This document shows positions 1-64,000 of a DNA stretch of 64,000 nt, piece after piece. The position numbers and the translations under genes were made by a program. The DNA is from Symbiodinium sp. CCMP2592 (lineage: Eukaryota; Sar; Dinophyceae; Suessiales; Symbiodiniaceae), in NCBI GenBank assembly GCA_905221615.1, contig CAJNDT010001001.1:1046359-1110358 (forward strand), read 5' to 3'. The notes beneath the pieces are model-generated. The model saw only the letters and a list, made by a program, of their open reading frames with translations, was not told the DNA's origin and ran no database searches. Within the stretch, counting starts at the first letter, position 1; the number at the start of each line of letters is the position of its first letter.

Positions 1-1226
1 CAAGGGTCAATTTCCGTAATGGTAGTGTAAAGGGAACTTCGTGGTTTTGGATTATAGTAAGGTCTTGCATGGGGTTGACCTTTCGGAGCACCGTTCAGGT
101 TGCTTTTCTGGGGTCTTCACAAAAAAGGCTTTCCTTTTCACAGCCTTCCAAACAAGCAATACGCTAAACCCTATAAGCCCGAACCCCCTAGATCCTAAGC
201 GCCTTCAACAGTCGAGTTCAACAACGACCCAAGATCATTAGTAATTAGGAGATATGCTAAGTGGCTTAGGGTTTGGGGGTTTACGGAGGTAGCCTGAAAT
301 TTGTGGCTTAAAGTTTAGGTTTGAAGTTGAGAGCTTAGATCTAGCAACTTGCAGCCCTCAATGCCAAACCTTGAACCTGAAAACTTTAGCTTAGCCCTCA
401 TGCCCTAAACTTTAAAGCCAAATCCCTAAGCTTTAAAGTCTAAGCCCTGGCCTCTCAGACCTTTCGGGGCACTAAAGAAGAGGAGCTCAAAAAAAAAGTC
501 TAAGCCCGACCTAAATCCCGAAGTGGAAGCCTTCCGCTCTGGCATGGAAGGCTTGATTTGGGACAGCTCCTTCAACAGTCGGGCCATCACCTTCTACCAG
601 GCGCCCCATCGTGATTAGGGTTTCGGGGTTGGGGTGTTGGGGTGAAGCTTTAATCTTGGTTTGAGGTAGCTTTTGTAGATTGTAGAGCTCCGTAACAGTA
701 AGGGCACTATACCCATGAATCCCTATATGGTCTAAGAATTGAACCTTAAACGTTTAATTAGGGCTCATTCCGTGTTTTAAGAGTGACAGCCTTACGTGTA
801 GGTTTTGAGCCCGCGTGGACAATGAATTCATCGCTAGTTGGCCGTCGATCGAACTTGACGCGCTATCTGCGTCGGCTTTGGAAGTTCTTGGGATGTAGCG
901 TTGACTGGGGTGGGCGGAGGTTGGCGATCTAGGTTGGCGTTTGGACTTTGGGATGTCGGTTCCGAGGTCGGCTCCCGGGTTGGGATCGAGGAGAGAAGCA
1001 AAAACGAGGGACTTCAAAGATCGCGTGGCTGATCTACACAATACTACAACATGTATACACTCCCAAATTCGCTTTGCAGGAGTTGGTCGAGGACGGGACC
1101 AAGGAGACCGCAGTCGAGGGCTTGAGGGTTTGGCGCGTTGGCTTGGGGTCTTACAAAGGTTTGAAGCCTTGGGTTTTGGGCTTGTACATGCTTGGTTGGG
1201 ACTAGGCGGTGGCCCTTAACTCAGGG

Positions 1227-1304
1227 GCCTCAAAAGGTAGGATGAAGGTAGGTGGGGTAATCAGTCATCCCAAGTAAGGGTACCTTCATCCCACCTTCTG
1301 AGGC
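1227..1304. repeat. Palindromic element, family A
   Basis: Imperfect inverted repeat: the left arm begins GCCTCAAAAGGTAGGATGAA and the right arm ends with its near-complement, CTTCATCCCACCTTCTGAGGC. The loop is about 30 bp. A relative with the same arms lies at 3736-3840. MITE-like: short, no coding capacity. Confidence 0.75.
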
Positions 1305-1619
1305 TTCCCGCTAGCATCCTTAATGCAAGCGGCTTATTCACTGTGCTGTGTCGGTGTTGAAACCACCTCCGGTCCACGGGTCAATAAGCACAACCTCAGT
1401 TCACGGGTGTTTCGGCAAGGCTATAATTTTGTGGACCGAACCCTAAAGCCCTAAACCCGAAACCCGCAAACCCCTAAACCCCTGAGGGTTCCTTTACGGG
1501 TGTCTCTAAAGGTTCCCTGACGGGATATTTTGAGGGTTCCTTTACGGGCTCTGAAGCAAACTGGCTCAGCATGCCAAGCTTGTGTGTCTTATGTTGATAT
1601 CAGAGAGAGAGTTGCGGGT

Positions 1620-1717
1620 GACTCCAATGTCCCTTAATTAAGGAATATTCCTTAAATCATATTAGGGATCCTACTATCACTTTAAGGAATATTCCTTACT
1701 TAAGGGATATTGGAGTC
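1620..1717. repeat. Palindromic element, family B
   Basis: The left arm starts GACTCCAATGTCCCTTAA and the right arm ends TTAAGGGATATTGGAGTC. Each arm also contains its own small palindrome, AAGGAATATTCCTT. About 98 bp, noncoding, MITE-like. Confidence 0.75.
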
Positions 1718-2143
1718 TCTGACTTTCGGGTGATGGCCTTGTTGGGGCTTTCGGCCCTGAACGTTTTCTGCGCGGCCCGGAACCCTCAAGCTCCATTTTA
1801 ACCCGAGACCCAAGCATCTTTGCCCCTGAAACACAAACCCGGTTCTTTCCCTATTTCGGACCCCAAACCAACATACCTACGAATATACACCTAATATTTC
1901 CCCTAAACCCTAATATAAGCCCTGCTAAAACCTAGAGGGTTCCTTTTCAGGGGATCTATAGGGTTCCTTTTAGGGGATCCATAGGGTTTCCTTTTGGGGT
2001 CTATGGGGTTCCTTTTAGGGCCCGCGGGGCTTGCAGAACCTAGCCCGAACGGAGGAGACCTTGGCCACCTACGACGCAGAGGCCGCTGGTGTGAGCTTAC
2101 TCGTGGAGCTTGCTTTGTGCGGTGCGGAGTTCGGGTTTAGGTC

Positions 2144-2265
2144 ATAGGAGGCCAAAAGGGGGTTTTCGCCTATGGGGGTTTAGTAGGGATGAGGGTTCCC
2201 ATAACAGGGTTCATATTATGGAATCCCTACCCCAAGAATCTTAAACCCCCCTTTTGGCCTCCCAT
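2144..2265. repeat. Palindromic element, family C
   Basis: The arms ATAGGAGGCCAAAAGGGGG (left) and CCCCCTTTTGGCCTCCCAT (right) are nearly perfect reverse complements, spaced about 85 bp. The interior is telomere-like and also partly self-complementary. Confidence 0.7.
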
Positions 2266-2871
2266 TATTAGGGTTTAGGGTTTAGGGTTTATGAGGTGCC
2301 AGTTTTGTGGGTTTCAGAGTTTGGTGTTTCATGTGTAGGGTTGGTAGGTTTTGCACGGCCAGGTAGTGGCTTTGTGTAGGAACCTGATTAGGAAACCCCG
2401 GCTTTTCATTGGGTGCTTTATAATAGTCCTCGTATTTGGGGATGATATGGCCAGGGTTTCTGAAGCAGGCTCCTATATTGGTAAAGATGCCCCAAACCTT
2501 GAAGCCTAAAACCCTAAAACCCTAAACCCCCCCTGTTTTCGGAAAGCCCCAGATCGTAAAGCCGATGAGGCTAGGAACCGCTTTTCTTTCTGCCTGGCCC
2601 TGAGACCTAACTCGCCAGCGCCTTAAGCTGTGAACTCTGAATCTTCAAAGCTTTGTGTTCTGCTTCAGGTTCCATGATGTTTTAAAGGCCTCCTCAGCCT
2701 TTGCAGCTCTAGTTTGGGGCTGTGCGTTTAGGGATGCAAACATCGGTTTTGAGTGCAGGATTTAAGCTTCATTGAACTTTATTGTTTGTGGTTTCAGCCC
2801 GAACCCCTACAACGAAAGTCTTCCAGGCACCAAAGCAGAAGCGAGATTGCCTATATTGTTGAGATTTGGAG

Positions 2872-2968
2872 GTCCGGGTCTTTCGTTTTGAATCACTGGA
2901 GGACTGGCTGGCCTTCATCCAGGCCTACTTCCAGCAACTCGACCCTGCTAGCAATACTATTCTTCAGG
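2872..2968 (+). other. Coding-like island (candidate exon)
   Basis: Starts after an AG at TTGGAG|G and ends before a GT (CAGG|GTGCC). The 97-nt segment reads in one open frame with balanced, protein-like composition (begins VRVFRFESLEDWL, continues AFIQAYFQQLD) and sits in telomere-like repeat DNA. It ends with one extra base. The next island (4732) opens with two bases before a codon, so the phases agree. Family not recognised. It could be an exon or a captured gene fragment. Confidence 0.35.
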
Positions 2969-3735
2969 GTGCCTTAAAGGGGTTTCTTTATAGAAGGGTT
3001 ACTATAAGGGTCACTACAACGGTTATTATACCGGTTCTATATAATATGCAGGTCGCATGCAATGGTACTATGTGTTATTCTTCCTTGTTATCATCGGAAG
3101 ACATACCTCGCAGTCTTATTTTCATCGTCACATATCGCCATCGAGCACCTGAAGCACCCAAGCTCAGGCTCAGATACCTTACATAAGCCCTACAAACCCT
3201 AATCCCCAGCCCCGAAAGCCCTAAACAGCGCAAGGAAGTGGGGCTTTTTCGGCCTTTGGTCCTGGGATCTCGCGGAAGCCCGGGCCTCAGCGACACTTTG
3301 AAAACCACCCCCCTCCCAAAAAAAAAAAAAAACATAGATTTAGGGTTTAGGGTTTAGGGACACCATGATCCCCTGGGCCATAAACAGGCCCCAATTAAAA
3401 CGGGATACCATGGTCCCTGGCGGCCTAAACCCAAAACACCCCAAATCCTTAGAAGCCCGCAAACAAGCCCCAGTACTTAACCCCTACAACAAAACCTATC
3501 AGATACCCGCTAAACACCCCAAACAACCTCTAACACAGTTTTTGTTGCATCCTTCCAAACCCCCCCAACCCCTGAACCCCTAAACTCTAACCCCCTAAAC
3601 CCTAAATCCCTTAACTCTAAACCCTTAAACCCTAAACCCGAAGCCCTAAACCAAAGCGAGTGCTGAGGCACGGGCCGAGGGCTTTTGCGCTTGGGCTCGC
3701 GTCTTCACGAAACAGAGCCGGCCGCTGCAACTGGG

Positions 3736-3840
3736 CGCTTCAGGTGGGATGAAGGTAGGTCTAGATGTGGTCTTCCCAAATAAGAGTCCGTATATAAGGG
3801 ATCCTTAATCCTACCTACCTTCATCCCACCTTTTGGGGCC
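3736..3840. repeat. Palindromic element, family A copy 2
   Basis: The left arm contains CAGGTGGGATGAAGGTAGG and the right arm CCTACCTTCATCCCACCTT. These are the same arms as the element at 1227-1304 with a different interior, so this is a two-member family in the window. Confidence 0.75.
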
Positions 3841-4731
3841 TCCGATTAAAGGAGCCCTAAACCCTAAACTTCAAGTGAGTAGTGTGAACATGTTGACAGA
3901 CACTGCTGAGATCAGTGCAACTGTCCCTTTTGTGTAAGCCGACTTGCTGGCAGACGAAAAGACACGACACTACACATTAAAAAAAAACTTCAAGTGAGCG
4001 AGGGTTGAGGGTTTAGGGATTCCCGTGAAGGGCTTCTTGCAAGGCCTCCTTTAAGGGAGCGAGGGTTTAGGATTCTAGGCTTTTAGGGTTTTAGGGTTCA
4101 GGGCTTTTTGGGTTCCCTGTAAAGGGCTCCTTTGACGTGTGGGATTTAATTTATGAGCGAGTGAGGGTTTAAGGTTGTAAGGTTTATCGGTTTATTTGGG
4201 CATAGGGTTTAATTTGGGGTATAGGGCTTAAGGCTTAGAGACTCCTGAAAGGTGCTTTGCGGGTTCTTGTTAAGGGTTTCAGGGCTCTTTGGGGTTTCGT
4301 GTCAGAGATTGGGGTTTGACCTTGCCTGTTCGGTTTCTTCAGAGCGGCCTGATAGACGCGAAACGAAGCGGGATTTCAACAGGTGTATGTAAAGATCAGC
4401 GACAAAAACAGGGACAGCTCAGCCCAAAAAGAACCTACCCGGAAGGCCCAAAACCCTGATGCTCTAGCCACCCAGATCATACCCCGAAAAACCGCTACCA
4501 GGGCTTCATTAAGCATACCTTGCATGGTCTTGGTAAATCGAGTTCCTCAACCCGTAAATCCTAAACCCGCATGCTGCAGAAACCCACTACATGGCTATAG
4601 ATACCCTGTAAAGCCTAATCGCAACCACGAAACAACCTCCTTATCACATTTATGTTTCTCGTACCTCCCAAACCCATTCAAAGACACTGATCCTTAATCC
4701 CAAGCCCTATACCCTAAACCCTTTCGTGTAG

Positions 4732-4811
4732 AGCCAAGGCTCATCTCCCTCATCCTCGTCCTCTATGGCAGCGTACTGGACGGCCTCCTACAGTTCGTGC
4801 GCTGTGGGGAG
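4732..4811 (+). other. Coding-like island (candidate exon)
   Basis: Bounded by GTAG| on the left and GAG|GTCCGT on the right. Reads as PRLISLILVLYGSVLDG then LLQFVRCGE, a hydrophobic protein-like segment without stops. Phases are compatible with the islands at 2872-2968 (before) and 7399-7501 (after). No family recognised. Confidence 0.35.
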
Positions 4812-6596
4812 GTCCGTTGGATTTTGGGGGTCCTTGGAGTTACGTAAAAGATCATGGGTCCCTTTCGAAGTCCTCAAAATAGTACGGCACCTTTCTGAGA
4901 TTGGACTTAGTGACTGATATATACTCAGAACGAATGGTTACTTCTAGCCCAGACTAAAGTACTTATAACCTGACTTGCTCAGTCCCATGATCCTCCAAGT
5001 ACGGAGCCCAACAAATCTAGGTTTTGAGGCTCCCGTGTTCGTTTGGATTTCCTTAACATCCCGGGTGTTGGAGGATGGGGTAGGGTTTTGAAGTGTTGTT
5101 AGGGCCCCTTTCAAGGCTTCAGGGTGTAGAGTGCAGGGGGAGGGCTCAAGGTTTGGGGTGTTGAGGCTTCGGCTTTTGTCGGATTATTGTAGGGTGTTTG
5201 GGGTTGAGGTCTCAGGTTTAGGTCTTTGGGTTTTCAGGGCGGCTAGGGCTCAGGATGTGCACTAGTCAGGGATTCGCGAGTTTAGGGCGATGTTTTCTAG
5301 ATGTGTAGTAGCCTAGCTTAACCCTTGAATCGTGAACCGTGAACTTTGGCCCTAACCTCCAGCCTAATCCAGGGAATAGAGCTTGCGACTTCAGAAGGTT
5401 TCTGAGCAAAGCATACACGGGACGGAAGAAGACGCCTGCCTTAATCCTGGGAGTTTCCTAGGGGTATGGGTTTGAGGTTTAGGATGAAGGTTTTAAAGGG
5501 CCAACACCCCTGAACCATCCTAAGACCCTCAAGCATAAGCCCCTAAAGCCCCCAAACCCCAAAGCACCGCTGGGCACTGGAGGTCCCCGACGAAGATGTT
5601 CGCCGGAGCCTCTATGCTCAAGAGGCCGGGATAGAATGATTTGCAGTCTGCAGTGGTCTTCTGTAGAGGGCAGTATAGGGTTATGGGTTTCATGTTTTAA
5701 TATTTATGGTTTGGGCTTAGGGTGCAATAAAAAAGTCCAACCGTAAGAGGCCTCGTGAAAAATCCTGCAAAAGCACCTTCAACTTCTTTTGGGCCACCCA
5801 AGGCGGCAAAAGCTGAAATCCATGCCCAGCCCAAGAAGTGCTGAGCCCTTTTCCAATTTTTGGGGCTTCTACTGTATACTACACAGACCCTAAACCCACC
5901 TGAAGCCCTAAACCTAAGTCAACCTACGCCTGCCCCAGGTGGAGTGCCAAAACTGGGACACGCACCTCGCCAGGCTTTCCGCGGCCACTGCTGCATGCTG
6001 GCTTTTCGGTGTTCCGATGGCTCCTGGATCCCAATTTAGACGTCTGAAGGGTTTAGGGTTCAGGGTTGTTCAAGGTTTCTCAGGGATTTGAGATTTCTTA
6101 GTTTTTCGTCAGGGTTTCTTAAGCTTCATCTGGTGTCTCAGGGTGTTGCTAAGATTTCTCAAGGTTTCTTCGAGTTTTGTGTGGGTTTGCGAGATTTCCT
6201 AATTTGGGATTTTAAGGTTCAGAGATTTAGAGGTTTATGGGGCTTTGGGCTTCATGGGCTTAGGATCAACGACGGTACGATTTATAAAACTTCTTCCGAC
6301 CCTCAGTCGGTAAGACTCAGCGGGTTTAGGGTTTTGGGAAGTCTACCTTTTCAGGACCATGGATGAGAAGCAGGATGTAGCCCTAAAGCCCTACGGTTGA
6401 TGATATAGATCCTTCATTACCTTAAGGACCCTAAACTATGGGAGTTATGGTATATTCCCTATTATGGGTAATGCAGGCTTTGCATCATCAACAGTATGTC
6501 AAGGCGGCCCAAGGCCATCCCCATGCAATTGAGGAACACCTTGAAGCCGCTCAGCGAAGCTTCTGGACCCATTGATGAACCAATTTAGGGTTTAGG

Positions 6597-6966
6597 ATCG
6601 TGGCGTGCGGTAACTTCCAACATAGCCCACAAGGCGACGAAGATTTGAGAACACAGAACGTGGACATGTCAATTCCTCGGGCGATATGCAAGGAAACCGC
6701 ATGGAGACCATCTTGGATCTTGGGAGCAGGTGACATCAGCGCAGCGTTTTCAAACACCTTCTTGGGTGGAAAGGACTTGGTCATGTTGGAACCCCCGGCA
6801 GCGCTGAAACGTCTTGGACTGGTGGCAGAAGGTGTCCAGTATGTCCCGATTCGGGCCATTTATGGTTTGAGACCGTCCCCTTTGGACTGGAGCAAAGATC
6901 GTGGCAGTAAGATTTCCATTCAGGTTTTGACCGATGACCAAGGTCGAAAGATTCGCTGCGTACCCT
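6597..6966 (+). pseudogene. Ty1/copia reverse transcriptase fragment
   Basis: An open 120-codon frame contains the copia RT palm pattern. 'VACGNFQ' lies near the start. 'GAGDISAAFSNTF' corresponds to the DVxxAFLNG motif A region. 'VMLEPP' follows, and then 'AIYGLRPSPLDWSKDR', the YGLKQAPRxWY block of copia elements. The YxDD block and everything after it are missing: the frame ends at RKIRCVP followed by telomere-like DNA. It is an isolated relic, not continuous with the RT-less copia element at 20.8-28 kb. Family assignment is from motif knowledge; the truncation is seen directly. Confidence 0.75.
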
Positions 6967-7199
6967 AAACACGAAACCCCGAACCCTAACCTCGAGGTTC
7001 TTGGTTGCCACCGACAAAAACCGCCATAAACCACATTACAAGAACCGTATGCAGACCCAGTTCAGAACGCCTTACAACCCCAATCACCGCTTCTGTTCAT
7101 TAAGGCCCCTAGATCGACGTGGTCCTTGGCTACCCTTAGCATGCTCCTATATCACCCTCAGACTGACTCGAAAGCCATTACGCAACTCTATGCAACCCT

Positions 7200-7405
7200 G
7201 CAAAGTTCCTTGCTTACCTGCTTCTCTCCCCCCTCAACCCAAACTCCTAAACAAAGAAGGTTCTTGGCTACCTGCTTCTCCCCCCTACGCCCTAAATCCT
7301 AAACAAGCCTTAAAAAGAAGGTTCTTAAATCCTACACCCCCAAACAAGTTTTTGGGCTTCTCTTCCCCCTAAACCCAAATTCCTTAACCCTAAAGAAGGT
7401 TCTCG
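7200..7405 (+). repeat. Repeated acceptor-like segment upstream of an exon-like island
   Basis: Variants of AAGGTTCTTGGCTACCTGCT occur near 7204, 7256 and 7396, with a partial copy near 7318 and a diverged one near 7126. They are separated by C-rich tracts and CCCTAAA-like units. The last copy is the start of the candidate exon at 7399. The array therefore looks like repeated duplication of an exon edge into the preceding intron. Confidence 0.55.
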
Positions 7406-7501
7406 GCTACCTGCTTCATCGCGCACGGAACAATCTCTCCGACGACTTCGAGTTCCCGGTGGAAGTCTCGGTGCTGAGCCTCCCGGAGCAGATTGAACTT
7501 T
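7399..7501 (+). other. Coding-like island (candidate exon)
   Basis: AAGAAG|GTT on the left (AG|G acceptor type) and CTTT|GTAATG on the right. Reads VLGYLLHRARNNLSDD then FEFPVEVSVLSLPEQIEL, a typical soluble-protein composition with no stop. The first bases are repeated several times upstream. Product not recognised. Confidence 0.4.
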
Positions 7502-7502
7502 G

Positions 7503-7700
7503 TAATGTAGGGGCCTTAAGAATTAGACTAGGGTTCCCGTTTAAGGAGTCCTTATAGGGGCTACTATAAGGGATAGGAAAGGGGAACTGTAATGTCGGGG
7601 CCTTTGATAATGATTAGAATGGGGTTTTGGTGTCCCTTATTACAGTTATACCATGATATACCCCCCCACCGGTATTCTAATTATTGAGGCCTCTACATTA
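7503..7700. repeat. Palindromic element, family D (composite)
   Basis: TAATGTAGGGGCCTTAAGAA at the left end, a second internal copy at about 7592 (TAATGTCGGGGCCTTTGATA), and the complementary arm TTATTGAGGCCTCTACATTA at the right end. It looks like one palindromic element nested in another. Related arms recur at 16608-16717 and, more loosely, at 17381-17550. Confidence 0.6.
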
Positions 7701-7711
7701 GGAGCCTAGAG

Positions 7712-7851
7712 TCAGTCGCCGCATGTGTTTATGATGCAAGCAATCGTGGCTACAAGGCCCAACATTTCCACATCATCACCGCTGCTGTTTTCACCGGCGA
7801 CACTATCGCCGGCATTTCTTTGTTTGTGATCCCTGACTATGTTCCCCCGGA
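7712..7851 (+). other. Coding-like island (candidate exon)
   Basis: The frame from TAGAG| reads SVAACVYDASNRGYKAQHF, then HIITAAVFTGDTIAGISLF, then VIPDYVPPEM before degrading. It is one of the most protein-like stretches in the left 20 kb. A GT (GAAAT|GTCCCC) could be the donor. No family recognised. If spliced directly to 7399-7501 with the nearest AGs the phase does not work, so another exon or boundary would be needed. Confidence 0.35.
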
Positions 7852-10128
7852 AATGTCCCCAAGCAAAAAACACACATCACCGAAACTCGTCGCGCAAAAA
7901 GCCCTGCAAACCCTATAAGCCCCGCAGTAAGCCCCGACTCCAAAATCCAATCCTGCAAGTGGAGTCCTTGCATTAGGGCCCTTATAGTAGAACCGAAACC
8001 CTACACCCTAAACTCCTAAACCGAAAGCTCCTAAACCCTCTAATCCTAAACTCCCAAACCCCAAACCCTAAACCCTAAACCGAAAACCCCTAAGCTCCAA
8101 ACCCTTACACTCTAATCTCCAAGACCAAAACCCAAAAAACCCTAAGTTCAAACCCCCATAGCTTCCCGAGCCATCCGTCCGCCCAGAACCAATGAAGAGA
8201 TACTGTAAGGCCAAGGATTTAGGGCTTTGGGTTCACGGCTCAGTCTTGGGCATCGGTAAGGCGTTTAGGATTTAGAGGTTTACTAGGGTTTAGGAGTTTT
8301 TGGTTTAGGTCTTTATATCATTCTAATGCTACAGTTTTTAGCAGTACTACAATAACCCTGTAATAGTTCTAAGCTCTACACCCCAAGAGCTCTGAACCCT
8401 AAACCCCAAACCCCACGTCCTAAACCCTTGATGGGTTGAGGCTTCGGCTACCGACTGGGTTGCTGGGGATGGGAGCGCCTTGGCTTTTAGTTCCGTTTAT
8501 GGGGGGGCTTATGGTTTAGGGGTTTTGGGTTTTAGGATTAAGGGCTTGTGGTGAGCAGGGCAGAATATTGCAGCGTGCGTTTGATTCCGTGAGGGTTTTG
8601 ATTGTAATTTTGTGCTATCGTCTATTGCCTTTTTTTGGGGAGGGGTGCCTGCAGCGACGTGTCGCCGAAGTTGCTTGAGCAGGATAAGGTCTGAAGGCAT
8701 CGTGGTGCTTTGATGGTAAAGCTTGAGCCCCAGGAGCCCCCTAAAACCGTGAGTTAAGGATTCCACTATAGTTCAAGGTCGATTCCATCAATAAAGATTG
8801 CTTGGGCCTGCTATCACCCCCCCAGCCCCCCGAAACCACTAAATCCCAAATCCTGAACCTCAAAGCCCCAAGCCATGCAACACCCTGAAACCTTGTTTTA
8901 GGGTTCAGGTTCCCTTATAAGCCCCTTTAACCCAAAAAGGGCATCCTTTTTATTCCTAGGTTACTCCTAAATCTAGAATTAGCCAATACCCAACCCCCGA
9001 GTGAGCTCTTCGCTAACTTTGAATGCCCCGTGAGGGAACACACAGCCAGCCATAAGAGAGTGCCAAAAAATCCTGTTCCACGCACGTTTAAACTCTTCAG
9101 TCGGAAAGCCAAAACTCTTTATAGAGCCTAAGCCCTTAAGCCGAAATTCCTTATCGACCCCTCAAGAACACACAAAAACTAGTCAGGGAGCCTCTGGATC
9201 AACCCTAAACCGAATCCTTGCTGAGGAGCTACCTTTTCCTGCTTAAGGGCTTTGTCATTTCTGGGAACCACCTGCTGAGCCCAACGCCCTCAGGCAGCAA
9301 CATGCGGGATGTCGTGTAGGCTTTAGGGTTCAGAGGGTTTTAGGATTTGAGCTCAGGGTTTTAGCGTGTAAGGTTTGCAGTGTTTAAGGTTTGGGGACAC
9401 ACTCTTCGATTTAGCCTTCATGAACGGTTTGACTCATATGAACGTTTAAGGTATACTCATGTGAATGGTAGCTCACCTGAAACGTATCGCGTTTTGTGAT
9501 GGAGAGCTTGGGGTTTAGGGCTTTGGACTTTAGGGTTTGAGGAGCTTTGGAGGTGTGGGCTTGGGGGCCTCAGAGTTAATCAGTCGGGGTCTTAGACTCA
9601 AGGTTTAGGAGGCTTAGGGTTAAGGGTTTCAGGTTCAGAGTGCAGGGTGCCGGGTGTGGGGTTTGGCAAAAAGGCCCAGAATCTAATTCCCGATCCTTCA
9701 TGGTGGTTGGGGCTTGGTAGGCGTTGAGGGCAGTTTGCAGTTTGCCTTATTTAGGCCTGAGAGGATCTTTAACGTCTAAAATCCCCAACCCTTCATGCTT
9801 TAAGTGTTCCTGTGAAAGCATTACAATGGTTTCTGTAAGGGTTCGGGTTTGTAGGGTTTGACAGAAGACCTTTGTAGGGCTTGGCTGAAGACCGCAGACT
9901 GCAAGCCTTCAATGGCCTTGCGCAGGGTACCGTTAAGCAGAGCACCCCAAACTCCAGACCATAAGCCCCAAACCCCAGACCCTTCAACCAAGCAGTTCTT
10001 GCAAAAATTCAGCACGATGTACTCGACACGACCGTGTCACAAGATACTGTCGCTTGGACGGCAGACTCTAAAGAAGCTTAAAGCAGCCTAAATCCTAAAC
10101 ACGAAGCCCACGCGCCTGCAGATCTTAG

Positions 10129-10186
10129 GAACCGGAGCAGTTTCCTCTTCCTTCTGGCCGTGATTCATGGCCCCTCATGCAGAACG
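10129..10186 (+). other. Coding-like island (candidate exon)
   Basis: TCTTAG|G acceptor-type left edge and ACG|GTGATA right edge enclose 58 nt reading NRSSFLFLLAVIHGPSCRT. Short, but with both splice-type boundaries. Product unknown. Confidence 0.3.
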
Positions 10187-10593
10187 GTGATAGAAGGGCG
10201 TCATCGCCGGGATTAGGATTCAGAGGTTCAGAGTTTTGGGTTTTTTGGCTAATGCTGCTGGGTTCAAGCTTCGGTTCAAGTCCGGTTTGTGGTTGGTTTT
10301 GTAGGGCTTGCAGAGTTTCAGACTGTAAAGCCGCCACTTTTACAGTTCAGAGCCAACAGCCACCTGCGCCGCCAGCACTGCAAAACGCCACTGTCCCCCA
10401 AAACGAGGGCTGAGGTTTTCGGGGTTTGGAGCTTGGCAAATGTCGGCCTTGCCTGGATTTCTGCATCGAATTCCTGGCAGGTCTTGCTGGGGGCGGCTTC
10501 TTAAGACATATTCTACAAACTCCGCGATCTTGGCATCGACGGATCCCTAAACCCTAAACCTTGTGGTTTGGGGCTTTAGGGCTTGGGGTTTAG

Positions 10594-10786
10594 ACGACGA
10601 GCCCCTTGTTATGTACCAGGCCGTGGCCTCGCTCAGATCGTATGCCTCGATCAAAGCTCATGGCAACGGTACTCGAGTACAGAGGTATCACATTTTTCGC
10701 CCAAAGCTCACCGAAACCTGGGTGCAAGAGCCATGGGAGAAGGAGTCAGATTTGCACCTGACAGCTCCCCAGGCAAAAATGGCTTG
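10594..10786 (+). other. Coding-like island
   Basis: About 190 nt with two long overlapping open frames. One begins DEPLVMYQAVASLRSYASIK, and the other carries AHRNLGARAMGEGVRF further right. Telomere-like repeats flank it. Which frame is used, and whether there is a frameshift between them, cannot be decided by eye. Confidence 0.3.
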
Positions 10787-11139
10787 AGCCTGTCTGATGA
10801 CCTTAACCCCCAATTAAAGAAACCTTATAGAACCCTTAACGCAATCCTTCTAGATCGATTCAACGTACGATTCTGAACTTCCGCCTTTGCTCTGACATCC
10901 CACTGTGTCTTCTCTTACGGTTGTTAGACCCTAAGCCTTAAAGCCCTAAACTCCCCTGAAGCCCTAAATCCCTAAACCCTAAACCCCTAAGCCTCCCATA
11001 TGCACTAAAACCGTAAGCCCTAACCCCCGCCAAACCCCCCTTAGCCAACTCCCTAGCAAGCCCTAAACCCTAATACCTGATACCCTATTACCTTTCATAT
11101 GCTAATATCCTCATACCCTAAACCTAATACCCTAACCCT

Positions 11140-11320
11140 AAGCGCTGCATCTCTACAGTGCGCTTCCAGGAAACCTCTATTTCACCTCTACAATGGGCCT
11201 CGAGGAAGAAGCGGTTTCACCTTTTACAGCGCGCTTCCAAGAAGTTTCGGTTTCACCTTTTCCAGGCTTCGGTTTCACCTCTACAGTGGGCCTTCAGGAA
11301 GCTTGGGTTTCACCTTTCTT
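11140..11320 (+). repeat. Imperfect tandem repeat with TTTCACCT core
   Basis: TTTCACC occurs at about 11180, 11214, 11250, 11272 and 11308, each followed or preceded by variants of TACAGTGGGCCTTCAGGAAG. Related GGATTCAC words recur at 12180-12420. No coding function seen. Confidence 0.55.
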
Positions 11321-11756
11321 GTTTCGGCTGACACCATGAGTAAGCGCATGTGTACATCCGAAGTCATCTCCAGCGAGAAGTCGGCAACTACATAGCAGAG
11401 CACAGTGGAAACATGTCTGTTGTACTGTGTGAGCTCCCCGGCTTTGTTTGTTCCGCCTGGATCTCAATCCGAAACTAGCCTGCAGACGACCTTGGCTTAG
11501 AGCTTATCCATGTGCCAAAGTGTGCCACTGCCCGGACTCTTTGCTGGGCGAAGACCCGGAGAGCGCGTCAGAACAGCCCACCTTCCTCTGCCGCTGCCTT
11601 GTTTCTTGTATACCGATAAAGGACTGTGCTTCGCCGAGCTTACAGGTGAGCAGTGCGCTGAACAGCGCGGTTGGGCGGTCGAAGTACCGGCCGCCGCTAC
11701 CGAGGAGCCTACCTTAAAGTGCACATTACGGTATATTTAATTCAATCCACGTCCAG

Positions 11757-11900
11757 GGGAACCTCAGCGATTTGGACGACTTTCAGGACTGCAGCGAGCT
11801 GGAAGACGAGCAGGACGCAAGAACCATCACGCCGTATCCGTTCCTCTGCATGCATGTCGAAACAGGAGTCCATTTGCTGCGAGGCACCGGATCCGAAAAC
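11757..11900 (+). other. Coding-like island (candidate exon)
   Basis: Starts at GTCCAG|GGG. The frame reads GNLSDLDDFQDCSELEDEQD then ARTITPYPFLCMHVETGVH, acidic then hydrophobic, before a TGA near 11900. It overlaps or abuts the next island, which is in another frame, so a short intron or a frameshift separates them. Product unknown. Confidence 0.4.
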
Positions 11901-11907
11901 TGACCAG

Positions 11908-12047
11908 GCCCCAGCAAGTGACTGCCTCGCGTGCCCTTGTCAACATAAGCCTGGCTCTAAGGTTGACCCGCGCGTTGAGGCGCCGAAGTGCGACTGGCAC
12001 ATTCCAGACAACAAGTTCTGGGGCATTCACAGTCGCGTCTTTGCCCT
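11908..12047 (+). other. Coding-like island (candidate exon, Cys-containing)
   Basis: Bounded by ACCAG|GCC and a strong donor-type CCCT|GTGAGA. The 140 nt read APASDCLACPCQHKPGSK, VDPRVEAPKCDWHIPDNKF and WGIHSRVFA. The CxxCxC cluster and the WHIPDNKFWG stretch look like real protein. Among the left-region islands this has the best pair of boundaries. Family not recognised. Confidence 0.45.
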
Positions 12048-13014
12048 GTGAGAAAGAGACGGTGCCATGCGAAGTTCTCCAACTTTAAGTTCAGACGTAG
12101 CGCTATAAGGGTCCGAGCTCCGCATGCATCTGCAGGTTTACAAGTCAGGCTACGTAGCTCTTGGACTCACTTTGTTACTGGTCCGCACGGGCTAGGAGGC
12201 TCCTGGATTCACCTTGCTGTAGAGGTTTGCAGAGGCTAGGACCCTCTTGGATTCACATAATTCTTGGTGGTACGGCAAACTAGAACGCACCAGGATTCAC
12301 AAAGCACCTAAATTCACCTGACTAGTGGCCCGGACCCGCCTTGTAAGTGAGCCACACATCCTAGGAGGTTCTCAGATTCACGTGGATAGTGATCCCGGAC
12401 ACCAACGATTCACCTAGACGCCCGCACGGCCGTGGCCTCACAATTTCACCCGCACAACAAGCGCTGCACAGTTGTTCCTAGCCCCGTCCGTAACCATCCC
12501 GAAACTTTCCATTGCACCAGATGTTGCAAGTTTCGACCCGTCTTTGAAGCGCAGCTTCCGTGTGACGCCTCCAGAAAGCCCTTAAAAAGGAGTGTATTCG
12601 GTATTGCTTCGAAGCAACATCGCACGATGCATTGGCTGTACCGCGTCGCAGAGCCATAGCGGATCCAAGCTCATACACATCATCATCCTCGTGACGATCA
12701 GCTTATGTTGTGCCAGACTCAGTTACTGGTTCATGTATCCGTGCGCGGAGGCTTTTCAGTCAGCTTTCATGCGATGTTCCATCAGCTGCCGAGGATGAGC
12801 CTCGTACAGATGCTAAGAAACTACACCCAGCTCCCGGGCACGACCATCGCGAAGGCCAGATGCAAAGCCCAATATGAAGTCAGGTCAAAGCGAGCTTAGG
12901 AGAAGCTGGGCCAGTATTGCGCGAAGAACGACCGCGCCTTGCTCGACATCACTTGCGAATCCAGGCCTCATCACACGTACTTCTAAGACGGACTGCGATA
13001 ACATCTGCCACTAG

Positions 13015-13184
13015 GCCAAAGAGGCGGCCCACTACATCGCCAAACAGGTGATCGAGAAGTTTGGCTCCTGCCCAAAGAAGACCAACGCGGATTTCTTGGA
13101 TGTGGTGCTCATCTTCCTAAAGGCCGGCTGCCAACATTTCAAGAAATACGAACCGACGTTGCATTCCAATTTTCGTTGCGATAG
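13015..13184 (+). other. Coding-like island (candidate exon)
   Basis: CTAG|GCC acceptor-type edge and GATAG|GTAACA donor-type edge. The 170-nt open frame reads AKEAAHYIAKQVIEKFG, SCPKKTNADFLDVVLIFL and KAGCQHFKKYEPTLHSNF. A second shorter island with an AG|G start lies just upstream at 12900-12962 (EKLGQYCAKNDRALLDITCE). In-frame stops between the two are explained if they are intronic. Product unknown. Confidence 0.45.
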
Positions 13185-15006
13185 GTAACAAATGCTAACA
13201 GCCTGCACCTCAAAAAACAGGGGAATTTCCAATACTCATTGGAGTTTCGTTAATGTAACAACAGCATAACGGGCCCCAAAACCCTATTCTAGTTGTTCAG
13301 TCCCTTATTTATACTAAGCCCCGAATATCCTAACCCCTCCCCTCCCCTCCCCTCCCCCAAAATAAACCCTAGACCCTCATACCCTGATATCCTAATACCC
13401 AAATACTCTACACCCTAATTCCTAAAGACCCTATGGTACCCTAATAATATCCTATCATACGCTAAACCCTAGTACCCTAACATCCTATAATTCCCTAAGC
13501 CCCTAAACCCCGAAAGCTCCGAGGTTTCCTGAGCCGGGCCTTCCATCCCTTCACCTCGCGCTCGGACTTTGCCATGGTCAAGGCACTCTTTTTTGAAGTG
13601 GCTAATAGGGTTTAGTAAGTTTAAGGGTTGTTTTTTTGTGCACTGGGTTTATGATGCAGGGTTTAGTAAGTTCAAGGTTTTTTGTGCAATGAGTTTATGA
13701 TGTAGGGTTGAGTTCAGGGTTTAGGGTCTAGGGCTTGTTTCGTTTATGGGGTTTTGCAGGGTTAGCGCTTAGGTTTTTCATATGTCATTGTGTCTACATA
13801 TTGGGATTATGTCTTGAAGGGGTGTTGTTTTATTTGCTGAGCCTGTCGTTCAGTTTGGAAAGTGTTGTTGATCGATTGTTTGTTTCTTTTTCTGCTAGGT
13901 TTAGGTGGCTTTCAGGGTGGTCGGTTACGCACTGCCCCCATACAGAGTCTATAATAGGGCTACTATCAAGGTCCTAATATATCTAGATTATGAAGATTGT
14001 TCAACTATTACTGAGTGGGGGCCGTACCCAAGTGATCGGCTTTTCTCTACGGAGTTCGAGTGGATGACTTCGCTTATTCTTGTTGCTTTTTGGTATGGGG
14101 GTGTGGTGATGGCGCACAGCCCTATGTCCACCCCATATCTCAGCATTTAAGGTTCTAGGATGAATCCCTCAGCCCTACACTTTGAGGTTCCCCGAGGTTC
14201 GGGTCTCATACACTTTGGGATTTTGGACCTGGCGTGTGAAACACTTTGGGGCCTACGGCCTTTGAGCTGTATGGGACTATACTGTAAGGCTTTAGAGGCC
14301 TCGCAAGAATTCATGGCGAGGCTCCAGGGGTTTGGGGGTTTCAGCGTCTTCCTGGATCCCGCCCAAAGAATACCTTCGTATCAAGCCGGGGTGCCATGCT
14401 TGGAGTCTTGCATGATTTGGGCTGATTTTTCAACTTTGCTGTCGCGGAGTGCGCTTGAAACTCGATGCACATAAATCCGAGCCTCTCCGACACCAGACAC
14501 GAAACACAAAAGCCGAAGCCCAACACCCAACTCACATTGTCGATGAAGTTTTGAAGTCCAAAATCTCCGTAAGATTTCAGACGCTAATACATACTGGCAT
14601 GTATAGAACCCAAAACCTAATTTCTAAGTAGTCAGACCTGTGTGGAAGGCCGACGGCCAGTTCGCACTCTTCTTCGTGGTGCAGAGCATTCTCATCCAGT
14701 GTCTTCGATGATCCTTCTGGGGCTTCAAGGGGCGTTTAGAGTCGAGATTCTACCAGCAACCCCCCCCCACCCCAACTACCATCTATCATACCCTCAATAC
14801 CGAGTATTGAGGACCATAAGGGCTCTAGTAAAGGGTACTTGGGGGGAGTGCCGGTAAGGCTTCGAATTCATGGGTTTGTTTTTTGTCCTGGTTTTGATGG
14901 TGGAAGGCTTGAGGATCGGGACACACCACCGTCCCCAGCTACCCTTCATTCTACCCGAAACACACATTTTTAGAACCCTAAACCCAAGGGCCCAAGGGGG
15001 CTCCTA

Positions 15007-15114
15007 CCCCAAGGGTCCAAGTACCTAATAATCATAGACACTCCAAAATGCTAACCTACATAACTACTATCCTAAAGCCGACTACCTAATTATTGGGTCC
15101 TTTGGACCCTTGGG
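15007..15114. repeat. Palindromic element, family E
   Basis: Perfect 14-bp terminal arms CCCCAAGGGTCCAA and TTGGACCCTTGGGG, about 80 bp apart. Noncoding. Confidence 0.75.
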
Positions 15115-15222
15115 GCCTAGAAAACTGCATGGTTTGGGACTCGAGGGCCTGGAGATGATGTAGCGATTCCAAAATCCTTCGGGTTTGGGGTTCAAGGTTT
15201 GGTTTACTTGGGGTCGTCAATA

Positions 15223-15317
15223 ATATGGGTGGTTGTCAAAAGTAGGGTCCTTATTATAGTACGGCACCTAATCTTTAGGGCACCCAAAAACACCCTAATT
15301 TTGACAACCACCCATAT
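15223..15317. repeat. Palindromic element, family F
   Basis: The left arm is ATATGGGTGGTTGTCAAAA and the right arm TTTTGACAACCACCCATAT, perfect reverse complements. The arms continue imperfectly inward (TAGGGT/ACCCTA). Confidence 0.8.
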
Positions 15318-16607
15318 GGGGGCTTGAAGAAATAGCGGTGCTGCAGCTGTAGGGTTCCCTAACTATATATTTCCCTTAATCCCAAAACCCGGAACCTCGA
15401 AATGTCTGTATCCGGAGCTGTTGCAAAGGTTCCTGGCGGTGTCAACTTCCATCCCGCGGAATCTGCGAATCCTGGGGGCGGCTGGGATCAGAGTTGGGGT
15501 TCTCGCTGTATAGGCTTCATTGTTAGGGTGTTATAGTAAACCCCATAAAGTTGGAAGCCGGACTAAGGCCAAATAGTGCTGGGATTCCTTATACATTACC
15601 CCTAAGGATTGAGGCTACGGGGTTTCCAACTTTGTACTATAGTCTCCATTGTAGTTCCTTTCTGGGTTTCACCAACTCGTACTTAGACTTAGGATCCCGA
15701 AAAGGTAACCCCCGCAAAACGGAACATGAGGACCAGAGGTCGGGTTTAGGCTTTAGGCTTTAGGGTTTATAGGATTTAGGTTTAGGATTTGGGGTTTAGG
15801 GTTTAGGATTTAGGGTATGGAGTTTAGGGTTTAGGCTTAGGATTTAGGATTTAGATTTAGGATTTAGGGTTTGGGGTGGGGGGTTTTAGCTCTAGGTGGA
15901 GGCTTGCAATCCAAGGCTTTGGGTGAAGTGGCTTCGGGTGTGCCAGAATGGTAAATCACCGAAATACCCCTTTGACATATTAGACGGAAACCCACAAGAA
16001 GGAACGTGCGCACTTTTCGGGGGTTTGGCCTCTTCGAAAGGTAGGTGTGGTTTAGGGTCTGCGGATTTTGTGCTTTTGGGGTTGAGGGTTCAAGAGGATC
16101 TTCGTGGATCCTAACCCTAAACCATAAAACCCTAAACCCTACGACCGTAAACCCTAAACCGTTGTTGGGGTTTGAAGGCTTTATGTGTTTGGAGCGGTCG
16201 CTTTAAGGGGTTTAAGGTTTGAGGGTTTAGGCCTCAGGCCTTAGCGCTTTGGTTCTAAACGGCTAATGGGATAAAGGGGTAGGGTTTAGGGCTTAGATGT
16301 CGTGTCGCAGGCAATCACAGCGGAGAGATTTGGAAGCCATTTCTCTGTACGAAGCAGATCCTCACCAAAGCGAGCCTACCTTGTGGGTCTGGTATGTTTG
16401 AACAACACATGATCCATACACCCTACACGCGACACCGCATCCTACTGCACCCACACAGAGCTTCACATATCCTGTGGGAGACCTTTCGGGTGTCAAGTCC
16501 TATTCAAGGGACGATATTCCCTAAACCCTAAACCGCAAAATACTTCCCCATTATTCCTCATATTCGTAGCTGGACCTTAAAGTTGGCCTACAGCGTAAAC
16601 CGAAGTC

Positions 16608-16717
16608 CTAATTCAGGGGCTTAAATAAGTACCAACTATCTTGGGGGGTTCCTTACTATAGTTATAGTCCAACGGGCGGCAAAGCCGTATTCTAATTATT
16701 AAGGCTCCTATATTAGG
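16608..16717. repeat. Palindromic element, family D relative
   Basis: Arms CCTAATTCAGGGGCTTAAATA and TTATTAAGGCTCCTATATTA are imperfect complements, with TTGGGGGGTTCC and a TATAGTTATAGTC-like centre shared with 7503-7700. Confidence 0.55.
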
Positions 16718-17609
16718 TTCTTTCGCAAGTGTCCTGTCGGCGAACAACTCCTCAGGTGCTCCTCGTGAGCTTGATGGTGCTGCTGTGTCCTGGCGATAGT
16801 TTAGATTGGGGCAGAAGGATTTACGGCAGGGCCATCGACTTTCTGTGTTCATGATTGTTGCTGAACGGTTTGGGCTACCCTGGGTCCTAAACCCCTCAAC
16901 CCGTTAAACCCAAATTGCTCGATGTCACGCATCTTAACACCAAGCTCGAAGCCATGCAGTGACTGCCATAGAGTTTATTTTCAGTTTCGGGGTCCCTAAC
17001 CCTAAACCTGATTCACTGCATGCGCGAAAAGCTAGGGGCCTGAACCCTCAACCCTAAGCCCTAATTAAGGCCCTGAGCCCAAAACCCAGCAGCCGTGAGT
17101 CCTCCAGGAATGTGCTCCTCGTCGGCTACCTTGTGGCTTCTTGCTTTGGCTGCTGGCAGGACTGCTTTTCTTTGCCCTGCAAATTCCCAAACCCGAGACC
17201 CCAAAGCGCGTACCTCAAACTCTAATCCCTAAAACCCCACAGGCGACAGCCCAACAGCCCTGAAAGCCTAACCGAACCCTTAAATCCCTTAAGCCAAACA
17301 TCCCTAAATCCCTAAAGCCCAAAAGCCCCTAAGGCCGTAAAGCCCCAAGCCGTTTCGTGGTTAGGCGTTCGGGCTCGGAGTTGATACTATAGGGGCCTAA
17401 ATGATTGTCAATATCGTTTTGGGGGTTCGTTAGTATAATTGTAGTCTAAGGGGCCCCAAAACCCGATCATGTTTATTCAGGCCCCAACATTATCGTACCC
17501 TTATTGCAAGGGATCCCCCCAATTCTACTTATTAAGGCCCCAACAGTATGTTTGAGGACGTTGGGGTTTTTAGTAGGGAATTGGGGCATGGATCCCTATA
17601 CGTAGTTCC

Positions 17610-17722
17610 TATATGGGAGTTTCCAAAAATAGGGGACCCTAATATTAGAGCCCTAAAAAGTAGGGTCCTTATAATAAGGACCCCCAAACAAGGTACCCCC
17701 AATTTTCAGAAACTCTTATATA
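17610..17722. repeat. Palindromic element, family G copy 1
   Basis: TATATGGGAGTTTCCAAAAA at the left, TTTTCAGAAACTCTTATATA at the right. The inner words GGGGACCCTAATAT and GGTACCCCCAA are shared with the copies at 18272-18380 and 19690-19799. Confidence 0.75.
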
Positions 17723-18271
17723 ATCCCCAATAATTGCCTACTGAGGACCAGACAGTCTAGGTTTGAGGATGTTGGGTGTTGGGGAGTTGGGGTCTTGGAA
17801 AACAGGGTTTTAGGGGTTAAGCCTTGGGTCTCGTGCGTTTTGGGGTTTGGGGATGTTCGGAAGTATAGAGTTTGAAGCTTTGGGGATGTTGACGAACGTA
17901 GAACTGCTGAATTTTTTTTGGGGTGTCTGATCAACGGGTGGGAAAGACTAGATCCTATTCCAAGTATAAGTGTTTACCTGAAGGGATAGATAAGAATTCG
18001 CAGGGGTTGAAGTGTGCAAGGGTTCATCCGTGCTGGTATGGCTTATGGATGTGCAGGGCTTTGCGGGCTTCAGGGTCGAGGTTGAGGTTCCTATGAGAAG
18101 GCGTCTTGAGGCTTTGGCTCTTCAGGTTACGGGTTGAAGGGTTCGCGGTTTAGCCTTTCAGTGTTGCATGAGTTCATGGAAAGCCAGGACTAAAGCGCCG
18201 CGTTTAGGGCTTCGGGTTCATGAGACCTGGCACATGCCGTATGGTGACTAAGCGCCTGGAGGCGGGTCTCC

Positions 18272-18380
18272 ACATGGGAGTTTCCGAACATGGGGGACCC
18301 TAGTATAGTACCCTAAATAGCAGGATCCTTATTATAAGGGCCACAAATAAGGTACCCCTAGTTTTCGGAAACGCCCATAT
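18272..18380. repeat. Palindromic element, family G copy 2
   Basis: ATGGGAGTTTCCGAACATGG at the left and TTTTCGGAAACGCCCATAT at the right, with internal GGGGACCCTAGTAT. Same family as 17610-17722. Confidence 0.75.
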
Positions 18381-18783
18381 GCTTAGGTTCATGAGAGCAG
18401 TGCTGTCTCAACTTTTTGGCCTTCAGCTCTAACACCTAGAACTCTCAGTCCTTAGGGTTAGTGTCGTAAGGCCTTAAATACAAAAGAAAGGGGACCCCAA
18501 TATGGTACCCCCAAGAGTAGGATCCTTACTTTCAGGACCCTTAAATAAGGTACCGTAAGGCCCTAAATACAAACCCTGAAGGCCATCCTTGAATTGAGCC
18601 CCACCTAGACCGTTGGCTGAACCCTAAGCTTCAACCCTTAAATCTAAACCCTAAGAACTCTTAAATCTAAACCCTTAGAACTCTTAAACCCAAACCCTAA
18701 GAGCTCCTAAATCTAAGCCATTAGAACTCTTAAGCAATCCCGAAGAAAGATGACGCTGAAGCCTAAACTCCAACTAAACCCCT

Positions 18784-18885
18784 ACCTTAACCTACCAAAA
18801 CCTACTTTTGTGTAGGGTCCCTATAATTCCATATTAAGGTTTAGAATAAGAGCCTACAGAAAAGTAGGGATTGGTAGGTTAAGGT
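18784..18885. repeat. Palindromic element, family H
   Basis: The left arm ACCTTAACCTACCAAAACCT pairs with the right arm GGATTGGTAGGTTAAGGT. The CCTACTTTTGTGTAGG/CCTACAGAAAAGTAGG parts continue the stem. Confidence 0.75.
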
Positions 18886-18938
18886 AAACCTTAAACCTTA
18901 AACATCTAGCAAGCAAGGCCGCAAGCCCCAAACGCAAG

Positions 18939-19041
18939 GACACGCTGATCGAAAGCTACGAGTTCTACGATTGGGAGCTCTGGAAATCGAAGCGTCGCTG
19001 CTTCTCCCGCTTCTTGAAGATGCCGCTCGACACCGAACAGG
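18939..19041 (+). other. Coding-like island (candidate exon)
   Basis: CGCAAG|GAC on the left and CAGG|GTTGAG on the right enclose an open frame reading DTLIESYEFYDWELWKSK then RRCFSRFLKMPLDTEQ. Strongly protein-like composition inside telomere-like repeats. No family recognised. Confidence 0.4.
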
Positions 19042-19689
19042 GTTGAGGGTTGAGGGTTTAGGGTCTAGGGTTAAGGGTGAGAGTTGAGGGTTGAGTGGGT
19101 TGAGGGTTTGGGGGTTAGGGTTTCGAGAGTGAGGTAAACTACCAGAGCCTACTCATTTCGGGTACCTGGAGAGTCTAGGAAGGCCTTAAACCCGAAAGGT
19201 TCAAGGTTCACGGTTGCATCTCAAGGCACAGGGGGTTCTTTTGCACTTCACCTCGAGGCTCGCAGAGGGTACTTGTATGGGCACCTTTTAGGGTTTCTAT
19301 AAGGGTCTCTGTAAGTGGAATTATGGAGGTTACATGTTTCAAAATACCTATGTTTTTTTGCATTTATGTTTATAAGCTGGGTCTCCACAAGGGGACCTGT
19401 AGGGGTTGAGGGTTTAGACGGTGTGGTAAACGACCATAACTGGATTATGTTCTATGTCACCTGGTCATCCGAATGAAAGCTTCACTGTGGCCTTACAGAA
19501 CCTCGGGTCCACGGCCAAGAGTTCAGGGTTTAAGGTTTTAGGGTTGACCCCGTGGGCCCTAACCCTAAACGCCTAAACCCCAAACCCTAAAGCCTAATTT
19601 CGCAAAATGCAGAGCAGGCCGATGAAGATATTGCAAGACCACTACAAGCGCCGAGTACGGCGGCGCCCGTACGTGAGCTTCGCGGTTCG

Positions 19690-19799
19690 AGAATTTACTC
19701 CGGAAATTCGGGGTACCTTAATATTTGGGGGTCCTTAACAAGGATTCTACTATTTGGGGTAGGATATTAGGGTCCCCTATTTTCGGAAACTCCCATATT
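19690..19799. repeat. Palindromic element, family G copy 3
   Basis: GAATTTACTCCGGAAATTCG near the left and TTTTCGGAAACTCCCATATTC at the right, with GGTACCTTAATAT and AGGGTCCCCTA inside. The left arm is more diverged than in the other two copies. Confidence 0.65.
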
Positions 19800-20758
19800 C
19801 TACCTTAAGGACGAAATGAACCCTAAAAGGGTTTAAGATTCATATTCCATATATAGGGATTCACAGTATATGGGTAGAGGGCCGCTACTTTTACGGGTCC
19901 TCTGGTCCCGCAGGTATTGGATCTTCTGGGGCTTCCAGGATGTGGCTTTGAGGATTGAGGTCCACTGCGGCTTTTCCGGGTGTAGGGTCCCGAGTGTACA
20001 AAAGGAGGCTGTGTTTTTTTGCCTAAAGGTTTGCGGTTTCGGCTTCGTTGTCCTTAGATTGTCTGACCTTCTACAATTCTAGAAGTTTCTGCTTTTGTGG
20101 TTTGCAGAATGATTTGCTTTAAGCCCTAAACCCGGAACCCTGAAACCCTGAACCCTGAAAGCTGCACTAAGAGTTCCTTGTGCGCTTTTTCCAATATTTC
20201 TGATTTACGAGTTTCAGTCAGGAGACTCTGAGGCGATTGCAGCCCCAAACGATCCCTGACAGCCCCTAAACTCTACACCCTAAACCCTGAAACCCGAAAA
20301 CCCTTTGGAAGGATTTCAAGAAGCGCCTGAAAGCAAGCCCCAAAAAGAATTCCAAACCCTAGACCCCTGAACTCCGAAACGCTAACCCTCAACCTAAACC
20401 CTAAAGTCTTTTGATTAAAACGTTTAACAGTTTTGAGCTACTAATAATGAATCCTGAAACATTACACCCTCCACCCCCGCCCCTCCCGCACCAAAAAAGC
20501 AAATCAATGCCCCCTCCCACCCACCCTTAGGACCCTTTACCCTAAACCCTCACCCTTAAGCCCTAAACCCAAAACCTTAAACCCATCCACCCTTGTGAAA
20601 TTTCCCTGTCTTGAAGTGCCGTGTTGACAGTCCTCATGCGAGCGTAGTTTTTCATGTCCAGACTGAATGCTTGTTGCGTGAAGACGTCTTGGGCTCAATC
20701 CGAAAATAGGCTTTGTCGCGTGGTTGGACACTCTCTGAACCCAGTTCCTGCTTCAAAC

Positions 20759-20770
20759 TGGTAGCGGAGC
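20759..20770 (+). other. Candidate primer-binding site
   Basis: TGGTAGCGGAGC matches 10 of 12 bases of the TGGTATCAGAGC-type, initiator-Met tRNA-complementary site common in copia elements. It is placed 110 nt before the gag ATG, just after a TTCA that could be the LTR end. The LTR itself is not otherwise demonstrated. Confidence 0.45.
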
Positions 20771-20879
20771 TGAGAGGACAACCACTAGTGTATCACCCCC
20801 GAGAGCCTTCGGTCCGGGGACCGTAGAGTAGTTGATAGATAGTTGTGGAGCAAAGGCCCCTACTGTCTTAGGTGAAGCC

Positions 20880-22658
20880 ATGAGCGTGGCAGGTTTGCGC
20901 TACCAGCCCAATCTCTGGTCACAGAACCTGAGCCCTGCAGAAACCAAAAGCGGCTCGTACATATACGACGGGTCAGCTGCTGGCTTCCACGATTGGTGCT
21001 TCCGGACACAGATCCGTGTGCTGCAGCATAAGGAGAAGCAGCGGCGTGAAGCTTTGAAGGACTTGCGTTTTGCCGAGTCAGCAAGGTCCAAAAGCGAATC
21101 ACCAAGGAAGTGGCGTGGCAGGGCCGGTCAAGGGACCAGTGCATCCCCCACAGAGGGTGATGCGAGCAGCGGTATACCCGCCAGTCCGTCCAGCGCAAAA
21201 CGGACTAAGCCCGTGTCCGAGGCAGAAGATGAGGATGCGGAGTCGTTACCGTCGCACCCCAGTCAAGTGACGGGCGACGATGAGCAAGAGCCGGACACAG
21301 ATCCGGCGGTGTACACGTTGCAAGACGTTAAGGACGAGTTGCTCGACATGAGCGAGTGCGTTAGCAAGATCCTGGAGGGTCTCCGAGGAGATGCCTTCTG
21401 CATCGCTCGCGACGTCGGCTTGGAACGTCTGCTTCGTCATGACGGCATCGACTACCTGATAGAAGAAATCAGGAGGCAAGCCTTCCCTCTTCAATCCGAA
21501 GAGGCGTCCGAACTTTTCCGTCAGGGACAGCTCCTGACGGGCCCACTTGCAAAGCAACCCGGCGAGCCTATGTTGTCTTACATAGCCCGCCGAAAGCGGT
21601 GGTGGTCGACCCTGCGTGAGCTGGACCCCGATATCCGCCTTTCTGAAGCGATGAGGGCTAATCTCCTTGTTGAGCTTTCAGGATTGGAAAGGTCCGAGCA
21701 GCTAATGGTCAAGACCGCCGCCCGCGTACACAGCGTGGAGGAGTACGCACGCGTCCTTGTTCAGCATCACTCCGTGGTGCACATGAAGGAGCGTCTTCTT
21801 ACCCAGAAGGACCCCAGTGGCCCAGGTAAGACCTGGAGACGTTTCGACGCTAAGCCCCAATACCCTAAGTTCGGCTATATGGGGTATGACGGTAGTGCCG
21901 CAGAGTATGGTCACCAGGAACAGCAGGAATCCGCGGAAGGCTACGGTGACGGCTACGGCGATGAAGCGTACCAGGCCACAGCGTCTGGGGGAGGCGACGC
22001 GGATGAATGGATCGATGATGAAGATCTAGCATTGCAACTCAACGCCTATACGGCGGTGGCATTTGAGGCTGAGATCGATGACTTGGATGATTCCTATGCC
22101 GAGTCAGTTCAGCTTGCATACGCGGCACAGACCGCATTTGCCCAGGCAAAAGGAAAAGGGAAGAACAAGGGCAAGCCCACCGGGAAATCCGGCGGGAAGG
22201 TCGTGCGTAGTAACCTGACTATTGCTGATCGCAAGGCCAAGCTAGCAGAGCTTAAGGCAAAGAGTAGGTGTCTGAAGTGTGGTGTGATCGGCCATTGGGC
22301 CGGAGATGCTGCCTGCAAGTTTAGCGGCAAGGGCAAGGCACCACAACCCCAGCACAGCCTGGGGGAACTGCTAATGCAGCCGCAAAGTCGGTGGCGCCGA
22401 AGCCTCAGGCGTACTTCGCCGCGATGGATGAGGACGATACCGAGTGTGTTCACCTGTCGAATGCGAGTGCTGGTAGGCTTGAGGGATACCCGGCCAACTT
22501 GGAGATGTCCCCTTCGAAGACCGGCACAGGCAAGGGTCGTGGCAGTGACACGTTGTTCTCACCACAGCTTCGGCGCACAGCTGCCGCAGGGATCATGCGT
22601 GATAGCCCGCCTGTGGGTTCCGATCGCGTTTTCTCCTTTGGCCAGCATAAGGGTCTGA
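20880..22658 (+). CDS. Copia-like Gag protein with CCHC zinc knuckle
   Basis: The start is taken at the ATG at 20880 (MSVAGLRYQPNLW), the first ATG after the primer-site region. About residues 60-125 are charged and low complexity. Residues about 145-320 form the alpha-helical capsid-like part (FCIARDVGLERLL, MLSYIARRKRWWSTL, SVEEYARVLVQHHS). Then come acidic Tyr/Gly-rich sequence and a Lys/Gly-rich stretch (KGKGKNKGKPTGK). A zinc knuckle CLKCGVIGHWAGDAAC starts at residue 464; its last spacer is six residues rather than the usual four. Shortly after the knuckle this frame loses protein-like character and the -1 frame takes over at a G5 run near 22364. The last 90 or so codons to 22658 are therefore probably not native. 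Confidence 0.75.
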   Translation: MSVAGLRYQPNLWSQNLSPAETKSGSYIYDGSAAGFHDWCFRTQIRVLQHKEKQRREALKDLRFAESARSKSESPRKWRGRAGQGTSASPTEGDASSGIPASPSSAKRTKPVSEAEDEDAESLPSHPSQVTGDDEQEPDTDPAVYTLQDVKDELLDMSECVSKILEGLRGDAFCIARDVGLERLLRHDGIDYLIEEIRRQAFPLQSEEASELFRQGQLLTGPLAKQPGEPMLSYIARRKRWWSTLRELDPDIRLSEAMRANLLVELSGLERSEQLMVKTAARVHSVEEYARVLVQHHSVVHMKERLLTQKDPSGPGKTWRRFDAKPQYPKFGYMGYDGSAAEYGHQEQQESAEGYGDGYGDEAYQATASGGGDADEWIDDEDLALQLNAYTAVAFEAEIDDLDDSYAESVQLAYAAQTAFAQAKGKGKNKGKPTGKSGGKVVRSNLTIADRKAKLAELKAKSRCLKCGVIGHWAGDAACKFSGKGKAPQPQHSLGELLMQPQSRWRRSLRRTSPRWMRTIPSVFTCRMRVLVGLRDTRPTWRCPLRRPAQARVVAVTRCSHHSFGAQLPQGSCVIARLWVPIAFSPLASIRV

Positions 22659-23107
22659 CTTACGAGCGTGTCCTGTATACGTTTCCTGGGTATGTTCTTT
22701 GGGGACGCACACAGAAGTGCCCATCCATAAATTTGGCTGATTTCTTGGATTGGGTCACAGAGTACTTTGATGTGCGTGATGACACCCCTATCAGCATTAC
22801 GAGAAGGGATATCCCTCTCAGCCAGGAACCCCCGCCTGAACCCTTTCAGCCCGAGGTTCGCCTCGCCGCGTCAGCTGCTTCGTCCAGCGAAGGCCCCCGG
22901 AAATGCCGGGGAGGTTGCAAGGAGTTCAACAAGTCGGGGAGCAACGCATACATAGACATGCGGACCTGTAAGAAATGCGGCACTGTCACCAAGACAAAGA
23001 AAGAAAAGCCTGTCATAGACCAGGCCACGTGCCCTCACACCTCCACCGAGAGGTCGGGTAGCAGCAGAAAGACCTCCCGCATTAAAAGCTTTGTGGGATG
23101 CTTCTAG
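22391..23107 (+). CDS. Copia-like polyprotein segment: HKG motif region and zinc ribbon
   Basis: The open frame continues from the -1 frame of gag (upstream in frame: TANAAAKSVAPKPQAYF). Around residues 77-95 is FSFGQHKGLTYERVL followed by PGYVLWG. This resembles the small (F)GKxKGxxxxEVxxxxPxYxxW domain found at the C-terminus of exodeoxyribonuclease X-type proteins and in many loose contexts. Near the end, CRGGCKEFNKSGSNAYID followed by CKKCG looks like a four-Cys zinc ribbon. The frame ends TAG at 23105-23107, overlapping an ATG at 23098 that opens the next frame. Both motif readings are tentative. Confidence 0.55.
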   Translation: MAPKPQAYFAAMDEDDTECVHLSNASAGRLEGYPANLEMSPSKTGTGKGRGSDTLFSPQLRRTAAAGIMRDSPPVGSDRVFSFGQHKGLTYERVLYTFPGYVLWGRTQKCPSINLADFLDWVTEYFDVRDDTPISITRRDIPLSQEPPPEPFQPEVRLAASAASSSEGPRKCRGGCKEFNKSGSNAYIDMRTCKKCGTVTKTKKEKPVIDQATCPHTSTERSGSSRKTSRIKSFVGCF

Positions 23108-24579
23108 ATGAGCAGCCGCAGACCGAGCGAAAGGCTAGGGAGGACGCAGCCACAGTGCTGCGGGAGTCCAACACCCTGGACTTCGATCTCCTGCGCAGCA
23201 TAGTCGGCAGCACGGGAGATAGCCTTCCCGTAGAGGTAGTAGTTCCGGCTGTTGCCCAGTTTCAAGAGACCGTAGAGGGTCACTTCGTAACCGAGCCCGT
23301 GATATCTCGCGGTGACCTTCTCGCATACCTGCAAGAGGCCTTAGATGATCACGCAGCGCCATCGACCAACAACAGTTGGGAAGTGGCGTCGGCGAGATCG
23401 CGCTCCTCGAGGGCCTCCGCGACGAGGCACGGCTTCGTGGCTTTTACTGAGGGGGTCACAGATATCCATCCGGCTTTGGTTGATTTGCCCGTAGTAAATA
23501 TCTACGAGGACGAGCACGTATATGCCGTGTTAGATGAGGGCTGCAACTCGACTGTTCACGGTAGCGATTGGATAGCAAACGCGGCTGGGAAACTTGCAAC
23601 CTTTGGTTACAGCACCAGGTTTAAGCCTGAGGGCAATCGTACCTTCAAGGGTCTTAGCGGTGCTACCGAAACTTTGGGTAGCAGGACCATACCTTTCTCT
23701 ATAATGGGATTGGAGCAGGATTCGAGGGTCCCAGGTGTCCTTGATTCGCATGAGATTAAGGGTACAGCCCCTCTCCTCCTGTCCCTTTACGCACAGGCTC
23801 AGCTTGGTATAGCCAAGGATTTGCGTCGTGGGGTTTGCAGTGTTCGGCTACCTTCGGAAGATACTGTCATCAGGATCAAGTTGTGCCGTACACATGACTC
23901 AGGGCTGTTGTGCATAAACATAACAGAGGGCTTGACCCTGACCAAGCAACCCCGCCTTATCAAGGGTTTTCAGATTCCCTCGCCGCCAGTTCCTATGTTT
24001 AGGTCTGCCGCCGCTGCCACGTTAGCTCACTCAGGACCTGTGAGCGGATCCCCCGGAGATGCAGCAGCGACAAAGGATGCAGCGGCAACAAGTCGCAGTC
24101 ACAGTACTGTAGGCGTAGGCCAAGGTCAAAGCACTTTAGGCCGTGGCCTACGCGGTCAGAACTTTACGCCAGCTAAGATTCGTAACAATACGAAGCGACG
24201 CATAAGCGTAGCGTTTCCTAATCACTGCATGGTAGGCACGTCCGTAGGAGAGACACGGAGCCTGCCGCGATGGCTGCAGCAGAGGGGCAACTGCCTAAAA
24301 AGGCGCCTCCAACGGCGAAGGCTGCACCCAGGACTTCCGCAGCGCCGGCGCCTGGCCACAGTGCCATGGCGAAGTCACCAGCGGTCGGCCACAGTGCCGC
24401 ACCGGCGTCAGCGCCTCCGCCCAAGGGGCCGCCCGGAGGCCAGATCCTCAAGAAGGCGCCTCCCACAGAGAAAGCCAAACCTGGGGATAGCCCAGGGATT
24501 CCAGCAGCTCGTGCCACAGTGCACCCGAAGGAGATCGCCAGAGGCCACCGCGAGCTGGCCGAGTTCGACGCGGCCGTGA
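23098..24579 (+). CDS. Copia-like protease segment (retropepsin-like)
   Basis: The ATG at 23098 overlaps the stop of the previous frame by 10 nt. Residues about 1-110 are a charged linker. Around residue 146, YAVLDEGCNSTVHGSD aligns with the copia retropepsin site (hydrophobic-LD-S/T-GCNxTVHG); here the usual Thr/Ser after Asp is Glu. Supporting downstream blocks are FKGLSGATETLGSRTIPF, HEIKGTAPLLLS and QAQLGIAKDL, the flap and C-terminal hydrophobic part expected of an aspartic protease. After about 24270 the protein-like signal passes to the next frame (ATG 24270), so the Arg-rich tail is a shadow. The protease may be inactive because of the DEG, but Glu there could also be tolerated; this cannot be told from sequence. 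Confidence 0.65.
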   Translation: MLLDEQPQTERKAREDAATVLRESNTLDFDLLRSIVGSTGDSLPVEVVVPAVAQFQETVEGHFVTEPVISRGDLLAYLQEALDDHAAPSTNNSWEVASARSRSSRASATRHGFVAFTEGVTDIHPALVDLPVVNIYEDEHVYAVLDEGCNSTVHGSDWIANAAGKLATFGYSTRFKPEGNRTFKGLSGATETLGSRTIPFSIMGLEQDSRVPGVLDSHEIKGTAPLLLSLYAQAQLGIAKDLRRGVCSVRLPSEDTVIRIKLCRTHDSGLLCINITEGLTLTKQPRLIKGFQIPSPPVPMFRSAAAATLAHSGPVSGSPGDAAATKDAAATSRSHSTVGVGQGQSTLGRGLRGQNFTPAKIRNNTKRRISVAFPNHCMVGTSVGETRSLPRWLQQRGNCLKRRLQRRRLHPGLPQRRRLATVPWRSHQRSATVPHRRQRLRPRGRPEARSSRRRLPQRKPNLGIAQGFQQLVPQCTRRRSPEATASWPSSTRP

Positions 24580-25481
24580 AGAAAGACCCACACGGCAGGC
24601 CCCTGGTTATAATGCCAGGCGGAGGACCACATGGTCCCGAGCTCGACACGCCGCTGCCCGCATCCGTGTATAATCCGGATTTGGCCCTGGAGCCGTATTA
24701 TGCGGGGGATACAACGAACCCGGACATCATTATTGATGTTTTTACATGGGGCTTTGAGCACCATGCCTGGCTGCAGCGCGTCAGGGGGAAGTGGACGGCA
24801 GCCGAGCTCTTCGCACAGCACGAAGAGATGGAAACGCATGCTACCACGACGTATGCGTCTGCCACCAGCTATATGCTGGTGATGCTCGACATGGTGTGGC
24901 TAAAAGACGATCGCAGAGACGATCTGACGCCCGCCGAAGCCCAACAGCGCGATGATGAACGCCGCGACCGCACAAAGCATGTTGGGTCAAACCCCGATAT
25001 AATTCGGGAGCACGCGGACCATCCCAATTTGATTGCCCACGTCAGGCACATCGTGGCGAACGTCCTCGACGCCAAGGAGGCTGGGATTCGGTCCATTGCC
25101 GTGCATGTAGTTTGCAAAGCCAACAGACATAGATCTGTTGCGGCGGGTATCCTTACCCATGCAACGCTTCTGGAGCTGGTGTCGGATTGCTCCATCAGCC
25201 TCACCCATATGAGTGCAGCGAACAGTTGGCCGTTCATGGGAACCAGAGCGTGCAGAGGGCAGTGCCCCAAGTGCCTGCACCGCGCCCCTGGCATAGTCCA
25301 GGAGGTTGAAGAGCTCCTGAAGTCCTTCGTTGATGCCGTCCGCACAGACGGGCCGGAGGACAATGAGTGCATTCTCGTCGTCGAGCCGCAGTGTGCACGC
25401 CCTGGCGATCAGCCTACATATGCTGAGCGATTTCATGAGCGCCTGCTCGCATCGCAGAGGGCCGTATACCGGCACCGGTAA
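24270..25481 (+). CDS. Copia-like accessory ORF with C-x5-R-S (HRSV) domain
   Basis: The ATG at 24270 opens a 403-codon frame overlapping the protease frame. Residues 1-90 are Ala/Pro/Lys-rich linker. Residues about 150-400 look globular: VFTWGFEHHAWLQRV, YMLVMLDMVWLKDDRRD, then AVHVVCKANRHRSVAAG starting near residue 277, and later CRGQCPKCLHRAP. The C282-x5-R288-S pattern in a beta-loop-alpha setting resembles both Cys-based phosphatases and the RapZ C-terminal (C-x-G-x-HRSV) fold. I cannot choose between them. Such a domain is not part of the standard copia polyprotein. In this element it sits between protease and integrase. Function unknown. Confidence 0.55.
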   Translation: MAAAEGQLPKKAPPTAKAAPRTSAAPAPGHSAMAKSPAVGHSAAPASAPPPKGPPGGQILKKAPPTEKAKPGDSPGIPAARATVHPKEIARGHRELAEFDAAVKKDPHGRPLVIMPGGGPHGPELDTPLPASVYNPDLALEPYYAGDTTNPDIIIDVFTWGFEHHAWLQRVRGKWTAAELFAQHEEMETHATTTYASATSYMLVMLDMVWLKDDRRDDLTPAEAQQRDDERRDRTKHVGSNPDIIREHADHPNLIAHVRHIVANVLDAKEAGIRSIAVHVVCKANRHRSVAAGILTHATLLELVSDCSISLTHMSAANSWPFMGTRACRGQCPKCLHRAPGIVQEVEELLKSFVDAVRTDGPEDNECILVVEPQCARPGDQPTYAERFHERLLASQRAVYRHR

Positions 25482-25489
25482 CGGGGGTA

Positions 25490-26572
25490 GGCCCCCTTGA
25501 TAGACCTCCCCTGGCGGGGGAAACTGCGTACCAGGCCGCCGCCCGCATGGGGCTGGTCGGCAAGACACATACATCGTATGTGGCCAAGTTTGACCCCGAC
25601 TCGCTCACCGCAGCGATGAACCGTGCAGGGCACAGCCCCTGGAGGACGCCTGCCTTCGGTTACCTTTAGCTCGGGTCCTAATCCCTCTTCGGCTTCGGGT
25701 AGTGCTAGCGTAGGTGCGACGGCCAAGCTTGGCGGAGCGGCCCCCACAGTGGGACCGAAAGGCACACCGACACCGCCCCCGGCAAAGACCGGTGGAGCAC
25801 AGGACCGCGCAGCGACGCCGACAGGGGCGTCGACCAGGATTCGCAAGCTCGAGGCCGAGGTCCACGACCTGATGCGAATCGCTGCCAAGAAAGCACTATA
25901 AGTGACTTGAGACAAGCCCTCCATGATGTGAGGCGCCAGCGCGATAATGCGCTTGATAGGCTGCAGGACATGCGCGAGAGGGCAGAAGACGCGGAACGCC
26001 CGGCCGATAGGGCCGAGGAGGAGCTGCAACCGAGGCGCTCCAGATCGCGTCGCAGATCCACCGGGGCCCAGGAGCAGCCTTGGAGGCAGCAGGCGTCCGC
26101 CCGAACCGCCGGAGCCACCGCGCTTCCGAGGCAGTGCTGGCTATCACAGAATGCCAGACCGCGAGAATCCACACCGCCCGATGACCCCGAACGAGGCGTG
26201 GTGGTATTTCCACGGCGATAGGCCGTCGGGCGAGTGGACTGACGCGGAATGGGCAGAATTCCGTCACAGGTTTCGGGTGGAACAGGCGCATCGTGTTCCC
26301 GGACTTCCCCGACGGGGTGCTCACCTCCATATATGAGGTGCTGAACGAGAAGCCTGCGCCAGCGTGCTGGCTCGGTCCATACGCACCGAGGCGCTTCTGG
26401 GCTGGTGATAAAATTCACCATGAGCTAAGCGAACGGCACAACATAAAGTGCACAGTGGTCACCCGCTTCACAGGCCGTTCGTACAAGCCCACGGGGCGGC
26501 TTCGGGACATAGATCCCATTGGTTATCTTTTCTCGTCCGGACCCTGCGGACAGTACCAGTTGGACCTATGAA
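25490..26572 (+). pseudogene. Frame-broken copia-like linker region
   Basis: Protein-like pieces occur in changing frames. ARMGLVGKTHTSYVAKFD lies at about 25540-25600. A Pro/Ala/Gly-rich stretch ending RIRKLEAEVHDLMRIA runs from 25623 to 25901. A coiled-coil piece, DVRRQRDNALDRLQDM, is at 25930. MTPNEAWWYFHGDRPSGEW is near 26180, and DKIHHELSERHNIKCTVVT near 26430. Their order suggests one former polyprotein segment damaged by several indels. No enzymatic motif recognised. Confidence 0.5.
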
Positions 26573-27580
26573 GGTACCTGCCACCCACCGGGGTCGGAGA
26601 CGGACCGAGTGCCCACCGAAACTGGTGGAGCTGATCAGCCCTGTCCGATACAGGAGCCCTCGCACGAAGGTGCTTACGTCGCGCTTTGGGTCTTCCCCTT
26701 GGCGTTTGACTCAAGCACGGTGCCGCATCAGATCGAGGACACAGAATCCTTGAGTGCAGTGTACAACCCGGGCACAGACCCGCGGGCATCGTCAGCTGCT
26801 GCCTCCGCCAGCCCGGGCGCAGTCCCGGAGGGTGACGTTTCACCCATGGAGGACGGAGATGAGCGCGATGCAGCATACATGGCCGTCTGCAGTGGGGAGT
26901 GGGTAGGACAAGCCAGCCAGGTTTTGTTTCCAAGCCCTGAACCTTCCGAAGACCTGCCCCACAGTAGCAGCACAGCCTCTGGGCCCTCAGCCGCTAGCTT
27001 AAAGAAGCTTAGCAAGGCCCAGTCCAAGTACCTCACTTCAAGCCTTACCGAAATGGTAGCGGGGGACGCAGTCCTTAAGGCAATTGTGTACAACGCTGCC
27101 ATGCGCGAAGCTGATCACCTGATTAGATTGAATGAACCCTCGGCACAGGTCCTCGCGAGCGTGATCAACGAGAGGCAGAACGGGCCACCGGGCCTCGTGG
27201 TTGCTAGATTTGAGACTTCCACAGAGGAGTTGTGTTTGGAGCTTGAGTGTGTAGCCGATACCCTCAACATTCCGATCATATTGGTTACCCCGAATGGCTA
27301 CCCAATGCTTGAGGACACTGTTACCTTGAGGGGAGACATGCATATTTCGGGTATAGGCCCGGAAATTGGGAAAGCTTTGGATACATTCCAAGCATGGTCA
27401 GAGTCTTACGGGTATATTCCCCGTAGCTATGTTGATACGGATAGTACTGACTTTTGGAACCTTTGTCGTACCATTTCAGAAGAGTACTATATCAACGCAT
27501 TTAGCCGGACTTGCTTTGTCGGCGACGCCCAGGACACAGATCCTGAGGACAAGCGAGGCAGAGCTGGTGCCCGATGCTGA
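26519..27580 (+). CDS. Copia-like polyprotein segment upstream of integrase
   Basis: The 353-codon open frame begins inside the broken region. Acidic, Ser/Pro-rich residues about 20-165 are followed by a globular-looking part: LSKAQSKYLTSSLTEMV, MREADHLIRLNEPSAQ, VARFETSTEELCLELECVAD and SYGYIPRSYVDTDSTDFW. It overlaps the integrase frame at its end (DAQDTDPEDKRG versus TSEAELVPDAEM), which implies a frameshift near 27530. No named domain recognised. Confidence 0.5.
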   Translation: MVIFSRPDPADSTSWTYEGTCHPPGSETDRVPTETGGADQPCPIQEPSHEGAYVALWVFPLAFDSSTVPHQIEDTESLSAVYNPGTDPRASSAAASASPGAVPEGDVSPMEDGDERDAAYMAVCSGEWVGQASQVLFPSPEPSEDLPHSSSTASGPSAASLKKLSKAQSKYLTSSLTEMVAGDAVLKAIVYNAAMREADHLIRLNEPSAQVLASVINERQNGPPGLVVARFETSTEELCLELECVADTLNIPIILVTPNGYPMLEDTVTLRGDMHISGIGPEIGKALDTFQAWSESYGYIPRSYVDTDSTDFWNLCRTISEEYYINAFSRTCFVGDAQDTDPEDKRGRAGARC

Positions 27581-28133
27581 GATGCCTCAGCGAGGTGTCC
27601 CCGATGAAGTGGACAATGCCGGTGGCGCATTGACGCCCGAGGAAAGGGAACGTCTCATTCTGGAACAGTTCCCGTTCCCAGGAACTCCGAACACAGAGGC
27701 GGAGCGCCGAGCGGCGTGGAGATCGTTACCGCAACGCGTTCGGGTTGCTATAAGGCGCCTGCATCGATCATTTGGCCATCTGCCAAATGCAGTCTTGACA
27801 CAGGTCCTAAAGCAGGCCCGGGCGAGCAAGGACTTTATCGCCGCTGCCGGACTTTACAAGTGTAAGGTCTGCCTGGACACAGCTCCAGTGCGCAGGCACC
27901 ACCCAGTCGCTGGGGATAGTGTATTTCCAAAGGAATTCAACCATACGGTAGGTATGGACGCGCTTGAAGTCAAGGACTTCTTCGGAAATCGCTATACTGC
28001 TGTCAACATAGTTGACATGGGAACCAGCTTCCAGCAAATTGTGCTTGTGAAATTCCACACACTCGTTTTGAGGGTTGGATCCTTGGGGGCTGGATCAGGG
28101 GGGTTTGAAGGCCAAAACCAATTTCCTCAATAG
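27530..28133 (+). pseudogene. Copia-like integrase, truncated in the catalytic core
   Basis: The frame reads through RLHRSFGHLPNAVL (first His pair), then CKVCLDTAPVRRHHP, giving the HHCC zinc-binding domain that precedes the integrase core. The core starts FNHTVGMDALEVKDFFG (first catalytic Asp) and has NIVDMGTSFQQIVLV (second Asp region). At about 28060 it breaks into unrelated Gly-rich sequence and a stop, so the catalytic Glu and all of RT/RNase H are lost. Confidence 0.75.
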
Positions 28134-28390
28134 TGCAGTTCAATATACCGATTTAAGGTTTCAAGCTGTTGTAGTATTAGCTTATTTATGTATTTTATTA
28201 GGAATTTCAGTGCCGGGGGCACGGCCGTTGACCAAAGCATTTTAAAGCACACTGGGAAGCCAGCGTGAGGAAACCCTTTTTTGCCAAACATTTTTGCATT
28301 TGTCCAAGCCGGATGTATTGAGCGATGGTGTTCGCTTCTGTCCAAGCCGGATGTGTTGGAAGCTGAAACGTGGTCCTTTGTCACGTGCCA

Positions 28391-28452
28391 CTGCTTGGTT
28401 GGCTTGGTTGCTTGGTTGGCTTGCTTGGCTTGCTTGGCTTGCTTGGCTTGGT
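28391..28452 (+). repeat. Minisatellite of GCTTG/GCTTGGTTG units
   Basis: Tandem GCTTGGTTG and GCTTGGCTT units with five-base GCTTG periodicity run just after the copia remnant. Confidence 0.8.
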
Positions 28453-29039
28453 TCGACTCGCCCTACCCATCCTGCACGCCCAAGCTCAGAGTGGTCTTAG
28501 AGACCGCTCCAGTCGGGCTCGGACCACGTGAGCAATGGGTCCTTGATCCGTGCGGGACAGCGTCGCTGGCCGGGCGCTGGGGATTTACTCTGTGTGCTGC
28601 TCGCCTGTCCAGCCAGGTGGTGTGTCCGCCGCGGGGTGAAATGCACACAGATTGCAGGGAAGGCCTCGCTACTATTAATAAATACTATGCCACGTACCCA
28701 CACCACGGTCGAAATATTAACTTCGATCACTGCTGCTTGCCGGCATGGCCCCGCATGGCATCTTATGCTGTGCCTCATTGACAGGTCTTCAGTAACCGGC
28801 GCGTCGCGCAGCGATTCCGGTGCACTCGATGACGAGCATGACCTGTCCTCTTGCGGGCCGGTATGCAAGGCAATTGGATTTCAGCGCTCCGCACCAAGGC
28901 CCTGATTTGCCGGCGCATACTCAGCAGGGTGACCCCATCTTGGCCGAATGGGGGTGGCATTTAAAGAAGTCTCCAGTCCGCATGACTGTCAGAGCACACT
29001 CGTGTTTGCAAAGACGCTGGGGAGGCCGTTACTGTGTCG

Positions 29040-29475
29040 GCATGGCATTGCTTGGCTTGGTTGATTCGATTCTGCAGTGGCATCAATTCTGGTAGCATCA
29101 ATCAATTGTGGTAGTCAGCATGGCATTGCTTGGCTTGGTTGATTCGATGCTGCAGTGGCATCAATTCTGGTAGCATCAATCAATGTCAATGGTGGTAGTC
29201 AGCATGGCATTGCATGGCTTGATTGCTTCGATTGTTGCGGTGGCATCTGATTCGATTTTGCGGTGGCATCAATTCTGATACCATCAGTTCTGGTAGCAGC
29301 AACTGTGGTAGTCAGCATGGCATTGCTTGGCTTGGTTGATTCGATTTTGCAGTGGCATCAATTCTGGTAGCATCAGTTCTGGTAGCATCAATTTGTCAAT
29401 TGTGGTAGCAACAATTGTGGTAGCGCTAATTGTGGTAGCATGATTTGCGGTAGTATAACTATTGTGGTAGCATCA
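29040..29475 (+). repeat. Complex tandem repeat (TGGTAGCATCAAT core)
   Basis: A larger unit beginning CATGGCATTGCTTGGCTTGG and continuing through GCAGTGGCATCAATTCTGG recurs at about 29040, 29118, 29203 and 29315 with variable spacing. The right part degrades into short TTGTGGTAGCA units. Confidence 0.75.
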
Positions 29476-29675
29476 ATGGCAAGGTCTGCCTGGCATGTTT
29501 TGACAGAGCCGGGGGGGGGGCAGGGCTGGCATGAAATTTGCATTTTGCCAGGTGAAGTCGTTTCAGAAGGCATGTGAGTGATATTTGCGCGGAAGGCTCA
29601 GTGAGTGTGTGTGTGTGTGTGTGTGTCAGCTTGCTTGGTGATTGATTGTGAGCCCCTTGTAACCTAATGCTGCAG

Positions 29676-29687
29676 TTCTGGCTCAAG
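29676..29687 (+). other. Spliced-leader-like relic before ATG
   Basis: TTCTGGCTCAAG matches 11 of 12 bases of the 3' end of the dinoflagellate spliced leader (TTTTGGCTCAAG) and lies 8 nt before the ATG at 29695. Confidence 0.45.
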
Positions 29688-29694
29688 TTGTGCT

Positions 29695-29910
29695 ATGTCG
29701 AGTGTGGCCCTCCAGCATCTCCCTGAGGAATTGTGTCTCGAGGAGCAGGGCCAGGATCTCCGGAAAGCACAGCAAGCAATCTACTTGCTCTATTTGCTCT
29801 GCCCGAGAAAGGCTGGTGATCTTGTGACACCTGCAGTACATTTCAGACAATTTCCAATTGAGAATAATTTGCTACCTGACATGTCATTGTTTCAATGCAA
29901 CAACATTTGA
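29695..29910 (+). CDS. Hypothetical 71-aa protein or first exon
   Basis: The ATG follows the spliced-leader-like site directly. It reads MSSVALQHLPEELCLEEQ, DLRKAQQAIYLLYLLCPRK and so on, ending TGA at 29908-29910. A GT donor inside (GCTG|GTGATC near 29815) could make this the first exon of a longer gene, joined to sequence at 30.1 kb. Function unknown. Confidence 0.45.
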   Translation: MSSVALQHLPEELCLEEQGQDLRKAQQAIYLLYLLCPRKAGDLVTPAVHFRQFPIENNLLPDMSLFQCNNI

Positions 29911-30107
29911 GGAGATCTTTCAAACGGGGAAGAGACGGCATCCAGAAACCAGAAGCCTGGATTCTGTCAGCCTGTAACAAGAACGTTAGAGAGCACTTTG
30001 GCAAAGATTGATGCAGCCCTTTTTTTTGGCGCTTAAGCTTTCATCATTACAATTCCGTGTTCATTCGAGGCACAATCAAAGCTTGGGGATAGTATACAGC
30101 CAATTCG

Positions 30108-30704
30108 ATGTCGGGAACTACGGCAGCAAGAAAGCCGCAGACGCCTCAACGAAAAGTTCCGGTGACTTGGGGCGGGGCAAAGAAGAAGACGACTCGGACG
30201 ATTGGGGACGCAAGTGGAAGGACCCCGAGAGAAACAAGAGACCACGAACCGGCTATTGATGCTACTGATGACGATGTGAGCTCTATTGACAACCCGAGCT
30301 CTTCGGCAGCTGCTTTCTGCTCCAACACTTCGAGGTCAGTTTTCCTGGGCGGCAGAACCTACGTTTGGCCGAAGAGAGTGGTGATCGTTGGTTATGGGGT
30401 TGCCCACCATGGAAATCGTCCATCACCTCAGATGGCAGACTTGTTGGAGAGGTTGGACAGGGAATGTAACTTTTCTAACAAATGGGAGGTTCGCTTGCAG
30501 CAGTCAATGCACGTGTCGAAGCTTCATGACATTTGTACATTTTTCATTCATTTCAGTTTCACTCAATTGACAATTGAGGGCAGTGACAGTGACAGTCATG
30601 GATGGAAGCCAAGGGAGGCCGAAGGAGGAAGGTTTGGCAGAGAATGTGGCCTATACCAGCATATCATGGAACAGGTGCCTGGTCGAACAGGTGTTGCTTC
30701 ATGA
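30108..30704 (+). CDS. Hypothetical Lys/Thr-rich protein
   Basis: The 198-codon frame from ATG 30108 (MSGTTAARKPQTPQRKV) begins basic (WGGAKKKTTRTIG), becomes acidic (IDATDDDVSSIDNPSSS), then globular-looking (RTYVWPKRVVIVGYGV, ADLLERLDRECNFSNKWEV). The tail after about 30520 reads poorly (FIHFSFTQLTIEG) and carries CAATTG words typical of noncoding DNA here, so an intron probably starts near there. No family recognised. Confidence 0.5.
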   Translation: MSGTTAARKPQTPQRKVPVTWGGAKKKTTRTIGDASGRTPRETRDHEPAIDATDDDVSSIDNPSSSAAAFCSNTSRSVFLGGRTYVWPKRVVIVGYGVAHHGNRPSPQMADLLERLDRECNFSNKWEVRLQQSMHVSKLHDICTFFIHFSFTQLTIEGSDSDSHGWKPREAEGGRFGRECGLYQHIMEQVPGRTGVAS

Positions 30705-31074
30705 ATCGAGTTGTATAATAATTAATTTTAATTTTAATAAGAATTCACCCTAATGACCGAGGTGTATAGTCATCCCGCAGCGCTCAAGACGCTCCACTTC
30801 ATCCTCAATTTTCCCGACAAGTTGCTCAGGCTTCTCGAGTCTTTGAATGCTGAAGGTCTTGGAGGTTTTTTTTAGGTTCAGGGACTAGGATAATTATAAC
30901 CCTCCTATGTGGTCCTTCAATTGTCAGGATCTGCTGTTCGGCGGGATGGCACAGGACGTGTGCCATGATTGCGTTGGTCATGGCTCTCTTCCAAGTCGCT
31001 GTGCTGAACTGACTCATTGGTCCAGGTGACACTCAATTGTCTAGTTTTTGTAAGTATATCAGCTGTCAGTGCAG

Positions 31075-31448
31075 GTCTGTGGCATCGAATGCGTCGCATG
31101 GTTCGACACTTTAGTCCAGAGGCACAGAAAACAAGATCACAGAGCCATCGCTGCCGATCAACAGCACATTATCGACTTCGCCAATGGCCATCACGTGTCG
31201 CTGAGCAGCTTCAGATTTTCGAATGTTGTTTTGAGGTTGTAATATGTAAATATTTAAATGCAATCCATGGTTCTGCCAAAGTGTGCATCAGGAAGCAGAA
31301 GCATCTCCTGCCGTCCATTGGTTGGTCGTCGGATCAATGGAAGGCAGCATTGCAAAATGCTTGGAACACATGGACCGACCAATTTGCAAATCAGACTGAT
31401 TGGGCTTCCATTCAGATGTGCCTGGACTCGAATTCCGCATTGATTTGA
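31075..31448 (+). CDS. Two exons of a hypothetical gene (partial)
   Basis: Exon 1 (31075-31235) starts at GTGCAG|GTC and reads VCGIECVAWFDTLVQRH then ADQQHIIDFANGHHVSL, ending before GTTGTA. Exon 2 (31292-31448) starts after CATCAG|G and reads KQKHLLPSIGWSSDQWKAAL then NAWNTWTDQFANQTDW. The 56-nt intron has GT and AG|G ends, and the phase is kept (AG + G). Where the gene begins and ends is not clear. Function unknown. Confidence 0.45.
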
Positions 31449-31700
31449 TTTGCAGTCTGCCCTGTAGTGCCAACACGTACCACTTTGACTCAGGAACTTG
31501 AAAACAAGAATGGTCAAGGACAAGCAGGAACATCCCGTGGACCTACCTGCCAGGACATTTCAGAAGCTTCAGAAGCGAAATCAGAAGACGAAGTCAAGAG
31601 GAACTGCTGCAGCAGCAGCAGCTGGGAGCAACACTACATTTTCGCTTCAGCTTCAAGAATAAATAATAACATTTCAGTCACAATTGACATCCTCAATTGA

Positions 31701-31716
31701 GTGTGTGTGTGTGTGT
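31701..31716 (+). repeat. (GT)8 microsatellite
   Basis: Pure GT run between CCTCAATTGA and CGTCTTC, immediately upstream of the Pro/Ala/Lys-rich coding segment. Confidence 0.9.
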
Positions 31717-31740
31717 CGTCTTCAATGCAAAGCATTTGAG

Positions 31741-32670
31741 GTGCTGCCAGATGCCAAAAGAGCACGAACTGCTCCGCGTGAGATCCCGGAGACAGATGTC
31801 GATGACGCCACAAGAGGGGGTGGTGATCCTGCATCCTCCAGTTCTGCTACTCCGGCTTTTGCCAGGCCACCAGTGCCCGCTCCAGAGTGGACCAATGATC
31901 CAAAAGCATCACCAGCAAAAAAAACAAAAGCCAGCGCAACAGCATCAACAGACGAGCCAGGGGCAGGACCAAAAGCAGGAGCACCACCAAAAGCAAGACC
32001 GCCAGCAAAAAAATGGGCATCAGCAGAAGTAGGGGCAACGGCAAAAACAAAGCCAGCACCTCTTACGAAAAGCATGCCTGCAAAGCCGAAAAAGCCGGCT
32101 GCAAAGCCGCCAAAGCCGCCAGTGTCAGTGGTTGAGGTTGATTCTCCAGAGGGTGTGCCGGAACCGAAAGATCCGCCCAAGTCTCGTCCGTTACATCCAA
32201 GGGATGCACGTCTGGCAGCAACACATCCAGTTCAACCTGCCTTTCCTCCGACGGCGCCAGCAAACCCAACACTTCCGATGATGACGGCATGTGAGATGGC
32301 TGTTGGGGAATGCTTTCAGACATTCCTAGGTGGTGGTGCTGCACTGCCGAGCAACAGTTCAGCTCGATCTTCAATTGAGAACATGGTGTCGAGTTTGGCG
32401 AATGCTGTGTGGGAGAGGCTGCAGCCAAAACTTGTGGAACTTCAATTCATGTCAACACTTGAGCACAGTGTTCCACTGGCACCTGCCGGTGCGCTGGCGG
32501 ACCTCACAGCGTGGAATCCGAGTCTTCCTGAGAAGTCGGAGCCCTACAAGGCTGAGCAGGAGCAAATCGACCAGGAGGCGGAAGAGGAGGAAGCAGAGGA
32601 GCACGATGAAGAAGTAGTCCCTACCATCGACAGAAACCCTGTGATGCAGCCTGGCAGGGATTTGCATGCA
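31741..32670 (+). CDS. Hypothetical Ala/Pro/Lys-rich protein exon
   Basis: Long open frame (the open stretch runs 31684-32697) with no ATG near its start, so probably an internal exon. It reads EVLPDAKRARTAPREIPE, then a long Ala/Pro/Lys low-complexity linker to about 32200. A more ordered part follows (MTACEMAVGECFQTFLGG, VSSLANAVWERLQPKLVE), then an acidic run (QEAEEEEAEEHDEE). A phase-compatible GT (GCA|GTTTAC at 32671) would splice it to the exon at 32703, though that intron would be only 32 nt. Function unknown. Confidence 0.5.
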
Positions 32671-32702
32671 GTTTACAGTGTTGTATTGTTTATATGAAAC
32701 AG

Positions 32703-32844
32703 TTGAGGCTGGAGATCTTGGAGGACTACTATATCCCTGAGGATGTCAAGGACCAGTTCTTCCACGTGGCCACCCATCACGATTTCCCATTGCAGCGCCA
32801 GGTCAAGCTCATGCCGCTTGAACTGTTCATTGATTCATTGTGCA
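32703..32844 (+). CDS. Hypothetical exon continuing the preceding gene
   Basis: Starts after GAAACAG| and reads LRLEILEDYYIPEDVKDQ, FFHVATHHDFPLQRQVK and LMPLELFID before a stop at about 32862. The protein-like frame is clear, but no ATG starts it, so it is an internal or last exon. The exact donor is not determined. Confidence 0.45.
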
Positions 32845-33710
32845 CCATTACATCCCTTTAAGACTCAGACTCACATGAATCAATCAATATCTGTAGTGCC
32901 AAGGATGAACATGCTGATGCGCCATGGTGAGAGACAACAGAGTACGAGCTGGCTGAGACAATGTGTGGGCAACTTGTCCTTGTTCGGGGACAGTGCAAGT
33001 CCTTAAACTCAAATGTGGTGAAGTAGTGAGCTTGTGCTGGCTACAGGAAACGAAATGTCCCAGCCACACCCGCCATCCGCTTCGACAGAGCGGCCGCCAC
33101 TGGAACTGTTCGACCCGACTTGAAGTGAGCTGACTGCCCGGCTGACTGAGCTGAAAGCTCCAATGAGATGTTGAGCTTTCATCCATGGCACTTTCTGGTG
33201 CTCGTACACTAAGTACCATACTCAGCTGGTGATTTGGTTGAGTGAATCTACTCAGCTGATTCCAGCTCTTCTGATTGGTTCATTCTCCTCGACTCACACA
33301 GACTCTGACAATTCCGTGTCAGTCAGTTTGAAGTTAATTCATGCTATCACCCAAGCACACACACACACAGAAACACATAATATAATATCATATCATACAG
33401 CTTCCAATGTGCTCAGGTGCTGGAGTTCCTCGAGTTGCAGGAGGCAGTGACATCGATCTCACTGGTGAGTTGTCGATGAAAATGTTGTGTTAGTCAGTCG
33501 TCTGGTCATAGATTCATGTTTTTGCAGCTGTTGGTGTCAAAGTTCAGAACTGCTCCGAACAGTAGTTACACTTTGGATTCCCATGCTACTGGATGAACAC
33601 TTTCACAATTGAGTCTCAATTGTCACAATTGCAGCATTTTAGAATTGAGAGGTGGCTGCTGAGGCCAAACGCAAATAGCATTTTTTCGCATGTGACTTTT
33701 CCTGGTGGCG

Positions 33711-34736
33711 ATGGAGTGTCCTTTTTGCAAGCGTTGCCTGGGTCATTCATACTGGAGGAAATCCCAGTGGTACCAGAAAACAGCTGAAACGCCAATTCGG
33801 CACTACTTCAATTGTTGCCGTGACTGTAGCAATGTCCTGGAGAACCTGTATGTGGATCCACGTGAAGTGCGGTCGGCAACAATATTTGTGGCCCAGATGA
33901 TTGATCTTTTGAGAGCAGATTCAGGCCAACTTCAGCGCAGGTTTCGGAGTGTGTTCCAGGGCTTGGCTGACTACCCATCACAATTTCGAAAACACATATC
34001 TCACGGAGGCTGCCTGTACTACAATGGGCAACCGCATGATCCTGGGAATGCGTTATACACAATGGCGTTGGAGTTGCTTCTGCCTGGATTTCGCAGAGCC
34101 TATCCTTGGGGCGAAGAGAAACTTGGAGACCTGGTTGAGGGGCTTCTTTGGGTATGGTCTCCGGAATTTTTTGCCTCGGAGGAGTTGCAGCGCAAGGCGG
34201 ATCAGACCAGGAAGCATTATAACAAGAACATCAAGTGGCTTCTACATTGTGCCGAGCCGGCAATTACACGAGATTTGACGATGATCGGATTCTTGCATGG
34301 GTGGTTTTCATCTGTTTTCATGCTTTCGAGAGCCACTGGCTACACACAACCGTTCTCAAACGTGGAGGAGCTCCTTACTTTTCGGGATTGGACCCCTGAG
34401 AACTCTTGCCCAAACAAAAAAATGCGGGCAGAATTGGAAGCAATGGCTCTGAAGTTGGACGAGGTTCTGATGCAGTCGTCAGAGTCTGAGGAGTCACTGG
34501 ACCCTTATCATTGTAAAGCAGATGAGGATCTAGAGGATGAAGACCCAGAGGAAGACAAAGTTCCCGAAAATGAGGATATAGAGGATGAGGACGAAGACGA
34601 AGCCCATGCAATGAGTGATGATGAGCCAATGTACAGACATGAAGTGTGTGACGAAACATCAGACTCAGAGAACGAATACTTACACATGCTGTTGGAACAG
34701 TCCTCTGAATCCGAGGACGAGCACGATCCGGCCTGA
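33711..34736 (+). CDS. Hypothetical 341-aa protein: N-terminal Cys cluster, acidic C-terminus
   Basis: The ATG at 33711 gives MECPFCKRCLGHSYWRK; the CxxCxxC at residues 3-9 and NCCRDC at about 37-42 could bind zinc. Residues about 55-250 look globular and helical (IFVAQMIDLLRADSGQLQRR, HYNKNIKWLLHCAEPAI, FLHGWFSSVFMLSRATGY). Residues about 255-341 are strongly acidic with Ser (EDEDPEEDKVPENEDIED). It is one uninterrupted frame ending TGA. Function unknown; possibly a nuclear or RNA-associated protein, by composition only. Confidence 0.65.
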   Translation: MECPFCKRCLGHSYWRKSQWYQKTAETPIRHYFNCCRDCSNVLENLYVDPREVRSATIFVAQMIDLLRADSGQLQRRFRSVFQGLADYPSQFRKHISHGGCLYYNGQPHDPGNALYTMALELLLPGFRRAYPWGEEKLGDLVEGLLWVWSPEFFASEELQRKADQTRKHYNKNIKWLLHCAEPAITRDLTMIGFLHGWFSSVFMLSRATGYTQPFSNVEELLTFRDWTPENSCPNKKMRAELEAMALKLDEVLMQSSESEESLDPYHCKADEDLEDEDPEEDKVPENEDIEDEDEDEAHAMSDDEPMYRHEVCDETSDSENEYLHMLLEQSSESEDEHDPA

Positions 34737-34927
34737 AACTCTGACTCCTCGAATCGGTGTCGAGTCCTTTTGCCAATTAGGTCACTGACACTGACAATGC
34801 GCCTACCTCTGCCTCTGTGACTCAAAACACACAATTGATTTATTGTGATGACAGTTTCGTGCACAATGAAGTGACAGTGTTGTACACAATTAATTGAGAG
34901 TTTGCTTGACTTGCAGATTCCTTATAA

Positions 34928-35065
34928 AAACCTGATGGTGCTGTACAACTCTATGAACCATCAGAGTGCAAAAGGAAACAGTGTCATGGGCACAGCAAAG
35001 TCATCCAGTGAAACTTTGCCTGACAAATCTGTGTCAGTGCATGAGTGGGCAACTGGCATGGCACA
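34928..35065 (+). repeat. Dispersed hairpin repeat, copy 1
   Basis: Shares an approximately 135-bp alignment with 37252-37384. CTGATGGTGCTGT and ACCATCAGAG frame a hairpin (8-bp perfect stem). They are followed by AGGAAACAGT..TGGGCA, TCATCCAGTG, ACTTTGCCTGAC, TGTCAGTGCA and TGGCACA in the same order. Confidence 0.7.
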
Positions 35066-35282
35066 TGTTGCGGTTGAAAGCCAAGCCAAGAAATGAACAA
35101 TTCTTCAATTCTGTCAGGTTGTTTGCGACAAAGAGAACCATCACCATGCAGCCGCCTCAGTCTTCAGTGAAAGCCTCTTACATCCAGTCTTGGAATGGTT
35201 TGCCTGCTGTTAGAATTGTCTTGCTTCAGCTGCAGCCATTGTCCCCCAAGATCAATTTGGTTTGAAATTTTGATTGACGATC

Positions 35283-35519
35283 ATGTCGAATCCCAAGAAG
35301 GAGGGCTATGTGGAATCCCTTCAGTGCTATGTGGACGAAAAAAGGTGCCTCAGCTGCATGCTGTTCCACTTTGAAAGCTACCTGCCGGCATGGGACTACA
35401 AGCGCTTGGAGATGATCTCGCAAGACTGCAAATGTGATGATGTGGTTTTGGCGGAGTCCAAAGGCAGTGTGTCAGAGGAATCTGCAACCTGCAAAAGCCA
35501 GTTGCCGGTCAAGCACTGA
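35283..35519 (+). CDS. Hypothetical 78-aa protein
   Basis: The ATG at 35283 begins MSNPKKEGYVESLQCYVDEK and continues CLSCMLFHFESYLPAWDY and DCKCDDVVLAESKGS. CxxC and CKC pairs suggest a small zinc-binding or disulfide protein. Noncoding-looking sequence lies on both sides. Function unknown. Confidence 0.5.
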   Translation: MSNPKKEGYVESLQCYVDEKRCLSCMLFHFESYLPAWDYKRLEMISQDCKCDDVVLAESKGSVSEESATCKSQLPVKH

Positions 35520-35886
35520 TGTTTCACCGATGTGATTCGCACAGGACAAATTTGAATTAGTAATTATTCTGCCATTTGCAGATCACTAGCTGCAATTGCA
35601 GGTTCCAGAAGATTCCAGCAAGTTTCGATTGGGGGAAAAAGCTGTGGGAAACCTGAGCTATTGCCGAAATTGTCCTTTGTCCAGTGATGCTTGTGGAAAT
35701 GAATTGCATGTCCATGAATTGTGTCACAATTGTCGTGTCTCAGATCAATTGTGAAGCGCTGAGAACTGGACGGTTCTACATCTGGAGCAAGGAAGGATCT
35801 TGAACAGTAGCAACTCAATCGTTGATTGAGTCAGCGGATAGCTCCAGTGACAATGGGCTGGACAGTTTCAAGGAAACAGCAGAATC

Positions 35887-36780
35887 ATGCAAAGGGGCCG
35901 TAGCCGGAGCAATTCGCCCTTGCAGCCGCCGTTGCCGCCGCCGTTTAATTATGATAATTTCAATTGGCGTCGCTTTTCCAGGAGCAGATCCAGCAGCCCT
36001 CGAAGCCCACTCCCCCCGTGGTCCGAGTCCAACCGATCCGACACGCCGGAGAGACTGCGCATGTATAACGGAAGAAACAGGCTTCGTTTTTACAGGACGA
36101 ATCTCAATGGTTACGTTTTGTCCGGCTGGGAGGAGGAGCGCATGAGACGACTCAGGGCAAACAATCCGCCAATTTTGCCACAGGAACGCCCCATATTGAT
36201 CGATCATGTTTTGCATTATGATGTCAATCGTCCTCTTTGGAGGCACGAGTATCCGTGGCAACCAGTGCGATGGCGAATCAACCGCCTTGACCGCCATGAC
36301 GATATGAACAAACAAGAGGGTGCAATGTCGGTACACCATCTAGTGAATTTGCAAGATGGTTACTATTGGCTTCATGTGACTCACGAGTTGCTCACTGTGG
36401 ACTGCCTTTGCAATTTTCGGACAACTTGCCGTCGTGCTCGCAGATGCTGGGTTATGAGTGAACCGGAGCTGGTCAGGAGGTGGATGCGGCACTGCCTCAG
36501 GACACTCGTTCACTCTCAGAGGAATATCGATTATGTTCGAAGGCTGGAAAGAGCCGACAGCTGGGTTGTGCTCCAGAGCAACATGTGGGACGAAGCACAA
36601 GAGTACGGGGTAGAGTTTGCTTCATATATCATCCACGCAAGTCGTCGCAGCTATTTCCATCGGAACGAGCACTTTTCCCTGACCCGCCCGACCCATCAGA
36701 TTCTGCACATTCCTGGCACGCGCGGTCGGCGTGTTTTTCCTCCAGATGAACCGCAGGAAGAGCCTGCAGACAGATCCTGA
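35887..36780 (+). CDS. Hypothetical 297-aa Arg/Ser-rich protein, probably frameshifted at the end
   Basis: The ATG at 35887 gives MQRGRSRSNSPLQPPLPPP, an RS/Pro-rich N-terminus (FSRSRSSSPRSPLPPWSES) like that of splicing-associated proteins. A globular, Arg/Trp-rich part follows: VNRPLWRHEYPWQPVRWR, YYWLHVTHELLTVDCLCNF, RRCWVMSEPELVRRWMRH. The frame stops at 36780 (EEPADRS). A second in-frame copy of the same 3' DNA motif 63 bp downstream continues EEPDTDRDSVDETDLDDGW to 36928 in the shifted frame, so the native C-terminus probably extends to 36928. Function unknown. Confidence 0.6.
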   Translation: MQRGRSRSNSPLQPPLPPPFNYDNFNWRRFSRSRSSSPRSPLPPWSESNRSDTPERLRMYNGRNRLRFYRTNLNGYVLSGWEEERMRRLRANNPPILPQERPILIDHVLHYDVNRPLWRHEYPWQPVRWRINRLDRHDDMNKQEGAMSVHHLVNLQDGYYWLHVTHELLTVDCLCNFRTTCRRARRCWVMSEPELVRRWMRHCLRTLVHSQRNIDYVRRLERADSWVVLQSNMWDEAQEYGVEFASYIIHASRRSYFHRNEHFSLTRPTHQILHIPGTRGRRVFPPDEPQEEPADRS

Positions 36781-37251
36781 CAGTGTGGCTGAGAGAGAGC
36801 TACGTGCACATCGTCCGGAGGAAGAGCCTGACACAGATCGTGACAGTGTGGATGAGACAGATTTAGATGATGGATGGCGGCTCTGGCGGGAAGAAGCCAG
36901 ACGACTGCAAGTGAACAATGACAATTGAACGACAATTGAGTTTCACTGACTGGGACTGACAAGTCTGGAAATGAAGTCCCCCAGTTTTTGCTTGGCCTTG
37001 GCTGAGAAGACTTGACTCAATTGTGTTACACTCCCCAATTGTGGAAACACTTCAGCAACATTTAGCTCCTGCTGTGGTCTGAGGCGAACCAGCTTGAGAA
37101 GAGCACTTGGCCGGGGCCCAGAACTCACAACTGTTGTGTTTGATTCATATATTGCATTTGATCTGCTGTCTAAGTCTATTCAAGTCCTGCAAGATTGGTG
37201 GTGTGGACCTCTGTCTGGGTTTGTTTCACATGTTGTCAGTTCCTCTAGAGA

Positions 37252-37384
37252 ATCTGATGGTGCTGTTGAGATTGCTCCAAAAACCATCAGAGCATCACAA
37301 GAGGAAACAGTATGGGCAGTCATCCAGTGGGACTTTGCCTGACTAAACAGTGTCAGTGCAAAGAGCATCATCTGGAATGGCACA
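37252..37384 (+). repeat. Dispersed hairpin repeat, copy 2
   Basis: Partner of 34928-35065. TCTGATGGT and ACCATCAGA form a 9-bp perfect stem, and the downstream words GAGGAAACAGT, GTCATCCAGTG and ACTTTGCCTGAC are shared. Confidence 0.7.
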
Positions 37385-37502
37385 GCTCTCCTTCAAGGTA
37401 ATGAGTGCAATTGTCCTGCAGGCTTCTTCCGACCTGGACACCCAGAAGCTCTTCTTCGCCGTGTCCTAAGCAGCCAAGCCTAGTTCAGACTGTCAAACCC
37501 GG

Positions 37503-37910
37503 ATGCATGTTGGCAAATTGTCTTGGGAGCTGTCAGGCTCAGAATGCAGTTTCACAATAGTTTTCGAAGTATCACATGACATGACTGAAGCCATGTTGAA
37601 ACAGCGAAAGCGAAAGGCTGCAGAAGCGGGTCTGACCTTTGCCGCACAAAACTTTCGGGTGGATATTGTTATGGATCCTGATTGGGTGAACAATTTCCAA
37701 GGATATTCGAGTCACTTGGTGGTTTCGAGTACTGACTTGATCGACCGAGTCAAGTACAAGATTGCAACAGAGCTCTGGACTATTCACCACAGGTGGCTGA
37801 AGCCGGACACATTCCATCTTGTACAATGTGAGATTCATCTGCCATACTACTTTCCGGTGACAAGCTATGCCACAGGTCATGTTGTGAGAATTGTTCGTAG
37901 TAATCCTTAG
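37503..37910 (+). CDS. Hypothetical 135-aa protein
   Basis: The ATG at 37503 gives MHVGKLSWELSGSECSFT. The frame continues HDMTEAMLKQRKRKAAEAG, FRVDIVMDPDWVNNFQGY, DRVKYKIATELWTIHHRW and so on to TAG at 37908-37910. Mixed alpha/beta composition, no low complexity, no signal peptide or membrane span. Family not recognised. Confidence 0.6.
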   Translation: MHVGKLSWELSGSECSFTIVFEVSHDMTEAMLKQRKRKAAEAGLTFAAQNFRVDIVMDPDWVNNFQGYSSHLVVSSTDLIDRVKYKIATELWTIHHRWLKPDTFHLVQCEIHLPYYFPVTSYATGHVVRIVRSNP

Positions 37911-38039
37911 ATTGACAAGGTTTCACTGCCACTGATGAATGTCTGTGTGTGCAAAACAGAATTGGCAGAACAGTGTAGTTCGGCAAATTGTGCATGTCTG
38001 CAGATGTGTTCGAGTTAATAGTCGTGCAGCTCGGCAGCA

Positions 38040-38275
38040 GAAGTCTGGCCCTACCAAGAGGGGTGACCACCCGCTCCAGTCACCCTTTCACACCGCTGGC
38101 CGGGTGTGGGGCACCCAGGGCCTGTGCTAATAAGCACAGCACTGCTGTGGCCAACAGGTTGGGGGTGCAACCTGAGCAGGACAATGAGCTAATGTGCTTG
38201 CTGGCAGTGCTTCCACAATGAGTGTGGGAACCCACACCGTGGCGGCCCTTGGGTTAGTTTGGGAGGCCGTTCTGC
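38040..38275 (+). repeat. GC-rich hairpin-bearing element
   Basis: Differs from its AT-richer surroundings. Contains CTGTGCT-AATA-AGCACAG, GTGTGGG-AA-CCCACAC and GGGTG..CACCC stems in 200 bp. No coding frame preferred. Perhaps a SINE or structured RNA; only one copy in the window. Confidence 0.4.
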
Positions 38276-38452
38276 ATGATTATTAAGTCTGGCTTATTGG
38301 TTTTTCATTGTGTCCCAATAAATAATGCAGTGTATAGTCTCCTGTTCAAATTTCTTGACCTGCCGGTAATGCTTTGGTATGTGAGTGGAATTGAACCATT
38401 CTGCAGGTTTGTGGCTTCAAGCGTATTGCCAGTCCTACTTAGTGAGCACAGC

Positions 38453-38764
38453 ATGTCGCAACATGCAGTGGAGAGGGTTCTGGAGAGGAGAGCAGAGCGT
38501 GCCGACGCTCTTCTGCGGGTCTTGGCGGAGGTGGCGACAGAATCTCCTGCGTCTGAGTCATCAGCTGTGTCATCGAATAGCCCGGGCTTTGTTGAATTTG
38601 GCAACAACCCACAATTTTGGCGATTGCTGAGTGAGTTCATCACAAGCACTGATGAAGCCATTATTTCCTTACGGAATCGTGTCACACAATTGGAAGCAAT
38701 TGTCAGCTGTGACACAGCATCTCAACGAGATGAAGTTCAATCTGATGTTCATCTGAGTGAATGA
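38453..38764 (+). CDS. Hypothetical 103-aa helical protein
   Basis: The ATG at 38453 gives MSQHAVERVLERRAERAD, ALLRVLAEVATESPASES, then FWRLLSEFITSTDEAIISLR and RVTQLEAIVSCD. Heptad-like hydrophobic spacing suggests coiled coil at both ends. The frame is open further upstream to 38276 but reads less like protein there. Function unknown. Confidence 0.55.
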   Translation: MSQHAVERVLERRAERADALLRVLAEVATESPASESSAVSSNSPGFVEFGNNPQFWRLLSEFITSTDEAIISLRNRVTQLEAIVSCDTASQRDEVQSDVHLSE

Positions 38765-39076
38765 ACTTGGACCTTGCAGAGGTTTCCAAAACACTTCAAT
38801 GTTTCTTTTCAGTCACTTGCTTGCGCAGTGTGGACCAGACCAGGAGAACAGTTCCAGAGAGAGTGTGTGCGTGTTTGTCAAAAAGTCTGTGATGTGTACA
38901 ATTCTTCAGGAAGATGTGCCATGCTTGATCGGAGACCAGTTGAGTGCTCTCAGAATGTTAAATAGGACACTGTCACCTGTCGGTCTGTGCTGATTCGCAG
39001 CATTACTATTTGTCAAGTGAGTCAGTGAAGCTTCTTTGCAATAGGGCTACTTGCTGCTGCTGGTTCGCCCATTGCA

Positions 39077-39352
39077 ATGGGGAACCGATTTTGTCCACAC
39101 CGAGCAGGAGCTTCTTTGTCTCCCGGTGGTCATCGCGATTGTGGAGGAAGCTGTTTGTTCAATTGTGAGATGCACGATCAACCTTGCATGAGAACAAAAT
39201 GGGGACACCAAGTCCATTATTGCACACTGTGCATAGTGGATTGGTACAACGAGACGGATATAAGGCGTACCACCCTTGACGACGTCAGACGGAGGTCCAC
39301 AGCTGATTCCCAACAACGTGGTGAATTAAATGGAGAAGGTGATGAGGATTGA
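39077..39352 (+). CDS. Hypothetical 91-aa Cys/His-rich protein
   Basis: The ATG at 39077 gives MGNRFCPHRAGASLSPGG, then HRDCGGSCLFNCEMHDQPC and HQVHYCTLCIVDWYNETD. The C-x3-C, C-x3-H and C-x2-C spacing with several His is typical of zinc-binding modules, but I cannot name the family. An acidic tail ends at TGA 39350-39352. Confidence 0.55.
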   Translation: MGNRFCPHRAGASLSPGGHRDCGGSCLFNCEMHDQPCMRTKWGHQVHYCTLCIVDWYNETDIRRTTLDDVRRRSTADSQQRGELNGEGDED

Positions 39353-39521
39353 TTCCGTTTCACTGATTCTGCTGGCATCTTGTGGCATTGCTGGCAAAAC
39401 ATCTCTTTGTGTTGCAAGGCTTCACATCTTTGCCAGTGCTTGTGATTTGTAAATCCCTGTTATCCAGAGCTTTGTGTGATAGACAGACAAGCCCTGCACA
39501 CAGATTTGCATTGTGGAGCTG

Positions 39522-39541
39522 GGTGTGTGTGTGTGTGTGTT
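39522..39541 (+). repeat. (GT)10 microsatellite
   Basis: Pure GT run between GGAGCTGG and TCTTTTCC in the intergenic DNA before the LINE. Confidence 0.9.
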
Positions 39542-39751
39542 CTTTTCCTAAATGCGCCCGCACTTGTACTAAGGAGATGATGCAAATCGTCAGTGGGCCG
39601 GCCCCCAGCAAAACAGATTGAATGTACAGCATGTTGTGACAATTCCAAACATGATTTTCAGTGGATGCTGGCTTGATCTGTTTGATGTTTTTGTCATCGG
39701 TGTGCTTCATCTCAATGTCATCACTCGCAATATCACAATGTTCCTGCAGTG

Positions 39752-39763
39752 TTTTGGTTCAAG
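39752..39763 (+). other. Spliced-leader-like relic upstream of the LINE
   Basis: TTTTGGTTCAAG matches 11 of 12 bases of the spliced-leader 3' end. A second GGCTCAAG follows at 39787, inside an ATG-opened frame. Placed at the presumed 5' edge of the retrotransposon transcript. Confidence 0.4.
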
Positions 39764-40001
39764 AGGAGGAGCACTCTTTGTAGCAATGGCTCAAGTTTTC
39801 GGCTCAGACTTTGCAGTGCCGACGTGGCCTTTTAGCCTGGAGTCCCTACTTTTGCTAAAGGCCCTGACTGGAACCCAAACCGCAACCTTAAAGGTCGTAG
39901 GCTGGCTGTCCAGCAAGGGTTGGGGCGGGGTAGCGCCATACTGCACGTGCTTTCAAGCCGAATACTTGCTCAGCCGTTGTCACAGGTTGAGCTTGCTCGC
40001 C

Positions 40002-41141
40002 ATGACTTGGGGAAAAAACGGTGCCAAGGGTGCAGCAACGCCCTACATCGTCTGTCCTCACTGCTCTAGGGCGGGTAAGCAGAGCTGGATTTTCGTAGAC
40101 AGAGTCCAGCACCATCCCTTTTGCAACCTGTGTGGCAACGCATGGAAGACCAAGGGTGCTCCGGTCACTCAAAGACTGCGCCCGCGGGGTCCTAAGAAGA
40201 ACAGGGACAGAAGCGCAACCACTGAGAGTGCCACCCAAAGCCCCCAACGGCCTAGGAATCAAGAGGGCAACCTCTCCAAAGCCGTCACGACACTTTGGCA
40301 GAAGTTTCCCCCAGAGGTCCAGAAGGAACTGAGCGAGGCAGGTTTCCAAGCAGGCCGGCAGCCGAGTCCGCCTCCAGGCCTCCAGTCTGGAAAAGGCAAT
40401 GGGGCAAAGGGTGGGCTTGACGAGCAGGCCGAAGCCTCTAAGAACCTGTGGGATTCTGCGTCTGATGATCAGAAGAAGCTGATGCGCCAAGCTGGCATCC
40501 CTGAGCCGGTTGCGTCGGAGCCAACAGATCTTGCGGCCCTTTGCAAGAAGCACTTGGAGTCAATGCCGCCTTCGATCCAGCAAGCCCTTGCAGCACTTGA
40601 TCCTCCGGCCCCCACGCAGACTCAGCAGATTGAGATTGCAACTCGTCGCTTTAAGCAGAGCACTACGGACTTGCGACTGATGATCCAGCAAACTGCTGCC
40701 TTACAGATTCGCATAGACCGCGCCAAAGCAACCTACCAGGAGCTGCTTGAGAAGATGAAGGTTTGCCAATCTGATTTGCAGAGCAAACAAGCTGAAGTCA
40801 CGGCTATGCAGTCGGAGTTGGAAGCCACACTCCGTGCTGATGCTTCGGGTCTGGAGGACCCCGCGCGCAAGGACGATCCCTTGGAAGGGCTTCTAGATAC
40901 GCTTGCCAAAGTTGGAATTGTCCTGACCCAGGAGCAGAAGGAGCTTTACGAGGAGGCCCAGCGCGGCAAGCTAAATGATGGGCAGCAGAATATGGAAGTT
41001 GAAGCCACAAACCAGCCTGGTTTGACGGCTCCGACCCGTGCCCCGCTGAGCCAAACTCTGCCAGAACACAAGGGCACTGAGCCGAATGAGCAAGCCAAGC
41101 CCAGGTCCAGGAGCCGAGGCCGTAGCACGCAGCAAGGTTAG
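40002..41141 (+). CDS. LINE ORF1 protein (zinc ribbon, coiled coil)
   Basis: The preferred start is ATG 40002 in a good context (GCCATGA), giving MTWGKNGAKGAATPYIV. The frame is open upstream to 39618, and ATG 39786 is the alternative. A zinc ribbon (VCPHCSRAGKQ followed by FCNLCGNAWKTKG) occupies residues about 17-55. A basic Pro-rich linker follows. Repeated short helices of the type WQKFPPEVQKELSEAGF and WDSASDDQKKLMRQAGIP follow. A long coiled coil runs at about 215-290 (ATRRFKQSTTDLRLMIQQ, TYQELLEKMKVCQSDLQ). An Arg/Ser tail (RSRSRGRSTQQG) ends at TAG. Probably the nucleic-acid-binding RNP protein of the element. The TAG is followed in the same frame by ORF2. Confidence 0.75.
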   Translation: MTWGKNGAKGAATPYIVCPHCSRAGKQSWIFVDRVQHHPFCNLCGNAWKTKGAPVTQRLRPRGPKKNRDRSATTESATQSPQRPRNQEGNLSKAVTTLWQKFPPEVQKELSEAGFQAGRQPSPPPGLQSGKGNGAKGGLDEQAEASKNLWDSASDDQKKLMRQAGIPEPVASEPTDLAALCKKHLESMPPSIQQALAALDPPAPTQTQQIEIATRRFKQSTTDLRLMIQQTAALQIRIDRAKATYQELLEKMKVCQSDLQSKQAEVTAMQSELEATLRADASGLEDPARKDDPLEGLLDTLAKVGIVLTQEQKELYEEAQRGKLNDGQQNMEVEATNQPGLTAPTRAPLSQTLPEHKGTEPNEQAKPRSRSRGRSTQQG

Positions 41142-41144
41142 GGA

Positions 41145-44100
41145 GTGGGGCTGGGGGTCCAGGTTAGGTCTGTTTTCGAGGAAGGTCCTTTAAGTGGGGA
41201 GAGTGGGCAACCTGCTTGTGCATTTCAGCCTGCCCTTCAGCTTGATCAAGACGTTTCCTGTGCCCCTGCGTCCAGCTCTCAGCCATGCGGGTTTTCCGGC
41301 GAATCGGTTAAGCGACCCATTTCTTTGTACAGTGATTTGTTTTCATTGGGGGAGTGCCCACCTCAGCAGCCCAAGTCCTTAGAGAAGGTTTCAGGGTATG
41401 TTGAGGCTTACTCACAATTTTGCAACAAAGACCTTGTATGGGGTCAGTTTTGGTTACCAGGTTTTTCTGGTCAGGAAGAATGGGATTCTTGTGGGGATCT
41501 GAGTGCCTGGCAGACTGTTACCAAAGGATTGCGCCACAGCACCCCGCTGCAGTCCCAGGACACCCAACTCATCACAGGGCCCCAGTTCTGGCCCCCATCT
41601 TTCTCGACAACTGAGTTTGATGAGGTCCCTGTGACCGGTGCCTCTCCAATCTCTGCTTTTGTGGCCACAACCTCAGCAACGGCATCTCAAGTTGAGGAGT
41701 TTCCTCGCTTACAGGCGTCGGGGAGCCATGCCGAGGTTGGGGTCACCCGCAAACGTAATAAAACCAGACGCAGAGCGAAAAAGCCCAAACACATTAGGGT
41801 ACCCTTCTCTCAGCTTGCCCCTTGTGAAATGCCACCTGAGGTGCCACCTTTGGCAAGCCCACACAGCCAGTGGCGAATACTCGAAGGCCAGGTGTGGGAG
41901 GCTGTCCAGAACCCAGATCTGTTGGGAGCAACTTCAGAGGTGGTTGGCCACCTTCTTGATCAGGTTGAGCAGGGCAGCTTAGGTTGGTGGCTGTGCCAGG
42001 AGATCTTGGCCCTCCAACGTTCTTTTGACTTGACTTTGCTCTTGCTTGTTGCTCGGGGCTTTGAAGTTTTGTGCAAATCGCAGCCACAGGGGCACAGGCA
42101 AATGCGAGTCACATCTTGCAACATTACTTCTTGGAGACCAGAAGTCAAGCAATGGTTTTCAGCTCAAGGGGATGTTATCTTGATTCAGGAGCACCATCTT
42201 TTGGAGTCCCAAGTTGTTGCTGAAATCTCGTCTATGGCTGCCATGGGCTTCGACTCCTTCCTTTTGCCCGCAGCCCCTGGGGAAGGCCGACGGAATAGCT
42301 CTAGAGGCGGAGTTGGGGTTTTAGTTAGAGCCCACCTGGGAGCCCGTTTGCGAGGTCAGTATACCAACCAAGGTTGTGGCTACGTGGCGGTGACGCTACG
42401 CACACAAGGGGCTGACTTGACAGTAGTTAGCCTGTACCTCCAGTCTTCCTCCGGCTTCGGGTCCCCGGTCAACTCTGACATCCTTGCATCTCTGCGCGCA
42501 ATTCGTCAATCTGTGAGGGGCCCAATCCTGATAGGTGGAGACTGGAACTCGCCTTTGAAGGATTTGTTGGACACTGCCATTTTTCAAAGTTTGTCCCTGG
42601 AACCAATTGGGCCCAACCAAGCCACCTGTGGTGACAATGAGCTTGATTTTCTGGCTGTATCACACTGCCTGGAAGGTTTGCTCCGGGTTGATGCCTCCTG
42701 GGATGTTCCTTTCAAGCCACATGCAGCAATCCAAGTTGCCCTCAATGTGGGCGCTTTCCAGCTCACCACTCCACAGCTTCCCTCCTTTGTGCTTTCCTTC
42801 AGGGAAGAACCGCTTGATTACATACAGGTTGAGGAGACCCTCGCCTCTTTGCCGGATACCACCTTTTCGGCTGACCCCCTGAGCAATCGACTGGCTTCCA
42901 TTTCCAGTTCGGTTGAGCACAGTCTTTTGCAATCGTCCCAGGGTATTGGTCGCCAACTCCAAGTTGAATTCCTCCCAGCTGTTCCTCGCATGTCCCAGTT
43001 CGCATGGGAAGGTTCTTGCCAGGCTTTTTGGCACCGGGTACAATTTCTGTGCCAGGGAGACCACCCCAAACGTCGAGAGCAATGCCAGGAGTATTTGCCG
43101 CAGATCCTGGACCACTGGCAGGGCAACTCGGAGGAGGCTGTTTCTTTTCTTTCTACGCTCCAGGCCTGTCTCTCGGAGCAGGCTGCTGTTCCCGAGCCCG
43201 TCCAGCAATTATTGCAGGAGCAATTTCTGCTGGCCTCTAAAGTTCACCAGGATGCCCAGACCAAGTCGTACAGGTCGTGGTTGCAGGGAGCCCAAGAAAA
43301 AGGGATGGCCCCCCTTTTCAAGACGATCAAAAAAGGTGAAATCACCACTGCACGTCCCTTTCGGGATCTGTCCGCAGAGGTCCGCGCCCTGGCTAGAACC
43401 AAACTATGGCTCCGCACTTGGAAAGGCGTACTTAGAGTTGAGGACCTTCCTCCTCTCCCACACGCAGAGCAACAGGCTCGCGGAAAGCTACGGGAACTGG
43501 CTGCTCAGCAGGTCGCTACCCTGAGCCCCATTTCCCCGGAACAGCTGCAACAAAGGTTTTCCAAAGGCAGGGTCACTGCCCCAGGACCGGACGGCTGGAG
43601 CAAGTCCCTTCTCAAGAAATTGACTTGGCCAATGCTTCAGGACATCGCTGAATTTTATCAGGAGCTCGAAAGAGGCCTCCGAGTCCCGCAGCAGTTTCTC
43701 CTGACACAAGTTTGTATGCTGCCCAAATCGGCTACTGCTGAGAGACCTATCTCTTTAACTCACGTTTTGTGGAGGGACTACTGCAGAGCCAGGTGGTCCC
43801 TGATCCAAGAGTGGACGGTCTCCTACCAGGCCCTGGCTCCTTGGGATGCCGCGGTGCCAGGTCGAACATCTTTAGACATCGGCATCCGCCGGTTGCTGTG
43901 GGCCGAAGCCTCCCGAACTCAGTCCAAACACTTTGTAGGACTCTTTCTTGATATCAAAGGTTTCTATGATTGTGTAGTTTGGGCCTCGGTAGTCGACACC
44001 GGACTCCTGTTGCAGTTCCCACCTTTGCTTTTGGAGCTTTCCCTTCAAATTTATGGTGGGACACGATTTGTCTCAGCCGAAAATTCGGTTTCGCCGGGAA

Positions 44101-47100
44101 GCATTCCCACAGTTGGGTTGCTTCAGGGTTGCCCTGTTGCGCCGGTGGTTTCGAAACTGGCTTTGTTTGTCCCAATCAGGGACCTTCAGGCTACTGGCCT
44201 CACTCACAACATCGACCAGTGGCTGGATGACATTTCGGCTGACGTGGTAGGGTCCACTGCTTCTAACACGGCTCACAAAGCCCTCAAGACATTTCGTATA
44301 CTGCGAGACTCTCTTGCGGAACGAAATCTTCAGGTTTCCTTGGAAAAAACCAAGTTTCTTTGCTCAGACTCTGCCACCTCTCAAGTTCTTGCGCGTCTGC
44401 GTTCGGACCAAGATCCTGGCATTACTCTGTTAGCCAAAGACTTAGGGGTTGACAGCAATGCTGGCAGACGCCGCAGGCTTGCCACCTCTCTGGGCAGGCA
44501 CAAGAAGGCGCAAGGCCGCCACAAGCGCCTTCGTGCTTTAGGTGTTGATTCGCAATGTTCACGCACGAGGGTTGTGCGCGGATCCATCATGACGTGTGCC
44601 ACCTATGGCCATCAGGCACAGGGTGTTAGTCCCAAACGGTTGAAATGGCACCGCGCTGTGCTGGCTGGTAGCTTAGGACGCCAACATCTAGGAGGAACCC
44701 TGACCGTCTTGGAGATGTTCTCCCACAGATTTCCGGATCCCCGAGAGCAGATCATTTGTGAGCATTTGCAAGTTTTTCTTCGTATTCTTGGCCGTTCTCC
44801 TTCCATCTGGGAGGAAGTTCAAAGGTCCTGGCCCTTGGTCAAATCCAGGTTGGAGGCTTCGCCTCACCCTTGGAAAATCGTTGCCGGACCCATTTCGGCC
44901 ATGATTCAGTATGCCAGGGATATGGGATGGGATGTCCAGTCCCCGGAAGTCTGGCATATTGATGGCCACCCCTGGCCCGTTGACTTCAGCCCCTTTCTTT
45001 TTCAGGAGCTGCGGCGCAAGATTCGGTCTACCATCAAGAGCGAAAGGTTGCGAGCCATCTCTGGCCAACATGGCGGCCAAGGAGCTCAGGAGGGTGTAGA
45101 TTTCACAATTCATCGCCGCATTGCTTTAAAGAAGACCAAACGTCTGACCTTCTACAGGTCAATCTGGCAAGGTGCAGTTGTGCATGCGGGAAGTGGTGGC
45201 CACCCCAAGTGCCCTTACTGCAAGGATCGGGGCCTTGATTCAGAAAACACACTACAACATGTGCTGTGGGACTGCCCCAGATGGGCCAGACAGCCAAAGC
45301 TTCCCAGGCATCTTGAACAAATGCGTCAGTCCCATCCTGCGCCCTGCCTTTGGTTGCGAGCCCTTCCCCCTCTTGCCTATGTCTCCTCGCCACTTCAGAA
45401 CGCTGAGGATAGGTATGCGGGCACCTGGCCGTCACAGCCCTGGGACTCGGATCTTGTCATTGGTACTGATGCCAGTGGCGGAAAATTTTCTTCCGACCCC
45501 AGATTGCGGACCATTGGATGGGCTGTGATTCTAGCACGCAAAACGGGCCAAAGCATCACAGTTATTGCAACTGCGAGCGGGGTTTTGCCTCGGCCGGCCA
45601 CGGTTCTAGATGGGGAGGTCCATGCCATTGTTAAGGCCCATGAGCTTTGCCCAGGCCTGACGGATCTTACTACGGATTCTCGGGTAGCTTGCAAGCAGGC
45701 TGCAGCTAAGGCGGTTACATCCAAGCATTCCATGTTTTGGAAACCCCAATGGCAGAACATATCCCCACAACATCTTCATTGGGTCAAGGCCCACTTGGAT
45801 GTAGGAAAATTTGCTGAAAAGTTTGGAAAAGATGAGGTTTGGCGTTGGCATTTGAATCAGGAAGCTGACCAACTTGCTGGGTCCAGGGCTGACCAAGCTT
45901 TGCACCCTGATGCCAAAAAGCAAGTCAGGCAAGTTGACACGCTGGTTTCCACCCTTTCCCAGCTACTTAGCCAGAGGGCGGAGATTTTGATTACTACGCA
46001 GGACAAGAAGACTATTTTCTGCAAGCGCCAGCCAAAACCTCCAACCCTCAACAAAAGGCAACAGATTGAGCAACTCGTCAGCCAAACCGTCTCTCCGCTG
46101 GGACACCAGTGGGAAATTCGGAGTCAGCACCCTACGAACCTCACAGCCATGTGTGGGAAATGTGGCCTTTACCTGCAGCAAGTGGACCCTCCTTCACTGT
46201 TCCAGCAGGTCCTTGCCCAGCCGTGCTTGGGAAGGGAAGGTCGTCCCCCGGAGCACCTGGCCTGTCACTCTTCCCATCAGCTTGTTTCCATAGGCAAAGC
46301 TTGGCAGTGTAAAGTGTGTGAAGGCATTTTGCCAGCGCGGGCAAAGAAAGTCCCGGGGCTCCTCCAGTCCCTGTGTGTGACCCGTAAACACACTAACAAA
46401 CTGACTAAGTTCACCAAGAGTTTGTTAAGTGGTGTAGGGGTTCCGGAGTCACTACCTGCCTCCAAGAAGGCTAGCAAGCTTTCTAAGGAGACTCTCCCAA
46501 AAGCCCAAAACCTTAGCAACTTCTTTGCAACACCACTTAACAGGGTTGAGGCCACTCCCCTGCAACCTCTCACTCCCGATGACCCTCCCTTGCAGAACAT
46601 GGTCAGGATTGAGCCTCCCTCTCCTGCTGTCCGCGATCACCGGGATCCTGGTAGCCCAGAGCTTGGAGACTTAAGGGCTGCTGGCTCCATTGTTCGCAAG
46701 GTGAAGTTCCAAAATCCATCCAACCATTGTTACACCAATTCTCTGGTGGTTGGTTTCTTTTGGGTTGACCTGCTCCTTGATGCCTCCAGCCCCTTTGCTG
46801 GATCCCCCATCCAGGGCATCCTGCGATGGTTGAAAGATCAGCGCAAAGTCGAGCTGTGGCAGTCCCTGGTTTGGAAGAGATTAGTTGCAGGCCAGGGTCG
46901 ATGGGAATCCCCAAACAGCCAGCATGATGTTTGTCAACTTCTCATGCACCTTTCTTCGGGGCTTCCCCGTGACCTCTCTTGCGTTTCATGGCGAGCTCAT
47001 GCTCCCAATGCACCTCACCACGAGGGTAACTTTTTCCCACTTCCTCTTCACCTCCCGGAGCACGAAGTCTCTATGAGGGAACTTCTGGCAAATTGGCAAC

Positions 47101-47438
47101 AAGGTGGAGAAGTGAAAATCCTTACTCACCCGCCTTTGATTGCATTGCAGCTTTTGAGGTTTGTTAGGGAAGGGGGGGGTTTTCGGAGGCTCGAGAACCC
47201 AGTTGGTTTTGAGGATCCTTGTGTGCTTGAGGGATTGGATGGGGAACTTCTTCGTTACTACCCCAAGGCCGTGGTCTCGCATTTAGGCAACTCCCCGACC
47301 TCTGGACATTATCGTACATTACTTCTCCCCTCCAAGCTCATTACTGATGATGGGGTAGGTGCTGTTTGCGCCAAGCCTGCAGATGTAGCCTGGTCTAAGT
47401 GCTACTCGTACCTGGTTTTGCTAACCCTCCATGTCTGA
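41145..47438 (+). CDS. LINE ORF2 polyprotein: endonuclease, RT, RNase H, USP-like protease
   Basis: 2097 codons counted from GTG 41145; no ATG occurs until about 41828. Residues 1-315 are a linker with a basic patch (RKRNKTRRRAKKPKH). APE-type endonuclease spans about 320-545: SCNITSW, IQEHHL, SRGGVGVLV, GGDWN (D466), LDFLAVS; the terminal SDH is PHA here. RT spans about 780-1110: TAPGPDGW, RPISL, FLDIKGFYD (D936), LLQGCPVAP, WLDD (D1028, D1029), LEKTKF. A CPYC..HVLWDC knuckle starts at 1356. RNase H spans about 1438-1580: TDASG (D1442), DGEVHAI, TTDSR, NQEADQLAG. CxxC ribbons lie at about 1665-1745. The C-terminus, about 1840-2097, is a C19/USP-like fold: NHCYTNS (C1862), QHDVCQLL, LIALQLLRF, SGHYR (H2055), ITDDG. 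All catalytic residues are kept. Confidence 0.85.
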   Translation: MGLGVQVRSVFEEGPLSGESGQPACAFQPALQLDQDVSCAPASSSQPCGFSGESVKRPISLYSDLFSLGECPPQQPKSLEKVSGYVEAYSQFCNKDLVWGQFWLPGFSGQEEWDSCGDLSAWQTVTKGLRHSTPLQSQDTQLITGPQFWPPSFSTTEFDEVPVTGASPISAFVATTSATASQVEEFPRLQASGSHAEVGVTRKRNKTRRRAKKPKHIRVPFSQLAPCEMPPEVPPLASPHSQWRILEGQVWEAVQNPDLLGATSEVVGHLLDQVEQGSLGWWLCQEILALQRSFDLTLLLLVARGFEVLCKSQPQGHRQMRVTSCNITSWRPEVKQWFSAQGDVILIQEHHLLESQVVAEISSMAAMGFDSFLLPAAPGEGRRNSSRGGVGVLVRAHLGARLRGQYTNQGCGYVAVTLRTQGADLTVVSLYLQSSSGFGSPVNSDILASLRAIRQSVRGPILIGGDWNSPLKDLLDTAIFQSLSLEPIGPNQATCGDNELDFLAVSHCLEGLLRVDASWDVPFKPHAAIQVALNVGAFQLTTPQLPSFVLSFREEPLDYIQVEETLASLPDTTFSADPLSNRLASISSSVEHSLLQSSQGIGRQLQVEFLPAVPRMSQFAWEGSCQAFWHRVQFLCQGDHPKRREQCQEYLPQILDHWQGNSEEAVSFLSTLQACLSEQAAVPEPVQQLLQEQFLLASKVHQDAQTKSYRSWLQGAQEKGMAPLFKTIKKGEITTARPFRDLSAEVRALARTKLWLRTWKGVLRVEDLPPLPHAEQQARGKLRELAAQQVATLSPISPEQLQQRFSKGRVTAPGPDGWSKSLLKKLTWPMLQDIAEFYQELERGLRVPQQFLLTQVCMLPKSATAERPISLTHVLWRDYCRARWSLIQEWTVSYQALAPWDAAVPGRTSLDIGIRRLLWAEASRTQSKHFVGLFLDIKGFYDCVVWASVVDTGLLLQFPPLLLELSLQIYGGTRFVSAENSVSPGSIPTVGLLQGCPVAPVVSKLALFVPIRDLQATGLTHNIDQWLDDISADVVGSTASNTAHKALKTFRILRDSLAERNLQVSLEKTKFLCSDSATSQVLARLRSDQDPGITLLAKDLGVDSNAGRRRRLATSLGRHKKAQGRHKRLRALGVDSQCSRTRVVRGSIMTCATYGHQAQGVSPKRLKWHRAVLAGSLGRQHLGGTLTVLEMFSHRFPDPREQIICEHLQVFLRILGRSPSIWEEVQRSWPLVKSRLEASPHPWKIVAGPISAMIQYARDMGWDVQSPEVWHIDGHPWPVDFSPFLFQELRRKIRSTIKSERLRAISGQHGGQGAQEGVDFTIHRRIALKKTKRLTFYRSIWQGAVVHAGSGGHPKCPYCKDRGLDSENTLQHVLWDCPRWARQPKLPRHLEQMRQSHPAPCLWLRALPPLAYVSSPLQNAEDRYAGTWPSQPWDSDLVIGTDASGGKFSSDPRLRTIGWAVILARKTGQSITVIATASGVLPRPATVLDGEVHAIVKAHELCPGLTDLTTDSRVACKQAAAKAVTSKHSMFWKPQWQNISPQHLHWVKAHLDVGKFAEKFGKDEVWRWHLNQEADQLAGSRADQALHPDAKKQVRQVDTLVSTLSQLLSQRAEILITTQDKKTIFCKRQPKPPTLNKRQQIEQLVSQTVSPLGHQWEIRSQHPTNLTAMCGKCGLYLQQVDPPSLFQQVLAQPCLGREGRPPEHLACHSSHQLVSIGKAWQCKVCEGILPARAKKVPGLLQSLCVTRKHTNKLTKFTKSLLSGVGVPESLPASKKASKLSKETLPKAQNLSNFFATPLNRVEATPLQPLTPDDPPLQNMVRIEPPSPAVRDHRDPGSPELGDLRAAGSIVRKVKFQNPSNHCYTNSLVVGFFWVDLLLDASSPFAGSPIQGILRWLKDQRKVELWQSLVWKRLVAGQGRWESPNSQHDVCQLLMHLSSGLPRDLSCVSWRAHAPNAPHHEGNFFPLPLHLPEHEVSMRELLANWQQGGEVKILTHPPLIALQLLRFVREGGGFRRLENPVGFEDPCVLEGLDGELLRYYPKAVVSHLGNSPTSGHYRTLLLPSKLITDDGVGAVCAKPADVAWSKCYSYLVLLTLHV
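46680..47435 (+). other. USP/C19-like cysteine protease domain inside LINE ORF2
   Basis: Motifs in the order of ubiquitin-specific proteases: a Cys box (PSNHCYTNSLVVGFF, compare NxGNTCYxNSxLQ), QHDVCQLLMHL (compare QQDAxEFL), PPLIALQLLRF (compare LPxxLxxxLKRF), VVSHLGNSPTSGHYRTLL (His box), then LITDDGVGAV and KCYSYLVLLTL (compare WxxFDDxxVxxV..AYxLFY). C1862, H2055 and D2068/D2069 would form the triad. At about 230 residues it is at the short end for USPs. Fold assignment is by motif only. Activity could be against ubiquitin, a ubiquitin-like protein, or the element's own polyprotein. Confidence 0.75.
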
Positions 47439-47464
47439 GCCTTCTCGCAGCTTTTGGCTCCAAG

Positions 47465-49384
47465 ATGGGTAAAGGAAAAGGGAAGAACAAGCCAGGGAAG
47501 GGGCAGAATGCCCCTTTCGAGGACCCGGTAACGGAACAGCGGTACCAGGCCCTCTTGCAGCACCGTTTTAGTGAGGGCAAACCTGCTATTTCGAGATCAA
47601 GGTACTCCAGGCAAAGTCAGCATTCAGGTACCGACCGGGAACCTCCGGCTTCTGGTCCCAACTTGTCAAGGTCGGTTGCGGCCCCTATCACGAGGCCAAA
47701 AGCCGCACCCAAGCCGGGGGTAGCCCGAACCCCACCACCACCACCGCCAAAGCGGCAACGCACAGAGGCCCAGGCTGAGGAGGCCTCGCCAAGAGCCTCC
47801 GGTTCCAATCTGCAGGCTGAGGTGCCCTCGCCTTCCAATGCTGATGAACCAGGCCTAGCCTCCACAACTCAGGTTGAGCAGGTCTCACCTGCACCAACCT
47901 CTCCTTTGGGGCCTGAGCAGGATGAGGTGCTGACCTCTCCTAAACAGGAACCTGCCCAGAGTTCTCAGACTGAGGTTCCTTCACCGGCAACCAAGCCGGA
48001 TACAAATGCTGGTGATCCAGGCCCGGCCGCCACAACCCAGGTTGAGAAAGTCTCGCCTGAACCGGCCTCTCCCTCGGAGCATGAGCAGGAAGAGGTACTG
48101 ACCTCTCCTAAGCAGGAGCCTGCCCAGAGCTCCCAGGTTGAGGTTACCTCACCGGCACCCAAGCCGGATACAGAAGGCAAGGCTTCCAAAACACAGGTTG
48201 AGAAGATCTCACCTGAGCCAGCCTCTTCTTTGGTCCCTGAGCAGGTTCAGGAACCCTCACCTCATCCAGATCCTGTCCCCAGTGACCAGGTTGAGGCAAA
48301 CTCACCGGCCACCACCAAGTTTTCGGAGGAGGCTCCATCCCCAGCGGAGTCCCTTCCAGGCCCAGATCCGGGAATCAAGGGCGAGGACCTCAGAGGGGAG
48401 CCAGGTTCGGAGGTTCCCTTGGAGCTTCTCTACAAGCAGCCCCTGAAGATCCCGAGATCCCTCCGAGGCGTGTCCCTTAACAAAAAGGGCTCGTCTGGCA
48501 CGCCTTGGACTTTTTACACTCCCGCGGAGCTGGAGGACGAGCATGGAGGGGTATGGGCCGTTTTGGGGGTAGGTGGCAGTCGTGTCACCTTGGAGCCCCC
48601 GGCTCAATGGGGACTTGGAGCCGATTTTCAGGTCCTCAAACTGGGGCTCGTTGAGGACATGGGCCAGGAGCAGATTTTTCTGGAGGGACTATCCAGAGAT
48701 TTCACCTTTATCCCTCGACCGGGGACTTCTGGTGATGTTCTGCTCACCTTGTCAGAGAATGGCCATGGCAAGGGCTTTACCCTACGTGGCCGCGCGGTTT
48801 TCTACAGGCGGGTCATCCCTGTGGCTTCTCCGCAGGGAAGGCTTAGGACACTTGATGTCCCGGACCTCCTGGCTTTGTTAAGTGTGGTCGCGTTTTTGAG
48901 TGCCTGCCATATCCGTTTGTCGGATCTTGGGGAGCACAATGTAGGTTGGGCCCTCCCGACCTTGGCGCGCACACGCGCCGAGAACATGGCGCTTCAAAGT
49001 GCAAAGCTGCGCTCGGCCGACTACGTGCAGGTTTGTTTGTACGACGGGGGCCGCTGGAGAGAAGCGCAGCACAAGCACTGGCCTGGAAAGGCGGCAACCA
49101 AGGGGCTTCTTAGCCTATGCGCCAAACATGAAATGTTTGGTCCATGGGTGGAAGAACAAATCCACCTTTATGGCTCCCCCGAGGTTTTGTGCAAGGTCTT
49201 CCTCCACCGCCTCCAGGACTTTCCGCACCACTTTGAGGGCTTAAAGGACTCGGGGTTCTTAACCTACCTCCCCTTGTGCTACAAGGTTGGTATGGTTATT
49301 CCCCTGAGCAACCCTTGGAGCAATCCGGATGATACAACCTGGCAGCTCGTTCCGATCCCTAGTTTGGACACCCCGACCAGTTGA
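47465..49384 (+). CDS. LINE-associated ORF3 (639 aa, function unknown)
   Basis: The ATG at 47465 is 26 nt after the ORF2 stop. The frame is already open at 47399, so it overlaps ORF2 by 40 nt in another frame. It starts MGKGKGKNKPGKGQNAP. Residues about 100-330 are Pro/Glu/Ser repeats. One 56-residue unit (LTSPKQEPAQSSQ, then KPDT, TQVEKVSPEPAS) occurs at 47930 and 48098 with degenerate neighbours. Residues about 345-639 look globular: GVWAVLGVGGSRVTLE, RDFTFIPRPGTSGDVLLTL, HIRLSDLGEHNVGWALP, YVQVCLYDGGRWREAQ. No enzyme motif recognised. Its position between ORF2 and the structured 3' end argues that it belongs to the element. Confidence 0.65.
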   Translation: MGKGKGKNKPGKGQNAPFEDPVTEQRYQALLQHRFSEGKPAISRSRYSRQSQHSGTDREPPASGPNLSRSVAAPITRPKAAPKPGVARTPPPPPPKRQRTEAQAEEASPRASGSNLQAEVPSPSNADEPGLASTTQVEQVSPAPTSPLGPEQDEVLTSPKQEPAQSSQTEVPSPATKPDTNAGDPGPAATTQVEKVSPEPASPSEHEQEEVLTSPKQEPAQSSQVEVTSPAPKPDTEGKASKTQVEKISPEPASSLVPEQVQEPSPHPDPVPSDQVEANSPATTKFSEEAPSPAESLPGPDPGIKGEDLRGEPGSEVPLELLYKQPLKIPRSLRGVSLNKKGSSGTPWTFYTPAELEDEHGGVWAVLGVGGSRVTLEPPAQWGLGADFQVLKLGLVEDMGQEQIFLEGLSRDFTFIPRPGTSGDVLLTLSENGHGKGFTLRGRAVFYRRVIPVASPQGRLRTLDVPDLLALLSVVAFLSACHIRLSDLGEHNVGWALPTLARTRAENMALQSAKLRSADYVQVCLYDGGRWREAQHKHWPGKAATKGLLSLCAKHEMFGPWVEEQIHLYGSPEVLCKVFLHRLQDFPHHFEGLKDSGFLTYLPLCYKVGMVIPLSNPWSNPDDTTWQLVPIPSLDTPTS

Positions 49385-49405
49385 GAAACCCCTGAAGGGT
49401 TTTAA

Positions 49406-49844
49406 GGTGAGGTGACTCCCTTAAGCTTGCAAGCCGCTTCAGGGTGAGGAGACTCCCCTTTCCAACCTTAATTCAACGAGCCAATTTGGTCACAAGCCTA
49501 AGTCTGCTCAAGGTGAGGCTACTCCCTTGCTCTACAAGTCAACAACGTGAGGAGACTCCGTGGACTTGGAGAAGCTACAAGGTTGAGACACCTCCCTTGC
49601 ACACCCCCTTTTGTTGCCGCCTAGCTCAAAGTGAGGAGACTCCTTGGAAGGTAGGCTGAGGGCAACCGCAGTAGGCAGGTGAGCTCGACCAGTCTGTGCC
49701 GAAGGTGCTGTTTAAGGACATCACCTGATGTCAGACTGGTCTAGAGAAACTCGCCGCTCCCAAAGTGGACTAGGCTCCGAAATCAGGGTGAGGTGACTCC
49801 CCTAAAGCTCCGTCTCACCCTGACTCGAACTGGGCTCAGCCCAG
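49406..49844 (+). repeat. LINE 3' region with seven stem motifs and larger hairpins
   Basis: The motif GTGAGG(A/T)GACTCC occurs with few changes at 49406, 49442, 49511, 49546, 49581, 49630 and 49786. Most copies hold a GGAG/CTCC mini-stem. Perfect larger stems: GACCAGTCTG (49687) with CAGACTGGTC (49732), enclosing GACATCA/TGATGTC; TCAGGGTGAG (49783) with CTCACCCTGA (49814); and CTGGGCTCAGCCCAG (49830). Noncoding. Confidence 0.7.
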
Positions 49845-49892
49845 CGGACCGACCGCTCGAGCGTGACTCTTTGTAGCAAGTCGAGCTGCAAC

Positions 49893-50032
49893 ATGGGCGA
49901 TGAGGCAGCTGCCCAGGAACGCCGACTGGCCAAACTTTGGCGGATGAACAAGCGATTGATCGATGACTCGGCTCCACTTTATGGCTGTGTCGGTTTTGAC
50001 TTGATGCGCTGCCTGGTTCCACGCCCAATGCT
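49893..50032 (+). CDS. Partial hypothetical ORF running into the gap
   Basis: The ATG at 49893 gives MGDEAAAQERRLAKLWRMN, then KRLIDDSAPLYGCVGFDL, and the frame is cut by the run of N at 50033. Protein-like, but too short to identify. The frame continues in satellite DNA beyond the gap only by chance. Confidence 0.3.
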
Positions 50033-50132
50033 NNNNNNNNNNNNNNNNNNNNNNNNNNNNNNNNNNNNNNNNNNNNNNNNNNNNNNNNNNNNNNNNNNNN
50101 NNNNNNNNNNNNNNNNNNNNNNNNNNNNNNNN
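50033..50132. other. Assembly gap (100 N)
   Basis: Exactly 100 N bases, the usual placeholder for a gap of unknown size. It lies at the edge of the 174-bp satellite, so an unresolved longer array is the likely cause. Confidence 0.95.
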
Positions 50133-51075
50133 TGCATTTTGACAACAGTTCCAGCACAACTGGATGCATTTCGTCTGTCATTTCGGTTTGCTTGCAATGC
50201 ATTTCGGATCAAAAACGGACGTCCAAACTTTCATTTCAAATGCATTTCCAGCTCACAGAATGCAGATGCTGGATGCATTCAACATGTGCCAGACAGCATC
50301 TCAAAGTGCATTTTGACAACAGTTCCAGCACAACTGGATGCATTTCGTCTGTTATTTCGGTTTGCTTGCAATGCATTTCGGATCCAAAACGGACGTCCAA
50401 ACCTTCATTTCAAATGCATTACCAGCTCACAAAATGCAGATGCTCGATGCATTCAACATGTGCCAGACAGCATCTCAAAGTGCATTTTGACAACAGTTCC
50501 AGCACAACTGGATGCATTTCGTCTGTCATTTCGATTTGCTTGCAATGCATCTTGGATCCAAAACGGACGTCCAAACTTTCATTTCAAATGCATTTCCAGC
50601 TCACAGAATGCAGATGCTGGATGCATTCAACATGTGCCAGACAGCATCTCAAAGTGCATTTTCACAACAGTTCCAGCACAGCTGGATGCATTTCGTCTGT
50701 CATTTCGGTTTGCTTGCAATGCATTTCGGGTCCAAAACGGACGTCCAAACTTTCATTTCAAATGCATTTCCAGCTCACAGAATGCAGATGCTGGATGCAT
50801 TCAACATGTGCCAGACAGCATCTCAAAGTGCATATTGACAACAGTTCCAGCACAACTGGATGCATTTGGTCTGTCATTTCGGTTTGCTTGCAATGCATCT
50901 CGGATCCAAAACGGACGTCCAATCCTTCATTTCAAATGCATTACCAGGTCACAGAATGTAGATGCAGGATGCATTCAACATGTGCCAGACAGCATCTCGA
51001 AGTGCACTTTGACAACAGTTCCAGCACAACTGGATGCATTTCGTCTGTCATTTCGGTTTGCTTGCAATACATTTG
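50133..51075 (+). repeat. 174-bp satellite array
   Basis: The word TGCATTTTGACAACAGTTCC (or a one-base variant) starts at 50133, 50307, 50481, 50655, 50829 and 51003, an exact 174-bp period: five full units and a partial one. Units differ by only a few bases. TGCATTT and ATGCATT words recur inside the unit. Because 174 is 58 codons, several frames stay open through the whole array. I do not regard these as genes. Confidence 0.95.
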
Positions 51076-51372
51076 CAGTCCAGAAAAGCGTGCACCAATT
51101 TGATTTCAATGCAACATCGGCCCGCCAGAAATGCATTTCGAGGAAGTGTTCAATGCATTTACATTCTCGCTGAACCTGTCTCAAATGTGCACATCGTTGT
51201 CGGCAGACCTGCATTTGCATCATTCCAGAAGGACTGGCTGATTGCCAAACCCTCTTAAAAGCACGTGTTCTGCTTCAATTCTGGTTTCAATTCTGAAACC
51301 AATGCATTTTGCAGTCAGCTTCTTTGCATGAAAGCTCAGCTACCAATGGCTCCGATACCAATTTGCATGCAA

Positions 51373-51582
51373 GACCAAAGCTCCGCTACCAACACAACCC
51401 CTAGAAACACCTGAGTCAAGCCACTTCTGAATGCAAACGTAATCATTCTCTCCAAACAGTTTGGTCCAGAGTACACGAAATTGTGTAGCAAGGGAGGAAG
51501 GTATCCTCTGGAAAAAAAGACCAAAGCTCCGCTACCAATACGAACCCCTAGAAACATTTGAGTCAAGCCACCCCTGAATGCA
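51373..51582 (+). repeat. Pair of about 63-bp direct repeats
   Basis: GACCAAAGCTCCGCTACCAA followed by ACCCCTAGAAACA and TGAGTCAAGCCAC occurs at 51373 and again at 51519 (146 bp apart), each ending with TGAATGCA. The intervening DNA is unique in the window. Confidence 0.8.
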
Positions 51583-51769
51583 TCGACTTTGTATATAGCC
51601 ATCACCAATACAATCAATGCACGTCCTGTGGCAGGCAGGCAAAAACAAAAAAAACCCCAAACCCGAAGCTACCAATGGAAACCGGAGCCAGAAGCTGCAA
51701 GCATTGGAATTACATTTCTGTCACCTTCCAAAATAGCAAAAACTACATTTCTGTCAACCTCGAAAATAT

Positions 51770-51925
51770 CAAAAAGTCATCAAAAGTTCTCAAAAGTTCA
51801 TCAAAAGTTCATCAAAATGTCATCAAAATTTCATCAAACCGTCGAAAATATCAAAAGTTCTCAAAAGTTCTCAAAAGTTCATCAAAAGTTCATCAAAAGT
51901 TCATCAAAAGTTCATCAAAAATGTA
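51770..51925 (+). repeat. Minisatellite of TCATCAAAAGT units
   Basis: Ten- and eleven-base units TCATCAAAAGT and TCTCAAAAGT alternate over 150 bp, preceded by shorter related AAAAxTxCATTTCTGTC units. Confidence 0.85.
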
Positions 51926-52028
51926 TAGAAACCTGTTAAGGTAACAATTTTAGACTGTATTTCACTGATGAACAAGCTGAGAATTGTCAATTTGGAACAC
52001 AATTGCTGTTGCACTTTCAATCTACTCA

Positions 52029-52070
52029 TGCGCGCATGTGCGCGCGCGCCCGCGCGCATTCGCGCGCGAG
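52029..52070. repeat. Alternating purine-pyrimidine (CG) tract
   Basis: About 40 bp of CGCG, TGCGCG and CGCGCATT runs: alternating C/G with a few T/A, in an AT-rich neighbourhood. Confidence 0.85.
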
Positions 52071-52269
52071 TATCTGAAGAGATCGTTCATTGATGTGCCT
52101 CTGGACAGAGAAGAGCTGGGGCTTTTCACAGGTTCTCTTTGATGACAACTGCATTTGCCTTGCATTTGCTCTCAAGTGGAAGATTGAGCAGAAACAAGAG
52201 TTCACCGTTTCAAATGCATGGTGGCTTGAAATGTATCAACAATTCCTTGCATTTGCAATGTTTCGAATT

Positions 52270-53475
52270 GGCCCATAATGCAAGAATGTCTGTGGGAAAA
52301 TGCATTGGAACAAGAGTTTTTGCATGGGTGGAGCGGAATCTTTGCATGGAAGCATGCATTTGGGATGTTTCAAAATTCGCCTGTAATGCAAGAATGTCTG
52401 TGGGAAAATGCATTGGATCAAGAGTTTTTGCATGGGTGGAGCGAAATCTTTGCATGGAAGCTTGCATTTCGAATGTCTCCAAATTGGCCCACAATGCAAG
52501 AATGTCTGTGTTAAAATGCATTTGTTGCATGGGTGGGACTAAATCTTTGCATGGAAGCTTGCATTTGGGATGTTTCAAAATTCGCCTGTAATGCAAGAAT
52601 GTCTGTGGGAAAATGCATTGGAACAAGAGCTTTTGCATGGGTGGAGCGAAATCTTTGCATGGAAGCTTGCATTTCGAATGTCTCCAAATTGGCCCACAAT
52701 GCAAGAATGTCTGTTAAAAAATGCATTGGTTGCATGGGTGGGACTAAATCTTTGCATGGAAGCTTGCATTTGGGATGTTTCAAAATTCGCCCGTAATGCA
52801 AGAATGTCTGTGTAAAAATGCATTGGAACAAGAGTTTTTGTATGGGTGGAGCAAAACCTTTGCATGGAAGCTTGCATTTCGAATGTCTCCAAATTGGCCC
52901 ACAATGCAAGAATGTTTGTGTTAAAATGCATTGGTTGCATGGGTGGGTCTAAATCTTTGCATGGAAGCTTGCATTTGGGATGTTTCAAAATTCGCCCGTA
53001 ATGCAAGAATGTCTGTGGGAAAATGCATTGGAACAAAAGTTTTTGCATGGGTGGAGCGAAATCTTTGCATGGAAGCTTGCATTTGGGATGTTTCGGAATT
53101 CGCCCGTAATGCAAGAATGTCTGTGTAAAAATGCATTGGAACAAGAGTTTTTGTATGGTGGAGCAAAACATTTGCATGGAAGCTTGCATTTCGAATGTCT
53201 CCAAATTGGCCCACAATGCAAGAATGTCTGTGTTAAAATGCATTGGTTGCATGGGTGGGACTAAATCTTTGCATGGAAGCTTGCATTTGGGATGTTTCAA
53301 AATTCGCCTGTAGTCCAGAATTCGTGGGAACTGCCGCCTTGGAACAATAGTTTGTTTGTTTTGGGTGGCGGCAAACTCTTGCATGGAAGCTTGCCATTTC
53401 GAATGTCCTCCAAATTGGCCCACAATGCAAGAATGTCTGTGTTGAAATGCATTGGTTGCATGGGTGAGTCTTAAT
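52270..53475 (+). repeat. Alternating 108/97-bp higher-order satellite
   Basis: ATGCAAGAATGTCTGTG starts at 52278, 52386, 52494, 52591, 52699, 52796, 52904, 53001, 53109, 53216 and 53425. Spacings alternate 108 and 97 in the centre. The long subtype carries TTGGAACAAGAGTTTTTGCA, the short one TTGGTTGCATGGGTGGGACT, so the real unit is a 205-bp dimer. The right end (53300-53475) is degenerate. Confidence 0.95.
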
Positions 53476-53581
53476 TTCTTTGCATGGGCACAGTCATGAA
53501 AATGGCAATTTCCCTTTTTCAAACAAAGTCCATATTGGTTGCTGTGTTGTGTGAGCAGGACAATTGTTTGCATTGCCCGAA

Positions 53582-53594
53582 CATTTTGGCTCAA
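53582..53594 (+). other. Spliced-leader-like sequence
   Basis: CATTTTGGCTCAA is identical to 13 bases near the 3' end of the dinoflagellate spliced leader. Unlike the other three matches it is not directly followed by a convincing start codon. Confidence 0.35.
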
Positions 53595-53719
53595 CTCTGT
53601 GAATTGCATGAACATTGTGCTGGCTGTCTAACATTTCATGTTCTCAATTGTCGAACAAGACCAGGTCAACATTGTGGTGGCTGTGTAGCTCATATTTCCT
53701 TTTGCCATCCTGGACATCA

Positions 53720-54555
53720 AACATGTGGGTTCATGTCAATGGATGGGTCAAGCTTCCGCCTGGAGCACAGGTCTGGCATGAGGCTGAGTCGGGTGCACGC
53801 AACAAGCGGACTTGGGAAGCCCCCCAAGCCAAAGCAGCGAAGACCCCACACCACATGAGACTACGGATTGGGCAGGTCGTGGCTGGCGGAACTACGACTA
53901 CGATCAAACAGAAGGAGTTGCCATCCAGTCAAGTCAGGACACTCCAGTGGACATGGAAGAAGACAACGACCGTCCGATTCAGCAAAAGAGCAAACACCAG
54001 AAGATGACATATCCTTGCGACTCCTGGGAGGCAGACTCCTGGGATAATCCAAAAGACTCCTGGTGGAAGTGGAAAGGCTGGCATGATTGGAATGAGTCCT
54101 ACCCGTCTGCGCTGGTTGACTCCACGGCAGAGGCCAACCCGGGTGAGGTCAACCCGAACCCGGAGGCCAACCTGAACGCGGAGGGTGCCAGTTACACAAG
54201 TCTTCAAGGAGAGGAGTCAGTGGACGCAACAATGGCAGGTGCTGTGCAGTCAATGCAATTGAGTTCAGAGATTCCATTGCCTCCATTGCCTTCAGATTCC
54301 AATGCAGCTTTGCTCTTGCCGAATCCGAATGTGATCGCTTCTGATGCTCCGGACTTGGTTCTTCCAGCAGCAACAGCAGCAGCAGCTGCCTCGAGCTCTT
54401 CAGGGGATTTGGCTCTGAGTCCAACCCGGTCTGAATCTCAGTTGCCAATGGCCAGTGGCGATGGTGTGCACACTAAATTCAAGTTGCAGCTTCTGAAACA
54501 TAAGAACAACGAGTCCAAAAAGAGGAAGAGCCAAAGGAATGACAAGCACAAGTGA
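53720..54555 (+). CDS. WW-like and Trp-rich protein (frame broken near 53820)
   Basis: In one frame, GWVKLPPGAQVWHEAES then RNKRTWEAP (first Trp codon 53744, second 53813; Trp spacing 23) resembles a WW domain, with four extra residues before the last strand. Directly after TGGGAAG there is a C6 run (53820-53825). From there the protein-like signal is in another frame: DWAGRGWRNYDYDQTEG, DSWEADSWDNPKDSWWKWK, GWHDWNESYPS, Ala/Ser/Pro low complexity, then a basic tail (LLKHKNNESKKRKSQRN) ending TGA 54553-54555. One extra C would fuse the two parts. A short intron is the alternative. The start is uncertain. If real, a Pro-ligand-binding nuclear protein is plausible. Confidence 0.5.
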
Positions 54556-54823
54556 CAAATTTTGAACAACTGTATAAAGGATCAAGCAAGTTGAATTCAC
54601 TACTTGTGCTGTATTGCAGAATTGCAGCAGCACCGTGCTCAATAACAGCTTCTTCCTTTGCCATGTGTATAGATTATGTTGGCTTTTTTTGCATAGGGGC
54701 AAGCACGATTGTGACATTCATGTCAAAATTCCAGTGCGGTTCTTTGGGATGTTACTTGTTCAATTGCTTTGCCACCACTGTCAGCGAGGTCAGGCCATGT
54801 GATGTCCTCCATGATTTGTGCAT

Positions 54824-54836
54824 ATCTTGGCTCAAG
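54824..54836 (+). other. Spliced-leader-like relic before ATG
   Basis: ATCTTGGCTCAAG matches 12 of 13 bases of the spliced-leader end ATTTTGGCTCAAG and lies 8 nt before ATG 54845. Confidence 0.5.
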
Positions 54837-54844
54837 GCAGAAAC

Positions 54845-55438
54845 ATGACTTTGGCTGAAGAACAGCAATGGGCTTTGGAAGCAGTGCAGGCTCTACCGCC
54901 TACTTGGCCGGAGGTGGAAGGAAACCAAGTCAGTGATTGCTTGTTACATTTGTTGCAGTGTGACCTGCCATTGGCCTGGTCTCATCGATTGCTTCTCTTC
55001 AAAGCCAAGACCATGTTGGCGGCTCTCATAGCTCCGTCACCCCATGATGTGCCAGCAAACAATTCTGACGATGATGATACACTTCTGACAGCTGATTCAT
55101 TTCAATTGAGGTGGCATTGTGTCAGTGCCTTCAGAGCAATCATCCTGATGTGTTTGTCCTTTGAACAAAACCGCTGTGTTGTTTGTTAAATCATAACACA
55201 TAACCATAATAAAGTGTTGCTGCCCCACTGAGGTCACTACGTGCTGGAGGATCTGCAGGTGCTCTGTGACTTGGAGATTGACATTTCCGATTCACGGTCA
55301 ACATGGCAACAAGTGAGGACTCTCTTGGCTGACTGCTTTCAGTCAAATTCAATTTCGCAATGTTCACACCCGGGCCAGAAAGGGTCGGGCAAAACCAAAA
55401 GTGAGATTCGGCAGTGGTACAAGGACAATGTTTACTAG
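54845..55438 (+). CDS. Hypothetical 159-aa protein, two exons
   Basis: The ATG at 54845 follows the spliced-leader-like site. Proposed exons are 54845-55118 and 55233-55438. The intron starts GTGTCA and ends CCACTGAG|G, and the phase is kept (T + GT). The protein reads MTLAEEQQWALEAVQALPP, WSHRLLLFKAKTMLAALIA, an acidic NNSDDDDTL, then HYVLEDLQVLCDLEIDIS, WQQVRTLLADCFQSNSIS and SEIRQWYKDNVY. Alpha-helical composition, no signal peptide. Function unknown. Confidence 0.55.
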
Positions 55439-55661
55439 CTCGCTTGTTTCTGCTAATACGGTGTGGACCAACACGGCTCGGAATGGCTGCAACAAATAAG
55501 AAGCTCTGTGCTTTTCGGAGCTTTCTGTACTGTAGTCAGCTGTATGTCCTGCAGTGTTGCTTCAACTTTGAATTGTCAATTGTGTTTGCCTGAATTGCTC
55601 AAGGGTTCGGTTTGAAGTACCATTGCTACAGGAACACCAATTGCCTGTAGTTGCAGAAGCC

Positions 55662-57768
55662 ATGGCAGGGCTTATTCCCCGACGCCACAAGCGGGCCCGT
55701 CTTGCGGATTCCAGGAATGGCAATGGACAGCACATGGTCATGACAGGCCAGATGCAGCCGACCATGCCCCCAATGATGTTTCCAGCTCATCCTTACATGA
55801 CCATGAACCCCGGCACATTGATGGGCATGAACCCGGGTATGAACATGCCCATGATGCACCCATGCACTGGCATGCAGAATATGTCGATGCCCATGCACGG
55901 TTCGGCAAACCCGGCTGCTGCGATGCAGGGCAATCCGATGATGAATGCCCAGATGAATATGATGCCAGGATTCTCCCCCCCCCAGGTGAATGAGGTGGAT
56001 GACGATTCGGAACAGGAAGAGGAGGAGGAATCCGACAGGGCCACAGCACAACATCAGCAGGTGGTTCCGGAAGTTCCATCAGCATCGGGCTCGGGAAATG
56101 AAGTGCCTCAGGGCCCTGTGACAGTTCCTGCTCATCCTGTGCAGCCCCTCCCACCACCCACAGTCGGCTATGTTTACAACAAGGGGGAGGATGCCACAAT
56201 CACAGGGAGCACAACAGTATTGAAAGGTCTTCCAAGGACAAGGCTTGTGGCCAGCTTGGAGAAATTGTACGGTGAGCTGGAGGCGGGACAGGAATTCCCA
56301 TTTGTGTCACTTGTTTTTGTTTGTGCATTTGACAATTTGTCTAACATGATGAGAAGATGCTATGAACGCTGAGGCTGGGTACCTCAGTCAATTGAGCCAA
56401 AGGGGACTCTTGGTACTTCTGTGGATGCTGACGAGGCTCAGGCCAAGTAGCCGGCTCTCTTATCTCCGTGACTTGTCAGATGTTATTGCCAGGACACTAT
56501 AGAGGAAATGTCATTTTGGGTCAGTGAATGATCATGCCATTACGGGTTGTTCGTCTGGTCGGTTTTTTCAGCTTTATTATTCATAAGAACATTCAATTGA
56601 GACTTCATCTTTGGCTGTGCAGGTGTGATATCCTACGAAGACTTGCACATGCGGTTCCAAACGGCATTCAATCGTGTCCGACGGTGCGAACCACAGTTCA
56701 TGGAACAGTTGGCCTCGAAGCTGCCCCTGAATTTGACAGACGCTGCAATAGAGGAGATTGCTCGCCCTCTGGGCTGGCAGGACTCATTCATGAAGCCTGT
56801 CAGCATCTGTTTTGCGAAAGCTCCAACCTCAGGTGACGTTGGCATGATTTTGCAGGCAGGGGCGAAAGCAACAATGCCGCCAGCACGTGCCCGCCCAGCA
56901 CCTGTGGCAGTAAGTGCAACTGCAAGCCCACCACCTGCACCGGCAAAGGCGCCTCTGCCGGCACATGCCAAGGCTGTCACACCTGCCCCGATCCGGGTCC
57001 CACCTGTGCGAGCAACGTCTGGGCCACCTCAGCCCGCAGCCCCTGCAGCACCCCGGGTGCCCCCTCCGCCCAAGCAGGCCGGCCATGCAGCAATGCCAAC
57101 AATGCCTTCGGCAGAACCATCAACAAGCACATCCCCTGCTGTGGCTCCCAAGGCTATGCATACTTTGAGCAAAGCAATGCCAGCGATGCCCCCCGCATCC
57201 CCTGATCATGTTGTGCCTCCAGCCAACCCTCCCACAATTGAGCCCGAGACATTGGAGCATGCTGTGGTTGAACCAGTTGTGGCAGCAACACCCCGCGAGC
57301 ATCCACCCGCTCCCGATGCAGCAGCCGGACCCCCAGCCACCCTTGCAGCTGGAACAGTTCAGCAGGACCAGCAAGAGATCCAAGCAGAGTCAGAGGCCAT
57401 TGAGCTTCCCATATGTCTCATTTGCCAGGACGGAATGGATCCCACGAGTGTTGCTTGCTTCAGCTCCATCTCCAGTGTAGACCTTGTGAGTGTTGTGATG
57501 TCCTCATTTGACAATTTGTTTTGGTTGCCAGGACACCATGGATGAGGGGGAACAAGTCTTGCTCCGGCTCCACTGCGGGCATTGGTTTCACGAAGACTGC
57601 ATCCTGCGCTGGGCGGAATCGACAAACACCAGACCGGGAAGTCGTTGCCCACTACGTTGCTCGATTCCGGAGCCGATGGACGTGGATGAGGGAAATCGCA
57701 ATGGTCAGGAGGCCGACCATGGCTTCGAGATCCTGGAGAACACTGAACCCAATACAATTTTTGCTTGA
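55662..57768 (+). CDS. RING-H2 finger protein (putative E3 ubiquitin ligase), three exons
   Basis: The ATG at 55662 gives MAGLIPRRHKRARLADS. Exon 1 ends at 56271 before GTGAGC and exon 2 starts at 56623 (GCAG|GT); phase kept. Exon 2 ends either at 57428 (GA donor, 103-nt intron) or at 57485 (GTGAGT donor, 46-nt intron). Exon 3 is 57532-57768. Residues about 20-100 are Met/Pro/Asn-rich (MNPGTLMGMNPGMNMP), then acidic. An ordered block follows (YEDLHMRFQTAFNRVRRC, LPLNLTDAAIEEIARPLGW), then a long Ala/Pro linker. The C-terminal RING starts PICLICQ in exon 2 and continues LRLHCGHWFHEDCILRW and RCPLRC in exon 3: C-x2-C, CxH, HxxC, CxxC, all ligands present. The product would have 550 or 569 aa. 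Confidence 0.75.
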
Positions 57769-58265
57769 GTGGCAGTAACTCAGTAGATCAATTCAGCAGT
57801 TGCACAGCATTTCATTGTCTTGCATGGGTATGGATGGCACATTAAAGTGACAACCAATTCAATCCTAAATACAATTTTCACAGGGAGCCCAAAGCACGCC
57901 AATGGCTGTTGCACTGATGACGATTACTGGGTGCTGCATTGCCGATTGCGGCTCATTTCAGTTCCGACACAAGGCTGTCTTCAAATCCGTGAGGGGTTCG
58001 CGGAACAAGGGCGAAAAAAATTGCAATTGCACTCATGGCCAATAGCTTCACAAGTTCTCATGTGGTTGTTCTCTGTTCGGTGCAGACATTTTGTCATGTT
58101 TCTGTAGCTTCAATTTCGCCTGGGATGTTCCACCTAAATAATAAGAGGGACATTTCCCCCCACGTTAAGGCAATGTGTGAACTGTAAAATTACATGGCTC
58201 AACATTTGTGCAATAGGACTTTGACATTTCAAATCGCAAAGTTACAGTACACATAATATGTGACC
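57769..58265. other. Intergenic spacer
   Basis: No convincing coding frame. It contains CATTTCATTGTCTTGCATGG-like TGCAT words also common in the satellites, and AT-rich DNA just before the next gene. No TATA-type promoter element stands out, which is usual for dinoflagellates. Confidence 0.4.
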
Positions 58266-61200
58266 ATGGCTGAGCCATGTTTCCAGCATGTGCCCGCAAA
58301 TGCAGACTCTTTGGTCATGGAAGGTCTTGCTGTGGCTTTTGGCCCGGTGGCATATCGCAATCCTGATGATTCCCAGCTGTACTGGGATCTGCAATATGTC
58401 ATGGACAAGCTTATGGAGAATGGCGAGCAAAACGCTCTGACGAAACATGCCAAAACACTGAAAGACCTTTGCTTGTCCGAGGATATCCTGACAGAGAAAG
58501 ATTTGCATTATCGTTCAATGAACCTCAGGCCACGAACCTCAACTCTACAAGTTTAAATTATGAAATCCTTGACAGTACATGTATGCACACACATACTCAA
58601 ATACTTGGCAAAAGTGGCCCTGGTTCAGGACAAGTATGTTGAATTGCAATTGTGCCAGTACCATGCTGCTGATGATGTTCTTTGCAAAGCTACTGGACAA
58701 AAGCCAAACTGCAGCCAAGTCGACCTACCTCTGGGATATGTTCCGGAAAATCTCAGCAGAGGCTACAACCCAGGCATACGCGGCTGGACAGCATGGCTTG
58801 AGCATCGATGTGCATGGCACTGCTGGGAACCATGTCCTCATGTTGCAGCCCAATGGAATGGTCTTGGGAGTGCAAGACTTTCTTTCCTCACTACATGCTT
58901 CAGTTCTGGAGTCTTGGAGAAAGGTTTGGGGCAACATGTACTCAGAAGCTGTACTGTCAGGCCCTTGGCAGGGAGAACTTCTGTTTTTGGATGTGCTCGC
59001 TTTTGTCCTCAATGCTGCGAAGGTCCGTCGATCCAGAAACATGTCACCCTGGAAAAACCATAGCTTGGCTGCTCTGCAACAATTGCGAGCCACTGTCTTC
59101 CAGATTTTGCATGGAGCTATGGCCCACAGCATTTTGGAGCATGTAGAGGCAAACCAAGCGTTCGAGAGAGCAGTTCCTTCACGACGACTGTCAGGGCGAG
59201 GAAGGAGGTTGGCTGTTGGGTAAGGTTGATTTCTGCATTCAGGAGTCCGGGGGCATCATTTCATTTGAAATCAATTTGTCAAGTGAGTTAAGTTATGAAG
59301 TTGCAGTTGCATTGCTCGCAGGTCTGCTGATGATGGAGAAGACCCTCGCCGGAAAATGTCCGTTCACCGGATTTGGGACTTCATTGAACAAGCACGCAAC
59401 ACAAAGGTCTCGATGATGAAGTTGGCTGAGATCAGAGAGACGGACAGAGATGGCGGTGTCAGGCCTGGCTCTGTTTCTCTGTGGCAGCGGAAGATGCTGA
59501 GCTTGTACAAGCAAGAAAGCTCCTTGTCATTTCTCAATGTTCGGAAGCTGACCATGGTCACTGATTCTTCCCACCACAGCACGAAAGATTGGCTTGTGAG
59601 TCTTTTTTACAACAGTTCTGCCAATTGTTTTGCCCATGCCACTGCTCAATTTGTGAACTCGGCCAAAATCCTTCGCCCGGGACAATATGACCTTATGCCG
59701 GAAGTCGAACGTTTGGCGGCACGTCGAGAAATTGAGAGACTTTCGACCCTGAAGTTTTTCCAGGCTGTCAGCAGTCAGTGCTTCAAAATCGCCGGGTTGC
59801 AAATAACCGATTTCCAGCCGGACTCTCAGCTGCTGTCCATGTTGGCCCCATTGAACCCGGGAGACCAAGCAACTTTTCGTGGTGCAGAATGGGAAGTCAT
59901 CCGTACAGAGGATCCAGCCACAGTGCACAGTATGAGTTTTGACGCACAGTCTGCAGACATGATTCCGATGTTGCACATATTGATGGATCAAGGCAGCATC
60001 GGGTGTGCCGCCAACGCATTTTCCTTGGACCAGAACTTGCTCGTACATTACAGTTACGACAAAATCCATCGCCTGCATAGGGATATCAAGGGGCCGCTCA
60101 GAGGACAACTCCACAAAAATGTCCTCCTAACGACGTTCATGTGGACCCTGAACTACAAGCCCTTCGGCTCTGGCGGCTTCTTTGCAGAGAAACAGGACGC
60201 ACTCGAAAGTTTTCTGCAGTCCAACAACGAGGCCAGGCTTTTCCAATTCTCAATATTGTACAATTCATATAATAATATAGTCAGTATTTGTTTAACCAAT
60301 ACAATTCTAGTTGTACCTCAGCCAGGAAAGCGAAATCTTCGACAAGTACAAGACTCGCATTGCTTTCGAGTTTAACATGAGGGGAGCCTCAGACCACGAT
60401 GTCTGGACCGCGCTTCCGGAAAAAATGAGATCCTGGAAAGTCAAGGGGGGATGCACGAAACCGTCTCGGTGGTTTTCGTGGAATGAGGCTGCTGCGGAAA
60501 ATCTGTCCGAGTTTACGGCCTCCCGAATGGTTTTGGAGTGGTACCTTCGTTCCGAGCAAGGTCCGGATGACATCAACCAACCTCAATTGTGTTTCAAAGA
60601 AGCTAAAGGACTGAAACTGGCCTATCTGGGCCATTCATGGGTGACTTGGGAGAACGCACACATTATTGCACGGCTGCAGGAGCCTTGCTGGGACTACTAC
60701 AGTGCACAACTCCACGAGATCAAAACTGTCGAGGACGCTTTGACCGAGACACAGGTCATGAGCACTAGCTGGAACCAGCACTGGAGTTTGAGAGGAATTG
60801 CGGCAATCATGGTTTCCGAAGAGACTTGGGATGATTTGCTGTTTTGGGTCCAGGAGTCTGAAACATTCATAACGAAAGTCATGGATTATGGCTTGGAGAT
60901 GCTGGCGAATCGGTGTGCAACATTTTCCAAGTATGGCTCCCCTCCGGAGTGTTACACCCAAGTGCTGAGTGGTCCTTCTCCCCATGCCATCAATGCCATG
61001 AAACTGATGAAGACAGATTGGCTTTGCTTGCAAAGCCTGGAATGCAGTGGCGCGCCTAAGGCTCGCATGCTGAGTGCAGATCTCAGGTTGACTTTTGATC
61101 CTTGCATGCGCTACACTGCCCTTCAGTTTCAGTCAGTTGGCTGGCGTTTGAATTACCAAGCAGGACTAGATTTGTTGCGCTTTCTCACAGCCACATTTCC

Positions 61201-63415
61201 GGACAGCAAGATCGTCGAGGATTGTCACCAACTCTTACGAACAGCCACAGGTCCGAAAGCACACCAAAAACTCACGGGGACATGTATCCAGCAGCTGCTG
61301 ACCAACTCCGACATATTGGAGTGTCGGGGCATGGCTCACCCTGCCAAGTTGAGCAGAGAGAAGTTCCTGAGGTACTGGCACAAGGCCAAGGATGATTTCA
61401 GAGCCAATCCAGAATTTGTTGCCGCACATCACAAGCTCCCCAAGGAAATGTCGAAAGTCCTAGCAACCAAAACGTGGGACACCATTTCTGAACAACAATT
61501 GGTTGTTTCTGCAGCATCATGGTCCTTCCTGCGCTACTATTCGCAGAACAACTTGAGCACGCAGAACGTGAAATTGAAGGCCTGGGGTGAATCAGCAAAG
61601 TAGCGGTCTGTGATTGAATAGCTCTGTTCTAAGAACAACATGTTCCTGAGGACGGCTTGTGGGCTGTGTTTGCCCAGTTTGGGCAAATCATTACTTTGCG
61701 CAATGTGGAAGAGACCTACATTGTTCTGGGATCCTTCAAATGGGCAGTGTTGGCATGGCGGTTGTCCGAAGTTCATGAGGGCGGCAGGTGCTCGGGCTGG
61801 CAGTTGCAAGTGGAGGCCGGTTGCTCATGGCAGTTCCTTCACAACCCTGAGGAATGGGAAGCATGTGAAGCCACTCCGAAATTGTCAACACAGGCAGGAC
61901 TCTATTTCAAAGCCACGTGTGGTTGGGAACCACTTGTGCAAAACACTTTGCGCTCCGGGCACAAAAGGACCTTTGCGGAGTTGACATTGATGGCGGACTA
62001 CTTGAATGTGACACAACCCCACAAGAATTCCAAGAAGGAGTTGTTGAAACAGTGTCAGGAGTGTTTCGGAGAAGAGTTTGCAGAAGCTTGCCGTGAAGCT
62101 GCAGAGTCAGACACTCAGAAGGCTCCTGATGCAGATATGCCTGATGGTTTTCTATCAGCATTGTTGGACAACATGGAGCCCTCAGATAAACAGGATTTCC
62201 AGGACTTGGAGAAAGCCCTGATGCGACAGGAACAGCAGGCCGAGCAACAACGTTGGCAAAACATGTGGGATGAGAAGGTTGCAGAACAAAAGGCACCCTG
62301 GCAAGACCTTCCAGTGAGTTTCTGAGCTAGGCTTAGACTCAATTGTTGTGATTCAAATGTGACTCAATTGTGACTCAATTGTGATTCGATTGCAGGCCAA
62401 AAGAGCGAGGAGAGCTGTGGCAAAAGCCAAAGCAAAGTCAAAACCGTGTGCCAAAGCAAAATGCAAAGGCAAGGGCAAAGGAAAAGGCAAAGGCCGTGGA
62501 AAAGGCAATGGGTTTGGAAGAGGCACAGCTTTGGGCTTGCAAGGGCTGGCTCGCAGGCAAGCAGCGTCACGAAAACGCAAGGAGCAGGTGCTCGAACAAA
62601 TGCCCGGACCAGCAGTGGAAGAAGATCCAGATATCGCTGAACTCAAAGAGGAGTTGGAAAGCCAGCTGTTGGACATGAATGTCATGGACGATCGAACAAA
62701 TCCTGATTCATTGCCGGCAGAGCCTTGTGTCCATGCTCCCAGTCCAAGAGAGCCCGCCCCCTCACCGGAGCCTTGCGCCCATCCTCCCAGTCCACACACT
62801 GGTGAAGGAGAGCCCGCCCCCCCGGCGGAGGAGCCCTGTGTCGATGCTTCCCGTCCACACTCTGTGCTTGGTGGTGCCGGGGTCGCACACGAGGAAACAA
62901 AAGTGCAAGCACAGCCATCCAATGGGACCTTGCCGGATCCAATATCCGGGCCAAGGGACAGTGGAATGGCACAGGCCTCGTCCTCGAGCGGATCAGCCCC
63001 TGAGCAGGTCCTTGATGATGCTGCACATCGTGGCCAGGCATCGCAACGTGCTCCGCGCGAGCATGGTCCACACTTGAATAACACTCCCGACTTCCTGTCG
63101 GAGTTGGATCCACCCGAAGACTTCAAGTTGCGTCTCAGCTTCAACGATCATCGCTTCAAAGCCGAGATCATGACAAAACAGTATGTGTCAAGTGAGGGGA
63201 AAAAGTCTTGCAGCAAAAGCTTTGCTAACGACAGATCAGACTGGAAGCAAGCACTGGCTCAAGTGCATCGCTGGGCGTGGACAGAGTGGGAGAAGGCCAA
63301 ACCTGAAAGGCAACTGCCGCCTCATTGTCAGCCTGGCACTATCCCTGAGGCTGTCCTGGAACGCCTTGCCCCGATTATCGACGCAATGCCTCCGCCCACA
63401 AAGTATGCCAAGTAG
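58266..63415 (+). CDS. Large hypothetical protein, six exons, about 1575 aa
   Basis: The ATG at 58266 (ACCATGG context) gives MAEPCFQHVPANADSL. Proposed exons: 58266-58528, 58629-59219, 59322-60234, 60326-61586, 61634-62313 and 62396-63415. Donors are GC, GT, GC (or GT at 60258), GT, GT. Acceptors are CAG|G, CAG|G, CAG|G, AAG|A, CAG|G. Every junction keeps phase. Exons 2-5 encode ordered sequence (LSIDVHGTAGNHVLMLQP, TTFMWTLNYKPFGSGGFF, WFSWNEAAAENLSEFT, DGLWAVFAQFGQ). Exon 6 starts with Lys/Ala/Gly runs (KAKCKGKGKGKGKGRGKG), then Pro/Glu repeats (EPAPSPEPCAHPPSP). It ends in an ordered block (FKLRLSFNDHRFKAEIM, WKQALAQVHRWAWTEWEKA) before TAG. No signal peptide or known domain recognised; the basic tract may bind nucleic acid. 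Confidence 0.6.
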
Positions 63416-64000
63416 CCTCTTCAGTTTTTTTTGGTGATAAACACATCACAGGGGAAAACATGTCAGCAGGTTGCAGATTTCTGTCAATGTCATGTATGCA
63501 AGTATCGTGTTCTTAGCTTCAAGTCTTCGGTCGATTCAAGAAGTCACAGGGAGTGAGTTCATCCAGCCGAGTCCAATGTGTGTGAATCTGCTCCTGCTGT
63601 CATAGCGGCAACATGTTCGATTCACAATTTTGGCTTCAGCTTGTGCGCAGTTGCTGTTCATTCTGTGATTGAGTCTTTACAGTTACGTTGCAATTACAGT
63701 TGCTGAATGCCTGAAGTGTGCAATTGAAGATGACATGACATGAATCATGAAGTCTCACCATAGTTATGCTGCAGATTGCTCGGGGAGAAAGCGATCAGCA
63801 AAAACAAGCCTTCCTGACATTGTGTCCTGTTAGTTTGTGGAATGTGCTTGATATGCCAGGCAAGCATTGAATCCATTTGTTGCTCAAGTTGGACCAGAGG
63901 TATGGTTTAAAGTTATGTGGGACAACAAATCAATGTATTGATGTCAGTGAATCACCAACATGTCCAATTTCCAGTGGCCGTGCCAGCATGTGCTGGGATC
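63416..64000. other. 3' flanking intergenic DNA
   Basis: No coding frame or repeat worth naming; AT-richer than the coding DNA, with scattered CAATTG-like words (CAATTGAAG near 63721). Confidence 0.4.

Follow-up and report, generated by a model that had tools for sequence, protein, structure and literature searches.

Can a LINE retrotransposon carry a deubiquitinase as part of its own polyprotein, and if so, what use might such an enzyme be to it? The question is raised by the end of the second open reading frame of an element found in Symbiodinium sp. CCMP2592, in a stretch of 64,000 nucleotides (here called the window). The preliminary description had recognized there, in one frame with endonuclease, reverse transcriptase (RT) and RNase H, the boxes of a ubiquitin-specific protease (USP, peptidase C19), and these were indeed found at the places it gave, in a frame of 2097 codons without interruption. 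The comparisons reported below show that the window holds an intact, multi-copy LINE with a C-terminal USP, and we consider it reasonably probable that this USP is active and strips ubiquitin in cis, against turnover or damage signalling by the host.

The element and its reading frames

The ends of the element (Table 1) were set by its genomic copies, with 10 of the 12 fetched flanks in agreement (the exceptions being L033 and L034), and the perfect 13-bp duplication around it indicates a complete insertion. Along with this duplication, the dispersal of the copies on many contigs is what is expected of a LINE, and the apurinic-type endonuclease upstream of the RT in ORF2 places the element with the APE-type LINEs. 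Megablast of the window against itself (E up to 1e-20) gave no long repeats where the element begins and ends. Some copies form head-to-tail arrays whose period is close to 10.07 kb; in all three head-to-tail junctions that were read (L039, L042 and L043), the decamer TTTTCAATCC is found between one unit and the next.

A single TAG closes ORF1, for which no Pfam match above cut-off was obtained, and ORF2 continues in the same reading frame. Among the best 142 of 1826 candidates scored in the genome, a stop-to-stop frame of exactly 2098 codons is present in 25 copies, that of the window included. The RT of ORF2 matches LINE-1 ORF2p in a search of PDB sequences (E 0.0066) and has its catalytic DD, found as WLDD with the first D at aa 1028; the endonuclease of the relative P0002 is above the Pfam cut-off (E 1.1e-6). 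No Pfam profile for RNase H matched in ORF2, and a PDB search of aa 1453-1652 gave nothing. OTU and Ulp1 domains were not found: at E up to 1, the only Pfam families matched by ORF2 are RVT_1, Exo_endo_phos and UCH. The start codon of ORF3 is located 26 bases past the ORF2 stop codon, and no Pfam match to ORF3 was seen at E up to 0.1.

Table 1. Features of the element, in window coordinates
Feature	Position	Strand	Basis or remark
5' target-site duplication CTCTTTGTAGCAA	39774..39786		same 13-mer again at 49867-49879
Complete LINE element, 10,080 bp	39787..49866	+	ends from copy alignment and duplication
DinoSL relic TGGCTCAAG	39787..39795	+	equals last 9 nt of dinoflagellate spliced leader
ORF1, 379 aa from first Met within element	40002..41141	+	CxxC...CxxC by eye; TAG end
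ORF2 polyprotein, 2097 open codons	41145..47438	+	uninterrupted frame; start codon not assigned
Apurinic-type endonuclease	42096..42824	+	PF03372 (Exo_endo_phos), E 5.7e-5, 23.4 bits, cut-off 24.5
Reverse transcriptase	43722..44375	+	PF00078 (RVT_1), E 1.6e-9
RNase H-like domain (D-E-D-H-D)	45450..45914	+	motif residues only
Zinc-ribbon-like CxxC...CxxC	46152..46319	+	by sequence
USP/C19 deubiquitinase-type domain	46680..47435	+	Pfam, profile comparison, predicted fold
Catalytic Cys1862	46728..46730	+	33/33 aligned LINE-type domains
Catalytic His2055	47307..47309	+	33/33 aligned LINE-type domains
Catalytic Asp2069 (second D of ITDDG)	47349..47351	+	33/33 aligned LINE-type domains
ORF3, 639 aa, no assigned function	47465..49384	+	ATG preceded by TTTTGGCTCCAAG
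3' target-site duplication	49867..49879		copy of 13-mer CTCTTTGTAGCAA

Identity of the C-terminal domain

Made from the window sequence by itself, the USP call is fair but not proven, and it is the relatives that settle the identity of the domain. The UCH score of the window is below the Pfam cut-off (E 0.04 for the whole ORF2, 6.5e-4 for a 272-residue piece), that of P0001 likewise falls under it, P0002 has no UCH match at E 0.1, and a search of PDB sequences with the window domain alone returned USP7 entries only, at E 0.4-0.8. UCH is above cut-off in relatives such as L020 (E 6.7e-12), and a 21-row profile reaches USP7 at E 8.9e-20, a significant match that bears out the proposed C19 membership. 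The papain-like USP core that had been anticipated was also recovered in the predicted fold. The nearest solved folds include USP46/USP12 and USP1, with ranks almost tied across many USPs, and CYLD, USP18-ISG15 and USP36-Fubi entries are also among the structural matches; USP folds can act not just on ubiquitin but also on ISG15 or Fubi, and the modifier could be any of these.

The Cys box, QHD box, His box and triad Asp are present in this order in all 33 rows of our alignment, rows that were recruited by similarity, with the ensuing bias toward conserved motifs, and that include some near-copies. The position of the first D of ITDDG is occupied by D in 27 rows, E in four and N in two. Cys1862 and His2055 are moreover kept in 18 of 18 window-family copies examined (17 by pattern, L060 by eye); a loss of these two residues in most related copies, which would have spoken against the USP reading, was not observed. 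The domain resembles cellular USP7, USP46, USP12 and USP30 in its catalytic boxes and fold, and differs from cellular USPs in being compact (median Cys-to-His spacing of 206 residues in LINE USPs), fused to a LINE and devoid of the paired finger CxxC: none of the 33 rows has two CxxC between QHD and LxRF (31 have none, 2 have one). Zinc-binding fingers are common, not universal, in peptidase C19. The two-CxxC finger is also missing in one of the four cellular USPs compared, and CYLD is not known to have zinc-binding fingers either.

Relatives carrying both RT and USP

The Symbiodinium genome (1.1 Gb) was searched with the USP domain, and the best 142 of 1826 first-look candidates were scored. 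Of these 142, 64 align over the full 272 residues, stop-free and 79-100% identical. Another 28 are diverged (26-37% identity), and 20 of them, some being near-copies, were fetched; 18 of the 20 have an RT upstream in the same orientation, and in the other two, L017 and L021, no RT match was seen upon examination. The RT of L012 is a 68-residue piece only. L010, L015, L016, L020, L023 and L027 each hold RVT_1 and UCH above the Pfam cut-off within a single frame; L011 has RVT_1 above cut-off, but its UCH shows up solely in a BLASTP comparison with the window domain. Independent RT and USP searches returned pairs with equal frame lengths, on one strand and within 5 kb, at C320, C1447, C316, C2890, C3724, C5309, C5156, C5061, C371, C91, C4512, C415 and C4966.

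The search for further RT-USP fusions, proposed in the preliminary description, was thus successful in the same genome, and it was equally so in public ENA protein records, where P0001 and P0002 (clusters of 172 and 490 sequences, respectively) carry the fusion with USPs about 67-68% and 58% identical to that of the window. UCH, RVT_1 and Exo_endo_phos all lie within a single protein in P0003 and P0004. The USP of P0009 is almost the same as that of P0001; of the best 136 matches scored for P0009 in the genome, none is both full-length and above 67% identity, and the P0009/P0001 family hence derives from another assembly. A further, shorter relative bears the name Symbiodinium sp. CCMP2592. 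When the best 150 RVT_1 genome matches were compared by eye with the USP lists, few places were common to both (C5201 is one), and RT sequences were therefore used as queries instead; many of the RT matches that these gave have no counterpart in the USP lists, which comprise best candidates only.

Selection on the USP

NG86 codon comparisons with the window as reference gave, for eight full-frame copies, dN/dS values of 0.19-0.31 in the USP and 0.04-0.11 in the RT; for two diverged copies (USP dS 0.53 and 0.84) the values were 0.10 and 0.15 in the USP, and 0.05 in the RT. When nine full-frame copies are pooled, dN/dS is 0.26 for the USP versus 0.068 for the RT, and for the two diverged pairs the p values of Fisher tests are 7e-28 and 2e-28. 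The USP is constrained by purifying selection, less tightly than the RT, and both the conservation and the selection that had been put forward for a check were observed. In the diverged copy C4932, the RT portion is interrupted by one stop. Elsewhere in ORF2, aa 1480-1640 (mostly RNase H-like) are 66% identical to both P0001 and P0002, near the USP's value, and the linker ahead of the USP (aa 1771-1845) is 40% and 33% identical to them, lower than the 58-68% of the USP.

Likely exchange of the module among LINE lineages

In a tree of the domain, 33 LINE-type USPs lie on one side of a branch (99/98), versus 8 other-gene-type and 4 cellular-looking USPs on the other. These 33 rows include nine without confirmed RT (P0005, L017, L021, L066, L072, L074, L076, L079 and L080), P0005 having zinc fingers as its only Pfam matches, and near-copies were kept (L009/L011 and L020/L024); L019 (L020 family) and L073, L075 and L083 (like L067, L074 and L071) were left out. 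The host comparison consists of the four cellular-looking USPs of this genome, and a closer host donor could lie outside these.

Eighteen rows have both domains, and their RTs form two far groups, the window with P0001 and P0002 versus 15 others. Mean RT identity is 19% between the groups and 36% among the 15 others, and mean USP identity in the same rows is 27% and 33%, respectively. Median tree distances, which are rough at 19% identity, are 8.4 (RT) and 3.5 (USP) between groups, and 2.7 (RT) and 3.0 (USP) among the others. The RT/USP distance ratio is hence 2.4 between groups, with 0.85 and 0.54 within groups, a pattern expected if the USP was exchanged between LINE lineages after their RTs had diverged; on these sequence comparisons, such exchange is likely. 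A one-way transfer, with the window-family USP nested in the other LINE USPs, is suggested by the tree; it was not retained, as the AU test does not reject an outside placement (p 0.273).

Possible function of the USP

In our preferred reading, the domain would be an active deubiquitinase, or an enzyme removing a ubiquitin-like modifier, that strips ubiquitin from the element's own ORF2p/ORF1p ribonucleoprotein or from proteins at the insertion-site nick, with the result that ubiquitin-dependent turnover or damage signalling by the host would fail to stop retrotransposition. Being a covalent part of ORF2p, the USP would act in cis. The occurrence of USPs in distantly related LINEs of one genome suggests that they may undo a ubiquitin mark used by the cell for LINE control. 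Among the possible roles, we would place protection of the element's own complex first, action on target-site or repair proteins second, and self-processing a distant third.

The second of these, that the main targets are host chromatin or repair proteins at the target site (e.g. a ubiquitinated histone or the clamp) and that the enzyme aids integration, seems unlikely to us, even if it deserves to be kept in mind. The covalent tie to endonuclease and RT would place the USP at the target, and USP46/USP12 and USP1, a group that acts on chromatin and repair substrates, are among the closest solved folds, although structural ranks nearly tied over many USPs identify no substrate. A repair role for transposon ubiquitin proteases is also proposed in PMC2836005. 

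Self-processing, where the USP would cut ORF2p, is quite improbable: the USP does sit in a long polyprotein, behind a fast-evolving linker, but USPs cleave after a ubiquitin-like tail, and Pfam at E up to 1 lists no ubiquitin-like domain for ORF2; nothing further was found in favour of this weak rival. Marginally less credible still is an inactive, ubiquitin-binding remnant that is passively carried, as the complete triad in 33/33 domains and dN/dS of 0.10-0.31 argue against it, despite the low Pfam score in the window family and the faster evolution of the USP compared to the RT. Chance resemblance or an assembly artefact, favoured by the weak single-sequence score and nothing else, is hardly conceivable in view of the 64 full-length genomic matches, the RT-USP proteins in ENA records, the fold match and the profile match to USP7.

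These findings suggest that LINE mobility in dinoflagellates may be controlled through ubiquitin, and the USP domain is an enzyme open to direct test. A broader proposal, that at least two deeply separate dinoflagellate RT clades share a LINE-specific USP module that counters a strong, general ubiquitin restriction in cis, is tentative, and we regard it as nearly as probable as its opposite; if true, the shared module would imply that ubiquitin-based restriction of retrotransposition is both strong and general, and is countered enzymatically in cis. Our results also carry a warning that some dinoflagellate "ubiquitin hydrolase" gene models may be pieces of retrotransposons.

Relation to known mobile elements

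LINEs with an accessory protease are already known, and it is for the protease class (USP/C19) and its C-terminal position that the literature found offers no LINE precedent. Among the papers listed by full-text searches of open-licence PMC, judged mostly by their titles and the beginnings of their abstracts, none deals with a USP-bearing LINE; reports in Repbase or subscription journals could exist; the word "ubiquitin" is absent from the main texts of PMC6338049 and PMC11453091. According to PMC4640811, Utopia/NeSL LINEs likewise encode a ubiquitin/SUMO-type cysteine protease, which however is Ulp1-like and N-terminal, and the Utopia endonuclease is restriction-like rather than apurinic-type. 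The SymbioLINE-Dnmt elements of Symbiodinium, as described in PMC5890265, are also dinoflagellate LINEs with an acquired host-type regulatory enzyme under purifying selection, in their case a DNA methyltransferase in ORF1 instead of a deubiquitinase-type domain ending ORF2. Ginger1, Mutator and Helitron transposons carry OTU or Ulp1, and a Trichomonas protein combines transposase_11 with peptidase C19 (PMC2836005); these too are mobile elements encoding a ubiquitin-system protease, of the same C19 class in Trichomonas, but are DNA transposons and not retrotransposons. Giant viruses provide a further case of mobile or viral genomes with a USP-fold protein (named matches among the first BFVD rows), with the difference that theirs are annotated viral ubiquitin hydrolases, at 11-18% identity in the first ten BFVD rows, three of which are without name. 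The recurrence of the module and its likely exchange among LINE lineages would parallel both viral deubiquitinases and the methyltransferases of dinoflagellate LINEs.

Mode of mobilization

The spliced leader of dinoflagellates (DinoSL) is printed as DCCGUAGCCAUUUUGGCUCAAG in PMC6050394. Because the 5' end of the element is a relic of this leader, and because copy L035 retains more of it (CAGTAGCCATT ahead of the 9-nt relic), the element probably moves as a trans-spliced RNA, and a dinoflagellate is also indicated as its probable host. In the window element, a possible older spliced-leader relic, TTTTCGGCTCAGA, comes next after TGGCTCAAG.

Discussion

In the element studied here, ORF1 and ORF2 share one frame and are parted only by a single TAG (window 41139-41144), and readthrough or reinitiation may take place. 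The start of ORF3 (window 47452-47467) directly follows TTTTGGCTCCAAG, a near match to the 3' half of the spliced leader of dinoflagellates. This gives ORF3 the look of a once separate retroposed mRNA or of an ORF with its own trans-splice site. With regard to integration, TTTTCAATCC was found at the junctions between head-to-tail copies and in the 5' flank of other copies (loci L037, L039, L041, L042, L043 and others), and the copies at C546 and C690 have 1 kb of 5' flank in common; these findings hint that insertion of the element is sequence-preferring.

A La domain (PF05383) is joined to a LINE-type USP in P0011, a predicted protein of 492 aa from EukProt, which could represent either a host gene born from a LINE USP or a gene-model fusion with one. 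USPs were also seen in another expanded gene type, where the domain is N-terminal and itself carries CxxC motifs (loci L029, L030, L031, L068-L070, L077 and L082). Frames of this type range from 584 to 1837 aa, with Pfam UCH matches at E 4.2e-19 in L029 and 6.5e-23 in L031; upstream of the gene, L029-L031 have a smaller ORF (264-277 aa), and in L029 the gene is repeated after 2.96 kb. In the USP tree, the eight USPs of N-terminal type group separately from the LINE USPs; this gene type could represent a second class of USP carriers, mobile or amplified.

Among the matches listed in the same genome, those at C4929, C5129, C415 and others place the reverse transcriptase in frames of 4000-5100 codons, which is more than LINEs usually have; the C415 frame (4078 codons) also contains a USP match. 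Within both repeated stretches of the window, shifted copies are 79-97% identical.

Coordinates of the repeated stretches and of the N-terminal-USP gene
Feature	Sequence	Position	Remark
Internally repeated stretch	window	50133-51113	just downstream of element
Internally repeated stretch	window	52246-53487	just downstream of element
N-terminal-USP gene	L029	1935-3713
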